A stretch of DNA of 64,000 bases from Mycolicibacterium holsaticum DSM 44478 = JCM 12374. Its GTDB lineage: Bacteria; Actinomycetota; Actinomycetes; Mycobacteriales; Mycobacteriaceae. Under the pieces are notes generated by a model, which ran no database searches, was not told where the DNA came from, and saw only the letters and a program-made list of their open reading frames with translations. The position numbers were made by a program, and so were the translations under genes. Below, piece by piece: positions 1 through 64,000 of the stretch (position 1 is its first letter; every line of letters begins with the position of its first letter). The stretch lies in contig NZ_CP080998.1 of assembly GCF_019645835.1 (NCBI RefSeq), positions 620,001-684,000 of the forward strand. Reading direction: 5' to 3'.

Positions 1-248
1 TGGCGCTGTCGGCGATGGACTACCTGAGGGGCCGCGGCATCTACGTGCCCGGTCAGATGACGGTAACCGGTTTCGACGGGGTGCCCGAGGCGCTGCGCCG
101 TGGCCTGACCACCGTGGTGCAGCCCAGCGTCGAGAAGGGCAGGCGCGCCGGTCAGCTGCTGCACCGTCCGCCGCGGTCGGGTCTGCCGGTCGTCGAGATG
201 CTCGACACCGAGGTGGTGCGGGGCCGCACCAGTGGCCAGCCCGCCTAG
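1..248 (+). CDS. LacI-family transcriptional regulator, C-terminal fragment
   Basis: The reading frame is open from base 3 and ends with TAG at 246-248; the gene begins outside the window. About 81 residues remain. They read like the last part of a LacI/GalR effector-binding domain: a stretch on the order of VPGQMTVTGFDGVPEA followed by TTVVQPSVEKGRRAGQLL matches the family pattern in which a phrase of the type V-x-G-F-D is followed by T-T-V-x-Q-P and a helix ending in the dimer interface. In M. tuberculosis a LacI-type gene (Rv3575c) lies next to kstR, so position agrees. The DNA-binding half and the sugar or effector cannot be judged. Its stop codon shares the CTAG at 245-248 with the stop of the convergent broken gene. 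Confidence 0.75.
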   Translation, partial: ALSAMDYLRGRGIYVPGQMTVTGFDGVPEALRRGLTTVVQPSVEKGRRAGQLLHRPPRSGLPVVEMLDTEVVRGRTSGQPA

Positions 249-851
249 AGTTCGCACAGCTCCGGGGTGGTGCGCAGCGTCTCGATCACCGGTGCGATCA
301 CCGCCCATTCCCGTTGTGCGCGAGCAAGATCCGATGTCGGGAGTAGATCGTCGTGGTCCTGCAGTGCGGCGAGCCCGTCGGGGATGTGGCCGAAGGGCGC
401 CCAGAATCCCAGTTCACCGCCGTCGTAGTCGTCGCAGCGCCGCGTGCAGCCGCGCGGTCTGCTCGATGCGCTCGGCCATGTTCGGTTCGACATCGGACAC
501 CTGTTCGACGAACTGCCGGAACGTCATTGAAAAGCCTTCTCGGCGAACGGGTTGAGCGCTGACGAGCGGGCTGGGCGGAACCACCGGGTGACCGCGGTCG
601 GCGAGCCAGCCGGCCACCGCGAGTTCGGCGCGCTGCTGAGCGGCTTGGGCGTCCGGAGATTCCTTGTACGACGGCGGCAGCACGGTCGGCACCCGAACCA
701 CCACCGGTGACGGCGCCAGGTGCACGACGACGGAGAACATGTCGTGCAGCACGCGAGCGTCGTCCACTTGTAGTTCCAACTCGGCACCGGCCGCTGCCGC
801 AGCCGACACCGCTCGCGCGGTACGTGCGGAGATCTCGTCAGGGGTGAGCAT
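245..851 (-). pseudogene. Broken aminoglycoside-phosphotransferase-like gene (frameshift and truncation)
   Basis: Two minus-strand frames join to form the N-terminal part of an APH/choline-kinase-like phosphotransferase. The first (from the ATG at 849-851) contains LHDMFSVVVHLAPSPVVVRV and ends in TARLHAALRRLRRR at 414. The second, in a shifted frame and closing at 245, carries on with DYDGGELGFWAPFGHIPDGL. In intact relatives LHAALRDY is continuous, so one extra base near 430-437 would explain the shift. The second frame also stops at TAG 245-247, before the HGD catalytic loop and the DxD metal site that a working kinase needs. The gene therefore looks inactive twice over. A sequencing error could explain the frameshift but not the missing catalytic half. 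Confidence 0.7.
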
Positions 852-926
852 CCCCGCCAGTATCGCGACGCCCCCGCGACCCGTCGACTGGTTTTCCCGG
901 CGCCCAGATCGACGAAATGGTGGGTT

Positions 927-1721
927 TTACTCGAACTTTCCCGCCCGTTTGTCGCTTTGGGCGCCAGCGGTGCGGCGGCGGGCGTCGAGGAGGAACTGCA
1001 GCGCTTCGGCGACGTCCTCTGGTGCGTCGACGCGGTATGGCGCCAACGACTCGCCGGGGCCGACCTTGACCGCGACATCGGCGTCGCGCAGCCGTCGGAA
1101 CGCCTTCTCATCGGTCACGTCGTCGCCGAAATACACGACGGCCGAAGCGTTTTCCTGCTCGCGAAGGACATCGAGCGCCGACCCCTTGTCGGTCTGGATC
1201 ACCGCGAACTCGAGCACCGCCTTACCCTCGGTGAGCTGGGCGTCCCACGACTCGGCGGCCGCGCGCGCCGCACGCAGCGCGGCATCCCCGTCGTCTGCTG
1301 ACGCGTTGCGCACGTGCAGCGCCACGCTGGCCGGTTTGGGTTCGACGGTGACCCCGGGCCGCTCGGCGGCGATCGCGTTGAGTTCGGCGGTGATGCGCTC
1401 CAGGCGGGCGCGGTCGATGTCGTGGGTGAAACCGGACGTGAACTCCGCGCCGTGGCTGCCGACGAGGTGCACTGGCGAAGGCACCCCGGTAAACCCAGAC
1501 AGCGTGCGCAGCACCTCCAGCGCGCGTCCCGAGATCACCGCGGCCGAGGTGTCGGGCAGGCCGGCGAGTTGGACCAGGGCCTCGGCGGCCGCGGGCAGCG
1601 GGCGGGCGTCGGCCGGGTTGTCCACGATCGGTGCCATCGTGCCGTCGAAGTCGGAGGTGACCAGCAGTCGCGGCACGGTGGCCGCCGAGGTGAGCGCATG
1701 CTGCAGGTCGGCTGGAAGCAC
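927..1721 (-). CDS. otsB: Trehalose-6-phosphate phosphatase (OtsB type)
   Basis: This 264-residue protein is a HAD-superfamily phosphatase that would dephosphorylate trehalose 6-phosphate to trehalose in the cytoplasm. The catalytic motif I DFDGT lies at residues 24-28, with Asp24 the likely nucleophile and Asp26 the acid/base. The motif VISGR follows in the middle, and YFGDDVTDEKAF near the C-terminus supplies the metal-binding acidic residues. It has the length of a single-domain OtsB, shorter than the roughly 390-residue M. tuberculosis OtsB2. The start is GTG at 1719-1721, two bases after the kstR stop, so it is probably cotranscribed with kstR. No functional tie to steroid catabolism is evident. 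Confidence 0.88.
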   Translation of the reverse strand: MLPADLQHALTSAATVPRLLVTSDFDGTMAPIVDNPADARPLPAAAEALVQLAGLPDTSAAVISGRALEVLRTLSGFTGVPSPVHLVGSHGAEFTSGFTHDIDRARLERITAELNAIAAERPGVTVEPKPASVALHVRNASADDGDAALRAARAAAESWDAQLTEGKAVLEFAVIQTDKGSALDVLREQENASAVVYFGDDVTDEKAFRRLRDADVAVKVGPGESLAPYRVDAPEDVAEALQFLLDARRRTAGAQSDKRAGKFE

Positions 1722-1723
1722 GC

Positions 1724-2404
1724 CTAGATCTTAGGGTGCTCGCCGTCGCCGATGAGCAGTCGCACAGCGAGGTCGAGGCGTTTGCTGACGTCGGTCGCCG
1801 ACGCCCGCCGGGTCAGCCACGCCAGCAGGTTCGACAGCCACACATCGGAGATGACCCGCGCGATGTGGTACTGGTCCTCGGTCGGTTCGCCGTCGCTCAT
1901 GGCGCGGGCGAACATCGAGTCCATCAGCTTGCCGACGTGATCAACCTCACCGGCCGCCGACGCGTCGGCGAACACGAACGCCCGCGTCATCGCCTCGGTC
2001 AACAGCGGGTTGCGCTGCATCGCCCGGTTGAGCTTGCCCACCATCAGGTTCAGCCGCTGATAGGGCGTTCCGCCGGCCAGCGCCGCACGGTCGGTCTTGG
2101 CGTCGATGCGCTCGAACTCGCGGCCCAGCGCCGAGACCAACAGGTGCACCTTCGACGGGAAGTAGCGGTAGAGCGTGCCGACTGCGACGTCGGCGCGTTC
2201 GGCCACCGCACGCATCTGAACTGCCTCGTAGCCGCCTTTGGAGGCGATGGCCAGGGTGGCGTCGAGGATCCGCTTGCGGCGCTCCCGCTGGGCTTCTGAT
2301 CCGAGTTCGGACTCCGCGAGCACTGCCACGTTCATCACCTGCCGCGGCCGCGAGCCCGACCCTGAATCCGGGTTGGTACGTGCTGGCGGCGGCGAGCCGG
2401 ACAT
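1724..2404 (-). CDS. kstR: TetR-family cholesterol regulon repressor KstR
   Basis: KstR represses the genes of sterol uptake, side-chain and ring A/B degradation and is released by 3-oxo-cholestenoyl-CoA-type ligands (known for the family). The N-terminal helix-turn-helix is clear: RRKRILDATLAIASKGGYEA leads to VAVGTLYRYFPSK, the TetR recognition helix. The C-terminal half is the ligand and dimer domain. From the ATG at 2404 the protein has 226 residues. An in-frame ATG at 2333-2335 would give 203 residues and fits the roughly 200-residue M. tuberculosis protein better; the extra N-terminus is Pro/Ser/Gly-rich and probably disordered. An AGGAG lies 11 bases before the upstream ATG. It is divergent from fadE34, and the shared operator suggests autoregulation. 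Confidence 0.95.
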   Translation of the reverse strand: MSGSPPPARTNPDSGSGSRPRQVMNVAVLAESELGSEAQRERRKRILDATLAIASKGGYEAVQMRAVAERADVAVGTLYRYFPSKVHLLVSALGREFERIDAKTDRAALAGGTPYQRLNLMVGKLNRAMQRNPLLTEAMTRAFVFADASAAGEVDHVGKLMDSMFARAMSDGEPTEDQYHIARVISDVWLSNLLAWLTRRASATDVSKRLDLAVRLLIGDGEHPKI

Positions 2405-2545
2405 GCGGCAGTTGACTCCTTCATCGTGCGTGCTCGCGGAAAACGATACGCATGCCGATCCTCATCTTCTCACTTCAGCACCCGGGCGGCACCGACGTGT
2501 CCTGCTGTAATGGCGGTCGACTTGACGGTCGCACGCTGGGACTAT

Positions 2546-2559
2546 TAGAACACGTTCTA
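2546..2559. promoter_or_regulatory. KstR operator between kstR and fadE34
   Basis: TAGAACACGTTCTA fits the KstR consensus TNNAACNNGTTNNA at every fixed position and is a near-perfect palindrome. It is 42 bases before the fadE34 start and in the divergent spacer upstream of kstR, so one site can serve both genes. Confidence 0.93.
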
Positions 2560-2600
2560 GTGAGGAGCACCGCCTTCTCGCCCAAACGCTAGGAGTCCCG

Positions 2601-4748
2601 GTGTCGGTGTCGTCCAAACAGCCCGTTGCTGACGAGCAGCTCGCTGCACGTGAACTGGTCCGGAGCTGGGCTGCGGGGTCAGGTGCCGTCGAGGCCGCGC
2701 GTGATGTCGAACACGGTAATGCCGATGCCTGGCGCCCCGTGTACGACGGGTTGGCCCAGCTGGGAATATTCGGCGTGGCGCTGCCCGAAGAACACGGCGG
2801 CGCCGACGGAACGGCCGAGGACTTGTGCGCGATGATCGACGAGGCCGCCGCGGCGCTGGTGCCCGGACCGGTCGCCACGACGGCGTTGGCCACGCTGGTC
2901 ATCGAGGGTTCGGACGTGCTGCAGGCGCTGGCGTCGGGTGAGCGGGTCGCCGGGGTCGCGTTGTCGGCCGACCTGCGCTTCGACGACGGCACGGTGACGG
3001 GCACCGCCGAGTACGTGTTGGGCGCCGACGCCGCCGGGGTGCTGGTGCTGCCGGCCGGGGAGGGGTTCGTCCTGGTCGACGCGACCGCGCAGGGCGTGAC
3101 GGTCGAACCGCTGAAGGCGACCGACTTCTCCCGGCCCCTGGCACGCGTCGTACTGGATTCGGCTCCGGCCGAGGCGCTCACCGCGTCCAGCCAGCGGGTC
3201 ATGGACCTGGCGGCGACGGTGCTTGCCGCCGAGGCCGCCGGGCTGGCGCGCTGGGCCCTGCAGACCGCCACCGAGTACGCGAAGGTGCGTGAGCAGTTCG
3301 GCAAGCCGATCGGCAGCTTCCAGGCCGTCAAGCACATGTGCGCCGAGATGCTGCTGCGCTCCGAGCAGGCGTCGGTGGCCGCCAGGGATGCCGCGCGGGC
3401 CGCCGCATCCGACGTCGACGGGCAGCAACTGTCGATCGCCGCCGCGGTGGCCGCGGCCGCGGGCATCGACGCGGCCAAGGCCAACGCCAAGGACTGCATC
3501 CAGGTGCTCGGCGGTATCGGGATCACCTGGGAGCACGACGCCCACCTGTATCTGCGCCGCGCCTACGGCATCGCGCACTTTCTCGGCGGTGCGCAGCGTT
3601 GGCTGCGGCGCATTTCGGCGCTCACCCAGCAGGGGGTGCGCCGCGAACTGCACATCGACCTCGACTCGGTGGCCCACCTGCGCGACGAAATCGCCTCCGG
3701 GGTAGCCGAAGTCGCCGCGCTACCGGTCGAGAAGCGTCAGGTCGCGCTGGCCGAGGCGGGCCTGCAGGCGCCGCACTGGCCGCCTCCCTACGGCCGCGGA
3801 GCCGGTCCCGCCGAGCAGTTGCTGATCGATCAGGAACTCGCGGCCGCCGACGTCGTACGTCCCGATCTGGTGATCGGATGGTGGGCCGCACCAACTATTC
3901 TCGAGCACGGTAGCCCAGAACAGGTCGAGCGGTTCCTGCCCGCCACGCTGCGCGGTGAGCTGATCTGGTGTCAGCTCTTCAGCGAGCCGGGTGCGGGTTC
4001 GGACCTGGCGGCGTTGCGGACGAAAGCTGTTCGGGCCGAGGGCGCGACCGCGGGCGGCGCGAAGAGCTCAGGTTGGAAGCTGACCGGGCAGAAGGTGTGG
4101 ACCTCGGCGGCACAGAAGGCGCACTGGGGTGTGTGCCTGGCCCGAACCGATCCGGATGCGCCAAAACACAAGGGCATCACCTACTTTCTCGTCGACATGA
4201 CATCGCCGGGCATCGTCATCCGGCCGCTGCGCGAGATCACCGGCGACGAACTGTTCAACGAGGTGTTCTTCGACGAGGTCTTCGTCCCCGACGAGATGGT
4301 CGTCGGGAAGGTCAACGACGGCTGGCGGCTGGCTCGCACGACGCTGGCCAACGAGCGGGTCGCGATGGCGGCCGGCACCGCGTTGGACAACCCGATGGAG
4401 GAACTGCTCAACACGGTGGCCACGCTGGATTTCGATGCCGCCGAACAGGATCGGCTCGGAGCGCTGATCGTCGCCGCTCAGGTCGGTGCACTGCTTGACC
4501 AGAGGATCGCCGAACTCGCGGTGGGCGGTCAGGACCAGGGCCCGCAGGCCAGCGCGCGCAAGCTGATCGGCGTGCGCTACCGCCAGGCGCTTTCCGAACT
4601 GCGGATGGAACTTTCCGAAGGCGGCGGCGTCGTCGAGAACAACACCGTGCACGACTTCCTCAACACGCGCTGCCTGACCATCGCCGGAGGCACCGAGCAG
4701 ATCCTGCTCACGCTGGCCGGCGAGCGCCTGCTCGGCCTGCCGCGCTAG
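2601..4748 (+). CDS. fadE34: Two-domain acyl-CoA dehydrogenase FadE34 (ChsE3)
   Basis: This 715-residue protein is a fusion of two acyl-CoA dehydrogenase folds, as in M. tuberculosis FadE34 (about 711 residues), reported to oxidise a sterol side-chain CoA thioester to the 2-enoyl-CoA. The first half (to about residue 345) carries REQFGKPIGSFQAVKH and GGIGITWEHDAHLYLRRA, the FAD/adenine and catalytic-loop regions. The second half has LFSEPGAGSDLA and TGQKVWTSAAQKAHW, which contact FAD, and ends with AGGTEQILL. The start is GTG at 2601 after AGGAG at 2591-2595. A KstR operator lies just upstream. Fusion of the two subunits contrasts with FadE28/FadE29 further along, where they are separate genes. 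Confidence 0.95.
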   Translation: MSVSSKQPVADEQLAARELVRSWAAGSGAVEAARDVEHGNADAWRPVYDGLAQLGIFGVALPEEHGGADGTAEDLCAMIDEAAAALVPGPVATTALATLVIEGSDVLQALASGERVAGVALSADLRFDDGTVTGTAEYVLGADAAGVLVLPAGEGFVLVDATAQGVTVEPLKATDFSRPLARVVLDSAPAEALTASSQRVMDLAATVLAAEAAGLARWALQTATEYAKVREQFGKPIGSFQAVKHMCAEMLLRSEQASVAARDAARAAASDVDGQQLSIAAAVAAAAGIDAAKANAKDCIQVLGGIGITWEHDAHLYLRRAYGIAHFLGGAQRWLRRISALTQQGVRRELHIDLDSVAHLRDEIASGVAEVAALPVEKRQVALAEAGLQAPHWPPPYGRGAGPAEQLLIDQELAAADVVRPDLVIGWWAAPTILEHGSPEQVERFLPATLRGELIWCQLFSEPGAGSDLAALRTKAVRAEGATAGGAKSSGWKLTGQKVWTSAAQKAHWGVCLARTDPDAPKHKGITYFLVDMTSPGIVIRPLREITGDELFNEVFFDEVFVPDEMVVGKVNDGWRLARTTLANERVAMAAGTALDNPMEELLNTVATLDFDAAEQDRLGALIVAAQVGALLDQRIAELAVGGQDQGPQASARKLIGVRYRQALSELRMELSEGGGVVENNTVHDFLNTRCLTIAGGTEQILLTLAGERLLGLPR

Positions 4749-4767
4749 CGGCACACGCAGGCCGGGG

Positions 4768-5313
4768 TCAGCTGAAGGCGGCCTGCGCGCAGGCATCCGG
4801 TGAGGTGATGTTCACCCCGCTGTAGACGACCTGAATGTGCGCGCACACGATCAACGGCACATCGGTACGCGGTGTACCCGTGCGCGAGTCGACCGGCCAA
4901 CTCTGACCGTGCAGGCGGAACCGCTCCGGTGGTCCACCACCGAAATAGATGGTGGTGAACTCGACATCGGTGAGCGATTTGAACATCCGGGTGTCCGGCG
5001 CCGTGGACTTCGCATCCACGTAGACGCTGCGGTCCATCGTGCGCAGCGTGGTGGTCTGGCGGGCCCACAGATCACCGGGGAAACCGGTGATGCCGTGCGG
5101 GCCGCGCAGGTTGGCGCTGGTGTCGAAGAAGCAGGTGCCCTCGGCTGCGATGCAGTTGGCACTGACCTGCATCTCCAGCGAGGTCGCCGGGTCGACGGGA
5201 ATCGAGGCGTTGGCTGTTTCGATCGCCGCCGTCGCGACCGGCGTCGGCGCGACGAGCGCGAGCGTCAGCCATGCCGCCGCGATCGCTCCGAGTAAGCCGC
5301 TCAAGCGCTTCAC
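4768..5313 (-). CDS. Secreted protein, Rv3572-like, function unknown
   Basis: The 181-residue product begins with a basic start (MKRL) and a hydrophobic helix ending in ATA near residue 29, a clear Sec signal peptide. The mature part has four cysteines (in SANCIAAEGTCFFD, VCAHIQ and DACAQAAFS), which may form two disulfides, and no recognisable catalytic motif. Size and position between fadE34 and kshB match Rv3572 of M. tuberculosis. It is upstream of kshB in map order but on the same strand and downstream in transcription, 37 bases after the kshB stop, so it is probably the last gene of the kshB transcript and may be KstR-controlled. No function is known. Confidence 0.8.
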   Translation of the reverse strand: MKRLSGLLGAIAAAWLTLALVAPTPVATAAIETANASIPVDPATSLEMQVSANCIAAEGTCFFDTSANLRGPHGITGFPGDLWARQTTTLRTMDRSVYVDAKSTAPDTRMFKSLTDVEFTTIYFGGGPPERFRLHGQSWPVDSRTGTPRTDVPLIVCAHIQVVYSGVNITSPDACAQAAFS

Positions 5314-5350
5314 AATTCTCCCTTCGGTGCGGCGAATGCTAGCCCGCCGG

Positions 5351-6427
5351 CTACTCGTCGTAGGTGACTTCCACCGAATCCGATCGCGGCTTGGCCTGGC
5401 AGCCCAGGATCAGGCCCTCGTCGAGGTCGGACTGCTCGAGCACGTCGTTGACCTCCATCTCGACCTCGCCGTTCTTCTTGAGCACCGCGCAGGCACCGCA
5501 GTGACCCTCGCGGCACGAGAACGGCGCGTCCAGGCCCTTGTCCAGCAGCACGTCGAGCAGTTTGGCGTTGCGGGGCCAGGTGACTTCATGTGTTTCGCCG
5601 TCGAGCGTGACGATCGCGGTGGCGGGGCCTTCGTCGCTGTCGTCGTCCTCTGAGTAGTCGACGACCACCGCTTTGAACGGGTCGGACTCCAGTGATTTGA
5701 ACACCTCGATGTGGATCCGACTGGTCTCGGCACCTGCGTTCTGGAGCGCCTCCTCGGCCGCGGCCATAAACGGCCCGGGTCCGCAGATGTAGGCGTCGTG
5801 GCCGAGGTAGGGCGCGACCAGGCCGCCGAGCGCCGCCGCGCTCGGCAGCCCCTGCACGCTGACCAACCAGTGCACGACGGTCAGCCGGTCGGGGTACTTG
5901 GCGGCCAGCTCGCGCAGCGCCGCACCGAAGATGACCGAGTTCTCGTCCTGGTTGGCGTAGATCAACACCACCCTGCCGCTGCCCTCGGCGAGCGCCGACT
6001 TGCAGATCGACAGCATCGGCGTGATGCCGCTGCCCGCGGCGAGCAGCAGGAAGTCACTGTCGAGTGTTTTGGGCACGAAGGTGCCCGACGGGGCGAGCAC
6101 GTGGATCTTCATGCCGGCGTGGGCGTGGTCGCACAGCCAGTTGGACGCGTAGCCGTCGGCGGTGCGCTTGACGGTGACCGTCATCGGATCACCGGTGAAC
6201 GGTGAGCTGCACAGCGAGTAGCAGCGCGCCACCGAGCCGGTGCGCTCGCTTGGCACCCGCAGCGTCAGGAACTGCCCGGGTGCATAGCGCAACCGCTCGG
6301 CGGGGATCTCGGGGGCGTCGGGGCCGTCGGGCACCCGAAACACCAGCGACCGCGCGTCAGCGGTCTCCTCGACCACCTCGGCCACTTCGAGCTCGAGCAC
6401 GTGGCTGCCGAGCGGCTCATCGGTCAC
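5351..6427 (-). CDS. kshB: 3-ketosteroid 9-alpha-hydroxylase reductase subunit KshB
   Basis: KshB passes electrons from NADH to the oxygenase KshA, which hydroxylates C9 of 3-ketosteroids and, with KstD, opens ring B. The 358-residue protein has the class IA reductase order: an FAD-binding barrel (RCYSLCSSPFTGD), an NAD-binding domain (LLLAAGSGITPMLSI), then a plant-type [2Fe-2S] ferredoxin domain with Cys305, Cys310, Cys313 and Cys343 (pattern C-x4-C-x2-C-x29-C). The start is GTG at 6425-6427. A KstR operator lies 39 bases upstream. No kshA is present in this window, so the partner must be encoded elsewhere. Confidence 0.95.
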   Translation of the reverse strand: MTDEPLGSHVLELEVAEVVEETADARSLVFRVPDGPDAPEIPAERLRYAPGQFLTLRVPSERTGSVARCYSLCSSPFTGDPMTVTVKRTADGYASNWLCDHAHAGMKIHVLAPSGTFVPKTLDSDFLLLAAGSGITPMLSICKSALAEGSGRVVLIYANQDENSVIFGAALRELAAKYPDRLTVVHWLVSVQGLPSAAALGGLVAPYLGHDAYICGPGPFMAAAEEALQNAGAETSRIHIEVFKSLESDPFKAVVVDYSEDDDSDEGPATAIVTLDGETHEVTWPRNAKLLDVLLDKGLDAPFSCREGHCGACAVLKKNGEVEMEVNDVLEQSDLDEGLILGCQAKPRSDSVEVTYDE

Positions 6428-6466
6428 GAACGTCTACCCTTCTTCGGTCAACAACTACCGCATAAC

Positions 6467-6480
6467 TAGAACAGGTTACA
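6467..6480. promoter_or_regulatory. KstR operator upstream of kshB
   Basis: TAGAACAGGTTACA matches TNNAACNNGTTNNA at all fixed positions. It lies 39 bases upstream of the kshB start on the minus strand. Confidence 0.9.
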
Positions 6481-6534
6481 GAAATGCATGTGTGCAGGTC
6501 CAGCCGCTGCTGGATCGCTGTACTCGACATGAAT

Positions 6535-6548
6535 CGTAACGTGTTCTA
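6535..6548. promoter_or_regulatory. KstR operator upstream of the hsaADCB operon (one mismatch)
   Basis: CGTAACGTGTTCTA keeps the AAC-N2-GTT core and the right-hand A of the KstR consensus but has C instead of T at the first position. It is 71 bases upstream of hsaA. The distance from the kshB operator (54 bases apart) suggests each divergent promoter has its own site. Confidence 0.78.
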
Positions 6549-6619
6549 ATCTCCTTCTAGCGGTCTGTCCTTCGCGCAAGTGCTCATCGCCAGGCCCTTA
6601 TCCTCGGGAGGCAAAACCA

Positions 6620-9592
<2,973 letters not shown>

Positions 9593-9593
<1 letters not shown>

Positions 9594-10159
9594 TGTCTGC
9601 AGAGCCGTTGGACCCGCGCACATTTCGCAGTGTGCTCGGGCAGTTCTGCACGGGTATCACCGTGATCACGACCATGCACGAGGACGCACCGGTCGGCTTT
9701 GCCTGCCAGTCGTTCGCGGCGCTGTCCCTTGACCCGCCGCTGGTGTTGTTCTGCCCGACGAAGATGTCGCGGTCGTGGCAGGCGATCGAGGCCAGCGGAC
9801 ACTTCTGCGTGAACGTGCTGCACGAAAGCCAGAAGGATGTCTCTGCGACGTTCGGCTCAAAAGAGCCCGACAAGTTCGGCGGGATCGATTGGCATCTGTC
9901 CGAACTCGGCTCGCCGGTGATCAAGGGGACGTTGGCGCACATCGACTGTTCGGTGCATTCGGTGCACGACGGCGGCGACCACTACGTCGTGTTCGGCGCC
10001 GTGCACTCGCTGTCTGATGCCCCGCAGCGCAAGCCGAGGCCGCTGCTGTTCTATCGGGGTCAGTACACCGGTATCGAGCCGGATAAGACCACGCCGGCGC
10101 AGTGGCGCGACGATTTGGAGGCGTTTTTGACCGCCACCACCGAGGACACCTGGCTCTAG
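9593..10159 (+). CDS. hsaB: Flavin reductase component HsaB
   Basis: HsaB reduces FMN with NADH and supplies it to HsaA. The 188-residue protein has the short-chain flavin reductase pattern: FRSVLGQFCTGITVITT at the N-terminus, FACQSFAALSLDPPLVLFC for flavin contact, and FCVNVLHESQ. The start is GTG at 9593-9595, overlapping the hsaC TAG by one base. It is the last gene of hsaADCB, and its TAG at 10157-10159 overlaps the convergent stop of the small secreted-protein gene within CTAG. In M. tuberculosis the next gene is nat; it is missing here. Confidence 0.94.
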
Positions 10160-10407
10160 ATGCAGCCCGCGGCGCAGGGGTCGACCGGCGGCAGTGACTC
10201 GGGCAGCGGTGCGTTGGGGTCGACGGGCGGCTGTTGTTCGGTGAGATCGATGGAGTGGTCGAGGTCGGGCGCCATCGGAATCATGCTGCAGATGAAGCTC
10301 AGCGCGAGCTCACACGGGGGAGGGCCGGGCTGCGCGCCGGCCGGAACCGCCGAGAACACCGCCGTCACCGCCAGGGCGGCCCCGGTGATCAGCGCCTTTG
10401 CGAACAC
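10156..10407 (-). CDS. Small secreted cysteine-containing protein, function unknown
   Basis: The 83-residue product has a GTG start, a hydrophobic signal peptide ending in AGA near residue 25, and a short mature part with Cys32, Cys40, Cys78 and Cys82. It is rich in Pro and Asp (repeated PPVDP near the C-terminus). It follows the alpha/beta hydrolase gene by four bases on the same strand, so the two probably share a transcript. I do not recognise a family with known function. The stop shares CTAG with the hsaB stop. Confidence 0.68.
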   Translation of the reverse strand: MFAKALITGAALAVTAVFSAVPAGAQPGPPPCELALSFICSMIPMAPDLDHSIDLTEQQPPVDPNAPLPESLPPVDPCAAGCI

Positions 10408-10411
10408 CGGC

Positions 10412-11185
10412 TCACTGTAGCGCCTGCTCGCCGATGAAGTCGATCACGGTCGCGGCCACTTCTGCGTGCATGGTCTCGTTGAGAACGTCGTGGCGGGCAC
10501 CGGCGAACTCCACGAGCTGAAGTGCGTCGATCTGTTCGGCGTAGGCCCGCACCGGCCCGATCGGGGCGATCGGGTCGTTGACGCCGTGCAGCGCCAGCGT
10601 CGGCACCGTCAGCTTGGGCAGATCGGACCCGAACCGGTCCCAGGCCTTGTCGAGCTCCCGTGTCAGCGCCACCCCGTCGGCGTCGACGAACACCAGCGGG
10701 TCGCTTTCCAACGTGTCCAGGTAGAAGGGGTCCGAGGAGAGCCAGCCGGGGTTGAGCTCGACAGAGGTGTCGCTGTCCAGCATGTCGGGGATCGGCACCA
10801 GAGGCGCACCGGAGATGACGCCGGCCCGGTAGCGGTCGGGATGGTTCAGCAGCCGGAACAGCGTCACCACGGAGCCGAACGAATGGCCTTGGGCGATCAG
10901 CGGTAACCTCGGTCGGCGGTCCCCGGCGAACTGCGTCAGGGCGTCGGCCAGCTCGGAGCTTTCGCCGATCGAGCCGACGTCGCCGCGCTGACCGGGGCTG
11001 AGGCCGTGGCCGAATTGGTCCACTGCCCACAGGTCGATGCCTGCCGCGTTCAGCGCGAAACCGTAACGGTGATAGAGGCCGGTGTGTTCGCCGAACCCGT
11101 GCAGAAAGATCACCGCGGCACGCGGCGTAGCGGCGGGCCAGTGCCGGTAGTACACCCGGCCCTTGGGATGGTCGAAGAACGGCAT
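10412..11185 (-). CDS. Alpha/beta hydrolase, monoacylglycerol lipase/lysophospholipase type
   Basis: This 257-residue protein belongs to the hydrolase_4 (serine aminopeptidase S33) branch of alpha/beta hydrolases. Visible landmarks are VIFLHGFGEHTGLYHRYG (oxyanion region), DQFGHGLSPG, the nucleophile elbow GHSFGS in the middle, PTLALHGVNDPIAP with the probable catalytic Asp, and FAGARHDVLNE with the His. This arrangement is typical of monoacylglycerol lipases such as Rv0183, although the elbow there is GHSMGG. No signal peptide is seen. It is upstream of and close to the small secreted-protein gene. The substrate is not determined by sequence. Confidence 0.8.
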   Translation of the reverse strand: MPFFDHPKGRVYYRHWPAATPRAAVIFLHGFGEHTGLYHRYGFALNAAGIDLWAVDQFGHGLSPGQRGDVGSIGESSELADALTQFAGDRRPRLPLIAQGHSFGSVVTLFRLLNHPDRYRAGVISGAPLVPIPDMLDSDTSVELNPGWLSSDPFYLDTLESDPLVFVDADGVALTRELDKAWDRFGSDLPKLTVPTLALHGVNDPIAPIGPVRAYAEQIDALQLVEFAGARHDVLNETMHAEVAATVIDFIGEQALQ

Positions 11186-11233
11186 GGATCGACTGCAGCA
11201 AGACGCGCGGCGAAGCGCAAGCCCCTCGGGGCG

Positions 11234-12145
11234 TCAAACTCGGCCGAGGAGGACCTCGCGCTGAGCGGCCATCTGCGTGCGGAGCGCGTCGACCACGGCC
11301 GCGACCTCGGGTCTGCGCAACGTCTCGGCGCGGGTGACGAGCCAGTAGGTCAACTGAACGGCCACCGCGGCAGGCAGCACCCGGATCAGGTCGTCGTGGC
11401 GGTCGGCCATGAAGCACGGCAGCAGGCCAAGGCCCGCGCAGGCCCTCGTCGCCTCGACGTGCACGAAAACGTTCGTGGAGGTGACTGATTCGCGCATGGC
11501 CGGGGCGAAGCTGGTCGCGACGTCGAGGTCGTCGACCTGCAGCATGGCGTCGATGAAGTAGACGAGAGGAAAGCGGGACAGCTCGGCGATGCTCGTCGGC
11601 GTGCCGTGCTCGTGCAGGTAGTCCCGTGCGCCGTACAGCCCCAGGCAGTAGTCGCCGAGCTGAATCGCCCTGGCGCGATGCACCTTCGGTTCCCCGACGA
11701 CCACCTCGACGTCCAAGCCCGAGCGCTGCTGGGTGGCCGGCCGGGTGGTGGCGACGATCTCGACGGCGATCTTGGGGTGCTCGCGTTGCACCTGGGCGGC
11801 AGCGGGTGCGGCGATGTAAGCCGAGAACCCGTCGGTGGCCGAGATTCGTACCACGCCCTCCAAGGCCCGTTCGCCGCCGCTGTCGACGGTCAGCGAGCGG
11901 ACGGCCGATTCGACCACCTCGGCCGCCGACAACGCCTCGCGGCCGAGGTCGGTGAGTTCCCACCCGCCCGCGGCGCGCGCCAGCAGCCGCCCGCCGATCG
12001 CCTGTTCGAGCGCGGCGATGCGCCGGGAAATGGTGGTGTGGTTGAGCCCGAGTTCCTCGGCGGCGGTGGTGTAGCGGCCCGAACGGCCCACGGCCAGCAA
12101 CACCAGCAGGTCATCGGCGCTGGGTCGGCCCGGCGAAACCGTCAT
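11234..12145 (-). CDS. LysR-family regulator, probably of the adjacent ketone-body operon
   Basis: The 303-residue protein starts at ATG 12143-12145. The N-terminal winged helix-turn-helix is plain (DDLLVLLAVGRSGRYTTAAE, then LNHTTISRRIAALEQ), followed by a substrate-binding domain that begins near GVVRISATDGFSAYIAAP. It is divergent from the transporter-dehydrogenase-synthetase operon at 12258-16272, the usual arrangement for a LysR activator of a catabolic operon. A perfect dyad abuts its start codon (12146-12163). The inducer is inferred to be acetoacetate, 3-hydroxybutyrate or a CoA ester; nothing in the sequence proves it. Confidence 0.85.
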   Translation of the reverse strand: MTVSPGRPSADDLLVLLAVGRSGRYTTAAEELGLNHTTISRRIAALEQAIGGRLLARAAGGWELTDLGREALSAAEVVESAVRSLTVDSGGERALEGVVRISATDGFSAYIAAPAAAQVQREHPKIAVEIVATTRPATQQRSGLDVEVVVGEPKVHRARAIQLGDYCLGLYGARDYLHEHGTPTSIAELSRFPLVYFIDAMLQVDDLDVATSFAPAMRESVTSTNVFVHVEATRACAGLGLLPCFMADRHDDLIRVLPAAVAVQLTYWLVTRAETLRRPEVAAVVDALRTQMAAQREVLLGRV

Positions 12146-12163
12146 ATCTGCATTTTTGCAGAT
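12146..12163. promoter_or_regulatory. Perfect dyad, probable LysR operator
   Basis: ATCTGCA and TGCAGAT form perfect 7-base arms around a TTTT spacer. The form fits the LysR T-N11-A rule. The dyad touches the start codon of the LysR gene and lies 94 bases upstream of the divergent transporter start. Confidence 0.7.
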
Positions 12164-12257
12164 CGGTGCTGCGCGTTTGGCTATTGCGGGCGGTGGGGAC
12201 CTGCATGAATACTCACACAGCGGGCCTGCGCCCATGGTCACAGTTCGAAGGAGCCCG

Positions 12258-13628
12258 ATGAGCATCAGTGACGAGCCGCAGCCAACCGGAGCCGGTCCGA
12301 TCCCGACCGGCCTCAAGCGGGTGGTGGTCGCCTCGATGGCCGGCACGGTGGTCGAGTGGTACGAGTTCTTTCTGTACGCCACCGCCGCCACGCTGGTGTT
12401 CAACAAGATCTTCTTCGCCGAGGGCACCAGCGAGGCCAGCGGGCTCATCGCCGCGCTACTGACCTACGCCGTCGGGTTCGTGGCGCGCCCCCTCGGCGGC
12501 GTGGTGTTCGGGCACTTCGGCGACAAGTACGGTCGCAAGAAACTGCTCCAGTTCGCGATCCTGCTCGTCGGCGCCGTCACCTTCCTGATGGGTTGCCTGC
12601 CGACCTACGCGCAGATCGGGGTGTGGGCGCCGATCCTTCTCGTGGTCCTGCGGTTCCTGCAGGGCTTCGCGGTCGGCGGCGAATGGGGCGGAGCGGTGCT
12701 GTTGGTCGCCGAGCACAGCCCGAACGACAAGCGCGCGTTCTGGGCCAGCTGGCCCCAGGCGGCGGTGCCCGTGGGCAACATGCTGGCCACCGTCGTGCTG
12801 CTGATCCTGACTCAAACCCTCTCGGAGGCGTCTTTCTTGTCCTGGGGCTGGCGGATCGCGTTCTGGCTGTCGGCGGTGGTGGTGCTCATCGGCTACTACA
12901 TCCGCACCAAGGTGTCCGACGCGCCGATCTTCGTGGCCGCCCAACAGGAGGTCGAGCGGGCCAAGGCGGCTTCCTACGGCGTGGTCGAGGTGCTGAAACG
13001 TTATCCGCGTGGTGTTTTCACCGCGATGGGGCTGCGCTTCGCCGAGAACATCATGTACTACCTCGTCGTGACGTTTTCGATCGTCTACCTCAAGACCAAC
13101 GTTCACTCCGACACCAGCGACATCCTGTGGTGGCTGCTGGCCGCACATGCGGTGCACTTCCTGGTCATCCCGCAAGTGGGACGGTTGGCTGACCGCTTCG
13201 GGCGCCGGCCGGTGTACATCGTCGGGGCGATCGGCGCCGGCAGTTGGGGGTTCTTTGCGTTCCCGATGATGCACAGCGCCAACTATCTGCTCATCATGGG
13301 TGCCATCATCGCCGGCCTGGTGATCCACGCCCTGATGTATGCGCCTCAACCGGCGCTCATGGCCGAGATGTTCCCCACCCGCATGCGGTATTCCGGTGTC
13401 TCCCTCGGCTATCAGGTCACCTCGATCGTGGCGGGATCGCTGGCGCCTGCAATCGCCACGTGGCTGCTGGACAAGTTCGACTCCGCGGTGCCGATCGCCT
13501 TGTACCTGGCCGGCGCCGCGGTGATCACCCTGATTGCCGCACTTGTCACCAGAGAAACCAACGGTATCGACCTGGAGGCGCTCGATCAGGCCGACCGTGA
13601 CGAGCTTGCGAAGGCGGAGCGACGATGA
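12258..13628 (+). CDS. MFS transporter, metabolite:H+ symporter (MHS) family
   Basis: This 456-residue membrane protein has about 12 hydrophobic segments. The opening VVVASMAGTVVEWYEFFLYA is the signature of the MHS subfamily (relatives of ShiA, ProP and KgtP), and GHFGDKYGRKKLL is the conserved loop between helices 2 and 3. A later RLADRFGRRPVYI repeats it in the second half, as expected for MFS proteins. These carriers import organic acids with protons. As first gene of an operon with 3-hydroxybutyrate dehydrogenase and acetoacetyl-CoA synthetase genes, it is inferred to import 3-hydroxybutyrate or acetoacetate. The start is ATG 12258 after AAGGAG; the stop overlaps the next gene by four bases. 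Confidence 0.85.
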   Translation: MSISDEPQPTGAGPIPTGLKRVVVASMAGTVVEWYEFFLYATAATLVFNKIFFAEGTSEASGLIAALLTYAVGFVARPLGGVVFGHFGDKYGRKKLLQFAILLVGAVTFLMGCLPTYAQIGVWAPILLVVLRFLQGFAVGGEWGGAVLLVAEHSPNDKRAFWASWPQAAVPVGNMLATVVLLILTQTLSEASFLSWGWRIAFWLSAVVVLIGYYIRTKVSDAPIFVAAQQEVERAKAASYGVVEVLKRYPRGVFTAMGLRFAENIMYYLVVTFSIVYLKTNVHSDTSDILWWLLAAHAVHFLVIPQVGRLADRFGRRPVYIVGAIGAGSWGFFAFPMMHSANYLLIMGAIIAGLVIHALMYAPQPALMAEMFPTRMRYSGVSLGYQVTSIVAGSLAPAIATWLLDKFDSAVPIALYLAGAAVITLIAALVTRETNGIDLEALDQADRDELAKAERR

Positions 13629-14371
13629 GCGAACTCGCCGGACGCACCGCACTGATCACCGGCGGCGCGAGCGGCATCGGCGCCGCCTGTGCGCGTGAAC
13701 TCGCCGCTCGCGGAGCGCAGGTCACCGTCGCAGACCTCGACTCCGATGCCGCGGAAGCCGTCGCCCGCGATATCGATGGAAAGCCTTGGGTCGTCGACCT
13801 TTCGGACGTCGCTGCCCTCGAGGACCTGCAGCTGCAAACCGACATCCTGGTCAACAACGCCGGTGTGCAGCACGTCAGCCCGATCGAGGACTTTCCGCCC
13901 GAACGCTTCCGGTTCATCCTCGCGCTCATGGTGGAGGCACCGTTCCTGCTGATCCGTGCCGCGCTCCCGCACATGTACGGCCAGAAGTTCGGCCGGGTCA
14001 TCAACATTTCGTCGGTGCACGGTCTGCGCGCCTCGGAGTTCAAGAGCGGCTACGTCACAGCCAAACACGGGCTGGAGGGTCTTTCGAAAGTGACTGCCCT
14101 GGAAGGCGGTCCGCACAACGTCACCAGCAACTGCGTCGACCCGGGCTACGTGCGCACGCCACTGGTCACCAAACAGATCGCCGACCAGTCGGCTCGCCAC
14201 GGGGTTCCCGAGGATAAGGTGGTGGAAGAGATTCTGCTGAAGGAGAGCGCGATCAAACAGCTGGTCGAACCGGAAGAGGTTGCCTCCCTGGTGGGTTGGC
14301 TTGCCTCACCGCACGCGCGAATGGTGACGGGGGCGTCGTACACGATGGACGGTGGCTGGAGCGCCCGATGA
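13625..14371 (+). CDS. SDR, probable 3-hydroxybutyrate dehydrogenase
   Basis: The 248-residue protein is a classical short-chain dehydrogenase: TGGASGIG (NAD-binding), NNAG, an active-site Ser in INISSVHG, and Y-x3-K in GYVTAKHG. The phrases NNAGVQHVSPIEDFP and DPGYVRTPLVTKQI are characteristic of D-3-hydroxybutyrate dehydrogenases (PhaB/BdhA-like group), which oxidise 3-hydroxybutyrate to acetoacetate with NAD. It overlaps the transporter gene and the downstream synthetase gene by four bases each (ATGA), so the three are translationally coupled. Substrate assignment rests on motif similarity and context. Confidence 0.82.
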   Translation: MSELAGRTALITGGASGIGAACARELAARGAQVTVADLDSDAAEAVARDIDGKPWVVDLSDVAALEDLQLQTDILVNNAGVQHVSPIEDFPPERFRFILALMVEAPFLLIRAALPHMYGQKFGRVINISSVHGLRASEFKSGYVTAKHGLEGLSKVTALEGGPHNVTSNCVDPGYVRTPLVTKQIADQSARHGVPEDKVVEEILLKESAIKQLVEPEEVASLVGWLASPHARMVTGASYTMDGGWSAR

Positions 14372-16272
14372 CCGAGACCGTGGCTGCGCAGTGGACGCCG
14401 ACCGAAGACGACGTCGCACAGGCGCGGATCACCGACTTCGCCCGCTTCGTGCAGGGGCGCATCGGCACACCCGTCGAGGACTACCGGTCGTTGTGGCAGT
14501 GGTCGGTCGAGGACCCGGCCGCGTTCTGGGCGGCGCTTTGGGACTACTTCGAACTCGGCGACCGGCCCGGCACGGTGCTCGTCGAGGAGACGATGCCCGG
14601 TGCGCAGTGGTTTCCGGGCGCCAAGCTGAACTACGTCGACCAGGTGATCCGCAACGCGCGCACTGATCGACCAGCCATCCTGGACGTGGCCGAGGACGGT
14701 GCGACCACGGAAGTGTCCTGGGCTGAACTCCTGGGCCGCACCGCTGCCTTTGCGCAGCGGCTGCGTGACCTCGGGGTGAGCACCGGCGATCGCGTCGTCG
14801 GATACCTACCGAACATCCCGGAAGCGATCATCGCATTTCTGGCCACCGCCAGTATCGGCGCGGTATGGAGTGCGTGCGGACAGGACTACTCGGCCAAGGC
14901 GGCGCTGGACCGGCTCGGCCAGCTCGAACCCACCGTGTTGGTGACCGCGGACGGCTACCACTACGGCGGGAAGTTCCACGACAAGAGCGCCGACGTCTCG
15001 GCCATGCAGGCCGGTCTGCCGTCGTTGCGCGCCACGGTGCTGGCTGCCGAGATTTGTGTCCCGGCCGAGAGTCGGGAACTGACCACTGCGGCCGTGGATT
15101 TCGACCATCCGCTGTGGATCCTGTTCTCCTCGGGCACCACCGGGCTGCCCAAGGGCATCGTGCACGGCCACGGCGGTGTCCTGTTGGAGCACTTGAAAGC
15201 CGTTGCGCTGCAGTCAGATATCGGTCCGGACGATACGTTCTTCTGGTTCACCAGCCCGAGCTGGATGATGTGGAACTTCCAGGTTGCCGGATTGCTGGTG
15301 GGGTCCACGATCGTCTGTTACGCGGGCAGTCCCAGCTCGCCGAGCCCGGACGCGCTGTGGGATATCGCCGCGCGGGTCACCGCCACCGTGCTGGGCACCA
15401 GCCCGGGCTACGTGTTGGGCTGCGCGAAGGCCGGTGCGGTACCCCGGAGCGACCACGATCTCTCGGCGTTGCGCACGGTCGGCATCACGGGTTCCTCGCT
15501 GCCGCCGTCGACGTCACTGTGGTTGCGCGACAACGTCGGTGAGCACGTTCAGGTGTCGTCGATCAGCGGCGGAACCGACGTGGTGTCGGCGTTCATCGGC
15601 GGTGTGCGCACGGTGCCGGTCTGGCCGGGGGAGCTGTCGGCGCCGTACCTCGGGTGCGCGCTGGACGCCTGGGATGAGTCGGGCAACCCGGTGCGCGGTG
15701 AGGTCGGTGAGCTGGTGATCACCAAGCCGATGCCGTCGATGCCGGTCAAGTTCTGGAACGATCCCGACGGATCGCGTTATCGCAGCGCATATTTCGAGAC
15801 GTATCCCGGCGTGTGGCGGCACGGCGACTGGATCACCGTCACCGAGCGCGGCAGCGTGGTCGTGCACGGCAGGTCGGACTCTACGCTGAACCGGCACGGC
15901 ATCCGAATGGGCAGCGCGGACATCTACCAGGCGGTCGAACGGATTCCGGAGATCGCCGAAGCATTGGTCATCGGCGCCGAACAGTCCGACGGTGGCTACT
16001 GGATGCCGCTGTTCGTGGTGCTCGCCGACGGCGTCGAACTCTCCGATGAGCTTCGGGACCGCATCAACAACACCATCCGCGCCGAGGTGTCACCACGGCA
16101 CGTTCCCGACGAGATCATCGTCGCCCCGGGCGTGCCGCACACCCGCACGGGCAAGAAGCTCGAGGTACCGATCAAGAAGCTGTTCGGCGGCGCCGACCCG
16201 GCAAAGGTGGTTGAGCGCAGCGCTGTCGACGACCCCGCGCTGCTCGACTGGTACGCCAACCTCAAGCGCTGA
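14368..16272 (+). CDS. Acetoacetyl-CoA synthetase
   Basis: This 634-residue adenylate-forming enzyme would convert acetoacetate, ATP and CoA to acetoacetyl-CoA. The length and the N-terminal motif VEDYRSLWQWSVEDPAAFW are typical of acetoacetyl-CoA synthetases rather than generic acyl-CoA ligases. The P-loop LFSSGTTGLPKGIVHGHG, the gate region TSPSWMMWNFQ, and the C-terminal HGRSDSTLNRHGIRMG and TRTGKKLEVPIKK (with the conserved adenylating Lys) are present. The start is ATG 14368, overlapping the dehydrogenase stop; an upstream in-frame start inside that gene is unlikely. Together with the two genes before it, it completes uptake and activation of ketone bodies. Confidence 0.88.
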   Translation: MTETVAAQWTPTEDDVAQARITDFARFVQGRIGTPVEDYRSLWQWSVEDPAAFWAALWDYFELGDRPGTVLVEETMPGAQWFPGAKLNYVDQVIRNARTDRPAILDVAEDGATTEVSWAELLGRTAAFAQRLRDLGVSTGDRVVGYLPNIPEAIIAFLATASIGAVWSACGQDYSAKAALDRLGQLEPTVLVTADGYHYGGKFHDKSADVSAMQAGLPSLRATVLAAEICVPAESRELTTAAVDFDHPLWILFSSGTTGLPKGIVHGHGGVLLEHLKAVALQSDIGPDDTFFWFTSPSWMMWNFQVAGLLVGSTIVCYAGSPSSPSPDALWDIAARVTATVLGTSPGYVLGCAKAGAVPRSDHDLSALRTVGITGSSLPPSTSLWLRDNVGEHVQVSSISGGTDVVSAFIGGVRTVPVWPGELSAPYLGCALDAWDESGNPVRGEVGELVITKPMPSMPVKFWNDPDGSRYRSAYFETYPGVWRHGDWITVTERGSVVVHGRSDSTLNRHGIRMGSADIYQAVERIPEIAEALVIGAEQSDGGYWMPLFVVLADGVELSDELRDRINNTIRAEVSPRHVPDEIIVAPGVPHTRTGKKLEVPIKKLFGGADPAKVVERSAVDDPALLDWYANLKR

Positions 16273-16402
16273 CCCGGTTGCCAGGCGCGTCTGCGTGCAT
16301 GGCGCATCGCGAGTCTTCTCCTCGGCGGCCACTCGCGTCCCCATCGGCTGCGCGCATTTCTGGTGAGTCAACGTGTCGGTGGACGAGGGTAGTGTCGCAC
16401 AC

Positions 16403-17836
16403 ATGTTCGATACGTTGTCGGATGCGGAGTTGGTCGACTTCATGGGTGAGAAGGCCCGTGAGGAGTCCGCGGCGTTGGGTCGGCGGTTGGCCGCGGTGGG
16501 TGAGTTGTTCGCGCGCCGCGAGCGCGACTATCAGGAGGCCAAGTTCTACTTCACCGATGTAGTTGCCGCGGTGGCCGCCGAGATCTCCCCGATCCACAAC
16601 ATCAGCCATGCCCGGGCGGTCGCCCAGGTCGGGCTGGCCAGAACGCTGCGCGAGCGTCTTCCCCGTATCGCCAAAGTGTTGATCGCCGGGTTGATCGACT
16701 ACCGGATGGTGGCCACCATCATCCACCGCACCCACAACGTCGACGACGCACTGATCGGCGACCTCGATGAGGCATTAGCGCGCCGGGTGCACCAATGGAT
16801 GAAACTGTCGACGCCCAAGCTGCGCGACCGCCTCGATATGTGGGTCGCCAAATACGATCCGGCCGCGGTGCGGGTCCCGCCCAAGGTCGATGAGGACCGC
16901 TGCGTGGAGATCCACCCCTCAGACACCGCGGGCATCGCCATTGTGTGGGGCACCCTGCACGCTGCGGATGCCGCAGCGGTCGATCAGCGCCTGGATGCCC
17001 TGGCTGCCACGGTGTGTGAGAACGACCCGCGCACCAAACGCCAGCGCCGCGCCGATGCCTGCGGACCGTTGGGCAGAGGCGAGGCCACGCTGGCGTGTAA
17101 ATGCGGGTCCCCCGATTGTCGGGCGCGCACCACCCGCGATGCGGCCGCGGCCGCGGTCATCCATGTGCTGGCCGAACAGTCCACCCTGCAGGGCACCGCC
17201 CACACCCCGGGCTATCTGCCCGGTTTCGGGGTGCTGCCCGCCGAATCGGTGCGTGAACTCGCCGCGAGCGCGACGCTCAAAGCGCTGACCGTGCCCACCG
17301 GCACCGCGCCCGATCCCGGGTACCGGCCCAGCGCCAAGACGACGGAGTTCATCGCCTGGCGCGATCTGAGCTGCCGCTGGCCCGGTTGTGATCGACCCGC
17401 CCAGCGCTGCGACGTCGATCACACCGCGCCCTGGCCGGCCGGCCCGACGCACCCGTCGAACACCAAGCTTTACTGCCGCACCCACCACCTGATCAAAACG
17501 TTTCTCACCGGACCCCGCGGCTGGCACGACCAACAGATGCCCGACGGCACCGTGGTACTGACCTCCCCGACCGGGCACACCTACCGCAACACACCCCACG
17601 GTGCGGCCATGTTCCCCACACTGGCCCAGCCCACCGGGCAGCTCAACCTGCCCACCCAACCACCCCCACCCCACCCCGACCGGCTGGCGATGATGCCGCG
17701 GCGCCGACAAACCCGCGAACAAGACCGCCGCGACCGCATCACCGCCGAACGCCGCCAACGCAGTGAACTCATCGCCGAAGAAGAACGCCAACGCCAAGCC
17801 TGGCTCGCCGCCAACTACCAACCCCCACCCTTCTGA
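16403..17836 (+). CDS. DUF222 / HNH endonuclease-domain protein (13E12 type)
   Basis: This 477-residue protein is of the REP13E12 type abundant in mycobacteria: an N-terminal DUF222 region and a C-terminal HNH nuclease domain. The nuclease motif reads CRWPGCDRPAQRCDVDHT, then an Asn in SNTKLYC and CRTHH, so both zinc-binding Cys pairs and the HNH residues are present. The tail after residue 430 is rich in Arg, Gln and Glu and probably forms a charged helix. The start could be the GTG at 16373, but ATG 16403 opens MFDTLSDAEL, the usual beginning of the family. Such genes are linked to mobile or repeated DNA; here it sits between the ketone-body operon and aspB without visible terminal repeats. 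Confidence 0.82.
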   Translation: MFDTLSDAELVDFMGEKAREESAALGRRLAAVGELFARRERDYQEAKFYFTDVVAAVAAEISPIHNISHARAVAQVGLARTLRERLPRIAKVLIAGLIDYRMVATIIHRTHNVDDALIGDLDEALARRVHQWMKLSTPKLRDRLDMWVAKYDPAAVRVPPKVDEDRCVEIHPSDTAGIAIVWGTLHAADAAAVDQRLDALAATVCENDPRTKRQRRADACGPLGRGEATLACKCGSPDCRARTTRDAAAAAVIHVLAEQSTLQGTAHTPGYLPGFGVLPAESVRELAASATLKALTVPTGTAPDPGYRPSAKTTEFIAWRDLSCRWPGCDRPAQRCDVDHTAPWPAGPTHPSNTKLYCRTHHLIKTFLTGPRGWHDQQMPDGTVVLTSPTGHTYRNTPHGAAMFPTLAQPTGQLNLPTQPPPPHPDRLAMMPRRRQTREQDRRDRITAERRQRSELIAEEERQRQAWLAANYQPPPF

Positions 17837-17853
17837 GGTGGTGGGGGCGGGGC

Positions 17854-19014
17854 CTAGCCCAGCCAGGAACCGATGCGGCGCAACGCCTCATCGATGTCAC
17901 CGGTCGGCCCGGCGAACGACAACCGTACGTAAGAACCACCGCGTGCCGGGTCGAAGTCGATGCCCGGTGCGATGGCAACTCCGGTGTCGTTCAACAACTT
18001 CGAGCAGAACGACAGCGAATCGGTGGTCAGATGCGATACGTCGGCGTACACGTAGAAGGCACCGTCGGTCGGGGCCAGCCGGTCGATGCCGATGCCGCGC
18101 AGTCCGTCGAGCAGCAGGCGACGGTTCGCGGCGTAGTGATCCAGCAGCGCATCGGCCTCGGCGATCGACTCCGGCGTGAAGGCCGCGACGGCCGCGGCTT
18201 GGGCCAGTGACGGCGGGCAGATGGTGAAGTTGCCGGTCAGACAGTCCACCGCACGCTGCAGTTCCTTGGGCACCAGCAGCCAGCCGAGCCGCCATCCGGT
18301 CATCGCGAAGTACTTCGAAAAGCTGTTCACCACAACGGCGTCCCGCGACGTCCCCCATGCGCAACTGGTGGCGGGGGCACCTTCGTAGACCAGCCCGTGG
18401 TACACCTCGTCGCTGATCAGCCGCACACCCGACGACGCACACCACGACGCGATCGCGGACAACTCCGCGGGCGGGATCACGGTTCCGGTGGGGTTGGCCG
18501 GGCTTGCGACGATGACGCCCTGCACCGGCGGATCCAGCTCGTCCAGCATCTGCGCGGTCGGCTGGAACCGGGTCTGCGGGCCGCAGGCCAACTCGACGAC
18601 CTCACACCCCAACGCCGAGAGGATGTTGCGGTAACAGGGGTAGCCCGGGCTGGCGATCGCCACCCGGTCGCCGACGTCGAAGCAGGCCAGGAAGGCCAAC
18701 AGAAAGCCACCCGATGAGCCGGTGGTGATCACCACATCACCGGGGTCCACGGTCAGCCCGTGCCGACCCTGATACGACTCGGCGATGGCTTCCCGCAGCT
18801 CCGGGATGCCCAGCGCGACGGTGTATCCGAGCACGGTGTTGTCGAGCGCGTCCTTGGCGGCGGCCCGCACGGCCGCGGGAGCCCCGGCGCTGGGCTGGCC
18901 CGCGGACAGGTTCACCAGGTCACCGTGGCTGCGCTGGCGCTCGGCGGCCGCCAGCCACACGTCCATCACATAGAACGGCGGAATCCCGGCCCGCAGCGCA
19001 ATCTTCCCGCTCAT
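17854..19014 (-). CDS. aspB: Class I aminotransferase AspB (Rv3565-like)
   Basis: The 386-residue protein is a fold-type I PLP enzyme close to M. tuberculosis AspB (388 residues). The PLP lysine is in NSFSKYFAMTGWRLGW, the substrate-binding GYTVALGIPELREAI and SPANPTGTVIPP motifs are intact, and SDEVYHGLVY contains the PLP-ring Asp and Tyr. Its amino-group donor and role in the steroid cluster are unknown. It starts at ATG 19012-19014, overlapping the stop of the upstream MerR gene by one base (TGATG), so here it is translationally coupled to that regulator. In M. tuberculosis it is next to fadE33, from which it is separated here by the MerR module. Confidence 0.88.
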   Translation of the reverse strand: MSGKIALRAGIPPFYVMDVWLAAAERQRSHGDLVNLSAGQPSAGAPAAVRAAAKDALDNTVLGYTVALGIPELREAIAESYQGRHGLTVDPGDVVITTGSSGGFLLAFLACFDVGDRVAIASPGYPCYRNILSALGCEVVELACGPQTRFQPTAQMLDELDPPVQGVIVASPANPTGTVIPPAELSAIASWCASSGVRLISDEVYHGLVYEGAPATSCAWGTSRDAVVVNSFSKYFAMTGWRLGWLLVPKELQRAVDCLTGNFTICPPSLAQAAAVAAFTPESIAEADALLDHYAANRRLLLDGLRGIGIDRLAPTDGAFYVYADVSHLTTDSLSFCSKLLNDTGVAIAPGIDFDPARGGSYVRLSFAGPTGDIDEALRRIGSWLG

Positions 19015-19445
19015 CACCCGTGATCCTTGCACGCCGGTTCGGCGAGGCCGCGGAGCACGACACAGTCGGCACCCGATCCGCCGACGCAGGCGACGTCGGC
19101 CGCGTCGAGAAGCCCCGCGATGTCCCGCTCAAGAGCGTGCAGTTCCATGAGTTTGTCGCGGATGGAAGCAAGATGCGCCTCGGCCACCGTGCGGGCCTCG
19201 CTGCAGGAACGGTCGGTGTCCTGCATCAAAGTCGCCAGCGTACGTACCTGTTCGATCGGAAATCCGAACTCTCGGCAATGCCTGATGAAGGTCAGCAGCC
19301 GGACGGCGTCGCGGCGGTAACGTCGTTGACCGCCGACCCGGGCCGGTGGTGGCAACAGACCGGTTTCCTCGTAGTACCGGATAGTCGACGGCGTTGTGGC
19401 GGTTGCTCGCGCCAGTTCCCCGATCTTCAGTTCGGTCCGAGCCAT
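19014..19445 (-). CDS. MerR-family regulator, probably metal-responsive
   Basis: The 143-residue protein begins with the MerR winged helix-turn-helix (KIGELARATATTPSTIRYYE, then GQRRYRRDAV) followed by the dimerisation helix. Metal-site cysteines can be seen: Cys81 at the start of that helix, then Cys120 and Cys128 separated by seven residues, and Cys139 near the end. Cys-x7-Cys is the loop spacing of CueR, and an extra Cys at the equivalent of 81 is a feature of zinc, cadmium and mercury sensors. The metal cannot be decided. It is divergent from two small genes at 19501-20165 and coupled to aspB downstream. Confidence 0.83.
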   Translation of the reverse strand: MARTELKIGELARATATTPSTIRYYEETGLLPPPARVGGQRRYRRDAVRLLTFIRHCREFGFPIEQVRTLATLMQDTDRSCSEARTVAEAHLASIRDKLMELHALERDIAGLLDAADVACVGGSGADCVVLRGLAEPACKDHG

Positions 19446-19462
19446 CAGAACATCCCGTTCTC

Positions 19463-19493
19463 TTGAACCTCAACCCACGTGAAGGGTCATCCT
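19463..19493 (+). promoter_or_regulatory. Candidate MerR-type promoter with 19-base spacer
   Basis: TTGAAC (19463-19468) is followed after 19 bases by CATCCT (19488-19493), the overlong spacing of MerR-controlled promoters. An imperfect dyad with ACC at 19467-19469 and GGGT at 19484-19487 lies in the spacer. The ATG at 19501 would then be at or close to the transcript start, so the mRNA may be leaderless. The -10 is weak, and this is inference. Confidence 0.45.
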
Positions 19494-19500
19494 CGAGGAT

Positions 19501-19803
19501 ATGGAACCGTCCCCCGCATGTAACCTGCCGGCGGCCGACTACCGCAAGCGCCTCGCGTGGATCGATGAACTGAACTCCACCGCCCTGCGCGGCTACCGTC
19601 GGCTCGGCCGACATATCGAACTCCGATACGACCCGTGCGCGGCCGATCTCGTTCGGGAATTCGTCCGCGGCGAGCGGGAATGCTGTCCATTCCTTGGCTT
19701 CACCCTGCGGGAAACGCGGAACGCGATCATCGTGTGGATTGAGGTCCCCGAAGACCTGAGCGATGCCGCTGACGACCTTTTCGCGCCCTACACACGGTCA
19801 TGA
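19501..19803 (+). CDS. Small Cys-Cys protein divergent from merR, possible metal-binding partner
   Basis: The 100-residue protein contains Cys7 (PACNL), Cys46, and the pair Cys61-Cys62 in GERECCPFLGF. The pattern E-C-C-x-F-L, with acidic helices and a C-terminal DAADDLFAPY, is shared by short actinobacterial proteins often encoded beside MerR or ArsR regulators; their function is not established as far as I know. No signal peptide or membrane helix is visible. It is divergent from the MerR gene and overlaps the next gene by four bases (ATGA at 19800-19803). A role in metal binding is inference from the cysteines and the neighbour. Confidence 0.7.
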   Translation: MEPSPACNLPAADYRKRLAWIDELNSTALRGYRRLGRHIELRYDPCAADLVREFVRGERECCPFLGFTLRETRNAIIVWIEVPEDLSDAADDLFAPYTRS

Positions 19804-20165
19804 TCGAATTCGAGGCGACGAGCACGGCCGAGGTCCTCGTCATCCGCGCGCGGGGAAAGCTGACCCGGCGGGATTACCGCGACGTCCTCGCCCCGCATGT
19901 GCGCTCGCTGCTCGATCAATCCGGCACGTTGAAGGTGATGTTCGTGATGGACGACACCTTCGAGGGTTGGACTCTCGCAGCGGCATGGGAGAACACGCTG
20001 TTCGATCTGAAGCACCGTCGAGACTTCGAGAAGGTGGCGATGGTCGGGGCACCGCGGTGGGAGGAGTGGTGCGTCAATGTGGCGGCCGCGCTGCTGATGA
20101 AAGGTCAGCTGGCGACATACCGGCACGACCAACTGCCAGAGGCGTGGAAGTGGCTGTGCGTCTGA
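19800..20165 (+). CDS. SpoIIAA/STAS-like small protein
   Basis: The 121-residue protein resembles SpoIIAA-like (STAS-fold) proteins: an N-terminal strand pair (FEATSTAEVLVIRARGKLT), the segment LKVMFVMDDTFEGWTLAAAW, and a helix-strand end with EKVAMVGAPRWEEW and ATYRHDQLPEAWKWL. The last part is typical of this family, in which the fold binds lipids or partners rather than acting as an enzyme. It overlaps the upstream Cys-Cys gene by four bases and ends four bases before the convergent fadE33 stop. Function here is unknown. Confidence 0.72.
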   Translation: MIEFEATSTAEVLVIRARGKLTRRDYRDVLAPHVRSLLDQSGTLKVMFVMDDTFEGWTLAAAWENTLFDLKHRRDFEKVAMVGAPRWEEWCVNVAAALLMKGQLATYRHDQLPEAWKWLCV

Positions 20166-20168
20166 GGC

Positions 20169-21110
20169 TTACAGCACTTCGGGTTCGAGACGACGTAGGT
20201 GCTCCCGCGGTGGTCCGAGCAACTGCGCGCTGCCGTGCGCGCGCTTGAAGTACAGCTGGATGTCGTGCTCCCAGGTGATCGCGATGCCGCCGTGCATCTG
20301 CACCGCCTCGGCCGCGACCTTGGAGAACGCCTCGCTTGCGGTGACCCGCGCCAGCGCCGCCGATGTCGCGGACGGCTCGGCGAGCGCGTCGTCGACGACC
20401 GCGCGCGCCGACTGCACCGCGACGAACAGATCAGCCATCCGGTGCTTGAGCGCCTGGAAGCTGCCGATCGGGCGGCCGAACTGCACCCGGTCCTTGGTGT
20501 ACTGCACGGTCAGGTCAAGGCATCGCGACGCGGCGCCGATCTGCTCGGCGGCCAGCAGGATCGCGGCCGTGCCGGCAAGGCCGGGATCGGCGCCGACGTC
20601 GGCGGTGTCCTGCGGCTCGACCCGTGCCAGCCGGCGCGTGGGGTCCATGGTGTCGACGCGCTCCGCGGTGAAGCTGGTCCAGCGGGTCAGCCGGTCGCCG
20701 TCGGCGGCGATCACCACGTCGGCGACGTCGCCGTTGACCACGTAGCCGGGATCGAATACGACCGCGCCCAACCGGGTGCCCTCGGCCAGCCCCTCGAGCG
20801 CCTCGGCGTCGGGCTGGTCGGCGGCCAACAGCGCCAGCTCGGTGAGCGTCGTGCCCAGCAGCGGCGTCGGCACCAGCGCCTTGCCGAGTTCCTCGAGGAC
20901 GACGGCCGCGTCGGCCAACTCGCCGCCCGCCCCGCCCATCTCCTCGGGCACCACCAGCGCCGCCGCGCCGACCTGCTCGCACAACAGCTGCCACAGCGAC
21001 TCGTCGAAGCCGCGCTCGGAGGCCATTGCCTCGCGCACCGCCGCGGGTGACGCGTGCTTCTCGACCAGCGCCGCGACGGTCTCGCGAAGCAGTTGACGTT
21101 CTTCGGTCAC
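20169..21110 (-). CDS. fadE33: Acyl-CoA dehydrogenase FadE33
   Basis: The 313-residue protein is an acyl-CoA dehydrogenase subunit matching Rv3564 in size, order and motifs (YTKDRVQFGRPIGSFQALKH, then MHGGIAITWEHDIQLYFKR). It is shorter than classic enzymes (about 380) because the middle is compact, as in the alpha2beta2 steroid dehydrogenases of mycobacteria. In KstR2-regulated metabolism it is assigned to steps after opening of rings C and D. The start is GTG 21108-21110, sharing GTGA with the fadE32 stop. It is the last gene of the fadD3-fadE31-fadE32-fadE33 operon, which reads from the KstR2 operator at 24777. Confidence 0.9.
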   Translation of the reverse strand: MTEERQLLRETVAALVEKHASPAAVREAMASERGFDESLWQLLCEQVGAAALVVPEEMGGAGGELADAAVVLEELGKALVPTPLLGTTLTELALLAADQPDAEALEGLAEGTRLGAVVFDPGYVVNGDVADVVIAADGDRLTRWTSFTAERVDTMDPTRRLARVEPQDTADVGADPGLAGTAAILLAAEQIGAASRCLDLTVQYTKDRVQFGRPIGSFQALKHRMADLFVAVQSARAVVDDALAEPSATSAALARVTASEAFSKVAAEAVQMHGGIAITWEHDIQLYFKRAHGSAQLLGPPREHLRRLEPEVL

Positions 21111-22060
21111 AACGCCTCCAATACCCGTCTGCGGTGCACGGTCGGATCACCCCACGCCGAGCGCAGCGCCTGCACCCGCAGCAACCACAGCGACAGGTCG
21201 TGCTCCTGGGTGAAGCCGATCGCGCCGTGGGTCTGCAACGCAGCACGCGCGGTCAGCAGCGCGGCATCGGACGCGGCGACCTTGGCGGCACTGACATCGC
21301 GTGCGGTGTCCGGCGACCCGTCGGCCAGCGACAGCGCCGCGCCGTACACCAACGGCCGCGCCAGCTCGACGGCGATGTGCACGTCGGCGAGCTTGTGCTT
21401 GATGGCCTGATAGGTGCCGATCACCTTGCCGAACTGGCTGCGCTGCTTGGCGTATTCGACCGACATGTCCAGCATCGCCTGCCCCGCGCCGACCAGCTGG
21501 GCCGCCGTGGCCAGCACCCCGAATTCATAGGCGCGCGCCACATCGGCCCGCCGGCCTTCACCGGATGCGCTGGCCTCGAACAACTTTCGGCTCGGATCGA
21601 CGGACTCGTGCTGGGTACCTGCCGTTCCCTCGCGCACCTCCCCGTCGGCTGCCAGCAAGATCAGCCCGGCGACCTCTGCATCCAGGGCCCGCGGCGCGTG
21701 CGGCGGCAGGGCCACCGTCGCGATCAGCTCGCCGGACGCCAGGGCCGCGGCGCGCTCGTCATCGGCGAGCAGGACCGGTGCCACCGCGATCGATTCGGCG
21801 ACCGGACCCGGTACACACCAACGGCCGAGCCGTTCAGCGGCGACCACCAGGTCGACGGGATGCGCCTCGATTCCGTCGTACTTCTCCGGCACGTTCAGCG
21901 CGGTGACGCCGAGGTCGGCCAGCTGTGACCAGACCTTGCGGCCCGGTGTGGTGTCCCCGGCCGCCCACGCCCGGACCGCACCGGGTAGGTCCGCGGCGCC
22001 CAGCGCGGCGTCGATGCTGGCGGCGAAGTCGCGCTGCTGTTCGTCAGTCTCAAAAAACAC
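21107..22060 (-). CDS. fadE32: Acyl-CoA dehydrogenase FadE32
   Basis: This 317-residue subunit has the acyl-CoA dehydrogenase layout with EYAKQRSQFGKVIGTYQAIKHKLAD at the FAD/adenine region and THGAIGFTQEHDLSLWLLR at the C-terminal catalytic loop. It corresponds to Rv3563. Its middle lacks the longer FAD-contact segment of full-size FadEs, so it probably works as a heteromer with FadE31 or FadE33. The start is GTG at 22058-22060, 15 bases after the fadE31 stop, and its end overlaps fadE33 by four bases. Late step of C/D-ring catabolism (KstR2 regulon) is known only from the M. tuberculosis orthologue group. Confidence 0.9.
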   Translation of the reverse strand: MFFETDEQQRDFAASIDAALGAADLPGAVRAWAAGDTTPGRKVWSQLADLGVTALNVPEKYDGIEAHPVDLVVAAERLGRWCVPGPVAESIAVAPVLLADDERAAALASGELIATVALPPHAPRALDAEVAGLILLAADGEVREGTAGTQHESVDPSRKLFEASASGEGRRADVARAYEFGVLATAAQLVGAGQAMLDMSVEYAKQRSQFGKVIGTYQAIKHKLADVHIAVELARPLVYGAALSLADGSPDTARDVSAAKVAASDAALLTARAALQTHGAIGFTQEHDLSLWLLRVQALRSAWGDPTVHRRRVLEAL

Positions 22061-22075
22061 AGTCGAATTTTCCTC

Positions 22076-23200
22076 TTACTTCCGGGGCAGACCCAGCAGG
22101 CGCTCGGCGATGATGTTGCGCTGAATCTCGTTTGTGCCTGCGTAGATCGGACCACCGAGGGCGAAAAGCAGCCCGTCTGTCCACGGGTCGGAAAGCTCTC
22201 CGTCAGCGCCGCGCATGTCCAGCGCGGTCTGATGGATGGCCACGTCGAGGTCGGACCAGAACACCTTGGTCACGCTGGACTCCGCACCCAACTCGCCGCC
22301 CGCGGTCACCCGCGTTACAGTGCCGAAGGTGTGCAGCCGGTAGGCCTGGGCCTTGATCCAGGCGTCGGCCACCCGGTCGGCGTAGGCCGGGTCGGGGTTC
22401 TGTTTCCATTGCGCGACAAGTCGTTCGGCGGGCGCCAGGAAGCGGGCCGGGCTGCGCAGCGACATGCCGCGTTCGTTGCTCGACGTGCTCATCGCTGCAC
22501 GCCATCCGTCGTGCACATCGCCGATGACATCGTTGTCGGGAACGAACACGTCGTCGAGGAAGATCTCCCCGAAGCCGGTGTCGCCGCCGAGTTGGGCGAT
22601 GGGCCGCACCGTCACGCCCTTGGCCTTGAGGTCGAACATGAAGTACGTCAGGCCGCGGTGCCGCTCAGCCTCCGGATCGGAGCGAAACAGCCCGAACGCG
22701 CGCTCCCCGAACGGTGCCCGCGAACTCCAGATCTTCTGGCCGTTGAGCAGCCAGCCGCCGTCGGTGCGGGTCGCCGTCGAGCGCAACGACGCGAGGTCGC
22801 TTCCGGATTCGGGTTCCGACCACGCCTGGGCCCAGATCTCCTCGCCGCTGGCCATCTTGGGCAGCACGCGGTCGAGTTGTTCCTCGGTGCCGTGCGCGAA
22901 CAACGTCGGGGCCAACATCGACGTGCCGTTGGCGCTGGCGCGACCCGGGGCGCCCGCGCGGAAGTACTCCTCCTCGTACACCACCCACTGCAGCAGGGAA
23001 GCGTCGCGCCCACCGTACTTCTGGGGCCAGGTGATCACCGAAAGGCCCGCGTCGAACAGCACCTTGTCCCAGCGCCGGTGTTGTTCGAATCCCTCTGCGG
23101 TGTCGTAGGACTTGGTCGGAAACGAATCCCGGTTCGCCGCAAGGAACTCGCGCACCTCGGCCCGGAATTCGCGCGTCGCGTCGTCGAAACTCAGATCCAT
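22076..23200 (-). CDS. fadE31: Acyl-CoA dehydrogenase FadE31
   Basis: The 374-residue protein is a full-length acyl-CoA dehydrogenase, close to Rv3562. SEPESGSDLASLRS and LNGQKIWSSRAPF contact FAD and substrate, and YAGTNEIQRNIIAERLLGLPR is the C-terminal FAD-binding segment. In FadE heteromers of this type the full-size subunit supplies the FAD contacts missing from the short partner. The start is ATG 23198-23200, overlapping the fadD3 stop by one base. It belongs to the KstR2-controlled operon for HIP-derived CoA esters. Confidence 0.92.
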   Translation of the reverse strand: MDLSFDDATREFRAEVREFLAANRDSFPTKSYDTAEGFEQHRRWDKVLFDAGLSVITWPQKYGGRDASLLQWVVYEEEYFRAGAPGRASANGTSMLAPTLFAHGTEEQLDRVLPKMASGEEIWAQAWSEPESGSDLASLRSTATRTDGGWLLNGQKIWSSRAPFGERAFGLFRSDPEAERHRGLTYFMFDLKAKGVTVRPIAQLGGDTGFGEIFLDDVFVPDNDVIGDVHDGWRAAMSTSSNERGMSLRSPARFLAPAERLVAQWKQNPDPAYADRVADAWIKAQAYRLHTFGTVTRVTAGGELGAESSVTKVFWSDLDVAIHQTALDMRGADGELSDPWTDGLLFALGGPIYAGTNEIQRNIIAERLLGLPRK

Positions 23201-24759
23201 CAGTTTCTTTCCCTCAGAAGCGGTTTGACCACCTTGCCACCCGGGTTGCGTGGCAGGATGTCGAGAAACTCCACCGACCGCGGAACCTTGAAGTTGGCCA
23301 AATGTTGTCGCGTGTAGTTGATTACGGTCTGTTCGTCCAGTTCGGCACCGGGTTTGGTGACCAGGAACGCCTTGCCCACCTCACCGAGCCGCTCGTCGGG
23401 CACACCGATCACCGCGGACTCGGCGACACCGTCCAGCCGGGCCAGTACCTGCTCGATTTCCGCGGGGTACACATTGAACCCGCCGCAGATGTACATGTCC
23501 TTGAGACGGTCGGTGATCTGCAGGTTGCCCCGGTCGTCGACGCGGCCCACATCGCCGGTGTGCAGCCAACCTTCGGCGTCGATGGCCGCGGCGGTGGCTT
23601 CCGGGTCGTCGAGATAGCCGAGCATGACGTTGGGGCCGCGCAGCAGCACCTCGCCGGCGCCGTGCTCGTCGGGGGCGTCGATGCGCAGTTCGAAGTCGGC
23701 GATCGGGCGCCCGCAGGTGGTCGCAACGGTGACCGCGTCGTCGTCGGCGCGGCACATGGTGCCGAAACCGCTTGCCTCCGTTAGCCCGTACGCGGTCAGT
23801 ACGATGTCGATGTCCAACTCGTTCTGCATGCGCTCGATCAGCACCACCGGGATCGTCGCGGCGCCGGTGACCGCGAACCGCAGCGACGTCAGGTCGTAGT
23901 CACCGCGGCGTGGGTGGTCCAGCAGCATCTGGTAAATCGTCGGGGGGCCGGGCAGCACGGTGATGCGGTGCTGCGCGACGGCCTGCATCGCCTGCTCCGG
24001 GTCGAAGGTCAGTTGGGGGATAAGCGTCGCGCCGGTCTGCAGGCAGGCCAGGATGCCGGCCTTGTAACCGAAGTTGTGGAAGAACGGGTTGATGCAGAGG
24101 TAGCGGTCGGCGCTGGTGAGCTGGCCGCATTCGGCCCACGCCGCGGGCGCGGCCAGCGACTGCCGGTGTGCGCACAGCGCGCCCTTGCTGCGCCCCGTGG
24201 TGCCGGAGGTGAACAGGATGTCGGAGACGTCGTCGGGCGTGACGGCCGCCGCGCGGGAGTCGACGCGCGTCAGGTCCGTTCCCCGTGCAATGAACTCGTC
24301 CCAGTCGCCGTCGTCCTTCTCGATCGGCACCCGCACGATGTGGCGCAACTGAGGCAGCGCGTTGCGGTCGACGGAGGCGGCCTTGTCCACACCGAGAAAC
24401 TCCCCGGAGGCGAACAGCAGCGGTGCGCCGGTGCGCTCGATCACGTCGGCCGCCTCGCTGGCGGTGTAGCGGGTGTTCAGCGGCACCACGACGCCGCCCG
24501 CGTAGTGGGTGGCCAGGCAGGCCACCACCCAGTGCCAGGTGTTGGGCGACCAGATCGCGACCCGGTCCCCGGCCTGGATGCCGAGGTCGATCATCGCCGC
24601 CGCGGCGGTGCGGACCTCGTCGCGCAGTTGGGTGAACGTGAACGTGCGGCCGTCTCCGGCTGAATTGACGGCACCGCCGGTGACCAGTGCGGGATGGTCC
24701 CGAAATCGGTCGGCAATGTGGTCCAAGACCTGGGGAATGGTCCTTGGATCCGAACTCAT
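23200..24759 (-). CDS. fadD3: HIP-CoA ligase FadD3
   Basis: FadD3 activates HIP, the bicyclic propanoate left after HsaD, to HIP-CoA; HIP-CoA is also the KstR2 ligand in the known system. The 519 residues have the adenylate-forming motifs ILFTSGTTGRSKGALCAH (P-loop), YGLTEASGFG, and YLDDPEATAAAIDAEGWLHT followed by GDVGRVDDRGNLQITDR, with the C-terminal Lys in NPGGKVVKPLL. It is the first gene of the leftward operon (fadD3-fadE31-fadE32-fadE33), 17 bases behind the KstR2 operator. Start is ATG 24757-24759. Confidence 0.95.
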   Translation of the reverse strand: MSSDPRTIPQVLDHIADRFRDHPALVTGGAVNSAGDGRTFTFTQLRDEVRTAAAAMIDLGIQAGDRVAIWSPNTWHWVVACLATHYAGGVVVPLNTRYTASEAADVIERTGAPLLFASGEFLGVDKAASVDRNALPQLRHIVRVPIEKDDGDWDEFIARGTDLTRVDSRAAAVTPDDVSDILFTSGTTGRSKGALCAHRQSLAAPAAWAECGQLTSADRYLCINPFFHNFGYKAGILACLQTGATLIPQLTFDPEQAMQAVAQHRITVLPGPPTIYQMLLDHPRRGDYDLTSLRFAVTGAATIPVVLIERMQNELDIDIVLTAYGLTEASGFGTMCRADDDAVTVATTCGRPIADFELRIDAPDEHGAGEVLLRGPNVMLGYLDDPEATAAAIDAEGWLHTGDVGRVDDRGNLQITDRLKDMYICGGFNVYPAEIEQVLARLDGVAESAVIGVPDERLGEVGKAFLVTKPGAELDEQTVINYTRQHLANFKVPRSVEFLDILPRNPGGKVVKPLLRERN

Positions 24760-24776
24760 CGACGCTCCCTCAACAA

Positions 24777-24790
24777 AGCAAGTGCTTGGT
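24777..24790. promoter_or_regulatory. KstR2 operator between fadD3 and fadE30
   Basis: AGCAAGTGCTTGGT matches the KstR2 consensus ANCAAGNNCTTGNT at every fixed position. It lies between the divergent fadD3 and fadE30 starts and can repress both operons. Confidence 0.93.
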
Positions 24791-24806
24791 AGGTTAGCCT
24801 ACAAGG

Positions 24807-25958
24807 GTGATTGAGGTCGAGGAGTTCCGGGCCGAGGTCCGCGACTGGCTGACGGCCAACCTGGTCGGCGAGTATGCCGCGCTCAAGGGCCTCGGCGGCC
24901 CAGGTCGCGAACACGAGGCCTTCGAGCAACGACACGCGTGGAACCAGCATCTGGCCGCCGCCGGGCTGACCTGTCTGGGGTGGCCGGAAGAACACGGCGG
25001 GCGTGGTCTGTCGGTGGCCCACCGCGTGGCGTTCTACGAGGAGTACGCGATCGCCAACGCCCCCGCGAAGGTCAACCACTTCGGTGAGGAGCTGCTCGGG
25101 CCGACGCTGATCGCCTACGGCACACCCGAGCAGCAGCAACGGTTTCTGCCGAAGATCCTCGATGTGACCGAACTGTGGTCCCAGGGCTACTCGGAGCCGG
25201 GCGCGGGCAGCGACCTCGCCAACGTGTCGACGACCGCCGAACTCGACGGGGATCAGTGGGTCATCAACGGGCAGAAGGTGTGGACGTCGCTGGCGCACTG
25301 GGCGCAATGGTGCTTTGTGGTCGCGCGCACCGAGAAGGGCTCCAAACGGCATGCGGGGCTGTCGTATCTGCTGGTGCCGCTGGATCAGCCCGGTGTGCAG
25401 ATCCGCCCGATCGTGCAGCTCACCGGCGACTCGGAGTTCAACGAGGTGTTCTTCGACGACGCCCGCACCGACGCGTCGCTGGTGGTCGGCGAGCCCGGCG
25501 ACGGCTGGCGGGTGGCGATGGGAACGCTGACGTTCGAGCGCGGCGTGTCGACGCTCGGCCAGCAGATCGAATACGCCCGTGAACTCTCCGGTGTCGCGGA
25601 CTTGGCGAAACAGACTGGTGCAGCCGATGATCCGCTGATCCGTGAGCGGCTGACCCGGTCGTGGGTGGGCTTGCGGACCATGCGGTCTTACGCGCTGGCG
25701 ACCATGGACGTCGAGCAGCCAGGGCAAGATAATGTGTCGAAGTTGTTGTGGGCCAACTGGCATCGCGAGCTCGGCGAGATCGCCATGGACGTGCTCGGTC
25801 GCGACGCGCTGACGCTGACCGACGGTGACTTCGACGAATGGCAGCGGCTGTACCTGTTCTCCCGAGCCGACACCATCTACGGCGGCTCCAACGAAATCCA
25901 GCGCAACATCATCGCCGAGCGGGTGCTCGGCCTACCGAGGGAGGCCAGGCCTTCGTGA
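24807..25958 (+). CDS. fadE30: Acyl-CoA dehydrogenase FadE30
   Basis: FadE30 dehydrogenates the propionyl side chain of 5-OH-HIP-CoA, the first oxidation after FadD3 (established for the M. tuberculosis orthologue Rv3560c). The 383-residue protein has EPGAGSDLANVS, INGQKVWTSLAHWAQW and the C-terminal YGGSNEIQRNIIAERVLGLPR. The start is GTG 24807, only 16 bases from the KstR2 operator; a TAGGTT hexamer at 24790-24795 could serve as -10, which would make the mRNA leaderless or nearly so. It overlaps ipdF by four bases (GTGA, 25955-25958). Confidence 0.93.
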   Translation: MIEVEEFRAEVRDWLTANLVGEYAALKGLGGPGREHEAFEQRHAWNQHLAAAGLTCLGWPEEHGGRGLSVAHRVAFYEEYAIANAPAKVNHFGEELLGPTLIAYGTPEQQQRFLPKILDVTELWSQGYSEPGAGSDLANVSTTAELDGDQWVINGQKVWTSLAHWAQWCFVVARTEKGSKRHAGLSYLLVPLDQPGVQIRPIVQLTGDSEFNEVFFDDARTDASLVVGEPGDGWRVAMGTLTFERGVSTLGQQIEYARELSGVADLAKQTGAADDPLIRERLTRSWVGLRTMRSYALATMDVEQPGQDNVSKLLWANWHRELGEIAMDVLGRDALTLTDGDFDEWQRLYLFSRADTIYGGSNEIQRNIIAERVLGLPREARPS

Positions 25959-26743
25959 ACCTGTCAGAAGCCCCGAAAGAGATTGAGGGACACGGCCTTC
26001 TCGCTGGCAAGGTCGTCGTCGTGACGGCGGCCGCAGGCACCGGCATCGGTTCGTCGGTCGCACGCCGAGCGCTGGCCGAAGGTGCCGACGTCGTCATCTC
26101 CGACCACCACGAACGCCGATTGGGCGAAACCCGCGACCAGCTCAGCGAGCTCGGCCTGGGCCGGGTCGAGAGCGTGGTGTGTGATGTCACCTCCACCGCC
26201 CAGGTCGACGCGCTGATCTCCTCCACGACCGCCCGGATGGGACGGCTGGACGTGCTGGTGAACAACGCCGGCCTCGGCGGGCAGACGCCGGTGATCGACA
26301 TGACCGACGAGGAGTGGGACCGCGTTTTCAACGTGACGCTGACGTCGGTGATGCGCGCGACACGCGCGGCGCTGCGCTACTTTCGCGATGCCGGCCATGG
26401 CGGCGTGATCGTCAACAACGCCAGCGTACTTGGTTGGCGCGCACAGCATTCCCAGTCACACTACGCGGCGGCCAAGGCCGGGGTGATGGCGTTGACGCGG
26501 TGCAGCGCCATCGAGGCCGTCGAATACGGGGTGCGGATCAACGCGGTGTCGCCCAGCATCGCGCGGCACAAGTTCCTCGAGAAGACCAGCAGCTCGGACC
26601 TGCTGGACCGGCTCTCGCAGGGCGAGGCGTTCGGTCGGGCCGCCGAACCGTGGGAAGTCGCGGCCACCATCGCGTTCTTGGCCAGCGAGTACTCCAGTTA
26701 CCTGACTGGAGAAGTGATCTCGGTGTCGAGCCAGCACCCATGA
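25955..26743 (+). CDS. ipdF: SDR IpdF (Rv3559c-like)
   Basis: This 262-residue short-chain dehydrogenase interconverts the 5-oxo and 5-hydroxy forms at ring C of HIP-CoA in the known pathway. It has TAAAGTGIG (nucleotide loop, an unusual form of TGxxxGIG), NNAG, the Ser in IVNNASVLGW, and Y-x3-K in HYAAAKAG. The start is GTG 25955-25957, which shares bases with the fadE30 stop; upstream in-frame codons belong to an unrelated frame inside fadE30. Its stop shares ATGA with kstR2 (26740-26743). Confidence 0.92.
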   Translation: MNLSEAPKEIEGHGLLAGKVVVVTAAAGTGIGSSVARRALAEGADVVISDHHERRLGETRDQLSELGLGRVESVVCDVTSTAQVDALISSTTARMGRLDVLVNNAGLGGQTPVIDMTDEEWDRVFNVTLTSVMRATRAALRYFRDAGHGGVIVNNASVLGWRAQHSQSHYAAAKAGVMALTRCSAIEAVEYGVRINAVSPSIARHKFLEKTSSSDLLDRLSQGEAFGRAAEPWEVAATIAFLASEYSSYLTGEVISVSSQHP

Positions 26744-27327
26744 GCAGTCAACCGGTGAGCCGACGCGACGAGCTTCTCGAGCTCGCCGCGGCGATGTTCG
26801 CCGAGCGCGGTCTGCGCGCCACCACGGTGCGCGACATCGCCGACAGCGCGGGCATCTTGTCCGGCAGCCTCTACCACCACTTCTCCTCGAAGGAGGAGAT
26901 GGTCGACGAGGTGCTGCGCAGCTTCCTGGACTGGCTGTTCACCCGCTACCAGGAGATCGTCGACACCGAGCCCAACCCGCTCGAGCGGCTCAAGGGCCTG
27001 TTCATGGCTTCGTTCGAAGCGATCGAGCACCGGCACGCCCAGGTCGTCATCTACCAGGACGAAGCCAAGCGGCTGTCCGGGCAGGAGCGGTTCTCCTACG
27101 TCGACGAGCGCAACAAAGAGCAGCGCAGAATGTGGCTGGATCTGCTCAACGACGGCGTCGAGCAGGGCTATTTCCGCCCCGACATCGACGTCGACCTGGT
27201 GTACCGGTTCATCCGCGACACCACCTGGGTTTCGGTCCGCTGGTATCAGCCCGGCGGACCGCTCACGGCCGAGGAAGTCGGCCGGCAATACCTCGCTATC
27301 GTTCTCGGTGGCATCACGAAGAAATGA
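26740..27327 (+). CDS. kstR2: TetR-family repressor KstR2
   Basis: KstR2 represses the C/D-ring genes and responds to HIP-CoA. The 195-residue protein starts at ATG 26740, overlapping the ipdF stop. SRRDELLELAAAMFAERGLR and GILSGSLYHHFSSKEEMVDE are the TetR helix-turn-helix; the rest is all-helical ligand/dimer domain. The open frame runs back to 26314 but that part is a shadow of ipdF. It lies inside the operon it would control (fadE30-ipdF-kstR2-fadA6), so expression is autoregulated through the operator at 24777. Confidence 0.94.
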   Translation: MSSQPVSRRDELLELAAAMFAERGLRATTVRDIADSAGILSGSLYHHFSSKEEMVDEVLRSFLDWLFTRYQEIVDTEPNPLERLKGLFMASFEAIEHRHAQVVIYQDEAKRLSGQERFSYVDERNKEQRRMWLDLLNDGVEQGYFRPDIDVDLVYRFIRDTTWVSVRWYQPGGPLTAEEVGRQYLAIVLGGITKK

Positions 27328-27334
27328 GGAGATC

Positions 27335-28504
27335 ATGACTCCAACGTCACAGGCCTACGTCATCGACGCCGTCCGCACCGCCATCGGTAAGCGCAACGGG
27401 TCGTTGGCCGCGGTGCACCCCGTCGACCTCGGCGCGATCGGGTGGCGCGGGCTGTTCGACCGCAACGACGTCGACCCGGGTGCCGTCGACGACGTCATCG
27501 CGGGCTGTCTGGACGCGATCGGCCCGCAGGCCGGCAACATCGCCCGGTTGTCGTGGCTGGCCGCGGGCTACCCCGAAGAGGTCCCCGGGGTCACCGTCGA
27601 CCGCCAGTGCGGGTCCAGCCAGCAAGCGATTTCCTTTGGCGCCCAGGCCATCATGTCCGGTACCGCCGATCTGATCGTCGCAGGCGGCATGCAGAACATG
27701 AGCCAGATCCCGATCTCCTCGGCGATGACCGTAGCCGAGCAGTTCGGCTTCACCTCGCCAACCAACGAATCCAAGAGCTGGCTGCACCGCTACGGCGACC
27801 AGGAGATCTCGCAGTTCCGCGGCGCGGAACTGATCGCGGAGAAGTGGGGTATCTCGCGCGAGGAGATGGAGCAGTTCTCGCTGACTAGCCACCAGCGCGC
27901 GCAGGAGGCGATCCGCGCCGGCCACTTCGAGAACGAGATCATTCCGGTCGAGGTGGACGGCGGCACGTTCGTCACCGACGAGGGGCCGCGGGACACGTCG
28001 CTGGAGAAGATGGCCGGGCTCAAGACGCTCACCGAAGGCGGCCGGTTGACCGCCGCGATGGCCAGCCAGATCTCCGACGGCGCCAGCGCGGTGCTGCTGG
28101 CCTCGGAAAGCGCAGTACAGGCACATAATCTGAAGCCCCGCGCCCGCATCCACCACATCAGCGCCCGCGGCGCCGATCCGGTGTTCATGCTGACCGGACC
28201 GATCCCGGCCACCGAGTACGCGCTGAAGAAGACGGGCCTGTCGATCGACGACATCGACACCGTCGAGATCAACGAGGCGTTCGCACCGGTGGTGATGGCG
28301 TGGCTGAAGGAAACCGGCGCCGACCCGGCCAAGGTCAACCCCAGCGGCGGCGCGATCGCGCTCGGCCACCCGCTCGGCGCTACCGGCGCCAAGCTGTTCG
28401 CCACCATGCTGAACACGTTGGAGCGCACCGGCGGTCGCTACGGCCTTCAGACCATGTGCGAGGGCGGCGGCACCGCCAACGTCACCATCATCGAGCGGCT
28501 CTGA
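27335..28504 (+). CDS. fadA6: Thiolase FadA6
   Basis: FadA6 is a thiolase of the KstR2 pathway acting on the beta-oxo thioester formed after IpdAB opens ring C. The 389 residues show the nucleophile Cys92 in [30 protein letters not shown] with the catalytic His, and the second Cys in TMCEGGGTAN. The start is ATG 27335 after GAGGAGA, seven bases past the kstR2 stop. It is the last gene of the rightward operon. Confidence 0.94.
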   Translation: MTPTSQAYVIDAVRTAIGKRNGSLAAVHPVDLGAIGWRGLFDRNDVDPGAVDDVIAGCLDAIGPQAGNIARLSWLAAGYPEEVPGVTVDRQCGSSQQAISFGAQAIMSGTADLIVAGGMQNMSQIPISSAMTVAEQFGFTSPTNESKSWLHRYGDQEISQFRGAELIAEKWGISREEMEQFSLTSHQRAQEAIRAGHFENEIIPVEVDGGTFVTDEGPRDTSLEKMAGLKTLTEGGRLTAAMASQISDGASAVLLASESAVQAHNLKPRARIHHISARGADPVFMLTGPIPATEYALKKTGLSIDDIDTVEINEAFAPVVMAWLKETGADPAKVNPSGGAIALGHPLGATGAKLFATMLNTLERTGGRYGLQTMCEGGGTANVTIIERL

Positions 28505-28534
28505 TCAGCTGACCTGCTCGCGGGGTAGGGGACT

Positions 28535-29428
28535 TCAACGCTCGGCAGCGATGAGCTGGCCCAACTGGGCGAACCCGTTGTGCCGCTGGGCCTCCAGTGC
28601 CCAGATCACGGCGATCACCGGTAGCGGCGCCAACGCCGCCCACCAGTTGGCGCCCGCGGGTAGCAAGTCGGCGATCACCTGCGCCCGCGGCGTTCCGTTC
28701 ACCGTGGCGGGCAGCCAGTCGTTGAGCAACGTCTCGAGCAGTCGGGTGGTCTCGAACGGTCCGAGGGTGGTTGCGATAACCCAACTGAACCAGCCGATCC
28801 CCAGCGCCCACGGCCACGCCAGCAACAGCGATTGCTTGTCGACGAGATCCGCTGCGCAGCGCACGGTCTCCGCGAGGAAAGCGAAGCCCAGGGCGGCCAA
28901 CAGCACCCCGATCTGCGCGGCGAGCAGGTCGTCGAGCACCGAATGCGCTAAGTCCGCGTCACGACGTGTCGGCAGCCCGATCGCCAGCGCCACGACGCCC
29001 GCAAGCAGGGCCAGTGTCGCCAGCCTGGCGGTGGTGTCGCTGACCCGATCGAACGAGTCCACGACGGTGCGCACCACCAGCCGCGACGATTCCGTCGGAC
29101 TGGTCCGGTAGAACACCACGAGCACCAGTCCTGAGACCGCGGTGGCGATCGCCCACGTCACCACCGCCGTGCCCACGGCCGTCAGCGCAACCGAACCCAG
29201 CAGCGGCACCACCACGTCGTCGGTGTTCACGCCGGAGCGGATGACCAGCAGCGGCACCGCGCCAAAGGCCAGCACCCCCACCAGCCGCAGCACCAGCGGA
29301 AAGGTGAACCGGGTCAGGTCGGCGGGATTGAGGTCCAGCTTGCGATGACGGACGGTGTCGATCTCAGCGCGCAGCACCGACCGCAGATGAGACGCCCAGC
29401 GCGACGGCCCCTTCCGCGAGCCGGTCAA
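28535..29428 (-). CDS. Multi-pass membrane protein of unknown function
   Basis: The 297-residue protein has about six hydrophobic helices (for example VLRLVGVLAFGAVPLLVI, ALTAVGTAVVTWAIATAV, LATLALLAGVVALAIGL and ALGIGWFSWVIATTL) and basic N-terminal residues. I see no transporter or enzyme motif. Translation probably starts at TTG 29426-29428, which overlaps the stop of the upstream alcohol dehydrogenase (TTGA), so the two are coupled. In M. tuberculosis a membrane protein of similar size (Rv3555c) is next to fadA6 but on the other strand, so orthology is uncertain. Confidence 0.7.
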   Translation of the reverse strand: MTGSRKGPSRWASHLRSVLRAEIDTVRHRKLDLNPADLTRFTFPLVLRLVGVLAFGAVPLLVIRSGVNTDDVVVPLLGSVALTAVGTAVVTWAIATAVSGLVLVVFYRTSPTESSRLVVRTVVDSFDRVSDTTARLATLALLAGVVALAIGLPTRRDADLAHSVLDDLLAAQIGVLLAALGFAFLAETVRCAADLVDKQSLLLAWPWALGIGWFSWVIATTLGPFETTRLLETLLNDWLPATVNGTPRAQVIADLLPAGANWWAALAPLPVIAVIWALEAQRHNGFAQLGQLIAAER

Positions 29429-30540
29429 GAATGATCGTGGATGACGACGCCGCGGATGTTGCGGCCGGCGAGCATATCGTCGTAGGCGTCGGTGATCTCG
29501 TCGAGCTTGTACTCGTGGGTCACCGTCTCGTCGAGCAGCAGCTTGCCGTCGCGGTAGAGGTCGAGCAGCCGGGGAATGTCGGCGCGCGGGTTGGCCTCGC
29601 CGTAGAGGCTGCCGAGCAGACGCTTCTGGAAGAGCGTGAACATCATCATCGGCAGGGTCGGTGTCATGTCGGTCATCGCCGCGATCGCGGTCATCACCAC
29701 CGCACCGCCCTTGCGCACGAGGTTGAGCGCGTCCTCGATCATCGGGCCTTCCAGCAACCCCATGGTCAGCAGCACCGAGTCGGCCATCACGCCGCGGGTG
29801 AGGTCACCGACGAGCTGCATCGCTTCGGCTGTCGACGTCGCGAAGTGGGTGGCGCCGAACAGAAAAGCCTTGTCCCGCTTGCTCTCCACGAGATCGACGA
29901 CGATGATCCTGTCCGCACCGGCCAGCCGCGCACCCTGGATCGCGCCGCTGCCGATCCCCCCGCATCCGATGACCACCACGGTGTCGCCCGGGCGCACCTT
30001 GGCGGTGTTGACCGCCGATCCCCAGCCCGTCGTCACCCCGCAGCCCAGCAGACAGGCCCGCGACAGCGGAATGTCGTCGTCGATCTTGACGACGGAGGCC
30101 TCGGGCACCGTGCCGTATTGGGAGAAGGTGCCGACGAGCGCCATCGCCCCGACATCCGTGCCGTTGAGATGACGACGGTAGGTGCCGTCCAATTGGGTGC
30201 CGGTCATGATCATCGCGCCGAGATCGCACAGGTTCTGCTGGCCCGTGGAACACCACCGGCAGCGACCGCACGCCGGCAGGAACGATGCGACCACATGGTC
30301 GCCGGGCGCCAAACCAGGCACGTCCGGGCCGACCTCCTGCACGACGCCCGCGCCCTCGTGGCCGCCGACGAGCGGCAGCGGCCCAGGCAGATCACCTCGT
30401 TGGACGTGTTCGTCGGAATGGCAGAGCCCAGTGGCTTCCCACGCCACCAGCACCTCGCCCGACTGGGGCGGATCCAAGTCGAGCTCCTCGATGCTCCAGC
30501 CCGCGCCGAACTCCCACAAAACCGCTGCCTTCGTCTTCAT
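29425..30540 (-). CDS. Zinc-dependent alcohol dehydrogenase, NDMA-dependent/class III-like
   Basis: This 371-residue medium-chain dehydrogenase has the catalytic zinc ligands Cys40 (TGLCHSDEH) and a His in GGHEGAG, four structural-zinc cysteines in CGRCRWCSTGQQNLC, and the nucleotide-binding VVVIGCGGIGSG. The sequence type, including GCGVTTGWGSAVNTA, fits the actinobacterial NDMA-dependent (tightly bound NAD) alcohol dehydrogenase group. The substrate is unknown. The start is ATG 30538-30540. It overlaps the membrane-protein gene downstream by four bases. Its position replaces the ferredoxin gene fdxB found near here in M. tuberculosis. Confidence 0.85.
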   Translation of the reverse strand: MKTKAAVLWEFGAGWSIEELDLDPPQSGEVLVAWEATGLCHSDEHVQRGDLPGPLPLVGGHEGAGVVQEVGPDVPGLAPGDHVVASFLPACGRCRWCSTGQQNLCDLGAMIMTGTQLDGTYRRHLNGTDVGAMALVGTFSQYGTVPEASVVKIDDDIPLSRACLLGCGVTTGWGSAVNTAKVRPGDTVVVIGCGGIGSGAIQGARLAGADRIIVVDLVESKRDKAFLFGATHFATSTAEAMQLVGDLTRGVMADSVLLTMGLLEGPMIEDALNLVRKGGAVVMTAIAAMTDMTPTLPMMMFTLFQKRLLGSLYGEANPRADIPRLLDLYRDGKLLLDETVTHEYKLDEITDAYDDMLAGRNIRGVVIHDHS

Positions 30541-30585
30541 GCGGTGAGTGTAGGAAGGGGCGGCAGCAGAAGTCGCCGAATCGCT

Positions 30586-30737
30586 CTACTGCGCGAGTCC
30601 AGCCCGGGCCTTCTGGGCGTTGATCTCGGGGAACCGGATGATGCTCTTGGCCGCGACAGGCGCCGGACGATGTCGGCAACGCCCATCGCGATGAACATCA
30701 CCGCCAGCGCGCTCACGGGATGTCCCTGATCCGACAT
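30586..30737 (-). pseudogene. Frameshifted small membrane-protein gene
   Basis: From ATG 30735-30737 the minus strand reads MSDQGHPVSALAVMFIAMGV and then ADIVRRL. Around 30650 the sensible sequence moves to a neighbouring frame, which continues AAKSIIRFPEINAQKARAGL and stops at 30586. Removing two bases, or adding one, near 30650-30660 would restore one product of about 50 residues with a single hydrophobic helix. The reconstruction is from sequence plausibility only; without alignment it may be two chance frames. Confidence 0.4.
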
Positions 30738-30823
30738 CGGCCAGCGCGGAGTTCAGCGCGCGGTGCGCGACGCCGCGGTCCGCGACGAGGCGTGAGCCGA
30801 CAACGTCGCCGCGCGGCAGGAAA

Positions 30824-31894
30824 CTACCCGATGAAGGCGGCGGCCGACCGCAGGTGTTCGACCGCCTCGTCGACAATCGATGCGACCAGCTCGGCGCACG
30901 ACGGGAGGTCGTCCAGGATGCCCGCGACCTGCCCGGACGCCAACACGCCCGCGTCGGTGTTGCCTTCCACCAGGCCGGCCTTCAGCAGCATCGGGGTGTT
31001 GGCCGCCATCACGACCTGCGACCACGTCAACTCCTTGCCGTGCCGCATCGCCAGGCCGTCTTTGACCATCGACCGCCACGTCATCCCGGACATCTTCTTG
31101 AACTTCTGGGCGTTGCGCACTGCCGCGGTGAAGCCCCGAAGCCGTGAGCCGCTCTCGAGCTTCTCGACGAGACCGGTGCGCAGCACGCGGTGCGGCATGC
31201 CGTCGACGCGCGTGGAGACAACGGTGCCGTCCAGCCCCGACTCCAGGTAGCGCCGTTTGACCGCATCGGGCACCGTGGAGTCCGCCGTGAGCAGGAACCG
31301 GGTTCCCATCGCAACGCCTGCCGCCCCGTAGGACAGCGCCGCCGCAAGCCCGCGCCCGTCGAAGAAGCCGCCCGCGGCCACCACCGGAATGTCCACCGCG
31401 TCGAGAACGGATGGCAGCAGCAGCGTCGTCGCGATCGGGCCGGTGTGCCCGCCGCCTTCGCCGCCCTGCACGATCACGGCGTCCGCGCCCCAGCCGGCGA
31501 CCTTCTTGGCATGCTTGGCCAGCCCGACCGACGGAATCACCACCACGCCTGCCTCTTTGAGCTTGGCGATCAGGTCCGGTTTGGGGGCGAGCGCGAAGGA
31601 TGCCACCCGGACGCCCTCGCGGATCAGCAGGTCGATGCGCTCGTTCGCGTCGCCCGCGTCGGCGCGGATGTTGATGCCGAACGGCTTGTCGGTCGAGCTC
31701 TTCACCTTCGTGACCGCGGCCTGCAATTCCTCGAGGGTCATGGTCGCCGACGCCAGGATGCCGAGACCGCCCGCGTTGGAGGTCGCCGACACCAGCCGCG
31801 CACCGGCCACCCAGCCCATACCGGTCTGCACGACCGGATGCTCGATGCCGATGAGTTCGGTCAGCGGCGTGCGCAGCTTACTCGACGGAGTCAC
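30824..31894 (-). CDS. ipdC: Flavin-dependent oxidoreductase IpdC (nitronate monooxygenase-like)
   Basis: The 356-residue protein has the 2-nitropropane-dioxygenase/FMN TIM-barrel pattern: PVVQTGMGWVAGARLVSA at the N-terminus, DAVIVQGGEGGGHTG as FMN phosphate loop, and VVAAGGFFDGRGLAAAL. In the known pathway IpdC (Rv3553) is thought to introduce the ring double bond that gives HIEC-CoA, the EchA20 substrate. The start GTG at 31892-31894 shares GTGA with the ipdB stop. It is the last gene of echA20-ipdA-ipdB-ipdC, read from the KstR2 operator at 34312. Confidence 0.9.
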   Translation of the reverse strand: MTPSSKLRTPLTELIGIEHPVVQTGMGWVAGARLVSATSNAGGLGILASATMTLEELQAAVTKVKSSTDKPFGINIRADAGDANERIDLLIREGVRVASFALAPKPDLIAKLKEAGVVVIPSVGLAKHAKKVAGWGADAVIVQGGEGGGHTGPIATTLLLPSVLDAVDIPVVAAGGFFDGRGLAAALSYGAAGVAMGTRFLLTADSTVPDAVKRRYLESGLDGTVVSTRVDGMPHRVLRTGLVEKLESGSRLRGFTAAVRNAQKFKKMSGMTWRSMVKDGLAMRHGKELTWSQVVMAANTPMLLKAGLVEGNTDAGVLASGQVAGILDDLPSCAELVASIVDEAVEHLRSAAAFIG

Positions 31895-32633
31895 CTTATC
31901 TCCTTGTCCCGCAGGCCTTTCGGGTCGATCGCCGTGCGCAGGATCTCCAGCTCGCGTTCGGATGGCAACCGGGTCTGCTCGGCTTTGTCCAGGTCGTGCA
32001 CCTCAAAGGCGGTGTTTTCGGCCACCTCATCGGGCCTGATGCCGGGATGCAGCGATACCGCTCGCATCTGGTGATCGGGCCCGTTGAAGTCGAAAACGCC
32101 GAGGTTGGTCACCACCCGGTACACGTTGACGAACCGGTAGGCGGGGTTGTCCGGATCCACCTTGTCCCAACCGATGCCAGACACCACGTCGACGGTGTCG
32201 CCGAAGACCCGCGTGGAATGGTTGCCCACCCAGTAGCTGGTGGCGTGGTTGATGGTGTTGCCGGGCGCGCCGCGCACGCCGAACATCTGTCGGGTGGGTT
32301 GCTGCAGCGGCCCGAACGCCGACAGGTTCTGGTTGCCGTAGCGGTCGATCTGGTTGGCGCCCATCACCACATGGCGACGACCCCAGGTCAGCGTTTCGAA
32401 GACGCGGCCGAACGGCATCCAGCCCTCGATGGCGCCCGCGGCGCCGATCGCGGGGGTGTCGGCCAGCAGGCGGGCCTCGCCGTCGGTGAGCAGGATGTCG
32501 GGGGAGAACGTCAGCCGCGCCAGCCGCGCGCCGATCGACGCCATCGTCGTCATCGGGCTCACCATGATCTCGCCGGCGTCGCGGAACAGGTCCGCGCACG
32601 CCACCGCGCACACTTCGGGACGGCTCACGGACA

Positions 32634-32634
<1 letters not shown>
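31891..32634 (-). CDS. ipdB: COCHEA-CoA hydrolase beta subunit IpdB
   Basis: IpdB, with IpdA, hydrolytically opens the last steroid ring (ring C of COCHEA-CoA). It is a class I CoA-transferase-like fold that works without CoA transfer. The 247-residue protein has ADLFRDAGEIMVSPMT, ILLTDGEARL and GANQIDRYGNQN, a glycine-rich segment seen in CoA-transferase beta chains. ATG 32632-32634 overlaps the ipdA stop by one base; the longer upstream frame is a shadow of ipdA. Both subunits are of normal size. Confidence 0.93.
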
Positions 32635-33520
<886 letters not shown>

Positions 33521-33524
<4 letters not shown>

Positions 33525-34276
33525 TTCGATCCCTTGTCAGTACCGGCGAACGCGTCACGATGCTCGTCGGACACACCGGCGAGGTTCAGCTCGAACGTAA
33601 AGCCCTGCTCCATGCGATATCTCGCGTTCACCGGCTGGACGTCGATGAAGTTCAGCGCCTCCTTGGCGGCGCGGATCACCCGGGTGTCCTTGGCGGCGAT
33701 GTCGCGGGCCACGCGCAGCGCGGCTTCGTCGAGTTCGGCGCGCGGCACCACCTCGTGCACCGAGCCGAAGTGGTGCAGCGTGTCGGCGGTGACGGTGGCC
33801 GCGGTGAAGAACAGCCGGCGCATCATGTGCTGGGGCACCAGCCGCGACAGGTGGGTGGCCGCGCCCAACGCGCCGCGCTCCACCTCCGGCAGGCCGAACG
33901 TCGCGTCGTCGGAGGCGACGATGACGTCGGCGTTGCCCACCAGGCCGATGCCGCCGCCGACGCAGAAGCCGTTGACGGCGGCCACCACGGGAACCGCGCA
34001 TTCGTAGACGGCCTTGAAGGCGGCGAAGCAGCCGCGGTTGGCGTCGATCAGCGCGGTGAAGCCCTGAGTGCGCTGCATCTCCTTGATGTCCACGCCGGCG
34101 TTGAACCCGCGCCCCTCGGCGCGCAGGATCACGACGTGCGTCGTCGGGTCCTGGCCGGCCTTGGTGACGGCGTCGGCGAGTTCGAACCAGCCACGCGAGG
34201 GGATCGCGTTGACCGGCGGATAGTCGACGGTGACCGAGACGATGCCCGGTTCGGTAATCGTATGAGTGATGGTCAT
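33521..34276 (-). CDS. echA20: Crotonase-family ring D hydrolase EchA20
   Basis: EchA20 hydrolyses ring D of HIEC-CoA to COCHEA-CoA. The 251 residues have the crotonase oxyanion-hole regions ILRAEGRGFNAGVDIKEM and AVNGFCVGGGIGLVGNAD, and GLPEVERGALGAATHLSRLV, which in most crotonases holds catalytic acid residues. The start is ATG 34274-34276; an upstream in-frame ATG at 34337-34339 would cross the KstR2 operator and is rejected. First gene of the leftward echA20-ipdA-ipdB-ipdC operon. Confidence 0.93.
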
Positions 34277-34311
34277 CAAAGCTCCCGAGCACTTCCTGGG
34301 TACGGTAGGAA

Positions 34312-34325
34312 AGCAAGCACTTGCT
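34312..34325. promoter_or_regulatory. KstR2 operator between echA20 and the SDR operon
   Basis: AGCAAGCACTTGCT matches ANCAAGNNCTTGNT exactly and extends one base on each side to 7-base perfect arms (34311-34326). It lies 35 bases before echA20 and 15 before the divergent SDR gene. Confidence 0.94.
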
Positions 34326-34340
34326 TGGTACGCTAGCACA

Positions 34341-35117
34341 GTGACCGACCGCCCAGAGATAAACCTCGGACTTCACGACAGGGTCGTGCTGGTGACCGGC
34401 GGCGTCCGCGGCGTCGGCGCAGGCATCAGCGCCGTCTTCGCCGCCCAGGGCGCCACCGTCGTCACCTGCGCGCGCAGGCCAGTGGAGGGTTCACCCTACG
34501 AGTTCCACAGCTGCGACGTGCGCGACGACGACTCAGTGGCTGCCCTGATCAAGGCCATCGCCGATCGCCACGGCCGCCTCGACGTGGTGGTCAACAACGC
34601 GGGCGGGTCGCCGTACGTGCCCGCCGCGGAGGCGTCGGCGAAGTTCAGTACCAAGATCGTCGAGCTCAATCTGCTTGGGCCGCTTTCAGTCTCGACCCAC
34701 GCGAACGCCGTCATGCAGGGTCAGGCGCGCGGCGGCTCGATCATCAACGTGGCCAGCGTCAGCGGCAGACGTCCGACGCCCGGCACCGTCGCCTACGGCG
34801 CGGCCAAGGCGGGCATGGAGAGCATCACCAGCACGCTCGCGGTGGAATGGGCCCCGAAGGTGCGGGTCAACTCCGTGGTCGTCGGGATGGTCGAGACCGA
34901 ACAGTCTGAATTGTTCTACGGCGACGCGGATTCCATCGCCGCGATCTCGAAGAACGTGCCGCTGGGCAGGTTGGCCACTCCGGCTGACGTCGGGTGGGCC
35001 GCGGCGTTCCTCGCATCCGACGCCGCGTCGTACATCAGCGGGGCGTCGCTGGAGGTGCACGGCGGCGGCGAGCCGCCGCACTATCTGTCCACCACCACAG
35101 CTGACATCAAACAATAA
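34341..35117 (+). CDS. Short-chain dehydrogenase, Rv3549c-like
   Basis: The 258-residue SDR has VTGGVRGVGAG at the nucleotide loop, NNAG, INVASVSGRRP with the Ser, and Y-x3-K in AYGAAKAG. It corresponds in position to Rv3549c of the KstR2 regulon; its substrate is not established. The start is GTG 34341, 15 bases from the KstR2 operator and six bases after a possible -10 (TACGCT, 34329-34334), so the mRNA is probably leaderless. Followed by the second SDR after 14 bases. Confidence 0.88.
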   Translation: MTDRPEINLGLHDRVVLVTGGVRGVGAGISAVFAAQGATVVTCARRPVEGSPYEFHSCDVRDDDSVAALIKAIADRHGRLDVVVNNAGGSPYVPAAEASAKFSTKIVELNLLGPLSVSTHANAVMQGQARGGSIINVASVSGRRPTPGTVAYGAAKAGMESITSTLAVEWAPKVRVNSVVVGMVETEQSELFYGDADSIAAISKNVPLGRLATPADVGWAAAFLASDAASYISGASLEVHGGGEPPHYLSTTTADIKQ

Positions 35118-35131
35118 AGGAGACAACGGAT

Positions 35132-36037
35132 ATGGGACTGCTCGACGGCCGCGTGGTCATCGTGACGGGTGCAGGTGGCGGGATCGGACGGGCGCATGCG
35201 CTGGCGTTCGCCGCCGAGGGCGCGCGGGTCGTGGTCAACGACATCGGCGTCGGCCTGGACGGCTCGCCCGCGGGCGGCGGCAGCGCCGCACAAGGTGTCG
35301 TCGACGAGATCACTGCCGCCGGAGGCGAAGCCGTCGCGAACGGGGCCAACGTGGCCGACTGGGCGCAAGCCGAGGGCCTGATCCAGTCGGCGGTCGACGC
35401 GTTCGGCGGGCTCGATGTGCTGGTCAACAACGCCGGCATCGTGCGCGACCGGATGTTCGCCAACACCAGCGAAGAGGAGTTCGACGCCGTCGTCGCCGTA
35501 CACCTCAAGGGCCACTTCGCCACGATGCGCCACGCCGGGTCGTACTGGCGGACCAAGTCCAAGGCGGGCGAGACGGTCGATGCCCGCATCATCAACACCA
35601 GTTCCGGCGCCGGTCTGCAGGGCAGCGTGGGGCAGGCGAACTACAGCGCCGCCAAGGCCGGGATCGCGGCCCTGACGTTGGTCGCTTCCGCGGAGATGGG
35701 GCGCTACGGCGTCACCGTCAACGCGATCGCCCCGTCGGCGCGAACCCGGATGACCGAGACCGTGTTCGCCGACATGATGGCGACCCAGGACAAGGACTTC
35801 GACGCGATGGCGCCGGAAAACGTTTCGCCGCTGGTGGTTTGGCTCGGCAGCGTCGAATCCAAGGACGTCACCGGCCGGATGTTCGAGGTCGAGGGCGGCA
35901 TCGTCCGGGTGGCCGAGGGCTGGGCGCACGGACCGCAGGCCGACAAGGGCGCCCGGTGGGATCCCGCCGAATTGGGCCCGGTGGTCAATGACCTGCTGGC
36001 CAAGGCGCGTCCGCCGGTACCCGTCTACGGGGCCTAG
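35132..36037 (+). CDS. Short-chain dehydrogenase, Rv3548c-like
   Basis: This 301-residue SDR has VTGAGGGIGRAHALAFAAEG, a longer insert after the cofactor domain (DIGVGLDGSPAGGGSAAQG), NNAG, INTSSGAGLQG and NYSAAKAG. The inserted loop and the C-terminal extension are typical of the (3R)-hydroxyacyl-CoA-dehydrogenase-like SDRs of peroxisomal multifunctional enzymes. It corresponds to Rv3548c (about 304 residues). Substrate unknown; as part of the KstR2 operon it probably acts on a C/D-ring acyl-CoA. ATG 35132 follows AAAGGAGA. Confidence 0.88.
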   Translation: MGLLDGRVVIVTGAGGGIGRAHALAFAAEGARVVVNDIGVGLDGSPAGGGSAAQGVVDEITAAGGEAVANGANVADWAQAEGLIQSAVDAFGGLDVLVNNAGIVRDRMFANTSEEEFDAVVAVHLKGHFATMRHAGSYWRTKSKAGETVDARIINTSSGAGLQGSVGQANYSAAKAGIAALTLVASAEMGRYGVTVNAIAPSARTRMTETVFADMMATQDKDFDAMAPENVSPLVVWLGSVESKDVTGRMFEVEGGIVRVAEGWAHGPQADKGARWDPAELGPVVNDLLAKARPPVPVYGA

Positions 36038-36098
36038 GTTTGTAGAGAACTCGGGCGAAACGCCGGTGAACCACCGACCGGCACTTCATGATGGGCAA

Positions 36099-37106
36099 GT
36101 GACGCGTCGCGGGTGGTGCGCCGTTCTCGGCGCAATGTTGTTGGTGTCGGGCGGTTGTGGTGGCCAGCGCGGTGGCGACGACGGGCCGGCGGCTGCCGAA
36201 CCGACGTCCTGCCAGGTCACCGCCGACAGTCGGCTGAGCATCGCGACCGGCAACACGACCGGGGTCTACTACGCGCTCGGCGGCGCGTACGCCGAAGCGA
36301 TCAGCCAGCAGACCGGCGGCACGTTGAAGGCCACCGCCGCGGAGACCTCCGCGTCGGTGCAGAACATTCAGCAGCTCGTCGCGGGCATCCATCAGGTGGC
36401 GTTCTCGCTGGCCGACACCGCCTCTGACGCCGTCAGCGGGACGGCGTCGTTTGACGAGAAGCAGCCGATCGCGGCGCTGACGCGGCTGTATCCCAACTAC
36501 ACGCAGGTCATCGCCCGCGCCGACGCGGGCATCGACACGGTCGCCGACATGCGCGGCAAGCGGGTGTCCACCGGGTCGCCGAACTCGGGCACCGAGGTCA
36601 TCGCCAACCGCATGCTCGAGGCCGCCGGACTCGACCCGGGCAAGGACGTGGCGGCCCAGCGCACCGAACTCGGCAAGACGGTGGAGGGGATGAAGGACGG
36701 CTCGATCGATGCCATGTTCTGGTCGGGCGGGCTACCCACCGGTGGCATCACCGATCTGTTTGTGAGCCAACGCGACCAGGTCAAGTTCATCGACGTGACC
36801 GACCTTTTGCCCAAGCTCCGGGAGCTCAACCCGATCTATGAAGAGGGCGTCATCCCCGCCAGCACGTATGCGACGGCTGCCGACGTCGACACCGTCGTGG
36901 TGCCCAATGTGCTTCTGGTCAAAGACGATATGGACGGCAACACCGCCTGCGTGTTGACCAAGGCGCTGTTTGACCACAGGGCCGAGCTGGTCAAGGTCAA
37001 CCGGGCGGCCGACGGCATCTCGCTCGAGACCGCTCGACAGACCAGCCCGGTGCCGCTGCATCCCGGTGCGCAGCGGGCGCTCGACGAGCTCGGTGCGCCC
37101 AGCTGA
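36099..37106 (+). CDS. TAXI-family TRAP transporter solute-binding lipoprotein
   Basis: The 335-residue protein begins at GTG 36099 with a hydrophobic signal ending MLLVSGGCGG, an acceptable though atypical lipobox, so it is probably a lipoprotein. The mature part is a TAXI-type extracytoplasmic receptor: IATGNTTGVYYALGGAYAEA, then TEVIANRMLEAAGLDP and DGSIDAMFWSGGLPT. Such receptors deliver organic acids to a TRAP permease. The next gene encodes that permease. It follows the KstR2-controlled SDR gene by 61 bases on the same strand with no clear terminator, so it may belong to the regulon. Ligand unknown. Confidence 0.86.
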   Translation: MTRRGWCAVLGAMLLVSGGCGGQRGGDDGPAAAEPTSCQVTADSRLSIATGNTTGVYYALGGAYAEAISQQTGGTLKATAAETSASVQNIQQLVAGIHQVAFSLADTASDAVSGTASFDEKQPIAALTRLYPNYTQVIARADAGIDTVADMRGKRVSTGSPNSGTEVIANRMLEAAGLDPGKDVAAQRTELGKTVEGMKDGSIDAMFWSGGLPTGGITDLFVSQRDQVKFIDVTDLLPKLRELNPIYEEGVIPASTYATAADVDTVVVPNVLLVKDDMDGNTACVLTKALFDHRAELVKVNRAADGISLETARQTSPVPLHPGAQRALDELGAPS

Positions 37107-37180
37107 CCGCCGCAGCCGAAGCGGCGGGACAACCGACCGGATATGAGGAAGACAAGCCGGCCCGCGCGCTGACCGGCTGG

Positions 37181-39118
37181 GTGCACCATCTGGTTGCCCT
37201 CGGCTGTGTTCTGATCGGGCTTTTCGCGCTGTATCAGGTGTTCTTTCCGCTCGCGCAGGGCAATCAGGTCTCGCTGATCCTGTTCCTGGCGGCGGTGCTG
37301 CCGCTGACCCTCCTGTGTTACCGGTCGGGGCTGAGGTTACGCCGCACGAAGACCACCGACCCGCCGAGGGACAATCCGACGCTGCTGGACTGGCTGTTGG
37401 CGTTGGTGGCGCTGGTGGCCTGTCTGTATCCCATCCTGCCCTTCCAGATCGGCGACGGCGGTGGCGGATTCGATGAGTTCCTGAGCCGCCAGAGCACGCC
37501 CGGTGTGGTCGACGTGCTCGTCGGGTCACTCGTCGTGCTCCTCGTCCTGGAGGCCTGCCGGCGCACCACGGGTGCGGCGCTGCCGATCGTGTCCGTGCTG
37601 GCGCTGGGGTACGCGTACTACGGCGGTTATCTGCCGCAGAGCGCGGCGATCGCGCACGCCGGGGTCGACTGGGACCAGATCGTCAGCGCATCGTTCCTGC
37701 AGTCGACGGGCCTTTACGGAGTGCCGTTGGACGTCGCGGCCACCTACATCGTGTTGTTCACCATCTACGGAGCGGTGCTCGAGGCGACCGGCGCCAGCAA
37801 GTTCTTCATCGACCTGTCCTTCTCCGCATTCCGCCGTTCCCGCGCCGCGCCGGGACGGACGGTGACGCTGGCGGGATTTCTGATGGGCAGCGTCTCGGGG
37901 TCGGGAACCGCGACGACGGTCAGCCTGGGATCGGTGACGTGGCCGGTGCTGCGCCGGGCCGGTTACCCTGCCGAGAACGCGGGCGGAATGCTGGCCGCCG
38001 CAGGTATCGGCGCGATCCTGTCGCCACCGACACTGGGCGCCGCGGCGTTCATCATCGCCGAGTACCTCGGCGTGCCCTACCTGACCGTGCTGATCTGGGC
38101 GATCGTGCCGACGATCCTGTACTACCTCGGCATCCTGTGCGCGGTGGAGATCGACGCCCGGCGTTACGGCACAGGCGAAGTCGACACCGAGGCCGAATCG
38201 ACCCTGCGCCTGCTGGGCAGGTTCGGTTATCACCTGATCTCGCTGGCGATGATCGTCGTGTTCCTCGCGCTGGACATGTCGGCGATGCGCGCCGTCGTCT
38301 ACGCCACCGCCGTGCAGATCGTGCTGTCGTATCTGGACCGCGACCACCGGATGACCCCGGTGCGGCTCTACCGCGCGCTGGCCGCCGGGGTGCGCAGCGT
38401 GCTCGCGGTGGCGGCGGTGTGCGCCGCGGCCGGGCTCATCGCCGCGATGATCACCCGGACCGGACTCGGCCTGCAGCTGAACTCCATCCTCGTCAACACC
38501 GCCCGAGCGATCTCGGAAAACCCCACTGCCGTCCTGATTTTCACGGCGATCTTTGCCGCGCTCGCGGTGTCGGTGCTGGGCCTTGCGGTCCCGGTCACCG
38601 CGTCGTTCGTGATCAGCTGGGTGATCGTCGGACCCGCGTTGCAGGACCTCGGCGTCGCCGCGCCTGCGGTGGCGATGTTCGTCTTCTACTTCGCTGTGCT
38701 CTCCGAGGTGACACCGCCGACGGCGCTGGCCGCGGTCGCGGCGTCGGCCATCACCGGCGGCCGGGTGATACCCACGATGATGCAGACCTGGAAGTACACG
38801 CTGCCGGCGTTTCTGGTGCCGTTCGCGTTCGTGCTGACCGGTAACGGTGAGGGCCTGCTCGGGTTGCGGTCGTTGTCTGACATGGTGTGGACGGCGGCGG
38901 TGGCCGCGCTGGCGGTGGCCGCGCTGGCAGTGGTCACCGGCCGGTGGATGTTCGGGCCGGCGGGTTGGCCGGAGCGGGCGCTGTGCGCACCCGCCGCCGC
39001 GCTGCTGCTCTATCTGAGCCCGGTGACCATCGGCGTCGGCGTCGCCCTGCTGTCGGTGGCCGCCGCGGTGAACCTGCTTTCGACGCGGAACCGAGCCGCC
39101 GAGCCCCGTGGCGCGTGA
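37181..39118 (+). CDS. TRAP transporter fused 4TM/12TM permease
   Basis: The product is an integral membrane permease with about 16 helices combining the small (DctQ-like) and large (DctM-like) TRAP subunits, as usual for TAXI systems. FLMGSVSGSGTATTVSLGSV and ILSPPTLGAAAFIIAEYLGV are typical of the large subunit and VPVTASFVISWVIVGPALQ of its second half. From GTG 37181 it has 645 residues, but the frame is open upstream and encodes a sensible N-terminus; a CTG at 37103, overlapping the receptor stop as CTGA, would give 671 residues and is the likely start. With the TAXI receptor it should import an organic acid with a sodium or proton gradient. Confidence 0.86.
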   Translation: MHHLVALGCVLIGLFALYQVFFPLAQGNQVSLILFLAAVLPLTLLCYRSGLRLRRTKTTDPPRDNPTLLDWLLALVALVACLYPILPFQIGDGGGGFDEFLSRQSTPGVVDVLVGSLVVLLVLEACRRTTGAALPIVSVLALGYAYYGGYLPQSAAIAHAGVDWDQIVSASFLQSTGLYGVPLDVAATYIVLFTIYGAVLEATGASKFFIDLSFSAFRRSRAAPGRTVTLAGFLMGSVSGSGTATTVSLGSVTWPVLRRAGYPAENAGGMLAAAGIGAILSPPTLGAAAFIIAEYLGVPYLTVLIWAIVPTILYYLGILCAVEIDARRYGTGEVDTEAESTLRLLGRFGYHLISLAMIVVFLALDMSAMRAVVYATAVQIVLSYLDRDHRMTPVRLYRALAAGVRSVLAVAAVCAAAGLIAAMITRTGLGLQLNSILVNTARAISENPTAVLIFTAIFAALAVSVLGLAVPVTASFVISWVIVGPALQDLGVAAPAVAMFVFYFAVLSEVTPPTALAAVAASAITGGRVIPTMMQTWKYTLPAFLVPFAFVLTGNGEGLLGLRSLSDMVWTAAVAALAVAALAVVTGRWMFGPAGWPERALCAPAAALLLYLSPVTIGVGVALLSVAAAVNLLSTRNRAAEPRGA

Positions 39119-39128
39119 CCGCTGCGGG

Positions 39129-40454
39129 TCAGGCCGCGGGCTGCTGCTCCGCGCCGGTGTCGGTATCGGCCGCCTCGGGCTTGTCGGGAGCCAGGGTGGC
39201 ACGGAGGCGGTCGGTGAGCGAGGTGACCACACCCTTGAGATCGCCGGGCGCGGCCACGGCATCGGCATCGGCATCCGCATCGGCGTCGGTGCCGGTGGTT
39301 TCGATGGTGTCGCCCGGGTTCACCTTGTTGCCGCTTGTCAGATCCGTTGCCCCGGCGCGCTTCTTGACCTTGGTGAGCAGCGACGCGGTTTCGGGCTCGT
39401 CGGCGGTCTCGGCTGTCTCGGCGGTGGGCGCCGGATCGGGTTCGCCCGTCCCGTCGACCAGTTCAGTAGGCGAGCTGTCATCGGTGGCATTGATGTTCAC
39501 CGGCTCGTCGACGGTGCGCGCGGACGACCTGCTGAACTCGTCGACGACGTCGCGGACCACGTTGGGTACGAACTCGACGACGGCCTTGACGACGTCGATC
39601 ACCCCGTCTCGCACCGCGTTCGCCAGCGCTGCGATGTCCCCGCTCGCGAACGCCTGCCCGATGTTGTACAGCGCGGTCTGCGGTGCTGTGACGAGGTCGC
39701 GGACGTCGACGAACAACTTGGTCAGCAGCGGCGGATTCGCAGAGACCGCCACGCCGTCCCACTCGGTGAGCACCCAGCCGTCGTCGGGGTTGCCGGTGAC
39801 GACGACGACCCCGGTGTTACCCAACGGGCGACGCAGCATCAGTCCCAGGTCCGGATTGTCGACGTTCATCATCACCCAGAACATGATCGTGGCGCCGTGC
39901 GCGAATGCCACGGCGTTGCGGTCGCCGCTGTCGTAGATCGTCCGGATCGCGTTGTCCACCCGGGCGTCGAACGCGTTGCCGTCCGGGGCGCCCAACACCG
40001 GCACGAACCGGGCGCCCAGCGTCCACAGCGCCGGCGACACGGCATACCCCAGCCGGCCCAGACCGCCGGACTCCGGTGAGCCTTCGAAGATTCCCGCGTT
40101 GATCTCGCGCAGACCCGGCAAGACCACCACCGGTTGGCCCAGCATGGCCGCCAGCGGCGCAGCGGTCTGCTGGGTGCGCACCATGTTGGACGCATAGATA
40201 CCGTCGAAGTCCCTGTCGGCCAGGGCTATTGCGATATCCGCCGCCTGCTGCTGGCCCAGCGTGGTCAGCCCTGGCCCCGGTACCGACGTGTCGATGCGGT
40301 CGTCGGCGTTGGCCTGCGACTGCCCGTGGCGGACGAAGGTCAACGTCATCGACTCGGCAGCCCACGCCGGCAGCGCGGAAACGAAGAAGAGGACCGCGGC
40401 GATGATCGCCGTGAAGACGACGCGGAGGATTCGCCGCGTGGAGGCAGCCTGCAT
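39129..40454 (-). CDS. Secreted histidine phosphatase-family protein
   Basis: The 441-residue product has a signal peptide (about residues 1-33, ending AWAAE) and then the phosphoglycerate-mutase-like RHG motif in LTFVRHGQSQANADD, with the second catalytic His in AFAHGATIMFW. The phosphatase domain takes about 220 residues. The remaining C-terminal region is acidic, with runs of Thr, Asp, Ala and Pro, and is probably an extended cell-wall or disordered tail; it contains the alternating Asp-Ala tract coded by the repeat at 39258. The start is ATG 40452-40454. Substrate unknown; no link to the steroid genes is evident. Confidence 0.8.
   Translation of the reverse strand: MQAASTRRILRVVFTAIIAAVLFFVSALPAWAAESMTLTFVRHGQSQANADDRIDTSVPGPGLTTLGQQQAADIAIALADRDFDGIYASNMVRTQQTAAPLAAMLGQPVVVLPGLREINAGIFEGSPESGGLGRLGYAVSPALWTLGARFVPVLGAPDGNAFDARVDNAIRTIYDSGDRNAVAFAHGATIMFWVMMNVDNPDLGLMLRRPLGNTGVVVVTGNPDDGWVLTEWDGVAVSANPPLLTKLFVDVRDLVTAPQTALYNIGQAFASGDIAALANAVRDGVIDVVKAVVEFVPNVVRDVVDEFSRSSARTVDEPVNINATDDSSPTELVDGTGEPDPAPTAETAETADEPETASLLTKVKKRAGATDLTSGNKVNPGDTIETTGTDADADADADAVAAPGDLKGVVTSLTDRLRATLAPDKPEAADTDTGAEQQPAA
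39258..39287 (-). repeat. In-frame hexanucleotide repeat coding alternating Asp-Ala
   Basis: Five hexamer units, three of them identical GGCATC and two with one change, encode an Asp-Ala tract in the tail of the phosphatase. Unit number can change without shifting the frame. Confidence 0.75.
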
Positions 40455-40687
40455 ATCGACGCTCCGTAGGTGTAACCCGGTGGTGCGGTTCACACTACGT
40501 CCGGTGGCGGTCGGCAACCGGGCAAATCCACAAACCGGGGACCGGGTCAACCGGGTTCGCACAGCACCAGTGGGATGGCGCCCCGGTGCGCCGGTAGATC
40601 CAGATATGGGCGCGCGCAAAGTATTTCATGATCAGCGCGAGCGGCCGTGAGTTGCGGATCCTGCCGGCCAGGCCAACCGGCCAGGCG

Positions 40688-41547
<860 letters not shown>

Positions 41548-41612
41548 CCCAACGTTGGGTTATGCCACGGTGGTAACGCTGGTTGCGTGACACAAACCCG
41601 ACACTGGGCCGG

Positions 41613-42785
<1,173 letters not shown>

Positions 42786-42786
42786 C

Positions 42787-42800
42787 TAGAACACGTTTCA
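42787..42800. promoter_or_regulatory. KstR operator next to fadA5
   Basis: TAGAACACGTTTCA matches TNNAACNNGTTNNA exactly, 10 bases upstream of the fadA5 start on the minus strand, so it overlaps the fadA5 promoter or leader. Confidence 0.92.
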
Positions 42801-42865
42801 TTACCCTGACAAGCGAGGATGCTTACCTGCCTTTCATCTGCGCAGAAGGCATGTTTTACTGGCAC

Positions 42866-42879
42866 TAGAACACGTTGCA
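42866..42879. promoter_or_regulatory. KstR operator upstream of cyp125
   Basis: TAGAACACGTTGCA matches the KstR consensus exactly and lies 25 bases upstream of the cyp125 start. It is 65 bases from the fadA5 operator, so the divergent pair has two sites. Confidence 0.92.
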
Positions 42880-42904
42880 GAAGTGTTGCAAAGGAGCCCA
42901 CCGG

Positions 42905-44155
42905 ATGTCTGGTCCGAACCTGCCCAAGGGATTCGATCCCCTCGATGCCGACCTGAACCTCAAGGGTCTGCCGGTCGCCGAGCTCGCCGAACTGCGCAAG
43001 TCCGACCCCATCCACTGGGTCGACGTCCCCGGGGGTACGGGCGGCTTCGGGGACAAAGGGTACTGGCTGGTCACCAAGCACGCCGACGTCAAGGAAGTGT
43101 CTCTGCGCAACGAGATCTTCGGCAGCTCGCCGGACGGCGCCATCCCGGTCTGGCCGCAGGACATGACGCGGGAGGCCATCGACCTGCAGCGCAACGTGCT
43201 GCTCAACATGGACGCGCCGCAGCACACCCGGCTGCGCAAGATCATTTCCCGTGGCTTCACCCCCAGGGCGATCGGGCGCCTCGAGGACGAACTGCGCGCC
43301 CGCGCGCAGAAGATCGCCGAGACCGCGGCCGCACAGGAAAGCGGCGACTTCGTCGAACAGGTGTCCTGCGAGCTGCCGCTGCAGGCCATCGCCGAGCTGC
43401 TCGGTGTCCCGCAGGAGGACCGCGACAAGATCTTCCGCTGGTCCAACGAGATGACCGCCGGTGAGGACCCGGAGTACGCCGACGTCGATCCCGCGATGTC
43501 ATCGGTCGAGCTGATCCAGTACGCGATGAAGATGGCCGAGGAGCGCGCCAAGAACCCGACCGAGGACATCGTCACCAAGCTGATCGAGGCCGACATCGAC
43601 GGCGAGAAGCTCACCGACGACGAGTTCGGCTTCTTCGTGGTGATGCTGGCGGTGGCGGGCAACGAGACCACCCGCAACTCGATCACCCACGGCATGATCG
43701 CGTTCTCGCAGAACCCCGACCAGTGGGAGCTGTACAAGAAAGAACGTCCGTCGACCGCCGCCGACGAGATCGTGCGCTGGGCGACCCCGGTTTCGGCGTT
43801 CCAGCGCACCGCCCTCGAGGATGTCGAGCTGGGCGGGGTGAAGATCAAGAAGGGCGAGCGGGTGGTGATGTCCTACCGGTCGGCCAACTTCGACGAAGAC
43901 GTCTTCGAGGATCCGCACACCTTTAACATCCTGCGCGACCCCAACCCGCACGTCGGGTTCGGCGGCACCGGTGCGCACTACTGCATCGGCACCAACCTGG
44001 CGCGGATGACCATCAACTTGATCTTCAACGCGATCGCCGACCACATGCCCGACCTCAAGTCGATCGGCGAGCCCGAGCGGCTGAAGTCGGGGTGGCTCAA
44101 CGGCATCAAACACTGGCAGGTTGACTACACCGGTAAGTGCCCCGTCAAGCACTGA
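42905..44155 (+). CDS. cyp125: Cytochrome P450 CYP125 (sterol C26 monooxygenase)
   Basis: CYP125 oxidises the terminal side-chain carbon of cholestenone to the carboxylic acid. The 416-residue protein has the I-helix AGNETTRNS (251-259), the ExxR pair at Glu288 and Arg291, and the heme loop GFGGTGAHYCIG with Cys360 as ligand. It is slightly shorter than the 433-residue M. tuberculosis protein at the N-terminus. The start is ATG 42905; an in-frame ATG at 42875 would overlap the operator. First gene of cyp125-fadE28-fadE29-chsH2-chsH1-ltp2. Confidence 0.96.
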   Translation: MSGPNLPKGFDPLDADLNLKGLPVAELAELRKSDPIHWVDVPGGTGGFGDKGYWLVTKHADVKEVSLRNEIFGSSPDGAIPVWPQDMTREAIDLQRNVLLNMDAPQHTRLRKIISRGFTPRAIGRLEDELRARAQKIAETAAAQESGDFVEQVSCELPLQAIAELLGVPQEDRDKIFRWSNEMTAGEDPEYADVDPAMSSVELIQYAMKMAEERAKNPTEDIVTKLIEADIDGEKLTDDEFGFFVVMLAVAGNETTRNSITHGMIAFSQNPDQWELYKKERPSTAADEIVRWATPVSAFQRTALEDVELGGVKIKKGERVVMSYRSANFDEDVFEDPHTFNILRDPNPHVGFGGTGAHYCIGTNLARMTINLIFNAIADHMPDLKSIGEPERLKSGWLNGIKHWQVDYTGKCPVKH

Positions 44156-44211
44156 TCGGCACGAAACCGGATCACCCGCGCGGGGCGCGTCGTTTGCAAT
44201 AAGGAGGACGG

Positions 44212-45303
44212 GTGGATTTCACGCCCAACCCGGAGCAGCAGGCTGTCGCCGACGTGGTGACGTCCGTGCTCGATCGGGACAACAGCTGGGACGCGCTGGT
44301 TGCCGGGGGAGTCACCGCCCTTGCGGTGCCCGAACGCCTCGGCGGTGACGGCGTCGGGCTACCCGAGGTGGCCACGGCGCTGACCGAGGTCGGCCGTCAC
44401 GGCACCATCAGTCCCGCGCTGGCCACGCTGGGTCTGGGCCTGTTGACGCTGCGGGACCTGGCCTCCGACGAGCAGCAGGACCGTTACCTTGCCGGGGTGG
44501 CCAAGGGTGCGGTGCTGACAGCCGCGCTCAACGAACCCGGCGCGCCGCTGCCCGACCGGCCCGCGACCGTCCTTTCGCACTCCGCCGACGGCTACCGGCT
44601 CAGCGGCACCAAGGTCGCCGTTCCCTATGCGGGACAAGCAGATTGGATGCTGGTGACCGCCGACACCGGCGTCGCCGTGGTGTCCCCCAAGGCCGACGGT
44701 GTCCAGGTGACCAAAACCCCGGCCTCCAACGGCGGCGACGAGTACACGGTCACGTTCACCGATGCGCAGGTCGACGGGGTGCTCGAGGGCGCGCTGCCGC
44801 GCCGGGTCAACCAGTTGGCGTTGGCAGCGATCGGCGCCTACGCCGCCGGCCTGGTCGCCGGTGCGCTGCGGCTCACCGCCGACTACGTCGCCAACCGCGA
44901 GCAGTTCGGCAAGCCGTTGTCGACGTTTCAGACGGTGGCAGCGCAGCTCGCCGAGGTCTACATCGCCTCTCGCACTTTGACGTTGGTCGCGACGTCGGTG
45001 GCGTGGCGGCTCGCAGAAGGCCGCCCCGATGATCCGCAAGCCGACGAGGATCTCGACATCCTGGGCTACTGGCTGGCCTCGCAGGCGCCCCCGGTGATGC
45101 AGCTGTGTCATCACCTGCACGGAGGTATGGGTATGGACATCACCTACCCGATGGATCGCTACTACTCCACGATCAAGGACCTCACCCGTCTGGTCGGCGG
45201 TCCGTCACACCGCCTCGACTTGGTGGGAGCAGCACTGGGCGAGCGAACGGGCCACGGCCGGACGCCAGGGAACGACGGGAGGCAGGAATGTTCATCGAGC
45301 TGA
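44212..45303 (+). CDS. fadE28: Acyl-CoA dehydrogenase FadE28 (ChsE1-type subunit)
   Basis: FadE28 pairs with FadE29 as an alpha2beta2 dehydrogenase of the three-carbon side chain of 3-oxo-pregn-4-ene-20-carboxyl-CoA. The 363-residue subunit is of the short type and shows YVANREQFGKPLSTFQTVAA and HHLHGGMGMDITYPMDRYY. The start is GTG 44212 after AAGGAGG, 56 bases past cyp125. Its C-terminus runs past the usual end of the family (about 339 residues) with GRTPGNDGRQECSSS and overlaps the start of fadE29 by 16 bases. Confidence 0.92.
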   Translation: MDFTPNPEQQAVADVVTSVLDRDNSWDALVAGGVTALAVPERLGGDGVGLPEVATALTEVGRHGTISPALATLGLGLLTLRDLASDEQQDRYLAGVAKGAVLTAALNEPGAPLPDRPATVLSHSADGYRLSGTKVAVPYAGQADWMLVTADTGVAVVSPKADGVQVTKTPASNGGDEYTVTFTDAQVDGVLEGALPRRVNQLALAAIGAYAAGLVAGALRLTADYVANREQFGKPLSTFQTVAAQLAEVYIASRTLTLVATSVAWRLAEGRPDDPQADEDLDILGYWLASQAPPVMQLCHHLHGGMGMDITYPMDRYYSTIKDLTRLVGGPSHRLDLVGAALGERTGHGRTPGNDGRQECSSS

Positions 45304-46451
45304 CGCCCGAACAAAAGCAGCTGCAAGCAGAACTGCGGGAGTACTTCTCGAACCTCATCTCCCCCGAAGAGGCCAAGGAGATGGAGAAGGACCGCCACGG
45401 CAAGGCGTACCGGGCGGTCATCAAGCGGATGGGCTCGGACGGCAAGCTCGGCGTCGGCTGGCCCAAGGAGTTCGGCGGCCTGGGCTTCGGGCCCATCGAG
45501 CAGTCGATCTTCGTCAACGAGGCGCAGCGCGCCGACGTGCCCCTGCCTGCCGTCACACTGCAGACCGTGGGACCCACGCTGCAGCAGTACGGGACCGATG
45601 CGCAGAAGAAGAAGTTCCTGCCCGGAATCCTCGCGGGCGAGGTGCATTTCGCGATCGGCTACACCGAACCGGAAGCAGGCACCGACCTGGCGTCGCTGCG
45701 CACCAGCGCAGTGCGACACGGCGACGAGTACATCGTCAACGGGCAGAAGGTCTTCACCACCGGCGGGCACGACGCCGACTACGTCTGGCTGGCCTGCCGA
45801 ACGGATCCAGAAGCGGTCAAGCACAAGGGTATTTCGATCCTCATCGTCGACACCAAGGATCCCGGCTACTCGTGGACGCCGATGATCCTGTCCGACGGTG
45901 CCCACCACACCAACGCCACCTACTACAACGACGTGCGGGTCCCCGCGGACATGCTCGTCGGCGAGGAGAACGGTGGCTGGAAGCTGATCACCACCCAGCT
46001 CAACAACGAGCGGGTGATGTTGGGTCCGGCGGGCCGCTTCGCGTCGCTCTACGACCACGTGCACGCGTGGGCTTCCAAGCCGGGCGGCAACGGGGCCGCC
46101 CCGCTCGACCACGACGACGTCAAGCGTTCGCTGGGTGAACTCAAGGCCATGTGGCGCATCAACGAGCTGTTGAACTGGCAGGTCGCCGCATCCGGTGAGA
46201 CCATCGACGTCGCCGACGCTGCGGCGACCAAAGTGTTTGGCACCGAACGGATCCAGTACGCGGGCCGGCTGGCCGAGGAGATCGTCGGAAGGTACGGCAA
46301 CCCGGCAGATCCGGAGACGGCGGAGCTGCTGGAATGGCTCGACAGCCAGACCAAACGGAACCTGGTGATCACGTTCGGTGGAGGTGTCAACGAGGTGATG
46401 CGGGAGATGATCGCGGCCGCGGGCCTGAAGGTTCCGAGGGTGCCGCGATGA
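45288..46451 (+). CDS. fadE29: Acyl-CoA dehydrogenase FadE29 (ChsE2-type subunit)
   Basis: This 387-residue subunit has the same length as M. tuberculosis FadE29. TEPEAGTDLASLRT and VNGQKVFTTGGHDADYVWL contact FAD, and TFGGGVNEVMREMIAAAGLKV is the C-terminal FAD segment. It forms the full-size half of the complex with FadE28. The start is ATG 45288 after GGGAGG, inside the end of fadE28. Its stop (TGA 46449-46451) overlaps the first ATG of the 32-base repeat array by a base pair of ATGA. Confidence 0.93.
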   Translation: MFIELTPEQKQLQAELREYFSNLISPEEAKEMEKDRHGKAYRAVIKRMGSDGKLGVGWPKEFGGLGFGPIEQSIFVNEAQRADVPLPAVTLQTVGPTLQQYGTDAQKKKFLPGILAGEVHFAIGYTEPEAGTDLASLRTSAVRHGDEYIVNGQKVFTTGGHDADYVWLACRTDPEAVKHKGISILIVDTKDPGYSWTPMILSDGAHHTNATYYNDVRVPADMLVGEENGGWKLITTQLNNERVMLGPAGRFASLYDHVHAWASKPGGNGAAPLDHDDVKRSLGELKAMWRINELLNWQVAASGETIDVADAAATKVFGTERIQYAGRLAEEIVGRYGNPADPETAELLEWLDSQTKRNLVITFGGGVNEVMREMIAAAGLKVPRVPR

Positions 46452-46543
46452 GCGCTTGCGCGAAGAGCAGAGGACGCCGATGAGCGCTTGCGCGAAGAGC
46501 AGAGGACGCCGATGAGCGCTTGCGCGAAGAGCAGAGGGCACCG
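46448..46543 (+). repeat. Three tandem 32-base repeats forming a mini-ORF relay before chsH2
   Basis: Three head-to-tail copies of a 32-base unit (46448-46479, 46480-46511, 46512-46543; the third has two changes near its end) fill the gap between fadE29 and chsH2. Each copy begins with ATG and encodes MSACAKSRG followed by two residues, then a TGA that overlaps the ATG of the next copy (ATGA); the last TGA overlaps the chsH2 ATG at 46544. The first ATG overlaps the fadE29 stop. Each unit carries an AGAGG that can act as ribosome binding site for the following ATG. Confidence 0.85.
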
Positions 46544-47506
46544 ATGAGCGTCGACGACATCAAGGCCGCCGCCGAGCGGGTCAAGGCCGAAGGCAAGAGC
46601 AAGCCGCGGGTGGGCCGCCATCCCGTCAACCAGCCGATGATCGAGCACTGGCTCGACGCGATGGGCGACAAGAACCCGATCTACGTCGACGAGGCCGCGG
46701 CGAAGGCGGCCGGTCATCCCGGCACCGTCGCCCCGCCCGCGATGATCCAGGTGTGGACGATGATGGGTCTCGGCGGTGTGCGCCCCGACGACGACCCGCT
46801 CGGCAAGATCATCGAGTTGTTCGACGACGCAGGCTATATCGGGGTGGTCGCGACCAACTGCGAACAGACGTATCACCGGTATCTGCGGGTCGGCGAACAG
46901 GTCAGCGTCACCGCCGAACTGACCGACGTCATCGGTCCGAAGAACACCGCGCTCGGCGAGGGGTTCTTCATCACGCAGAAGATCACCTGGCAGGTGGGCG
47001 ATGAGGATATCGCCGAGATGATGTGGCGCATCATGAAGTTCAGGCCTGCCGACGATCAAGGTGGTGCGGCTAGCCAGGTGCCCGACGATCTGGACGCCGA
47101 CTCGATGATGCGGCCGGCGTCGTCGCGGGACACCAAGTTCTTCTGGGACGGGGTCAACGCGCACGAACTACGCATCCAGAAGCGTCCCGACGGCACGCTG
47201 CAGCATCCGCCGGTGCCGGCGCTGTGGCAGGACAAACAGCAGCCCACCGACTATGTGGTGGCCAGCGGCAAGGGCGCCGTGTTCAGTTTCGTGGTGCACC
47301 ACGCCCCGAAGGTGCCCGGCCGTACCCTGCCGTTCGTCGTCGCGCTCGTCGAACTCGAAGAGGGCGTTCGGATGCTCGGGCAGCTGCGCAATGTCGACCC
47401 CGCCGCGGTGGAGATCGGAATGCCGGTCCGCGCAACGTTTATCGACTTTCCCGAAGGCGATTCAGGCCCGGCCTGGACACTGTACGCATGGGAGCCTGAC
47501 GAATGA
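46544..47506 (+). CDS. chsH2: Steroid enoyl-CoA hydratase subunit ChsH2 (MaoC + DUF35)
   Basis: ChsH2 with ChsH1 hydrates the side-chain enoyl-CoA made by FadE28/29, and its C-terminal DUF35 domain binds the aldolase Ltp2. The 320 residues have a MaoC-like half (to about 180; NQPMIEHWLDAMGDKNPIYV and a Pro/Ala-rich loop PPAMIQVW) and a DUF35 half with FWDGVNAHELRIQKRPDG. The N-terminal half lacks the full hydratase motif, which ChsH1 supplies. The DUF35 zinc-ribbon cysteines appear to be absent. ATG 46544 overlaps the last mini-ORF stop. It overlaps chsH1 by four bases. Confidence 0.93.
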   Translation: MSVDDIKAAAERVKAEGKSKPRVGRHPVNQPMIEHWLDAMGDKNPIYVDEAAAKAAGHPGTVAPPAMIQVWTMMGLGGVRPDDDPLGKIIELFDDAGYIGVVATNCEQTYHRYLRVGEQVSVTAELTDVIGPKNTALGEGFFITQKITWQVGDEDIAEMMWRIMKFRPADDQGGAASQVPDDLDADSMMRPASSRDTKFFWDGVNAHELRIQKRPDGTLQHPPVPALWQDKQQPTDYVVASGKGAVFSFVVHHAPKVPGRTLPFVVALVELEEGVRMLGQLRNVDPAAVEIGMPVRATFIDFPEGDSGPAWTLYAWEPDE

Positions 47507-47916
47507 CGAACAGTGTGAGCACACCGACTGTCGAAGTAGGCGCCAAGCTGCCCGAACTGGCGCTGTACGGCGATCCGACGTTCATCGTGTCGACGGCGAT
47601 CGCGACCCGGGACTATCAGGACGTCCACCACGACCGCGACAAGGCGCAGGCCAAAGGGTCAAAGGACATCTTCGTCAACATCCTCACCGACACCGGCCTG
47701 GTGCAGCGCTACATCACCGACTGGGCGGGCCCCACCGCGGTCATCAAGTCGATCGGTCTACGTCTCGGGGTGCCGTGGTACGCCTACGACACCGTGACGT
47801 TCAGAGGTGAGGTCACCGCCGTCGACGACGGGCTCATCACGCTGAAAATCACTGGCAGCAACAGCCTTGGCGACCATGTCATCGCCAACGCGACGCTCAC
47901 CATCGGAGGTAACTGA
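47503..47916 (+). CDS. chsH1: Steroid enoyl-CoA hydratase subunit ChsH1
   Basis: ChsH1 is the catalytic MaoC-fold partner of ChsH2. The 137-residue protein has the hydratase-2 motif ATRDYQDVHHDRDKAQAKG with the Asp and His of the active site, and ends with a beta strand VIANATLTIGG. It starts at ATG 47503, overlapping the chsH2 stop (ATGA). Its TGA (47914-47916) overlaps the ATG of the next short ORF by one base (TGATG). Confidence 0.93.
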   Translation: MTNSVSTPTVEVGAKLPELALYGDPTFIVSTAIATRDYQDVHHDRDKAQAKGSKDIFVNILTDTGLVQRYITDWAGPTAVIKSIGLRLGVPWYAYDTVTFRGEVTAVDDGLITLKITGSNSLGDHVIANATLTIGGN

Positions 47917-47993
47917 TGCCGCGAAGGCGACCGGGAGTGAGGATCGCAGCGAGGAACGAGCGAGGACCGGAGCGAGCGGGGAGCCGAGCATGA
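47916..47993 (+). other. Short coupling ORF between chsH1 and ltp2
   Basis: An ATG at 47916 overlaps the chsH1 stop. The 25-codon frame, MPRRRPGVRI then AARNERGPERAGSRA, ends in TGA 47991-47993, which overlaps the ltp2 ATG at 47990 (ATGA). The GC-rich spacer is built of GAGCGA-like pieces common between mycobacterial genes. The product is very basic and need not be functional; the value may be in keeping ribosomes moving from chsH1 to ltp2. Confidence 0.55.
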
Positions 47994-49159
47994 GCAAGAG
48001 CGCGCTGTCCGGCAAGGCGGCGATCGTCGGGATCGGCGCCACCGACTTCTCCAAGGACTCGGGTCGCAGCGAGCTTCGGCTCGCCTCGGAAGCCGTTCTC
48101 GACGCGCTCGCCGACGCCGGCCTGACCCCGGCCGACGTCGACGGCATGGTCACCTTCACGATGGACTCCAACACCGAGGTAGCCATCGCGCGCGCGATCG
48201 GCATCCCGGAGCTGAAGTTCTTCTCCAAGATCCACCATGGCGGCGGAGCGGCCTGCGCCACCGTCCAGCAGGCCGCGATCGCGGTCGCGACCGGCGTCGC
48301 GGATTGCGTTGTGGCGTACCGGGCTTTCAACGAGCGCTCGGGTACCCGCTTCGGTCAGGTGCAGATGCGGCTGGTCGAGAACGCCGACTCCACCGGTGTG
48401 GACAACTCGTTCTCCTATCCGCACGGGCTGTCCACACCCGCAGCGCAGGTGGCGATGATCGCCAGGCGGTATATGCATCAGTCCGGTGCCACCAGCAGAG
48501 ACTTCGGTGCGGTTTCGGTCGCGGACCGCAAGCACGCGGCCAACAACCCGAAGGCGTACTTCTACCAGAAGCCGATCACCATCGAGGACCACCAGAATTC
48601 GCGGTGGATCGCCGAACCGCTGCGGCTGCTGGACTGCTGCCAGGAAACCGATGGTGGGGTGGCGCTGGTCATCACCTCCGCCGAGCGGGCCAAAGACCTC
48701 AAACACCGGCCCGCGATCATCGAGGCGGCCTCCCAGGGTTCCAGTGCAGACCAATATTCAATGGTCAGCTACTACCGGCCCGAGCTCGGCCTGCCGGAAA
48801 TGGGGTTGGTGGGTAGGCAGCTGTGGGAGCAGTCCGGTCTCAAGCCGACCGACATCCAGACCGCGATCCTCTACGACCATTTCACGCCGTTCACGCTGAT
48901 TCAGTTGGAGGAGCTCGGCTTCTGCGATCAAGGCGACGCCAAGGACTTCATCGCCGACGGCGCCATCGAGATCGGCGGACGGCTGCCGATCAACACTCAC
49001 GGCGGCCAATTGGGTGAGGCGTACATCCACGGCATGAACGGCATCGCCGAAGGGGTGCGGCAGCTGCGCGGCACGTCGGTCAACCCGGTGCCGAACGTCG
49101 AGCACGTGCTTGTCACCGCAGGCACCGGCGTGCCGACATCGGGTCTGATCCTGGGCTGA
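47990..49159 (+). CDS. ltp2: Steroid side-chain aldolase Ltp2
   Basis: Ltp2 is a thiolase-like protein that cleaves the 17-hydroxy-20-carboxyl-CoA steroid by retro-aldol reaction, giving a 17-keto steroid and propionyl-CoA. The 389 residues have the SCP-x/thiolase fold: AIVGIGATDFSKDSG, KIHHGGGAACATVQQAA (the thiolase nucleophile loop, here an alternative to the usual Cys), and NTHGGQLGEAYIHGMNG. It works with the DUF35 domain of ChsH2. The start is ATG 47990 overlapping the coupling ORF; in-frame codons upstream to 47867 lie in chsH1. Last gene of the cyp125 operon. Confidence 0.94.
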   Translation: MSKSALSGKAAIVGIGATDFSKDSGRSELRLASEAVLDALADAGLTPADVDGMVTFTMDSNTEVAIARAIGIPELKFFSKIHHGGGAACATVQQAAIAVATGVADCVVAYRAFNERSGTRFGQVQMRLVENADSTGVDNSFSYPHGLSTPAAQVAMIARRYMHQSGATSRDFGAVSVADRKHAANNPKAYFYQKPITIEDHQNSRWIAEPLRLLDCCQETDGGVALVITSAERAKDLKHRPAIIEAASQGSSADQYSMVSYYRPELGLPEMGLVGRQLWEQSGLKPTDIQTAILYDHFTPFTLIQLEELGFCDQGDAKDFIADGAIEIGGRLPINTHGGQLGEAYIHGMNGIAEGVRQLRGTSVNPVPNVEHVLVTAGTGVPTSGLILG

Positions 49160-49199
49160 CCCCGCCACCGGGCGTGGCGCGGCCACTACCCTCGGACCC

Positions 49200-49931
49200 G
49201 TGAGTTCGCCGCAGCCACCGGATCCGTCCGCCAAGCCGCCGGACGCCGACGGCGACTGGCCGCGCCGCTTCGACGCCCCGCTCACCGTGAACCCCCGGCC
49301 GGTGCAACCGCGTTCGGTGCCCAAACTGGTGCCGGTTGCGCTGACCGTAGTCGTCGCCGTGGTCGCGATCGGCGGGCTGGTGTTCTGGTTGTTGCGGCCG
49401 ACAACAGACGGCGAGCGTTCCGCCGCCGAGCCGCCTGCCGCGCCGCCGACGACGTTGCCGACGACGTTGTCCCCGACCACCACGTCACCGGAGCCGGCGC
49501 CACGTCTTGACCATGACGCCCGCCTTATGCAGATGCTGCCACGCGGCTACCCAGCCGGCTCATGTGAAGCCGTCAACGCCCCGGAAAGCGTTCTGGCACA
49601 GGTCAACTGCACCAACAACATCGATCCGGACGGTCCGCTGTCGGGCGTCTACACGTTGGTCGCCGACAAGGCTGCGCTTGACGCCGCGTTTGGAAAGGCG
49701 CTGCAGTCCGCCAACCGGGTGGTGTGCCCCGGCAACATCCAGTCACCGGGCCCGTGGCGGCGCAACGCCACGCCGGACCGGGTGAGCGGCACGTTGTTCT
49801 GCGGGCTTCGGGAAGGTCAGCCCACGGTGGTCTGGACCGACGACGATCGACTTGTGGTCAGCGCCGTCGAGAGCGGCCCGCAGGGGCCGACCTTCCCGCA
49901 GTTGTACGCCTGGTGGTCATCGCACTCGTGA
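49200..49931 (+). CDS. Membrane-anchored protein with extracellular domain, function unknown
   Basis: The 243-residue protein starts at GTG 49200. Residues 1-41 are hydrophilic and Pro-rich, then a transmembrane helix (LVPVALTVVVAVVAIGGLVF), a Thr/Pro-rich linker with repeated TTLPTT, and an outer domain of about 140 residues with four cysteines (SCEAVN, VNCTN, VVCPGN, LFCGLR). The outer part resembles sensor-like domains attached to mycobacterial kinases and lipoproteins, but no kinase is present. I cannot name a function. Confidence 0.72.
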   Translation: MSSPQPPDPSAKPPDADGDWPRRFDAPLTVNPRPVQPRSVPKLVPVALTVVVAVVAIGGLVFWLLRPTTDGERSAAEPPAAPPTTLPTTLSPTTTSPEPAPRLDHDARLMQMLPRGYPAGSCEAVNAPESVLAQVNCTNNIDPDGPLSGVYTLVADKAALDAAFGKALQSANRVVCPGNIQSPGPWRRNATPDRVSGTLFCGLREGQPTVVWTDDDRLVVSAVESGPQGPTFPQLYAWWSSHS

Positions 49932-49938
49932 CAGCGGT

Positions 49939-50778
49939 TCAGGGCGTCGGGGCCGGCGTGTAGGTCGTCGGTGTCGGCGCCTGATCACCCGCGGGGACCG
50001 GAGTTCCCTGGCTGCCTGCGGGCTGCGGAGTCCCTTCCGCGGTGGCGGGAGCCGGCGCACCCTCAGCCGGCGCTGCGGCGGGTGTGCCCTCGGCCGGTGT
50101 GCCTTCCGGCAGCGGGGTGCCCTGGCTGCCCTCGGGCGCTTCGGTCCCCATCGCGGCCGGCGCGGCCGACGTGCCCTCGGCCGCCGGTGCGGCCTGGGTG
50201 GGGCTTTGAGTCGACGGATACGACGTCGACGCGGCACCGCTGGATGTCGACTTCGGCGCCTGGACCCAGACGATCAGGTCCTGGCCGCCCGCGTTGTAGA
50301 CGATGCTGTTCGGCTCGGCGCCGGTGACGTCGAAATACACCTTGCCGGTGGTCTGTTCACCCTGCGGAAGCGCGGCCGGGTTGACCCCCTGCGGGGTGGC
50401 GACACCGAACAAGGCGCGGTACGTCTGGCCGTCGCTGGCGCGGGCGTTGAGGTTCGACACGATCGGGATCACGGTGCCTTGGATCGCTTGATCGTTGGCG
50501 GTGACCTCCCACAGCGTCCCCTGCACGGTGTAAGGAATCGGGTCGCTGCTCGGCTGAAGGTTATCGACGGTCCAGCCCTGAACAACGTTTCCGTCAACCA
50601 GCTTCCCCTGGTTTCCGAGCGTCAATGTCTGAACCTGGATCTGCGGCTGAGTCTGCGTCTGTGTGGTGGCTTCGGCTTCGACGTCCGCGGCTGCGACCGG
50701 CGCGGCGAAAACGCCGATGACTCCGGCCGCGGCGAAAGTGGCGGTTGCCGATAGCGATATCTTGGTCATCTTGTTCAA
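49939..50778 (-). CDS. Secreted DUF1942 (MPT63-like) protein with Pro/Ala-rich tail
   Basis: The 279-residue product begins at TTG 50776-50778 (or ATG 50767-50769) with a signal peptide ending VAAADV. A Gln-rich linker with TQTQTQPQIQVQT leads into an immunoglobulin-like domain of the MPT63/DUF1942 family (LGNQGKLVDGNVVQGWTV through VYFDVTGAEPNSIVYNAG). The C-terminal 95 residues are low complexity with repeated EGTP, AEG and PAGSQGTP units, a tail absent from MPT63. An AGGAG lies nine bases before the TTG. The function of MPT63-like proteins is unknown. Confidence 0.8.
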   Translation of the reverse strand: MNKMTKISLSATATFAAAGVIGVFAAPVAAADVEAEATTQTQTQPQIQVQTLTLGNQGKLVDGNVVQGWTVDNLQPSSDPIPYTVQGTLWEVTANDQAIQGTVIPIVSNLNARASDGQTYRALFGVATPQGVNPAALPQGEQTTGKVYFDVTGAEPNSIVYNAGGQDLIVWVQAPKSTSSGAASTSYPSTQSPTQAAPAAEGTSAAPAAMGTEAPEGSQGTPLPEGTPAEGTPAAAPAEGAPAPATAEGTPQPAGSQGTPVPAGDQAPTPTTYTPAPTP

Positions 50779-51009
50779 GGTGATGCACTCCTGGTCGTCC
50801 GACTTTCGGCATCCCCTACCCGTGGGGACGGTTTTTCCAAACCCGAACCTAACAAATTGCCAGGTGATTGTGGAAAGTCGTCAGCCCGCCCGAACGTGAG
50901 ATGCGTTATGGGCGTGCATGTTCAGCAACGCCGCACATCGTAAGGGCAGCGGGGTATACCTAAGCCGACCTGCGAATGGTGTTTTGCTGGCAAAGTCGAT
51001 CCGGCGACG

Positions 51010-51870
51010 TCAGGCCGGAATCAACTCCACCCCGGCCAGCGCCACCGCGTCGTCACGCTCCGGCGCGGTGACCACCGCAATGAAACGGTCACCCTCTTTC
51101 CAGATGCGCGCCTGCAACGTTTCGCCGGGAAACACCACACCGGCGAAGCGCGCACCGTAGCTTGCGACGCGCGCGGTGTCACCGTCGAGCAGGGTGTCCA
51201 CCATCGCCTTGCACGTCATGCCGTAGGTGCACAACCCGTGCAGGATCGGGCGCGGAAAGCCTGCAGCCGCCGCGAAATCGGGATCGGAGTGCAGCGGGTT
51301 GCGGTCCCCGCACATGCGGTAGAGCAAGGCCTGTTGCGGTGACGTCGAAATTGCCAGTTCGAAGTCGGCTGCCCGCTGCGGCGGCTCGGAGGAAGTCGAG
51401 GGCCCACGCTCGCCACCGAAACCCCCCTCGCCGCGGGCGAAGATCGACCGTTTCTGCGTCCACAGCAGCGTGCCGTCCGGCGCGGTCACCGTCGTCTCCG
51501 ACCAGATCACCGCGGCCTTGCCCTTGTCCCAGATGTCGGTGAACCGGGTGACCGCACGACCGGTGCCCGACGCGGGAATCGGGCCCGGCGCCGACACCGC
51601 CTCGCTGGCGTGCAGCACCTTGGACAGCTCGATGTCGATCCCGGGGAACTGCACGCTCGGGGGTTCGGTCATGTGAAAGCTCTGTGCGACGTTGCCGAAC
51701 GTCGGCAGCACCTGCGGGGTGTCGTCGACCAGATACCGCAATTCGCGCTTGTCCATCGGATCCAGCCCGGCGCCGAGGCCGAGATGGTAGAGCTGGACAT
51801 CGCTGCTGGACCAAGAGAACTCAGCGGCGGGCAGTTCGGCGCCCAGCGCCTCGTCGAGATTGATCGGCAT
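51010..51870 (-). CDS. chsH3: MaoC-type steroid enoyl-CoA hydratase, Rv3538/ChsH3-like
   Basis: The 286-residue protein is a two-hot-dog MaoC hydratase. The catalytic motif YRMCGDRNPLHSDPDFAAAA with Asp and His and the following GFPRPILHGLCTYG are in the second half, and the N-terminal half is the non-catalytic hot dog. Size and position (next to kstD) match Rv3538, assigned to hydration of a cholesterol side-chain enoyl-CoA. It is placed on the kstD transcript: ATG 51868-51870 overlaps the kstD stop by one base, so KstR controls it through the kstD operator. Confidence 0.88.
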   Translation of the reverse strand: MPINLDEALGAELPAAEFSWSSSDVQLYHLGLGAGLDPMDKRELRYLVDDTPQVLPTFGNVAQSFHMTEPPSVQFPGIDIELSKVLHASEAVSAPGPIPASGTGRAVTRFTDIWDKGKAAVIWSETTVTAPDGTLLWTQKRSIFARGEGGFGGERGPSTSSEPPQRAADFELAISTSPQQALLYRMCGDRNPLHSDPDFAAAAGFPRPILHGLCTYGMTCKAMVDTLLDGDTARVASYGARFAGVVFPGETLQARIWKEGDRFIAVVTAPERDDAVALAGVELIPA

Positions 51871-53552
51871 CAGTTCTTCCCCGCTATTTGTAGTGCTGCC
51901 AGGTATCCGAACGTCATCGCCGGACCGATGGTGCCGCCCGGGCCGGGATAGGTGTGTCCCATCACCGGTGCGCTGACATTGCCTGCAGCATATAGCCCTT
52001 CGATCACCGAGCCGTCGTCGCGCAGTGCGCGCCCGTGCACGTCGGTGCGGATACCGCCCTTGGTGCCCAGATCGCCTGGCACCAGCTTGGCTGCGTAGTA
52101 CGGACCGTGGCTGATCTCACCGAGGTTGGGGTTGGGCTTGTTGGTGGGGTCGCCGTAGTAGCGGTCGTAGGCGCTTTCGCCGCGGTGGAAATCCTCGTCG
52201 ACACCGGAGCGGGCGAACCCGTTGAACCGCTCGACCGTGGCCTTGAACGCGTCGGCGGGCAGGCCCGCCGTGGCTGCGAGTTCTTCGAGGGTGTCGGCCT
52301 TGATGATGACTCCGGATTCCAGCCACTTGCTCGGGATGCGTTGTCCCGGCTGCAAGCCGGCGAAAATGTAGCGGTCGCGGTACTGCTGGTCGAACACCAG
52401 CCACGCCGGGATGTTCTCGCCCGGCCCCGGCCCCTGCCCGTACTGCCCGCCGTACATGTGGTGGCAGGCCTCGACATACGGCATCGATTCGTTCATGAAC
52501 CGCTTACCCGCCATGTTCACGATGATCGAGCCCGGCGAGTTGCGCTCCGACAGCGCGAACCACGGCGCACCGACCAGCGGCACCGTCGGACCCCACCAAG
52601 CGTCTTCCATGATGTCCAGTGCGGCGCCGAGCTTTTCGGCAGCCAGGATGCCGTCGCCGGTGTTGGCCACCGCGCCCACCGTCCACTCGGTGCTGATCGG
52701 CGCCCGCTGGTACTTCACCCGCATCTGCTCGTTGTGCTCGAAGCCACCCGAGCCGAGGATCACGCCGCGACGGGCCCGGATCAGTTCGGGCTCAGTGGAT
52801 TCCGGGGCGTTGGTGTCCCGGACATAGATTCCACAAACCCGGCCGTCCTCGACGTAGAGGTCGGTCAGCGCGGTGTTCAGGCGCACCGGAACGTCGGCCT
52901 TGCGCAGCGCGATGCGCAGCGGCGCGATCAGCGCGCGGCCCATGCCGACCAGGTTCTTGCCGGTGACCTTGCCCCAGGTGGCGCGAACCCCGACCTTGAG
53001 GCTGCGGATCACCCCGCGCGGGTGGCGCTTGAGCTGGTTGAGCCGGACATAGTCCTGCTGCATGACGACCATGTTCATCGGCACCTTGCCGTAGGGCGGC
53101 TCCAGGCCGGGCAGGTCGGGGCCCAGCTTGTTGGCGTTGAACGGCTTGGGCTCCACGGAGCGCCCGGTGGGCTTACCGCCTGGGGTCTCCGGGTAGTAGT
53201 CGGAGTAGCCGGGCACCCAGCACAGCTTCAGCGGCGAGTTCTTGAGGACGAACGACAGCATCTCCGGGCCGCGCGCGAGGTAGGTGTCGATCTTCTCGGC
53301 GGGGACGACGTCGCCGATGATGTTGTGCAGGTAGGTGCGGGCGGCCTCGGGGGTGTCCTTGACCCCGTCGCGCTTGAGTACCTCGTTGTTCGGGATCCAC
53401 ACGCCCCCGCCTGACCGCGCAGTGGAACCACCGTAGTGCGGCGCCTTCTCAACGACTATCGTCGAGAGTCCCTGGTGAGCGGCGGTAAGGGCGGCGACCA
53501 TGCCGGCGGCGCCGCTGCCCACCACGACGACGTCGTACTCCTGTCCGGTCAT
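51870..53552 (-). CDS. kstD: 3-ketosteroid delta1-dehydrogenase KstD
   Basis: KstD introduces the 1,2 double bond into ring A of 3-ketosteroids, which with 9-hydroxylation opens ring B. The 560-residue flavoprotein has DVVVVGSGAAGMVAALTAA (FAD), GGSTARSGGGVWIP, and at the C-terminus IEGLYAAGNVSAPVMGHTYP and GGTIGPAMTFGYLAA. It agrees with the 563-residue M. tuberculosis enzyme. The start is ATG 53550-53552; the longer upstream frame crosses the KstR operator and the hsaE leader. Divergent from hsaE. Confidence 0.95.
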   Translation of the reverse strand: MTGQEYDVVVVGSGAAGMVAALTAAHQGLSTIVVEKAPHYGGSTARSGGGVWIPNNEVLKRDGVKDTPEAARTYLHNIIGDVVPAEKIDTYLARGPEMLSFVLKNSPLKLCWVPGYSDYYPETPGGKPTGRSVEPKPFNANKLGPDLPGLEPPYGKVPMNMVVMQQDYVRLNQLKRHPRGVIRSLKVGVRATWGKVTGKNLVGMGRALIAPLRIALRKADVPVRLNTALTDLYVEDGRVCGIYVRDTNAPESTEPELIRARRGVILGSGGFEHNEQMRVKYQRAPISTEWTVGAVANTGDGILAAEKLGAALDIMEDAWWGPTVPLVGAPWFALSERNSPGSIIVNMAGKRFMNESMPYVEACHHMYGGQYGQGPGPGENIPAWLVFDQQYRDRYIFAGLQPGQRIPSKWLESGVIIKADTLEELAATAGLPADAFKATVERFNGFARSGVDEDFHRGESAYDRYYGDPTNKPNPNLGEISHGPYYAAKLVPGDLGTKGGIRTDVHGRALRDDGSVIEGLYAAGNVSAPVMGHTYPGPGGTIGPAMTFGYLAALQIAGKN

Positions 53553-53553
53553 G

Positions 53554-53567
53554 TAGAACACGTTATA
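53554..53567. promoter_or_regulatory. KstR operator between kstD and hsaE
   Basis: TAGAACACGTTATA matches the consensus exactly. It begins one base past the kstD start codon, so the kstD transcript must start in or very near the operator, and it is 58 bases upstream of hsaE. Confidence 0.92.
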
Positions 53568-53625
53568 GAATTGCCCGGCCGACCCACAACTGCGCCGGTC
53601 GACGAAACGAGGGGACTTCACGTAG

Positions 53626-54411
53626 ATGCTCAGTTCCGAGGTTCGTGAGCAACTGGCCGTTGAGCTGGCCGACGCCGAGCGCAGCCGGGTGCCGATCGCA
53701 CCGTTGACCGACCGCCACCCGGACATCGACGTCGTTGACGCCTACGAGATCCAGTTGATCAACATCCGGCAGCGGGTCGCGGCAGGGGCGAAGGTCATCG
53801 GCCACAAGGTCGGCCTGTCGTCGAAGGCCATGCAGCAGATGATGAACGTCGACGAACCCGACTACGGACACCTGCTCGACCAGATGGCGGTGTTCGAGCA
53901 CACGCCCGTGAAATCCGCCGACTACCTCTATCCGCGCGTCGAGGTGGAGGTGGGTTTCATCCTGGCCGAGGACCTGCCGGGCGCCGACTGCACCGAGGCG
54001 GACGTGCTGGCCGCGACGGCCGCGTTCGCTCCTGCCATCGAGTTGATCGACACCCGGATCAGCGACTGGAAGATCAAGCTCTGCGACACGATCGCCGACA
54101 ACGCGTCCTCCGCGGGCTGGGTGCTCGGGGAGAACCGCGTCGCACCCTCCGACATCGACATCTGCAACATCGATGCGGTGCTGACCCGCAACGGCGAGGT
54201 GGTAGCGAAGGGCCGCAGCGACGCCGTGCTGGGCAACCCGGTGACCGCGGTGGCCTGGCTGGCCCGCAAGGTGGAGGGCTTCGGTGTCCGTCTCAAGGCG
54301 GGTGACATCGTGCTGCCGGGTTCGTGCACGAAGGCGTTCGACGCCACCCCCGGCGCCGAATACGTCGCAGATTTCGCCGGGCTCGGCTCGGTGCGTTTGA
54401 ATTTCGAATAG
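53626..54411 (+). CDS. hsaE: 2-hydroxyhexadienoate hydratase HsaE
   Basis: HsaE hydrates 2-hydroxyhexa-2,4-dienoate, released by HsaD, to 4-hydroxy-2-oxohexanoate. The 261 residues are a FAH/MhpD-fold hydratase with [35 protein letters not shown] (with the metal-binding Glu residues), and [20 protein letters not shown] at the C-terminus. The start is ATG 53626. First gene of hsaE-hsaG-hsaF behind the KstR operator at 53554. Confidence 0.94.
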
Positions 54412-54425
54412 TCGAGGAGCTACTA

Positions 54426-55343
54426 ATGCCGAACAAGGCCTCTGTCGCGATCGTCGGATCGGGCAACATCAGCACCGATCTGCTCTACAAGCTGCTGCGC
54501 TCGGAGTGGTTGGAACCGCGGTGGATGATCGGCATCGACCCGCAGAGCGAGGGTCTGGCGCGCGCCCGCAAGCTCGGGCTGGAAACCTCGCATGAAGGTG
54601 TGGACTGGCTGCTGGCCCAGAGCGAGAAACCTGACATGGTCTTCGAGGCCACCAGCGCCTACGTGCACCGCGATGCGGCGCCGAAATACGCCGAGGCCGG
54701 TATCCGCGCGATCGACCTGACCCCGGCGGCGATCGGGCCGGGCGTGATCCCGCCGGCCAATCTGCGTGAGCACCTCGATGCGCCCAACGTGAACATGGTG
54801 ACCTGCGGGGGGCAGGCGACCATCCCGATGGTCTATGCGGTATCGCGGGTGGTCGGCGTGCCCTACGCCGAGATCGTCGCGTCGGTGTCGTCGGCGTCCG
54901 CGGGCCCCGGCACACGGGCCAACATCGACGAGTTCACCAAGACCACCAGCGCCGGCGTCGAGGTGATCGGCGGCGCGCAGCGCGGCAAGGCCATCATCAT
55001 CCTCAACCCGGCCGAACCGCCGATGATCATGCGCGACACCATCTTCTGCGCGATTCCCGAGGATGCCGACCACGCGGCCATCACCGAGTCGATCAAGGAT
55101 GTGGTCGCCGAGGTGCAGACCTACGTGCCCGGATACCGACTGCTCAACGAGCCGCAGTTCGACGAGCCGTCGGTGGTCAACGGCGGAAACCATCTGGTGA
55201 CCGTGTTCGTCGAAGTGGAGGGTGCGGGTGACTACCTGCCGCCCTACGCTGGAAACCTGGACATCATGACCGCCGCGGCGGCCAAGGTGGGCGAGGAGAT
55301 CGCGAAAGAATCCCTCGCCACAACGGCAGGAGGTCAGGCATGA
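54426..55343 (+). CDS. hsaG: Acylating propanal dehydrogenase HsaG
   Basis: HsaG oxidises propanal, channelled from HsaF, to propionyl-CoA. The 305-residue protein has the NAD loop GSGNIS at 11-16, the nucleophile Cys127 in [11 protein letters not shown], and [20 protein letters not shown]. The start is ATG 54426 after a GAGGAGC-like site, 14 bases past the hsaE stop. ATGA at 55340-55343 couples it to hsaF, with which it forms a complex in the known system. Confidence 0.95.
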
Positions 55344-56428
55344 GTGTTACCGACGAGATCTACTTCAATCCGATCTGGGATGTCCGGATGACGGACACCT
55401 CGCTGCGCGACGGCAGCCACCACAAACGTCACCAGTTCACCAAGGACGAGGTGCATGCGATCGTCGCCGCGCTGGACGCGGCGGGGGTGCCGGTCATCGA
55501 GGTGACCCATGGCGACGGTCTCGGCGGATCCAGCTTCAACTACGGGTTCTCCAAGACCCCGGAGCAGGAGCTGATCAAGGTGGCCGCCGAGACGGCCAAG
55601 GAATCCAAGATCGCCTTTCTGATGCTGCCCGGTGTCGGCACCAAGGAGGACATCAAGGAGGCGCAGAACAACGGCGGTTCGATCTGCCGCGTCGCCACCC
55701 ACTGCACCGAGGCCGACGTGTCGATCCAGCACTTCGGCCTTGCGCGCGAACTCGGGTTGGAGACCGTCGGCTTCTTGATGATGAGCCACACGATTCCGCC
55801 GGAGAAGCTGGCCGCGCAGGCCCGCATCATGGCCGACGCCGGCTGTCAGTGCGTGTACGTCGTCGACTCCGCGGGCGCGCTGGTGCTCGAGGGCGTGCGG
55901 GATCGGGTCGCGGCCTTGGTCGCCGAACTCGGTGACGACGCGCAGGTCGGTTTTCATGGTCACGAGAACCTCGGCCTCGGGGTGGCCAACTCGATCGAGG
56001 CCGTGCGCGCGGGTGCCAAGCAGATCGACGGGTCGTGCCGCCGGTTCGGCGCCGGTGCGGGCAACGCCCCGGTCGAGGCGCTGATCGGGGTGTTCGACAA
56101 GATCGGTGTGAAGACCGGCATCGACTTCTTCGATATCGCCGACGCCGCCGAAGAGGTGGTGGCCCCCGCGATGCCCGCCGAGTGCCTGCTCGACCGCAAC
56201 GCGCTGATCATGGGTTACTCCGGGGTGTACTCCAGCTTCCTCAAGCACGCGATCCGCCAGTCCGAGCGTTACGGCGTGCCCGCACATCAGCTGCTGCACC
56301 GCGCCGGGCAGCGCAAGCTGATCGGCGGCCAGGAAGATCAGCTCATCGACATCGCGCTGGAGATCAAGCGCGAACTGGGGGCAGCCCCGGCGCAGCCACG
56401 CGGAGACGCAGCGTCGACCGCCGGCTAG
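55340..56428 (+). CDS. hsaF: 4-hydroxy-2-oxohexanoate aldolase HsaF
   Basis: HsaF splits 4-hydroxy-2-oxohexanoate to pyruvate and propanal and hands the aldehyde to HsaG. The 362-residue DRE-TIM protein has [15 protein letters not shown] (metal Asp and active-site Arg/His), [16 protein letters not shown] (metal His-x-His) and [17 protein letters not shown]. It is about 16 residues longer than the M. tuberculosis protein, with an extra Ala/Pro-rich C-terminus. The stop is TAG 56426-56428. Confidence 0.95.
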
Positions 56429-57087
56429 CGAGTTCGGCCGGCACCCTCGCCGGGCCGCCGCGCGCGCGGGGCTGGATCCATCTCGTCTTCGCGGCGTTGG
56501 CCGTCGTCGCCGGTGCCGCACTGGTGCCCGTCGCGTGGAGTTCGGGCACACCGCGGGCCGGATGGTCGGCGCTGGTCTACGTCACCGCCATCGTCGCCAT
56601 GTTCAGCGTGAGCGCCGCCTATCACCGGGTCCGCTGGGTCTCGGTCGGCGCGCACCGCTGGATGATGCGGCTGGACCATTCGACGGTGTTCGTCTTCATC
56701 GCCGCCACCTACACACCACTGGCGTTGGTGGCGATGCCGCCGCTGGCGGGATCCAAGATGTTGGCGATCGTCTGGACGGGGGCGGCCTGCGGCGTTGCGC
56801 TCAAGATGGTGTGGCCGTCGACTCCTCGGTGGGTGGGCGTGCCGCTGTACCTCATGCTCGGCTACGTCGCCATCTGGTTCGCCGAAACCCTGCTCGACGG
56901 AGCAGGTTTCGCGGTGGTCGCCCTTCTGGTCGCGGGCGCGGTGCTCTACAACGTCGGCGCCGTCGTCTACGGCGTGCGCTGGCCCGATCCGTGGCCGCAG
57001 ACCTTCGGGCACCACGAGTTCTTCCACGCGTTCACCGCGGCCGCCGCGGTCTGCCACTTCGTCGCGATCTGGCTTGTCGTTGCCTAG
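56428..57087 (+). CDS. Hemolysin III/PAQR-like membrane protein (start codon unusual)
   Basis: The product is a seven-helix Hly-III (PAQR/YqfA) protein: an opening GWIHLVFAALAVVAG, the signature YHRVRWVSVGAHRWMMRLDH with the metal-binding His, FIAATYTPLAL, and HHEFFHAFTAAAAVCHF at the end, with three conserved His residues. The frame reads from the hsaF stop but no ATG, GTG or TTG opens it before the first helix; the codon at 56428-56430 is GCG followed by AGTTCGGCC, where a GTG would give an ordinary start overlapping the hsaF TAG. TTG 56497 would cut off most of helix 1. Function of the family in bacteria is unclear. Confidence 0.72.
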   Translation, partial: ASSAGTLAGPPRARGWIHLVFAALAVVAGAALVPVAWSSGTPRAGWSALVYVTAIVAMFSVSAAYHRVRWVSVGAHRWMMRLDHSTVFVFIAATYTPLALVAMPPLAGSKMLAIVWTGAACGVALKMVWPSTPRWVGVPLYLMLGYVAIWFAETLLDGAGFAVVALLVAGAVLYNVGAVVYGVRWPDPWPQTFGHHEFFHAFTAAAAVCHFVAIWLVVA

Positions 57088-57102
57088 TTGCACGATGAAG
57101 CG

Positions 57103-59181
57103 ATGACAACGCGAGAGCAGGCCCAGGCGATCCTCGGGCAGCTGGCAGGGCCGCACGCCGCGCTGCGCGACGACCAGTGGACGGCCATCGAGGCATTGGT
57201 GGTGCACCGGCGGCGCGCGCTCGTCGTGCAGCGCACCGGCTGGGGTAAGTCCGCGGTGTACTTCATCGCCGCCAAGCTGTTGCGTGCCGCCGGCCACGGC
57301 CCGACGGTGATCGTCTCACCGCTGCTGGCGCTGATGCGCAACCAGGTGGGTGCCGCCGACCGGGCGGGTGTCCACGCCGCGACCATCAACTCGAGCAACG
57401 TCGCCGAGTGGGACGACATCCACCGCCGGGTACACGCCGGTGAACTCGACGTCCTGCTGGTAAGCCCGGAACGGTTGAACAACCCCGACTTTCGTGACAC
57501 GGTACTGCCCGCACTGGCCAAGGACGCCGGGCTGGTGGTGGTCGACGAGGCGCACTGCGTATCGGACTGGGGCCATGACTTCCGGCCCGACTACCGGCGG
57601 ATCCGCACGCTGATCGCCGAACTGGGCGCCGACATCCCGGTGCTGGCCACCACCGCGACCGCCAACGACCGGGTGGTCGAGGACGTCGCGGCGCAGCTGG
57701 GCGTCGGCGGGGGTGACACGCTGGTGTTGCGCGGCGGCCTTGACCGCGCGTCCCTGCGGCTCTCGGTGGTCAAGGCGGGAAGCCCCGCGCAACGTGCGGC
57801 TTGGCTTGCCGCGCATTTGGCTTCGCTGCCCGGCTCGGGCATCGTCTACACGCTCACCGTCGCCCAGGCCCACGACATCGCCGCACTGCTGCGCGAACAG
57901 GGGCATCCGGTCGCGGCCTACACCGGTTCGACCGAGGCCGCAGAGCGTGAACAACTCGAGGCGGACCTGCTGGCCAACCGGGTCAAGGCGCTGATCGCCA
58001 CGTCGGCGCTCGGCATGGGCTTTGACAAACCCGACCTCGGGTTCGTCGTGCATCTCGGCGCGCCGTCCTCGCCCATCGCCTACTACCAACAGGTCGGGCG
58101 CGCTGGCCGGTCCACCGAGAGCGCCGAGGTGGTGTTGCTGCCCGGGAGCGAGGACCAGGAGGTCTGGCGGTACTTCGCATCCGTGGCGTTTCCGCCGGAA
58201 GCATTGGTGCGCAAGGTTATCCGGGAACTCGATGCGGATCGGCCGCTGTCGAGCGCGGCCCTGGAGCCACTCGTCGACCTCAACCGGACCCGGCTGGAAA
58301 TGGTGTTGAAAGTGCTCGACGTCGACGGTGCGGTGCGCCGCGTCAAGGGCGGCTGGCTGGGCACCGGGCAGGAGTGGACCTACGACGAAGCGCGCTACCG
58401 AAAGCTCGACGAGGCGCGCAAACGCGAACAGCAGGCGATGCTCGACTACCAGGCCACCGACGGCTGCCGGATGGCGTTCCTGCGGGCCCAACTCGACGAT
58501 CCCGAACTTGCCCGCGACGAACGCTGCGGCCGCTGCGACAACTGCACGGGCGCGCGCTACGACACCGTCGTCGACGCCACGGCCGAACAGGACGTCAAGG
58601 CGCGGCTCATGCGGCCCGGGGTGGAGCTCACGCCGCGCAAGCAGTGGCCCACGGCGTTGAGCAGGCTCGGGCTGGATCTGAAGGGCCGAATCGGCGACGG
58701 CCCGGAAATCGGGCGGGTGCTGGGGCGGCTGACCGATCTCGGATGGGGTGCGCGGTTGCGCCGCTTGCTCGACGAACCCGATGCGCAGGTGCCCGCCGAA
58801 GTCGTCGACGCGGCGGTGCAGGTGCTGGCCTCGTGGAACTGGCAGACCCGCCCGACCGCGGTGATGGCGCTGGATTCGGACACCCACCCCTTGCTGATCG
58901 CCTCGCTGGCCCGCGAGCTCGCCCGCCTCGGCCGGCTGACCGATCTGGGAGTGCTGCGCTACGCGCCCGGGCGCCGGCCGGTGACCGCGGCGAACTCGGC
59001 CTACCGCGTAGCTGCGCTGGACGGTGCGTGGGAGCCGCCCGACCTGTCCGGGGTCACGGGCCCGGTGCTGCTGGTGGACGACGTGACCGACACGGGCTGG
59101 ACGCTGACGATGGCGTCGCGGGTGGTCAGGGCCGCTGGGGCGACCGAGGTGCTGCCGTTTGCGCTGGCCAGCACGAGCTGA
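57103..59181 (+). CDS. RecQ-type helicase fused to a phosphoribosyltransferase-like domain
   Basis: The 692-residue protein starts at ATG 57103. It has a RecQ helicase core: LVVQRTGWGKSAVYFIAAKL (Walker A), VVVDEAHCVSDWGHDFRPDY (DEAH), TATAND, and AYYQQVGRAGRS (motif VI). A four-cysteine zinc subdomain follows (GCRMAF, then ERCGRCDNCTGARYD). The last 150 residues are different: LLIASLAREL and GPVLLVDDVTDTGWTLTMAS form the PRPP-loop pattern of ComF-like phosphoribosyltransferases. HRDC and the RecQ winged-helix domain are not obvious. Such fusions occur in actinobacteria; the role of the added domain is not known to me. Confidence 0.85.
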   Translation: MTTREQAQAILGQLAGPHAALRDDQWTAIEALVVHRRRALVVQRTGWGKSAVYFIAAKLLRAAGHGPTVIVSPLLALMRNQVGAADRAGVHAATINSSNVAEWDDIHRRVHAGELDVLLVSPERLNNPDFRDTVLPALAKDAGLVVVDEAHCVSDWGHDFRPDYRRIRTLIAELGADIPVLATTATANDRVVEDVAAQLGVGGGDTLVLRGGLDRASLRLSVVKAGSPAQRAAWLAAHLASLPGSGIVYTLTVAQAHDIAALLREQGHPVAAYTGSTEAAEREQLEADLLANRVKALIATSALGMGFDKPDLGFVVHLGAPSSPIAYYQQVGRAGRSTESAEVVLLPGSEDQEVWRYFASVAFPPEALVRKVIRELDADRPLSSAALEPLVDLNRTRLEMVLKVLDVDGAVRRVKGGWLGTGQEWTYDEARYRKLDEARKREQQAMLDYQATDGCRMAFLRAQLDDPELARDERCGRCDNCTGARYDTVVDATAEQDVKARLMRPGVELTPRKQWPTALSRLGLDLKGRIGDGPEIGRVLGRLTDLGWGARLRRLLDEPDAQVPAEVVDAAVQVLASWNWQTRPTAVMALDSDTHPLLIASLARELARLGRLTDLGVLRYAPGRRPVTAANSAYRVAALDGAWEPPDLSGVTGPVLLVDDVTDTGWTLTMASRVVRAAGATEVLPFALASTS

Positions 59182-59264
59182 GCTGGGGTTTGTTTAGCCT
59201 GCCCCCGGCAGCGGCTACGCCTTCGTGGAGCGGCCACGTGGCCGCAGACCGAAGGAGTGATTCG

Positions 59265-59675
59265 ATGAACCTGTCCGCAACGACCGTTCGACGCGGCCTG
59301 TACGGCATGTTTGCAGGCGGCCTGCTCGCGTTTGGGTCCGCCGCGATCGTCACACCGGTCGCCAACGCTCAACCGGCGCCGACGCCGACGCAGGACTCCA
59401 GCTGCAGTGTGAGCGCGATCGCCACGACGTCAAGCACGGTGGCGGCATCCACCAGCACCTACCTCGCCTCCAATCCCGAGGCCAACGAGGCGCTGACGAA
59501 GATCGCCACGCAGCCGCAGGAGCAGGCGACCGAGGGTTTCCGCACCTACTTCGCGCAGAACCCGCAGGTCGAGTCCGAGCTGAAGACGATCAACCAGCCG
59601 GTGACAGAGATCTCGAACGAGTGTGGTGTCGAGGTGACGCCCACGCCGATCTCGGCCGCGTTGACTGACGCCTAA
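59265..59675 (+). CDS. Secreted hemophore-like protein
   Basis: The 136-residue product has a signal peptide (NLSATTVRRGLYGMFAGG through VANA, about residues 1-36) and a mature domain with one Cys near the start (SSCSVSA) and one near the end (SNECGVE). The helical middle, STYLASNPEANEALTKIATQ then FRTYFAQNPQVESELKTIN, is the pattern of mycobacterial heme-binding hemophore proteins (Rv0203 type). Heme binding is inferred. ATG 59265 follows GAAGGAG. A strong hairpin follows the gene. Confidence 0.82.
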   Translation: MNLSATTVRRGLYGMFAGGLLAFGSAAIVTPVANAQPAPTPTQDSSCSVSAIATTSSTVAASTSTYLASNPEANEALTKIATQPQEQATEGFRTYFAQNPQVESELKTINQPVTEISNECGVEVTPTPISAALTDA

Positions 59676-59686
59676 CCCGTGACGAC

Positions 59687-59718
59687 CTTGTGGCGCCGGT
59701 TTCGACCGGCGCCACAAG
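59687..59718. terminator. Perfect GC-rich hairpin between convergent genes
   Basis: Arms of 14 bases (59687-59700 and 59705-59718) pair perfectly around a TTCG loop. There is no run of T, as is usual in mycobacteria. It lies between the hemophore-like gene (+) and the IclR gene (-) and can end both transcripts. Confidence 0.82.
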
Positions 59719-59745
59719 CGTCGCCGCTCACCGGCTTACACGTGG

Positions 59746-60675
59746 TCAGCGTAGACGTGGACGCGCAGACTGCGGTTGCGGTTTCATCCCGCCCAGCTGG
59801 GCCGTCACGGCATCGGCCGTCGCGACCAAAGCGCGTGCCCGCTCGGTGATCTCGGTGTCGGTCAGCGCCGTTCCGATGTGCATCGAGGCGACCATGACCT
59901 GCCGTCGGTAGTGGTCGTACACCGGTGCCGAGATCACGCTGATGTCATGGCGCCTGCGGGGACCGGAGTTCTCGTCGCGCAGGTACACCCGCTCACCGAT
60001 GCCGGAGACCAATTCGCCGAGCAGCGCCCGCAGTTCGTCGGGCAGATCCGAGGACATGCCCGCCATCAACGAGTACAGCCGTCGTCCACCCGGGGTCAGC
60101 CGCTCCACGAGGTAACCGTCCGCGCGGCATTCGGCGATCACCCGGCTCAGCCGCCCGGCGTCCGTCCGCAACGGCATCGTCGGCTCCTTGGCCAACCAGT
60201 CGCGTTCGGCCTCGTCGTCCCACAGCACGAACATCAGGCCCACCGGCGGGGCGAACGGATAGCTCTGGCCGACCTCGACGCCCGGCCGCGCGCCGGGCGG
60301 CGCCACCAGGTCCAGCACCGTGATCCGGTCGTCGACGACACCGGAGAGCGCCGCGGTGACGCCGAACCGCGCGGAGAGCCGGCGCAGTTCCTCGCGGGCG
60401 GCCGGGCTGACGCGCATCGACTCCTGCGCCCGGTGGCCCAGCGTGATCAGCGACGGGCCCAGTCGGTAGGTCTTGTCGGAGGCGTCGCGCACCAGATAGC
60501 CCGCGTCGCACAGCGAGGTGACGATGCCCAGGCAGGTCGGCTTGCTCAGGCCGACGCGCCGGGCCAGGTCCGATACGCCGAAGCGCTCTGCGGGACGGTC
60601 CGCCAGGTAGTCCAGGATGCGCACCACCCGGTCGGTCGGTGGCGACGCGCGGCCCGAAGACTCCGTCGTGGACAC
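59746..60675 (-). CDS. IclR-family regulator
   Basis: The 309-residue protein has an IclR winged helix-turn-helix (DRVVRILDYLADRPAERFGV, then LARRVGLSKPTCLGIVTSL) and the effector domain beginning at YRLGPSLITLGHRA, with DRITVLDLVAPPG and a conserved region near PFAPPVGLMFVLW. The start is GTG 60673-60675. It is divergent from the Rv3531c-like operon, 83 bases away, and may regulate it together with KstR; the effector is unknown. The C-terminus is Pro/Arg-rich. Confidence 0.85.
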   Translation of the reverse strand: MSTTESSGRASPPTDRVVRILDYLADRPAERFGVSDLARRVGLSKPTCLGIVTSLCDAGYLVRDASDKTYRLGPSLITLGHRAQESMRVSPAAREELRRLSARFGVTAALSGVVDDRITVLDLVAPPGARPGVEVGQSYPFAPPVGLMFVLWDDEAERDWLAKEPTMPLRTDAGRLSRVIAECRADGYLVERLTPGGRRLYSLMAGMSSDLPDELRALLGELVSGIGERVYLRDENSGPRRRHDISVISAPVYDHYRRQVMVASMHIGTALTDTEITERARALVATADAVTAQLGGMKPQPQSARPRLR

Positions 60676-60734
60676 GCCAGCAGCCTACTCTCGTTCCATA
60701 TATGTACCGAAGCGGTCGATATATTGACTACACC

Positions 60735-60748
60735 TGGAACGGGTTCTA
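60735..60748. promoter_or_regulatory. KstR operator upstream of the Rv3531c-like operon
   Basis: TGGAACGGGTTCTA matches TNNAACNNGTTNNA exactly. It is 10 bases upstream of the GTG at 60759 and 59 bases upstream of the divergent IclR gene. Confidence 0.9.
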
Positions 60749-60758
60749 GTTTCAAGGC

Positions 60759-61886
60759 GTGTACTCGCAGCCACTGATCGACGCCATCGCCGAGGCCGAA
60801 AGGCTGGTCGTCGAGGCGCACTTCATCCAATCCGACGCCGACCTCCTCGAGGGCCTGCAATACCTCGCCGGGTGCATTGCCTCGTGCACGCACCTGGCGT
60901 TCGACTACGAGCGGGACCACCCGTTCCTGCAGTCCGGTACGGGGCCGTTCACCAAGATGGGTCTGGACAACCCCGACGCGCTGTACTTCGGCACCCGGGT
61001 TCACGCCGGTCACGAGTACGTCATCAGCGGTAAGCGCGGCACCACGACCGATCTGGCGTTCCAGATGATCGGCGGGGAGTACACCGACGACAACGTCCCG
61101 CCGAGCCAGGCCGCGTTCGACGACCGCGAACTCGACATCGCCGACGACGGCACGTTCGAATGGCGGGTGGTCCCCGACAGCCCGGCGCAGTTGGTCATCC
61201 GCGAGGTCTACAACGACTGGTCTGCGCAGCGCGGCCACATCAGCATCGCGCGCACCGACACCGCCGGCACCGCGCCGCCACCGCTGACACCCGAGACGAT
61301 CCACAAGCGCTACGCCGTCGCGGGTAAGCAGTTGGTGCAGCGGGTCAAGACGTGGCTGCAGTTTCCGCAGTGGTTCTACGACAACCTTCCGGTCAACACC
61401 ATGACCGCACCGAGGCGCACCCCGGGCGGGCTGGCCACCCAGTACTCGTCGGTGGGGCACTTCGACCTCGCACCGGAGCAGGCCATGATCATCACGCTGC
61501 CCGTCTCCGACGCACCGTATCTCGGCTTTCAGCTGGGCAGCCTGTGGTACATCTCGCTGGACTACATCAACCACCAGACATCGTTGAACGGTACTCAGGC
61601 CCAAGCTGATCCGGACGGCAAAGTCCGGATCGTGGTTTCCGACGGTAATCCCGGCGTGACGAACTGGTGCGAGACGTTGGGGCACAGCAAGGGCTATCTG
61701 CAGTTCCGTTGGCAGCGGCTGTCGCGGGAGTTGACCGAGGCCGACGGCCCCGCCGTCGAGGTGGTCGACCTCGACAAGGTGGCGGCCGCGTTGCCGTACT
61801 ACGAATCGAACAAGATCTCCAGTGAGGATTGGCGCGCGCGGATCGCGCTGCGCCAGAAGCAGATCGGCGACAGGATGGTGGGGTAG
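60759..61886 (+). CDS. Rv3531c-like protein of unknown function (DUF1214-like region)
   Basis: The 375-residue protein starts at GTG 60759, directly after the KstR operator. It is soluble, with VYNDWSAQRGHISIARTDT and a C-terminal half (GHFDLAPEQAMIITLPVSDA, then FQLGSLWYISLDYINHQTSL) that resembles DUF1214-type proteins. It has the length of Rv3531c. It is in the KstR regulon, so a part in sterol breakdown or remodelling is likely, but no reaction is assigned. The stop overlaps the next gene by one base. Confidence 0.8.
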   Translation: MYSQPLIDAIAEAERLVVEAHFIQSDADLLEGLQYLAGCIASCTHLAFDYERDHPFLQSGTGPFTKMGLDNPDALYFGTRVHAGHEYVISGKRGTTTDLAFQMIGGEYTDDNVPPSQAAFDDRELDIADDGTFEWRVVPDSPAQLVIREVYNDWSAQRGHISIARTDTAGTAPPPLTPETIHKRYAVAGKQLVQRVKTWLQFPQWFYDNLPVNTMTAPRRTPGGLATQYSSVGHFDLAPEQAMIITLPVSDAPYLGFQLGSLWYISLDYINHQTSLNGTQAQADPDGKVRIVVSDGNPGVTNWCETLGHSKGYLQFRWQRLSRELTEADGPAVEVVDLDKVAAALPYYESNKISSEDWRARIALRQKQIGDRMVG

Positions 61887-62659
61887 TGCTGGAAAACAAG
61901 GTCGTGGTCATCAGCGGCGTCGGACCGGCGTTGGGCACCACGTTGGCGCGGCGCTGTGCGCAGGCCGGCGCCGATCTGGTGCTGGCCGCCCGTACCGTCG
62001 AACGACTCGAGGACGTGGCCAAGCAGGTGACCGACACCGGACGTCGCGCGGTGACCGTGGGTACCGACATCACCGACGACGCGCAGGTGGACAACCTCGT
62101 CGAGGAGACGATGAAGGCGTACGGCCGCGTCGACGCGCTGATCAACAACGCGTTTCGGGTGCCGTCGATGAAGCCGTTGGCCGACACCACGTTCGAGCAC
62201 ATGCGCGATGCCATCGAGTTGACGGTGTTCGGCGCGCTGCGGTTGATCCAGGGTTTCACCCCGGCGCTGGCCGAGGCCAAGGGTTCGGTGGTGAACGTCA
62301 ACTCGATGGTGGTGCGCCACTCGCAGGCCAAGTACGGCGCCTACAAGATGGCCAAGTCCGCGCTGTTGGCGATGTCGCAGTCGCTGGCCACGGAACTGGG
62401 GGAGCAAGGCATCCGGGTGAACTCCATACTGCCCGGCTACATCTGGGGCGGCACGCTGGAAAGCTATTTCAACCACCAGGCCGGCAAGTACGGAACCACG
62501 GTAGAGGAGATCTACAACGCCACCGCCGCCGCGTCGGACCTCAAGCGGTTGCCGACGGAGGACGAGGTGGCCTCGGCCATCCTGTTCATGGCCAGCGACC
62601 TGTCCAGCGGTATCACCGGCCAGGCGCTTGACGTCAACTGCGGGGAGTACAAAGCCTGA
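61886..62659 (+). CDS. Short-chain dehydrogenase, Rv3530c-like
   Basis: The 257-residue SDR has ISGVGPALGTTLARR (an altered TGxxxGIG loop), INNA, VNVNSMVVRHS with the Ser, and Y-x3-K in YGAYKMAKSA. The start is GTG 61886, overlapping the TAG of the gene before it by one base; the in-frame codons from 61829 lie inside that gene. It overlaps the sulfotransferase-like gene by one base. It corresponds to Rv3530c. The substrate is probably a steroid-related alcohol or ketone (inference). Confidence 0.86.
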   Translation: MLENKVVVISGVGPALGTTLARRCAQAGADLVLAARTVERLEDVAKQVTDTGRRAVTVGTDITDDAQVDNLVEETMKAYGRVDALINNAFRVPSMKPLADTTFEHMRDAIELTVFGALRLIQGFTPALAEAKGSVVNVNSMVVRHSQAKYGAYKMAKSALLAMSQSLATELGEQGIRVNSILPGYIWGGTLESYFNHQAGKYGTTVEEIYNATAAASDLKRLPTEDEVASAILFMASDLSSGITGQALDVNCGEYKA

Positions 62660-63801
62660 TGGCGCGCACCGACGTCGGCACCGTCGAAGACCTGCACGCT
62701 TCAGCGACCAAGGCGTGCGGTCTGGACGATTTCGGCACCGATGACGACAACTACCGGGAGGCGCTGGCCGTCCTGCTGGAGTCGTTCAAACGCGACGCGG
62801 ACCTGACCGAGTTCGGCAGCAAGATGCAGCGGTTCTTCGTCCGCAACGCACTGGTCGCCCGGTTACTTTCCGAGGCGGCGTGGAAGCAGTTCCCCCAGCA
62901 CGCCGACGTCGTCATCGAGCGGCCCATCTTCGTGACCGGCCTGCCGCGCACCGGGACCACCGCCATTCACCGGTTGCTCACCGCAGACCCGGCGCACCAG
63001 GGCCTGGAGCTCTGGCTGGCCGAATTCCCCCAACCCCGCCCGCCCCGCGAAACCTGGCCGGACAACCCGGCTTTCGCCGAGCTCGACGCGCGGTTCAAGA
63101 AGGCCCACGACGAGAACCCGGACTACACCGGGTTGCACTACATGACCGCCGACGAGGTCGAGGAGTGCTGGCAGCTGCTGCGCCAGTCGTTGCACTCGGT
63201 GTCCTACGAGACGCTGGCGCACCTGCCGACGTACTCGCAGTGGCTGGCCAAGCAGGACTGGACCAAGCCGTATCAGCGGCACCGGCGCAACCTGCAGTTG
63301 ATCGGTCTCAACGACGCCGAGAAGCGCTGGGTGCTCAAGAATCCCAGCCACCTGTTCGCGCTCGACGCGCTGCTCGAAACCTATCCCGATGCGCTGGTCG
63401 TGCAGTGTCACCGGCCCGCCGAAACCATCATGGCGTCGATGTGCTCGCTGGCGCAGCACACCACAGCGGGCTGGTCGGACTCGTTTGTCGGCGCCCGGAT
63501 CGGCGAAGACGCGATGGAAACCTGGTCACGCGGCCTGCGGCGGTTCACCACCGTTCGGGCCGAGCACGATCCGGCGCAGTTCTGCGATGTCGACTACTTC
63601 GAGTTCGTCAAGGACCCGGTCAGCAGCGTCGAAGAGATCTATCGGTATTTCGGCATCGAGTTCACCGACGCGGCGCGTGCGGCGGTGCAGCACCGCTTCG
63701 CCGAAAGCCAGCAGGGCCCGCGCGCGCCCAAGCACACCTATTCGCTGGCCGACTACGGGCTGACCGACGAGCAGGTCAAGGAACGGTTCAAGGGCCTGTA
63801 A
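62659..63801 (+). CDS. Sulfotransferase-family protein, Rv3529c-like
   Basis: The 380-residue protein has the 5'-phosphosulfate loop pattern IFVTGLPRTGTTAIHRLLTA, and the 3'-phosphate region with VVQCHRPAETIMASMCSLA. This is the layout of PAPS-dependent sulfotransferases of the large actinobacterial family. It corresponds to Rv3529c and is the last gene of the KstR-box operon with Rv3531c- and Rv3530c-like genes. Whether it sulfates a steroid, a lipid or nothing is unknown. ATG 62659 overlaps the SDR stop. Confidence 0.86.
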   Translation: MARTDVGTVEDLHASATKACGLDDFGTDDDNYREALAVLLESFKRDADLTEFGSKMQRFFVRNALVARLLSEAAWKQFPQHADVVIERPIFVTGLPRTGTTAIHRLLTADPAHQGLELWLAEFPQPRPPRETWPDNPAFAELDARFKKAHDENPDYTGLHYMTADEVEECWQLLRQSLHSVSYETLAHLPTYSQWLAKQDWTKPYQRHRRNLQLIGLNDAEKRWVLKNPSHLFALDALLETYPDALVVQCHRPAETIMASMCSLAQHTTAGWSDSFVGARIGEDAMETWSRGLRRFTTVRAEHDPAQFCDVDYFEFVKDPVSSVEEIYRYFGIEFTDAARAAVQHRFAESQQGPRAPKHTYSLADYGLTDEQVKERFKGL

Positions 63802-63835
63802 CTTCACCCGGCGCAGACAGAGTCCCTCTGGGCTC

Positions 63836-64000
63836 TCAACCGTCGCCGGGGGCAGGTGCTGAGGACGCCTCCTCCAGACATCCCTCGGCGACCGCATGTT
63901 TGATGCTGTCGGCCAATCGGGGACAGGACCGGGCGCGGGCCGGATCCTCACCGGCGGCGCGCATTTCGGCGAACACCGCGCAGCGCTGTGACGCCTCGGT
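63836..64000 (-). CDS. C-terminal end of an unidentified gene, cut by the window
   Basis: The minus strand is open from 64000 to TGA at 63836-63838, giving at least 54 residues (CAVFAEMRAAGEDPARARSC and DSIKHAVAEGCLEEASSAPA) with three cysteines. Codon use looks mycobacterial and the helical pattern is plausible. The start and family are outside the window, so I cannot name it. A competing frame in the same DNA (63526-63951) is mostly antisense to the sulfotransferase gene. Confidence 0.5.
   Translation of the reverse strand, partial: TEASQRCAVFAEMRAAGEDPARARSCPRLADSIKHAVAEGCLEEASSAPAPGDG

Follow-up and report, generated by a model that had tools for sequence, protein, structure and literature searches.

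The repeat array between fadE29 and chsH2

The window, by which we mean the whole 64,000-nucleotide stretch of Mycolicibacterium holsaticum DNA analysed here, carries fadE29 (45288..46451), chsH2 (46544..47506), chsH1 (47503..47916), and ltp2 (47990..49159), all on the forward strand. ChsH2 matches the solved ChsH2 chains 4wnb and 6ok1, and the best structure matches of FadE29 (6wy8, 6wy9, and 4x28) are those of an acyl-CoA dehydrogenase; the exact name FadE29 rests on operon order, as does the name ltp2. Between fadE29 and chsH2 lie three head-to-tail 32-bp units, at 46448-46479, 46480-46511, and 46512-46543. By direct reading, the first two are identical and the third differs from them at 2 of 32 bases; TRF gave the array a period of 32, 3.3 copies, and 97% matches, the top score among the 19 rows for the window.

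Each unit starts a mini-ORF of an ATG and 10 further codons, the TGA of which falls within the ATGA of the following ORF. Thus, the fadE29 stop codon (46449-46451) lies within the ATGA of unit 1, mini-ORF 1 (46448..46483) overlaps mini-ORF 2 (46480..46515), which overlaps mini-ORF 3 (46512..46547), and the ATGA start of chsH2 covers the stop of the last. A Shine-Dalgarno (SD)-like AGAGG (46469..46473, 46501..46505, and, as AGAGGG, from 46533..46537) precedes each following ATG by 6 nt, and the predicted anti-SD pairing energies at the four array and chsH2 starts are -6.4, -7.5, -7.5, and -8.0 kcal/mol, the strongest being that of chsH2, which is supplied by the tail of the last unit. The original prediction had described both the three mini-ORF repeats with their AGAGG and a bridge of stop/start overlaps from fadE29 to chsH2; the former agree with the coordinates, TRF, and the computed chain, and the latter could be computed as an ATGA chain from end to end.

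Searching the window with an 18-base core, which was derived from the array itself, and allowing up to 3 mismatches gave four matches where 0.27 were expected, three of them being the array; the same search of the whole genome gave 56 matches vs. 11 for the reversed control. Downstream, chsH2 and chsH1 overlap directly by ATGA, and chsH1 and ltp2 are joined by a second relay of different sequence (47916..47993), a 25-codon mini-ORF in GAGCGAG-type repeats that is chained at both ends, by TGATG to the chsH1 stop and by ATGA to the ltp2 start. Among the other 77 chsH1-ltp2 junctions, a gap of at least 8 nt occurs only in L050, the mini-ORF of which overruns the start.

Conservation of stop-to-start chaining in relatives

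The junction set comprised the window and 79 relatives, the ChsH2 loci being the best 80 of 144 and one, L088, lacking fadE29. Counting as the gene's start any start within 90 nt of that expected, a rule that favours the outcome "linked", with L046 and L114 as examples, fadE29 and chsH2 are chained stop to start at 79 of 80 junctions, and the sole exception, L041, misses by 1 nt. Fifty-three junctions contain no insert, and their genes overlap directly, 47 by -4 and six by -1; at least 8 nt separate the genes in the remaining 27, of which 26 are chained. Copy number, which the original prediction thought might tune chsH2 and had proposed to survey in related strains, proved variable among the relatives, with 0 to 4 units present at this junction. 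Inserts of other kinds are also chained, namely those of 14 nt (L110), 35 nt (L049, L055, and L070), and 56-nt units (L042 and L109); the 125-nt insert of L108 is unlike the repeat and yet is chained.

Three of the 27 junctions (L046, L077, and L114) were set aside for a shuffling test of the other 24, which we term filled. Twenty-three of these are chained, whereas base-shuffling of the inserts (500 trials) left 9.6 chained on average and never more than 14. A random indel of one or two bases per junction leaves, on average, 2.0 to 6.5 of the 24 chained, and a random 3-base indel leaves about 22. SD pairing in the filled set was not above that of base-shuffled tails (-7.57 vs. -7.34). Chaining is mixed across the junctions of the operon: chsH2-chsH1 is chained in 81/81 cases and chsH1-ltp2 in 74/78, but fadE28-fadE29 in only 24/77, and we therefore consider it a trait of this part of the operon and not of all its junctions.

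Presence of the repeat requires at least 18 changes on a tree of the junction proteins. That tree was built quickly, leaves 18 of its 78 inner branches open, and carries presence labels entered by hand. The row of that tree nearest to the window, L039 (M. elephantis), lacks the repeat. Two close relatives that stand next to each other on the tree, L046 and L044, differ by a 33-base in-frame copy that is seen by eye after chsH2 codon 4 in L046, likely a recent insertion. The 56-base form in L042 and L109 contains additional sequence flanked by two CGAAG words, and the 32-base unit could be a deletion product of that form.

Distribution of the repeat across genomes

The 32-base unit had also been suggested as worth seeking elsewhere, and it was found: the 19-base core RTGAGCGCTTGCGCGAAGA has 15 exact copies at nine sites in the 5.6-Mb M. 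holsaticum chromosome. Of 60 genomes sampled from the genus, 39 contain it, with up to 53 copies in one of them (G027). The reversed-pattern control was zero both in all 60 genus genomes and in the order sample. The order sample has the core in 24/150 genomes, including 16 of the 136 that do not belong to the genus and none of the six that represent other genera within its family; the class sample has it in 6/197, one being outside the order, and the phylum sample in 3/198, every one within the genus. The repeat had no match at E 0.01 among the plasmids and phages searched, and the core sequence was not found in the open-access literature searched. An exact 38-mer query over genome contigs also gave no match, but this query was too strict. 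At sites outside the genus (L247-L267), the core often follows, as judged by eye, stretches like GAGCGAGGACCGGAGCGAG that resemble the chsH1-ltp2 repeat, and in L255 and L259 the core and such stretches stand together in tandem.

These data change the standing of the original prediction, which saw the array as a relay that hands ribosomes from fadE29 to chsH2. Its anatomy stands, and chaining is conserved, including at 26 of the 27 junctions with inserts; the relay is not peculiar to fadE29-chsH2, the repeat being found at numerous operon borders across a large number of genomes. Our verdict is that the idea of a purpose-built relay should be replaced by that of an interspersed repeat that respects coupling.

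Placement at gene borders

In total, 103 arrays with 184 exact copies were assembled. Their sources were own-genome loci (L009-L038), 30 loci of the 60-genome search, and 75 sites retrieved from 10 genomes; from G013 onwards, array places are those among the matches listed. Intact copies are over-represented in this collection because it was found by the exact core, and coding frames around the arrays were called from GC at codon positions and not by gene prediction. The upstream frame could be called with confidence in 91 arrays, and 70 of these have the upstream stop at position +1 (39) or -2 (31) of the unit. At the other end, 60/92 arrays (58/92 by a narrower count) have the stop of the last mini-ORF overlapping a start codon that is in frame with the downstream gene, compared to nine and 12 of 92 when the same overlap is sought in the other two reading frames.

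An unbroken stop/start chain runs through 54 of the 76 arrays that could be analysed (27 could not be). Nine of the 22 unchained arrays continue in frame into the downstream gene, and the remainder have gaps or overrun. In 36/76, no stop interrupts the downstream frame within the array, and this includes 27 of the 54 chained arrays, which could therefore use a start further up. Among 58 spacings between copies judged intergenic and with the downstream frame closed, 47 are 2 mod 3 and 46 are exactly 32; three of the 11 that are not 2 mod 3 are 64, i.e., two units. Where the array instead stays open into the downstream gene, the spacing is 33 in 12 of 13 cases. In-frame copies of this type give N-terminal peptide repeats of the DERLREEQTGT kind at G000:C1:3835630 (L016-L018) and G000:C1:4042117 (L019); the protein downstream of L019 resembles PurE by eye.

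Positions -3 and -2 before the two ends of the repeat agree in 28 and 32 of 49 cases, respectively (19.2 and 20.1 after shuffling; eight positions were tested), a pattern compatible with either microhomology or a short duplication of the target. Among the sites listed (L009-L038 and L119-L223), it also appears by eye that sites beginning with TGATGA tend to have AAGAA and those beginning with CGATGA AAGAG, with exceptions; this pattern suggests two subfamilies.

Comparison with MIRUs and other repeats

MIRUs, which reportedly go back to Supply et al. (1997), serve for typing. Their unit length is given as 40-100 bp in PMC2734929, and PMC12548453 describes them as apparently mobile elements that insert at start codons and carry their own ORF coupled at -4, translational coupling having been proposed for them earlier. 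The 32-bp repeat shares with these descriptions its placement at start codons, an internal ORF whose overlap with the next gene, at -4 nt spacing, would couple the two, and a scattered, single or tandem occurrence with variable copy number (15 copies at nine sites here; 0 to 4 at the fadE29-chsH2 junction of relatives). It differs from the published description in its unit length of 32 bp, or 56 bp in the form seen in L042 and L109. The portions of PMC9094748 and PMC4255298 consulted contain nothing on MIRU coupling.

In M. celatum (L102), the chsH2-chsH1 junction is occupied by a different repeat that has an 18-codon mini-ORF and belongs to a 53-bp family. This family, GATGCAGAGCGCAGCGATGAGGAGGAGC, we take to be MIRU-like, and it stood in for a curated MIRU consensus in the following comparison. 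The longest word shared by the 32-bp unit and the 53-bp unit of L232 is 6, and their alignment score was reached by 174 of 1000 shuffles; because of this lack of sequence relationship to the presumed MIRU-like family, we call the 32-base repeat MIRU-like and not a MIRU. The 53-bp core (at most one mismatch) is present in 64/148 genus genomes and absent from that of M. holsaticum. Across 60 genomes, its abundance and that of the exact 32-bp core have a Spearman coefficient of -0.60, uncorrected for relatedness; nine genomes have both families, 48 have one only, and three have neither. This inverse distribution looks as if the two families competed for the same sites.

Eleven of 21 sites examined for the 53-bp family are chained and 10 are not. 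Of its 39 tandem spacings among the matches listed, 18 equal 53 and 21 satisfy 2 mod 3, others ranging from 46 to 55, which makes this family more variable in length than the 32-base repeat. In each family the most frequent spacing (32 and 53, respectively) is 2 mod 3, as is the long form of 56. It is conceivable, although we would not count on it, that the order hosts several unrelated, self-spreading micro-repeat families that have converged on a portable RTGA coupling cassette, which would let them enter the most tightly packed parts of operons without halting ribosomes; the less regular length of the 53-bp family lowers our estimate of this.

REP and REPIN sequences are short interspersed repeats associated with RAYT (Y1) transposases. 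The present repeat is likewise short, interspersed, and palindrome-bearing, but differs in having no associated cognate Y1 transposase. PF01797 (Y1) was found in 10 of the 60 genus genomes, and neither in that of M. holsaticum nor in G027, the richest in the repeat; with no association over the 60 genomes, a Y1 transposase was rejected as the mobiliser.

Interpretation and alternatives

We think it probable that the units are a tandem, MIRU-like interspersed repeat that sits on an RTGA coupling site and preserves coupling rather than creating it. The repeat would have settled, by insertion, at the fadE29/chsH2 stop/start overlap and been amplified afterwards. A 32-bp unit begins with ATGA, is followed by ATGA, and has a length of 2 mod 3, and every copy thus forms a mini-ORF linked on both sides; it would open in the stop of the preceding ORF, close in the start of the following one, and bring its own SD-like purine tract. 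Ribosomes finishing fadE29 may then re-initiate on successive mini-ORFs and finally on chsH2. Preservation is indicated by the relatives lacking the repeat, in which the genes overlap directly by -4 or -1, and the insert is presumably tolerated because that coupling, which selection would favour, is kept. Conserved chaining is compatible with coupled re-initiation.

According to PMC4633059, RTGA-coupled small ORFs are over-represented in mycobacteria, and re-initiation after each mini-ORF, as we envisage it, agrees with this and with the statement on MIRUs in PMC12548453. The small ORFs of PMC4633059 likewise have a TGA that overlaps the start of the next gene, and their linkage is said there to be under stronger selection than their peptide; as described, they begin leaderless transcripts, whereas the 32-bp units are intra-operon, repeated, and chained. 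PMC2734929 states that longer tandem repeats upstream of fpg1 accompany higher mRNA in M. tuberculosis, and effects at the transcript level should therefore be distinguished from coupling.

A standard 32-bp copy is bound to be chained by its very layout, and much of the pattern may therefore reflect target choice alone. The repeat might be a neutral hitch-hiker that picks or copies RTGA targets, with the SD of the last unit starting chsH2 and the mini-ORFs idle, and we regard this as possible but rather doubtful. The intergenic spacing of exactly 32 in 46/58 cases, the SD-like tract before chsH2 (-8.0 kcal/mol), and the tendency of the two bases before both repeat ends to match are what such an element would leave. 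Against it, inserts differing in length or origin also chain (L042, L049, L055, L070, L093, L108, L109, and L110), one of 27 failing, and shuffled inserts chain in an average of just 9.6 of 24 cases.

It is improbable that the repeat acts instead through structure, in RNA or DNA, with the hairpin GCG-CUUG-CGC serving as an attenuator or a transposase end. The unit does contain this short palindrome, and a paired change, GGGCTTGCCC, occurs in G008, G033, and L081, but several core variants break the pair, and a degenerate stem pattern gave 22 matches in 16/78 genomes, several of them chance-like, with a few paired and several broken. The fold energy is the same as that of shuffles (z 0.03 and -0.35), and a search of 46000-47000 to E 1 gave no Rfam match at the array, there being one sub-threshold narK match at 46053-46120. 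The presence of a Y1 transposase is also unrelated to that of the repeat (6/39 genomes with it vs. 4/21 without). A likeness of CUGAUGA..GAA to a hammerhead ribozyme was considered by eye and dropped.

That the units are coding and lengthen the ChsH2 N-terminus, e.g., from the TTG at 46520, which does begin an ORF in the ORF list, is very unlikely: although 33-bp-spaced copies elsewhere lie by eye in frame with the next gene (three at G000:C1:3835630) and L046 has its in-frame copy, the chsH2 frame is closed inside the array in the window, and the ATGA start of chsH2 matches the start in repeat-free relatives.

Significance

To our knowledge, why MIRUs occupy coupled gene borders has so far been answered by a proposal only. 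With 0 to 4 units, decayed units, foreign inserts, and in-frame inserts, the fadE29-chsH2 junction provides a natural series for tests of a mini-ORF relay. It also calls for caution in annotation, as 11-codon ORFs at operon borders may be stepping stones for translation without any function of the peptide.
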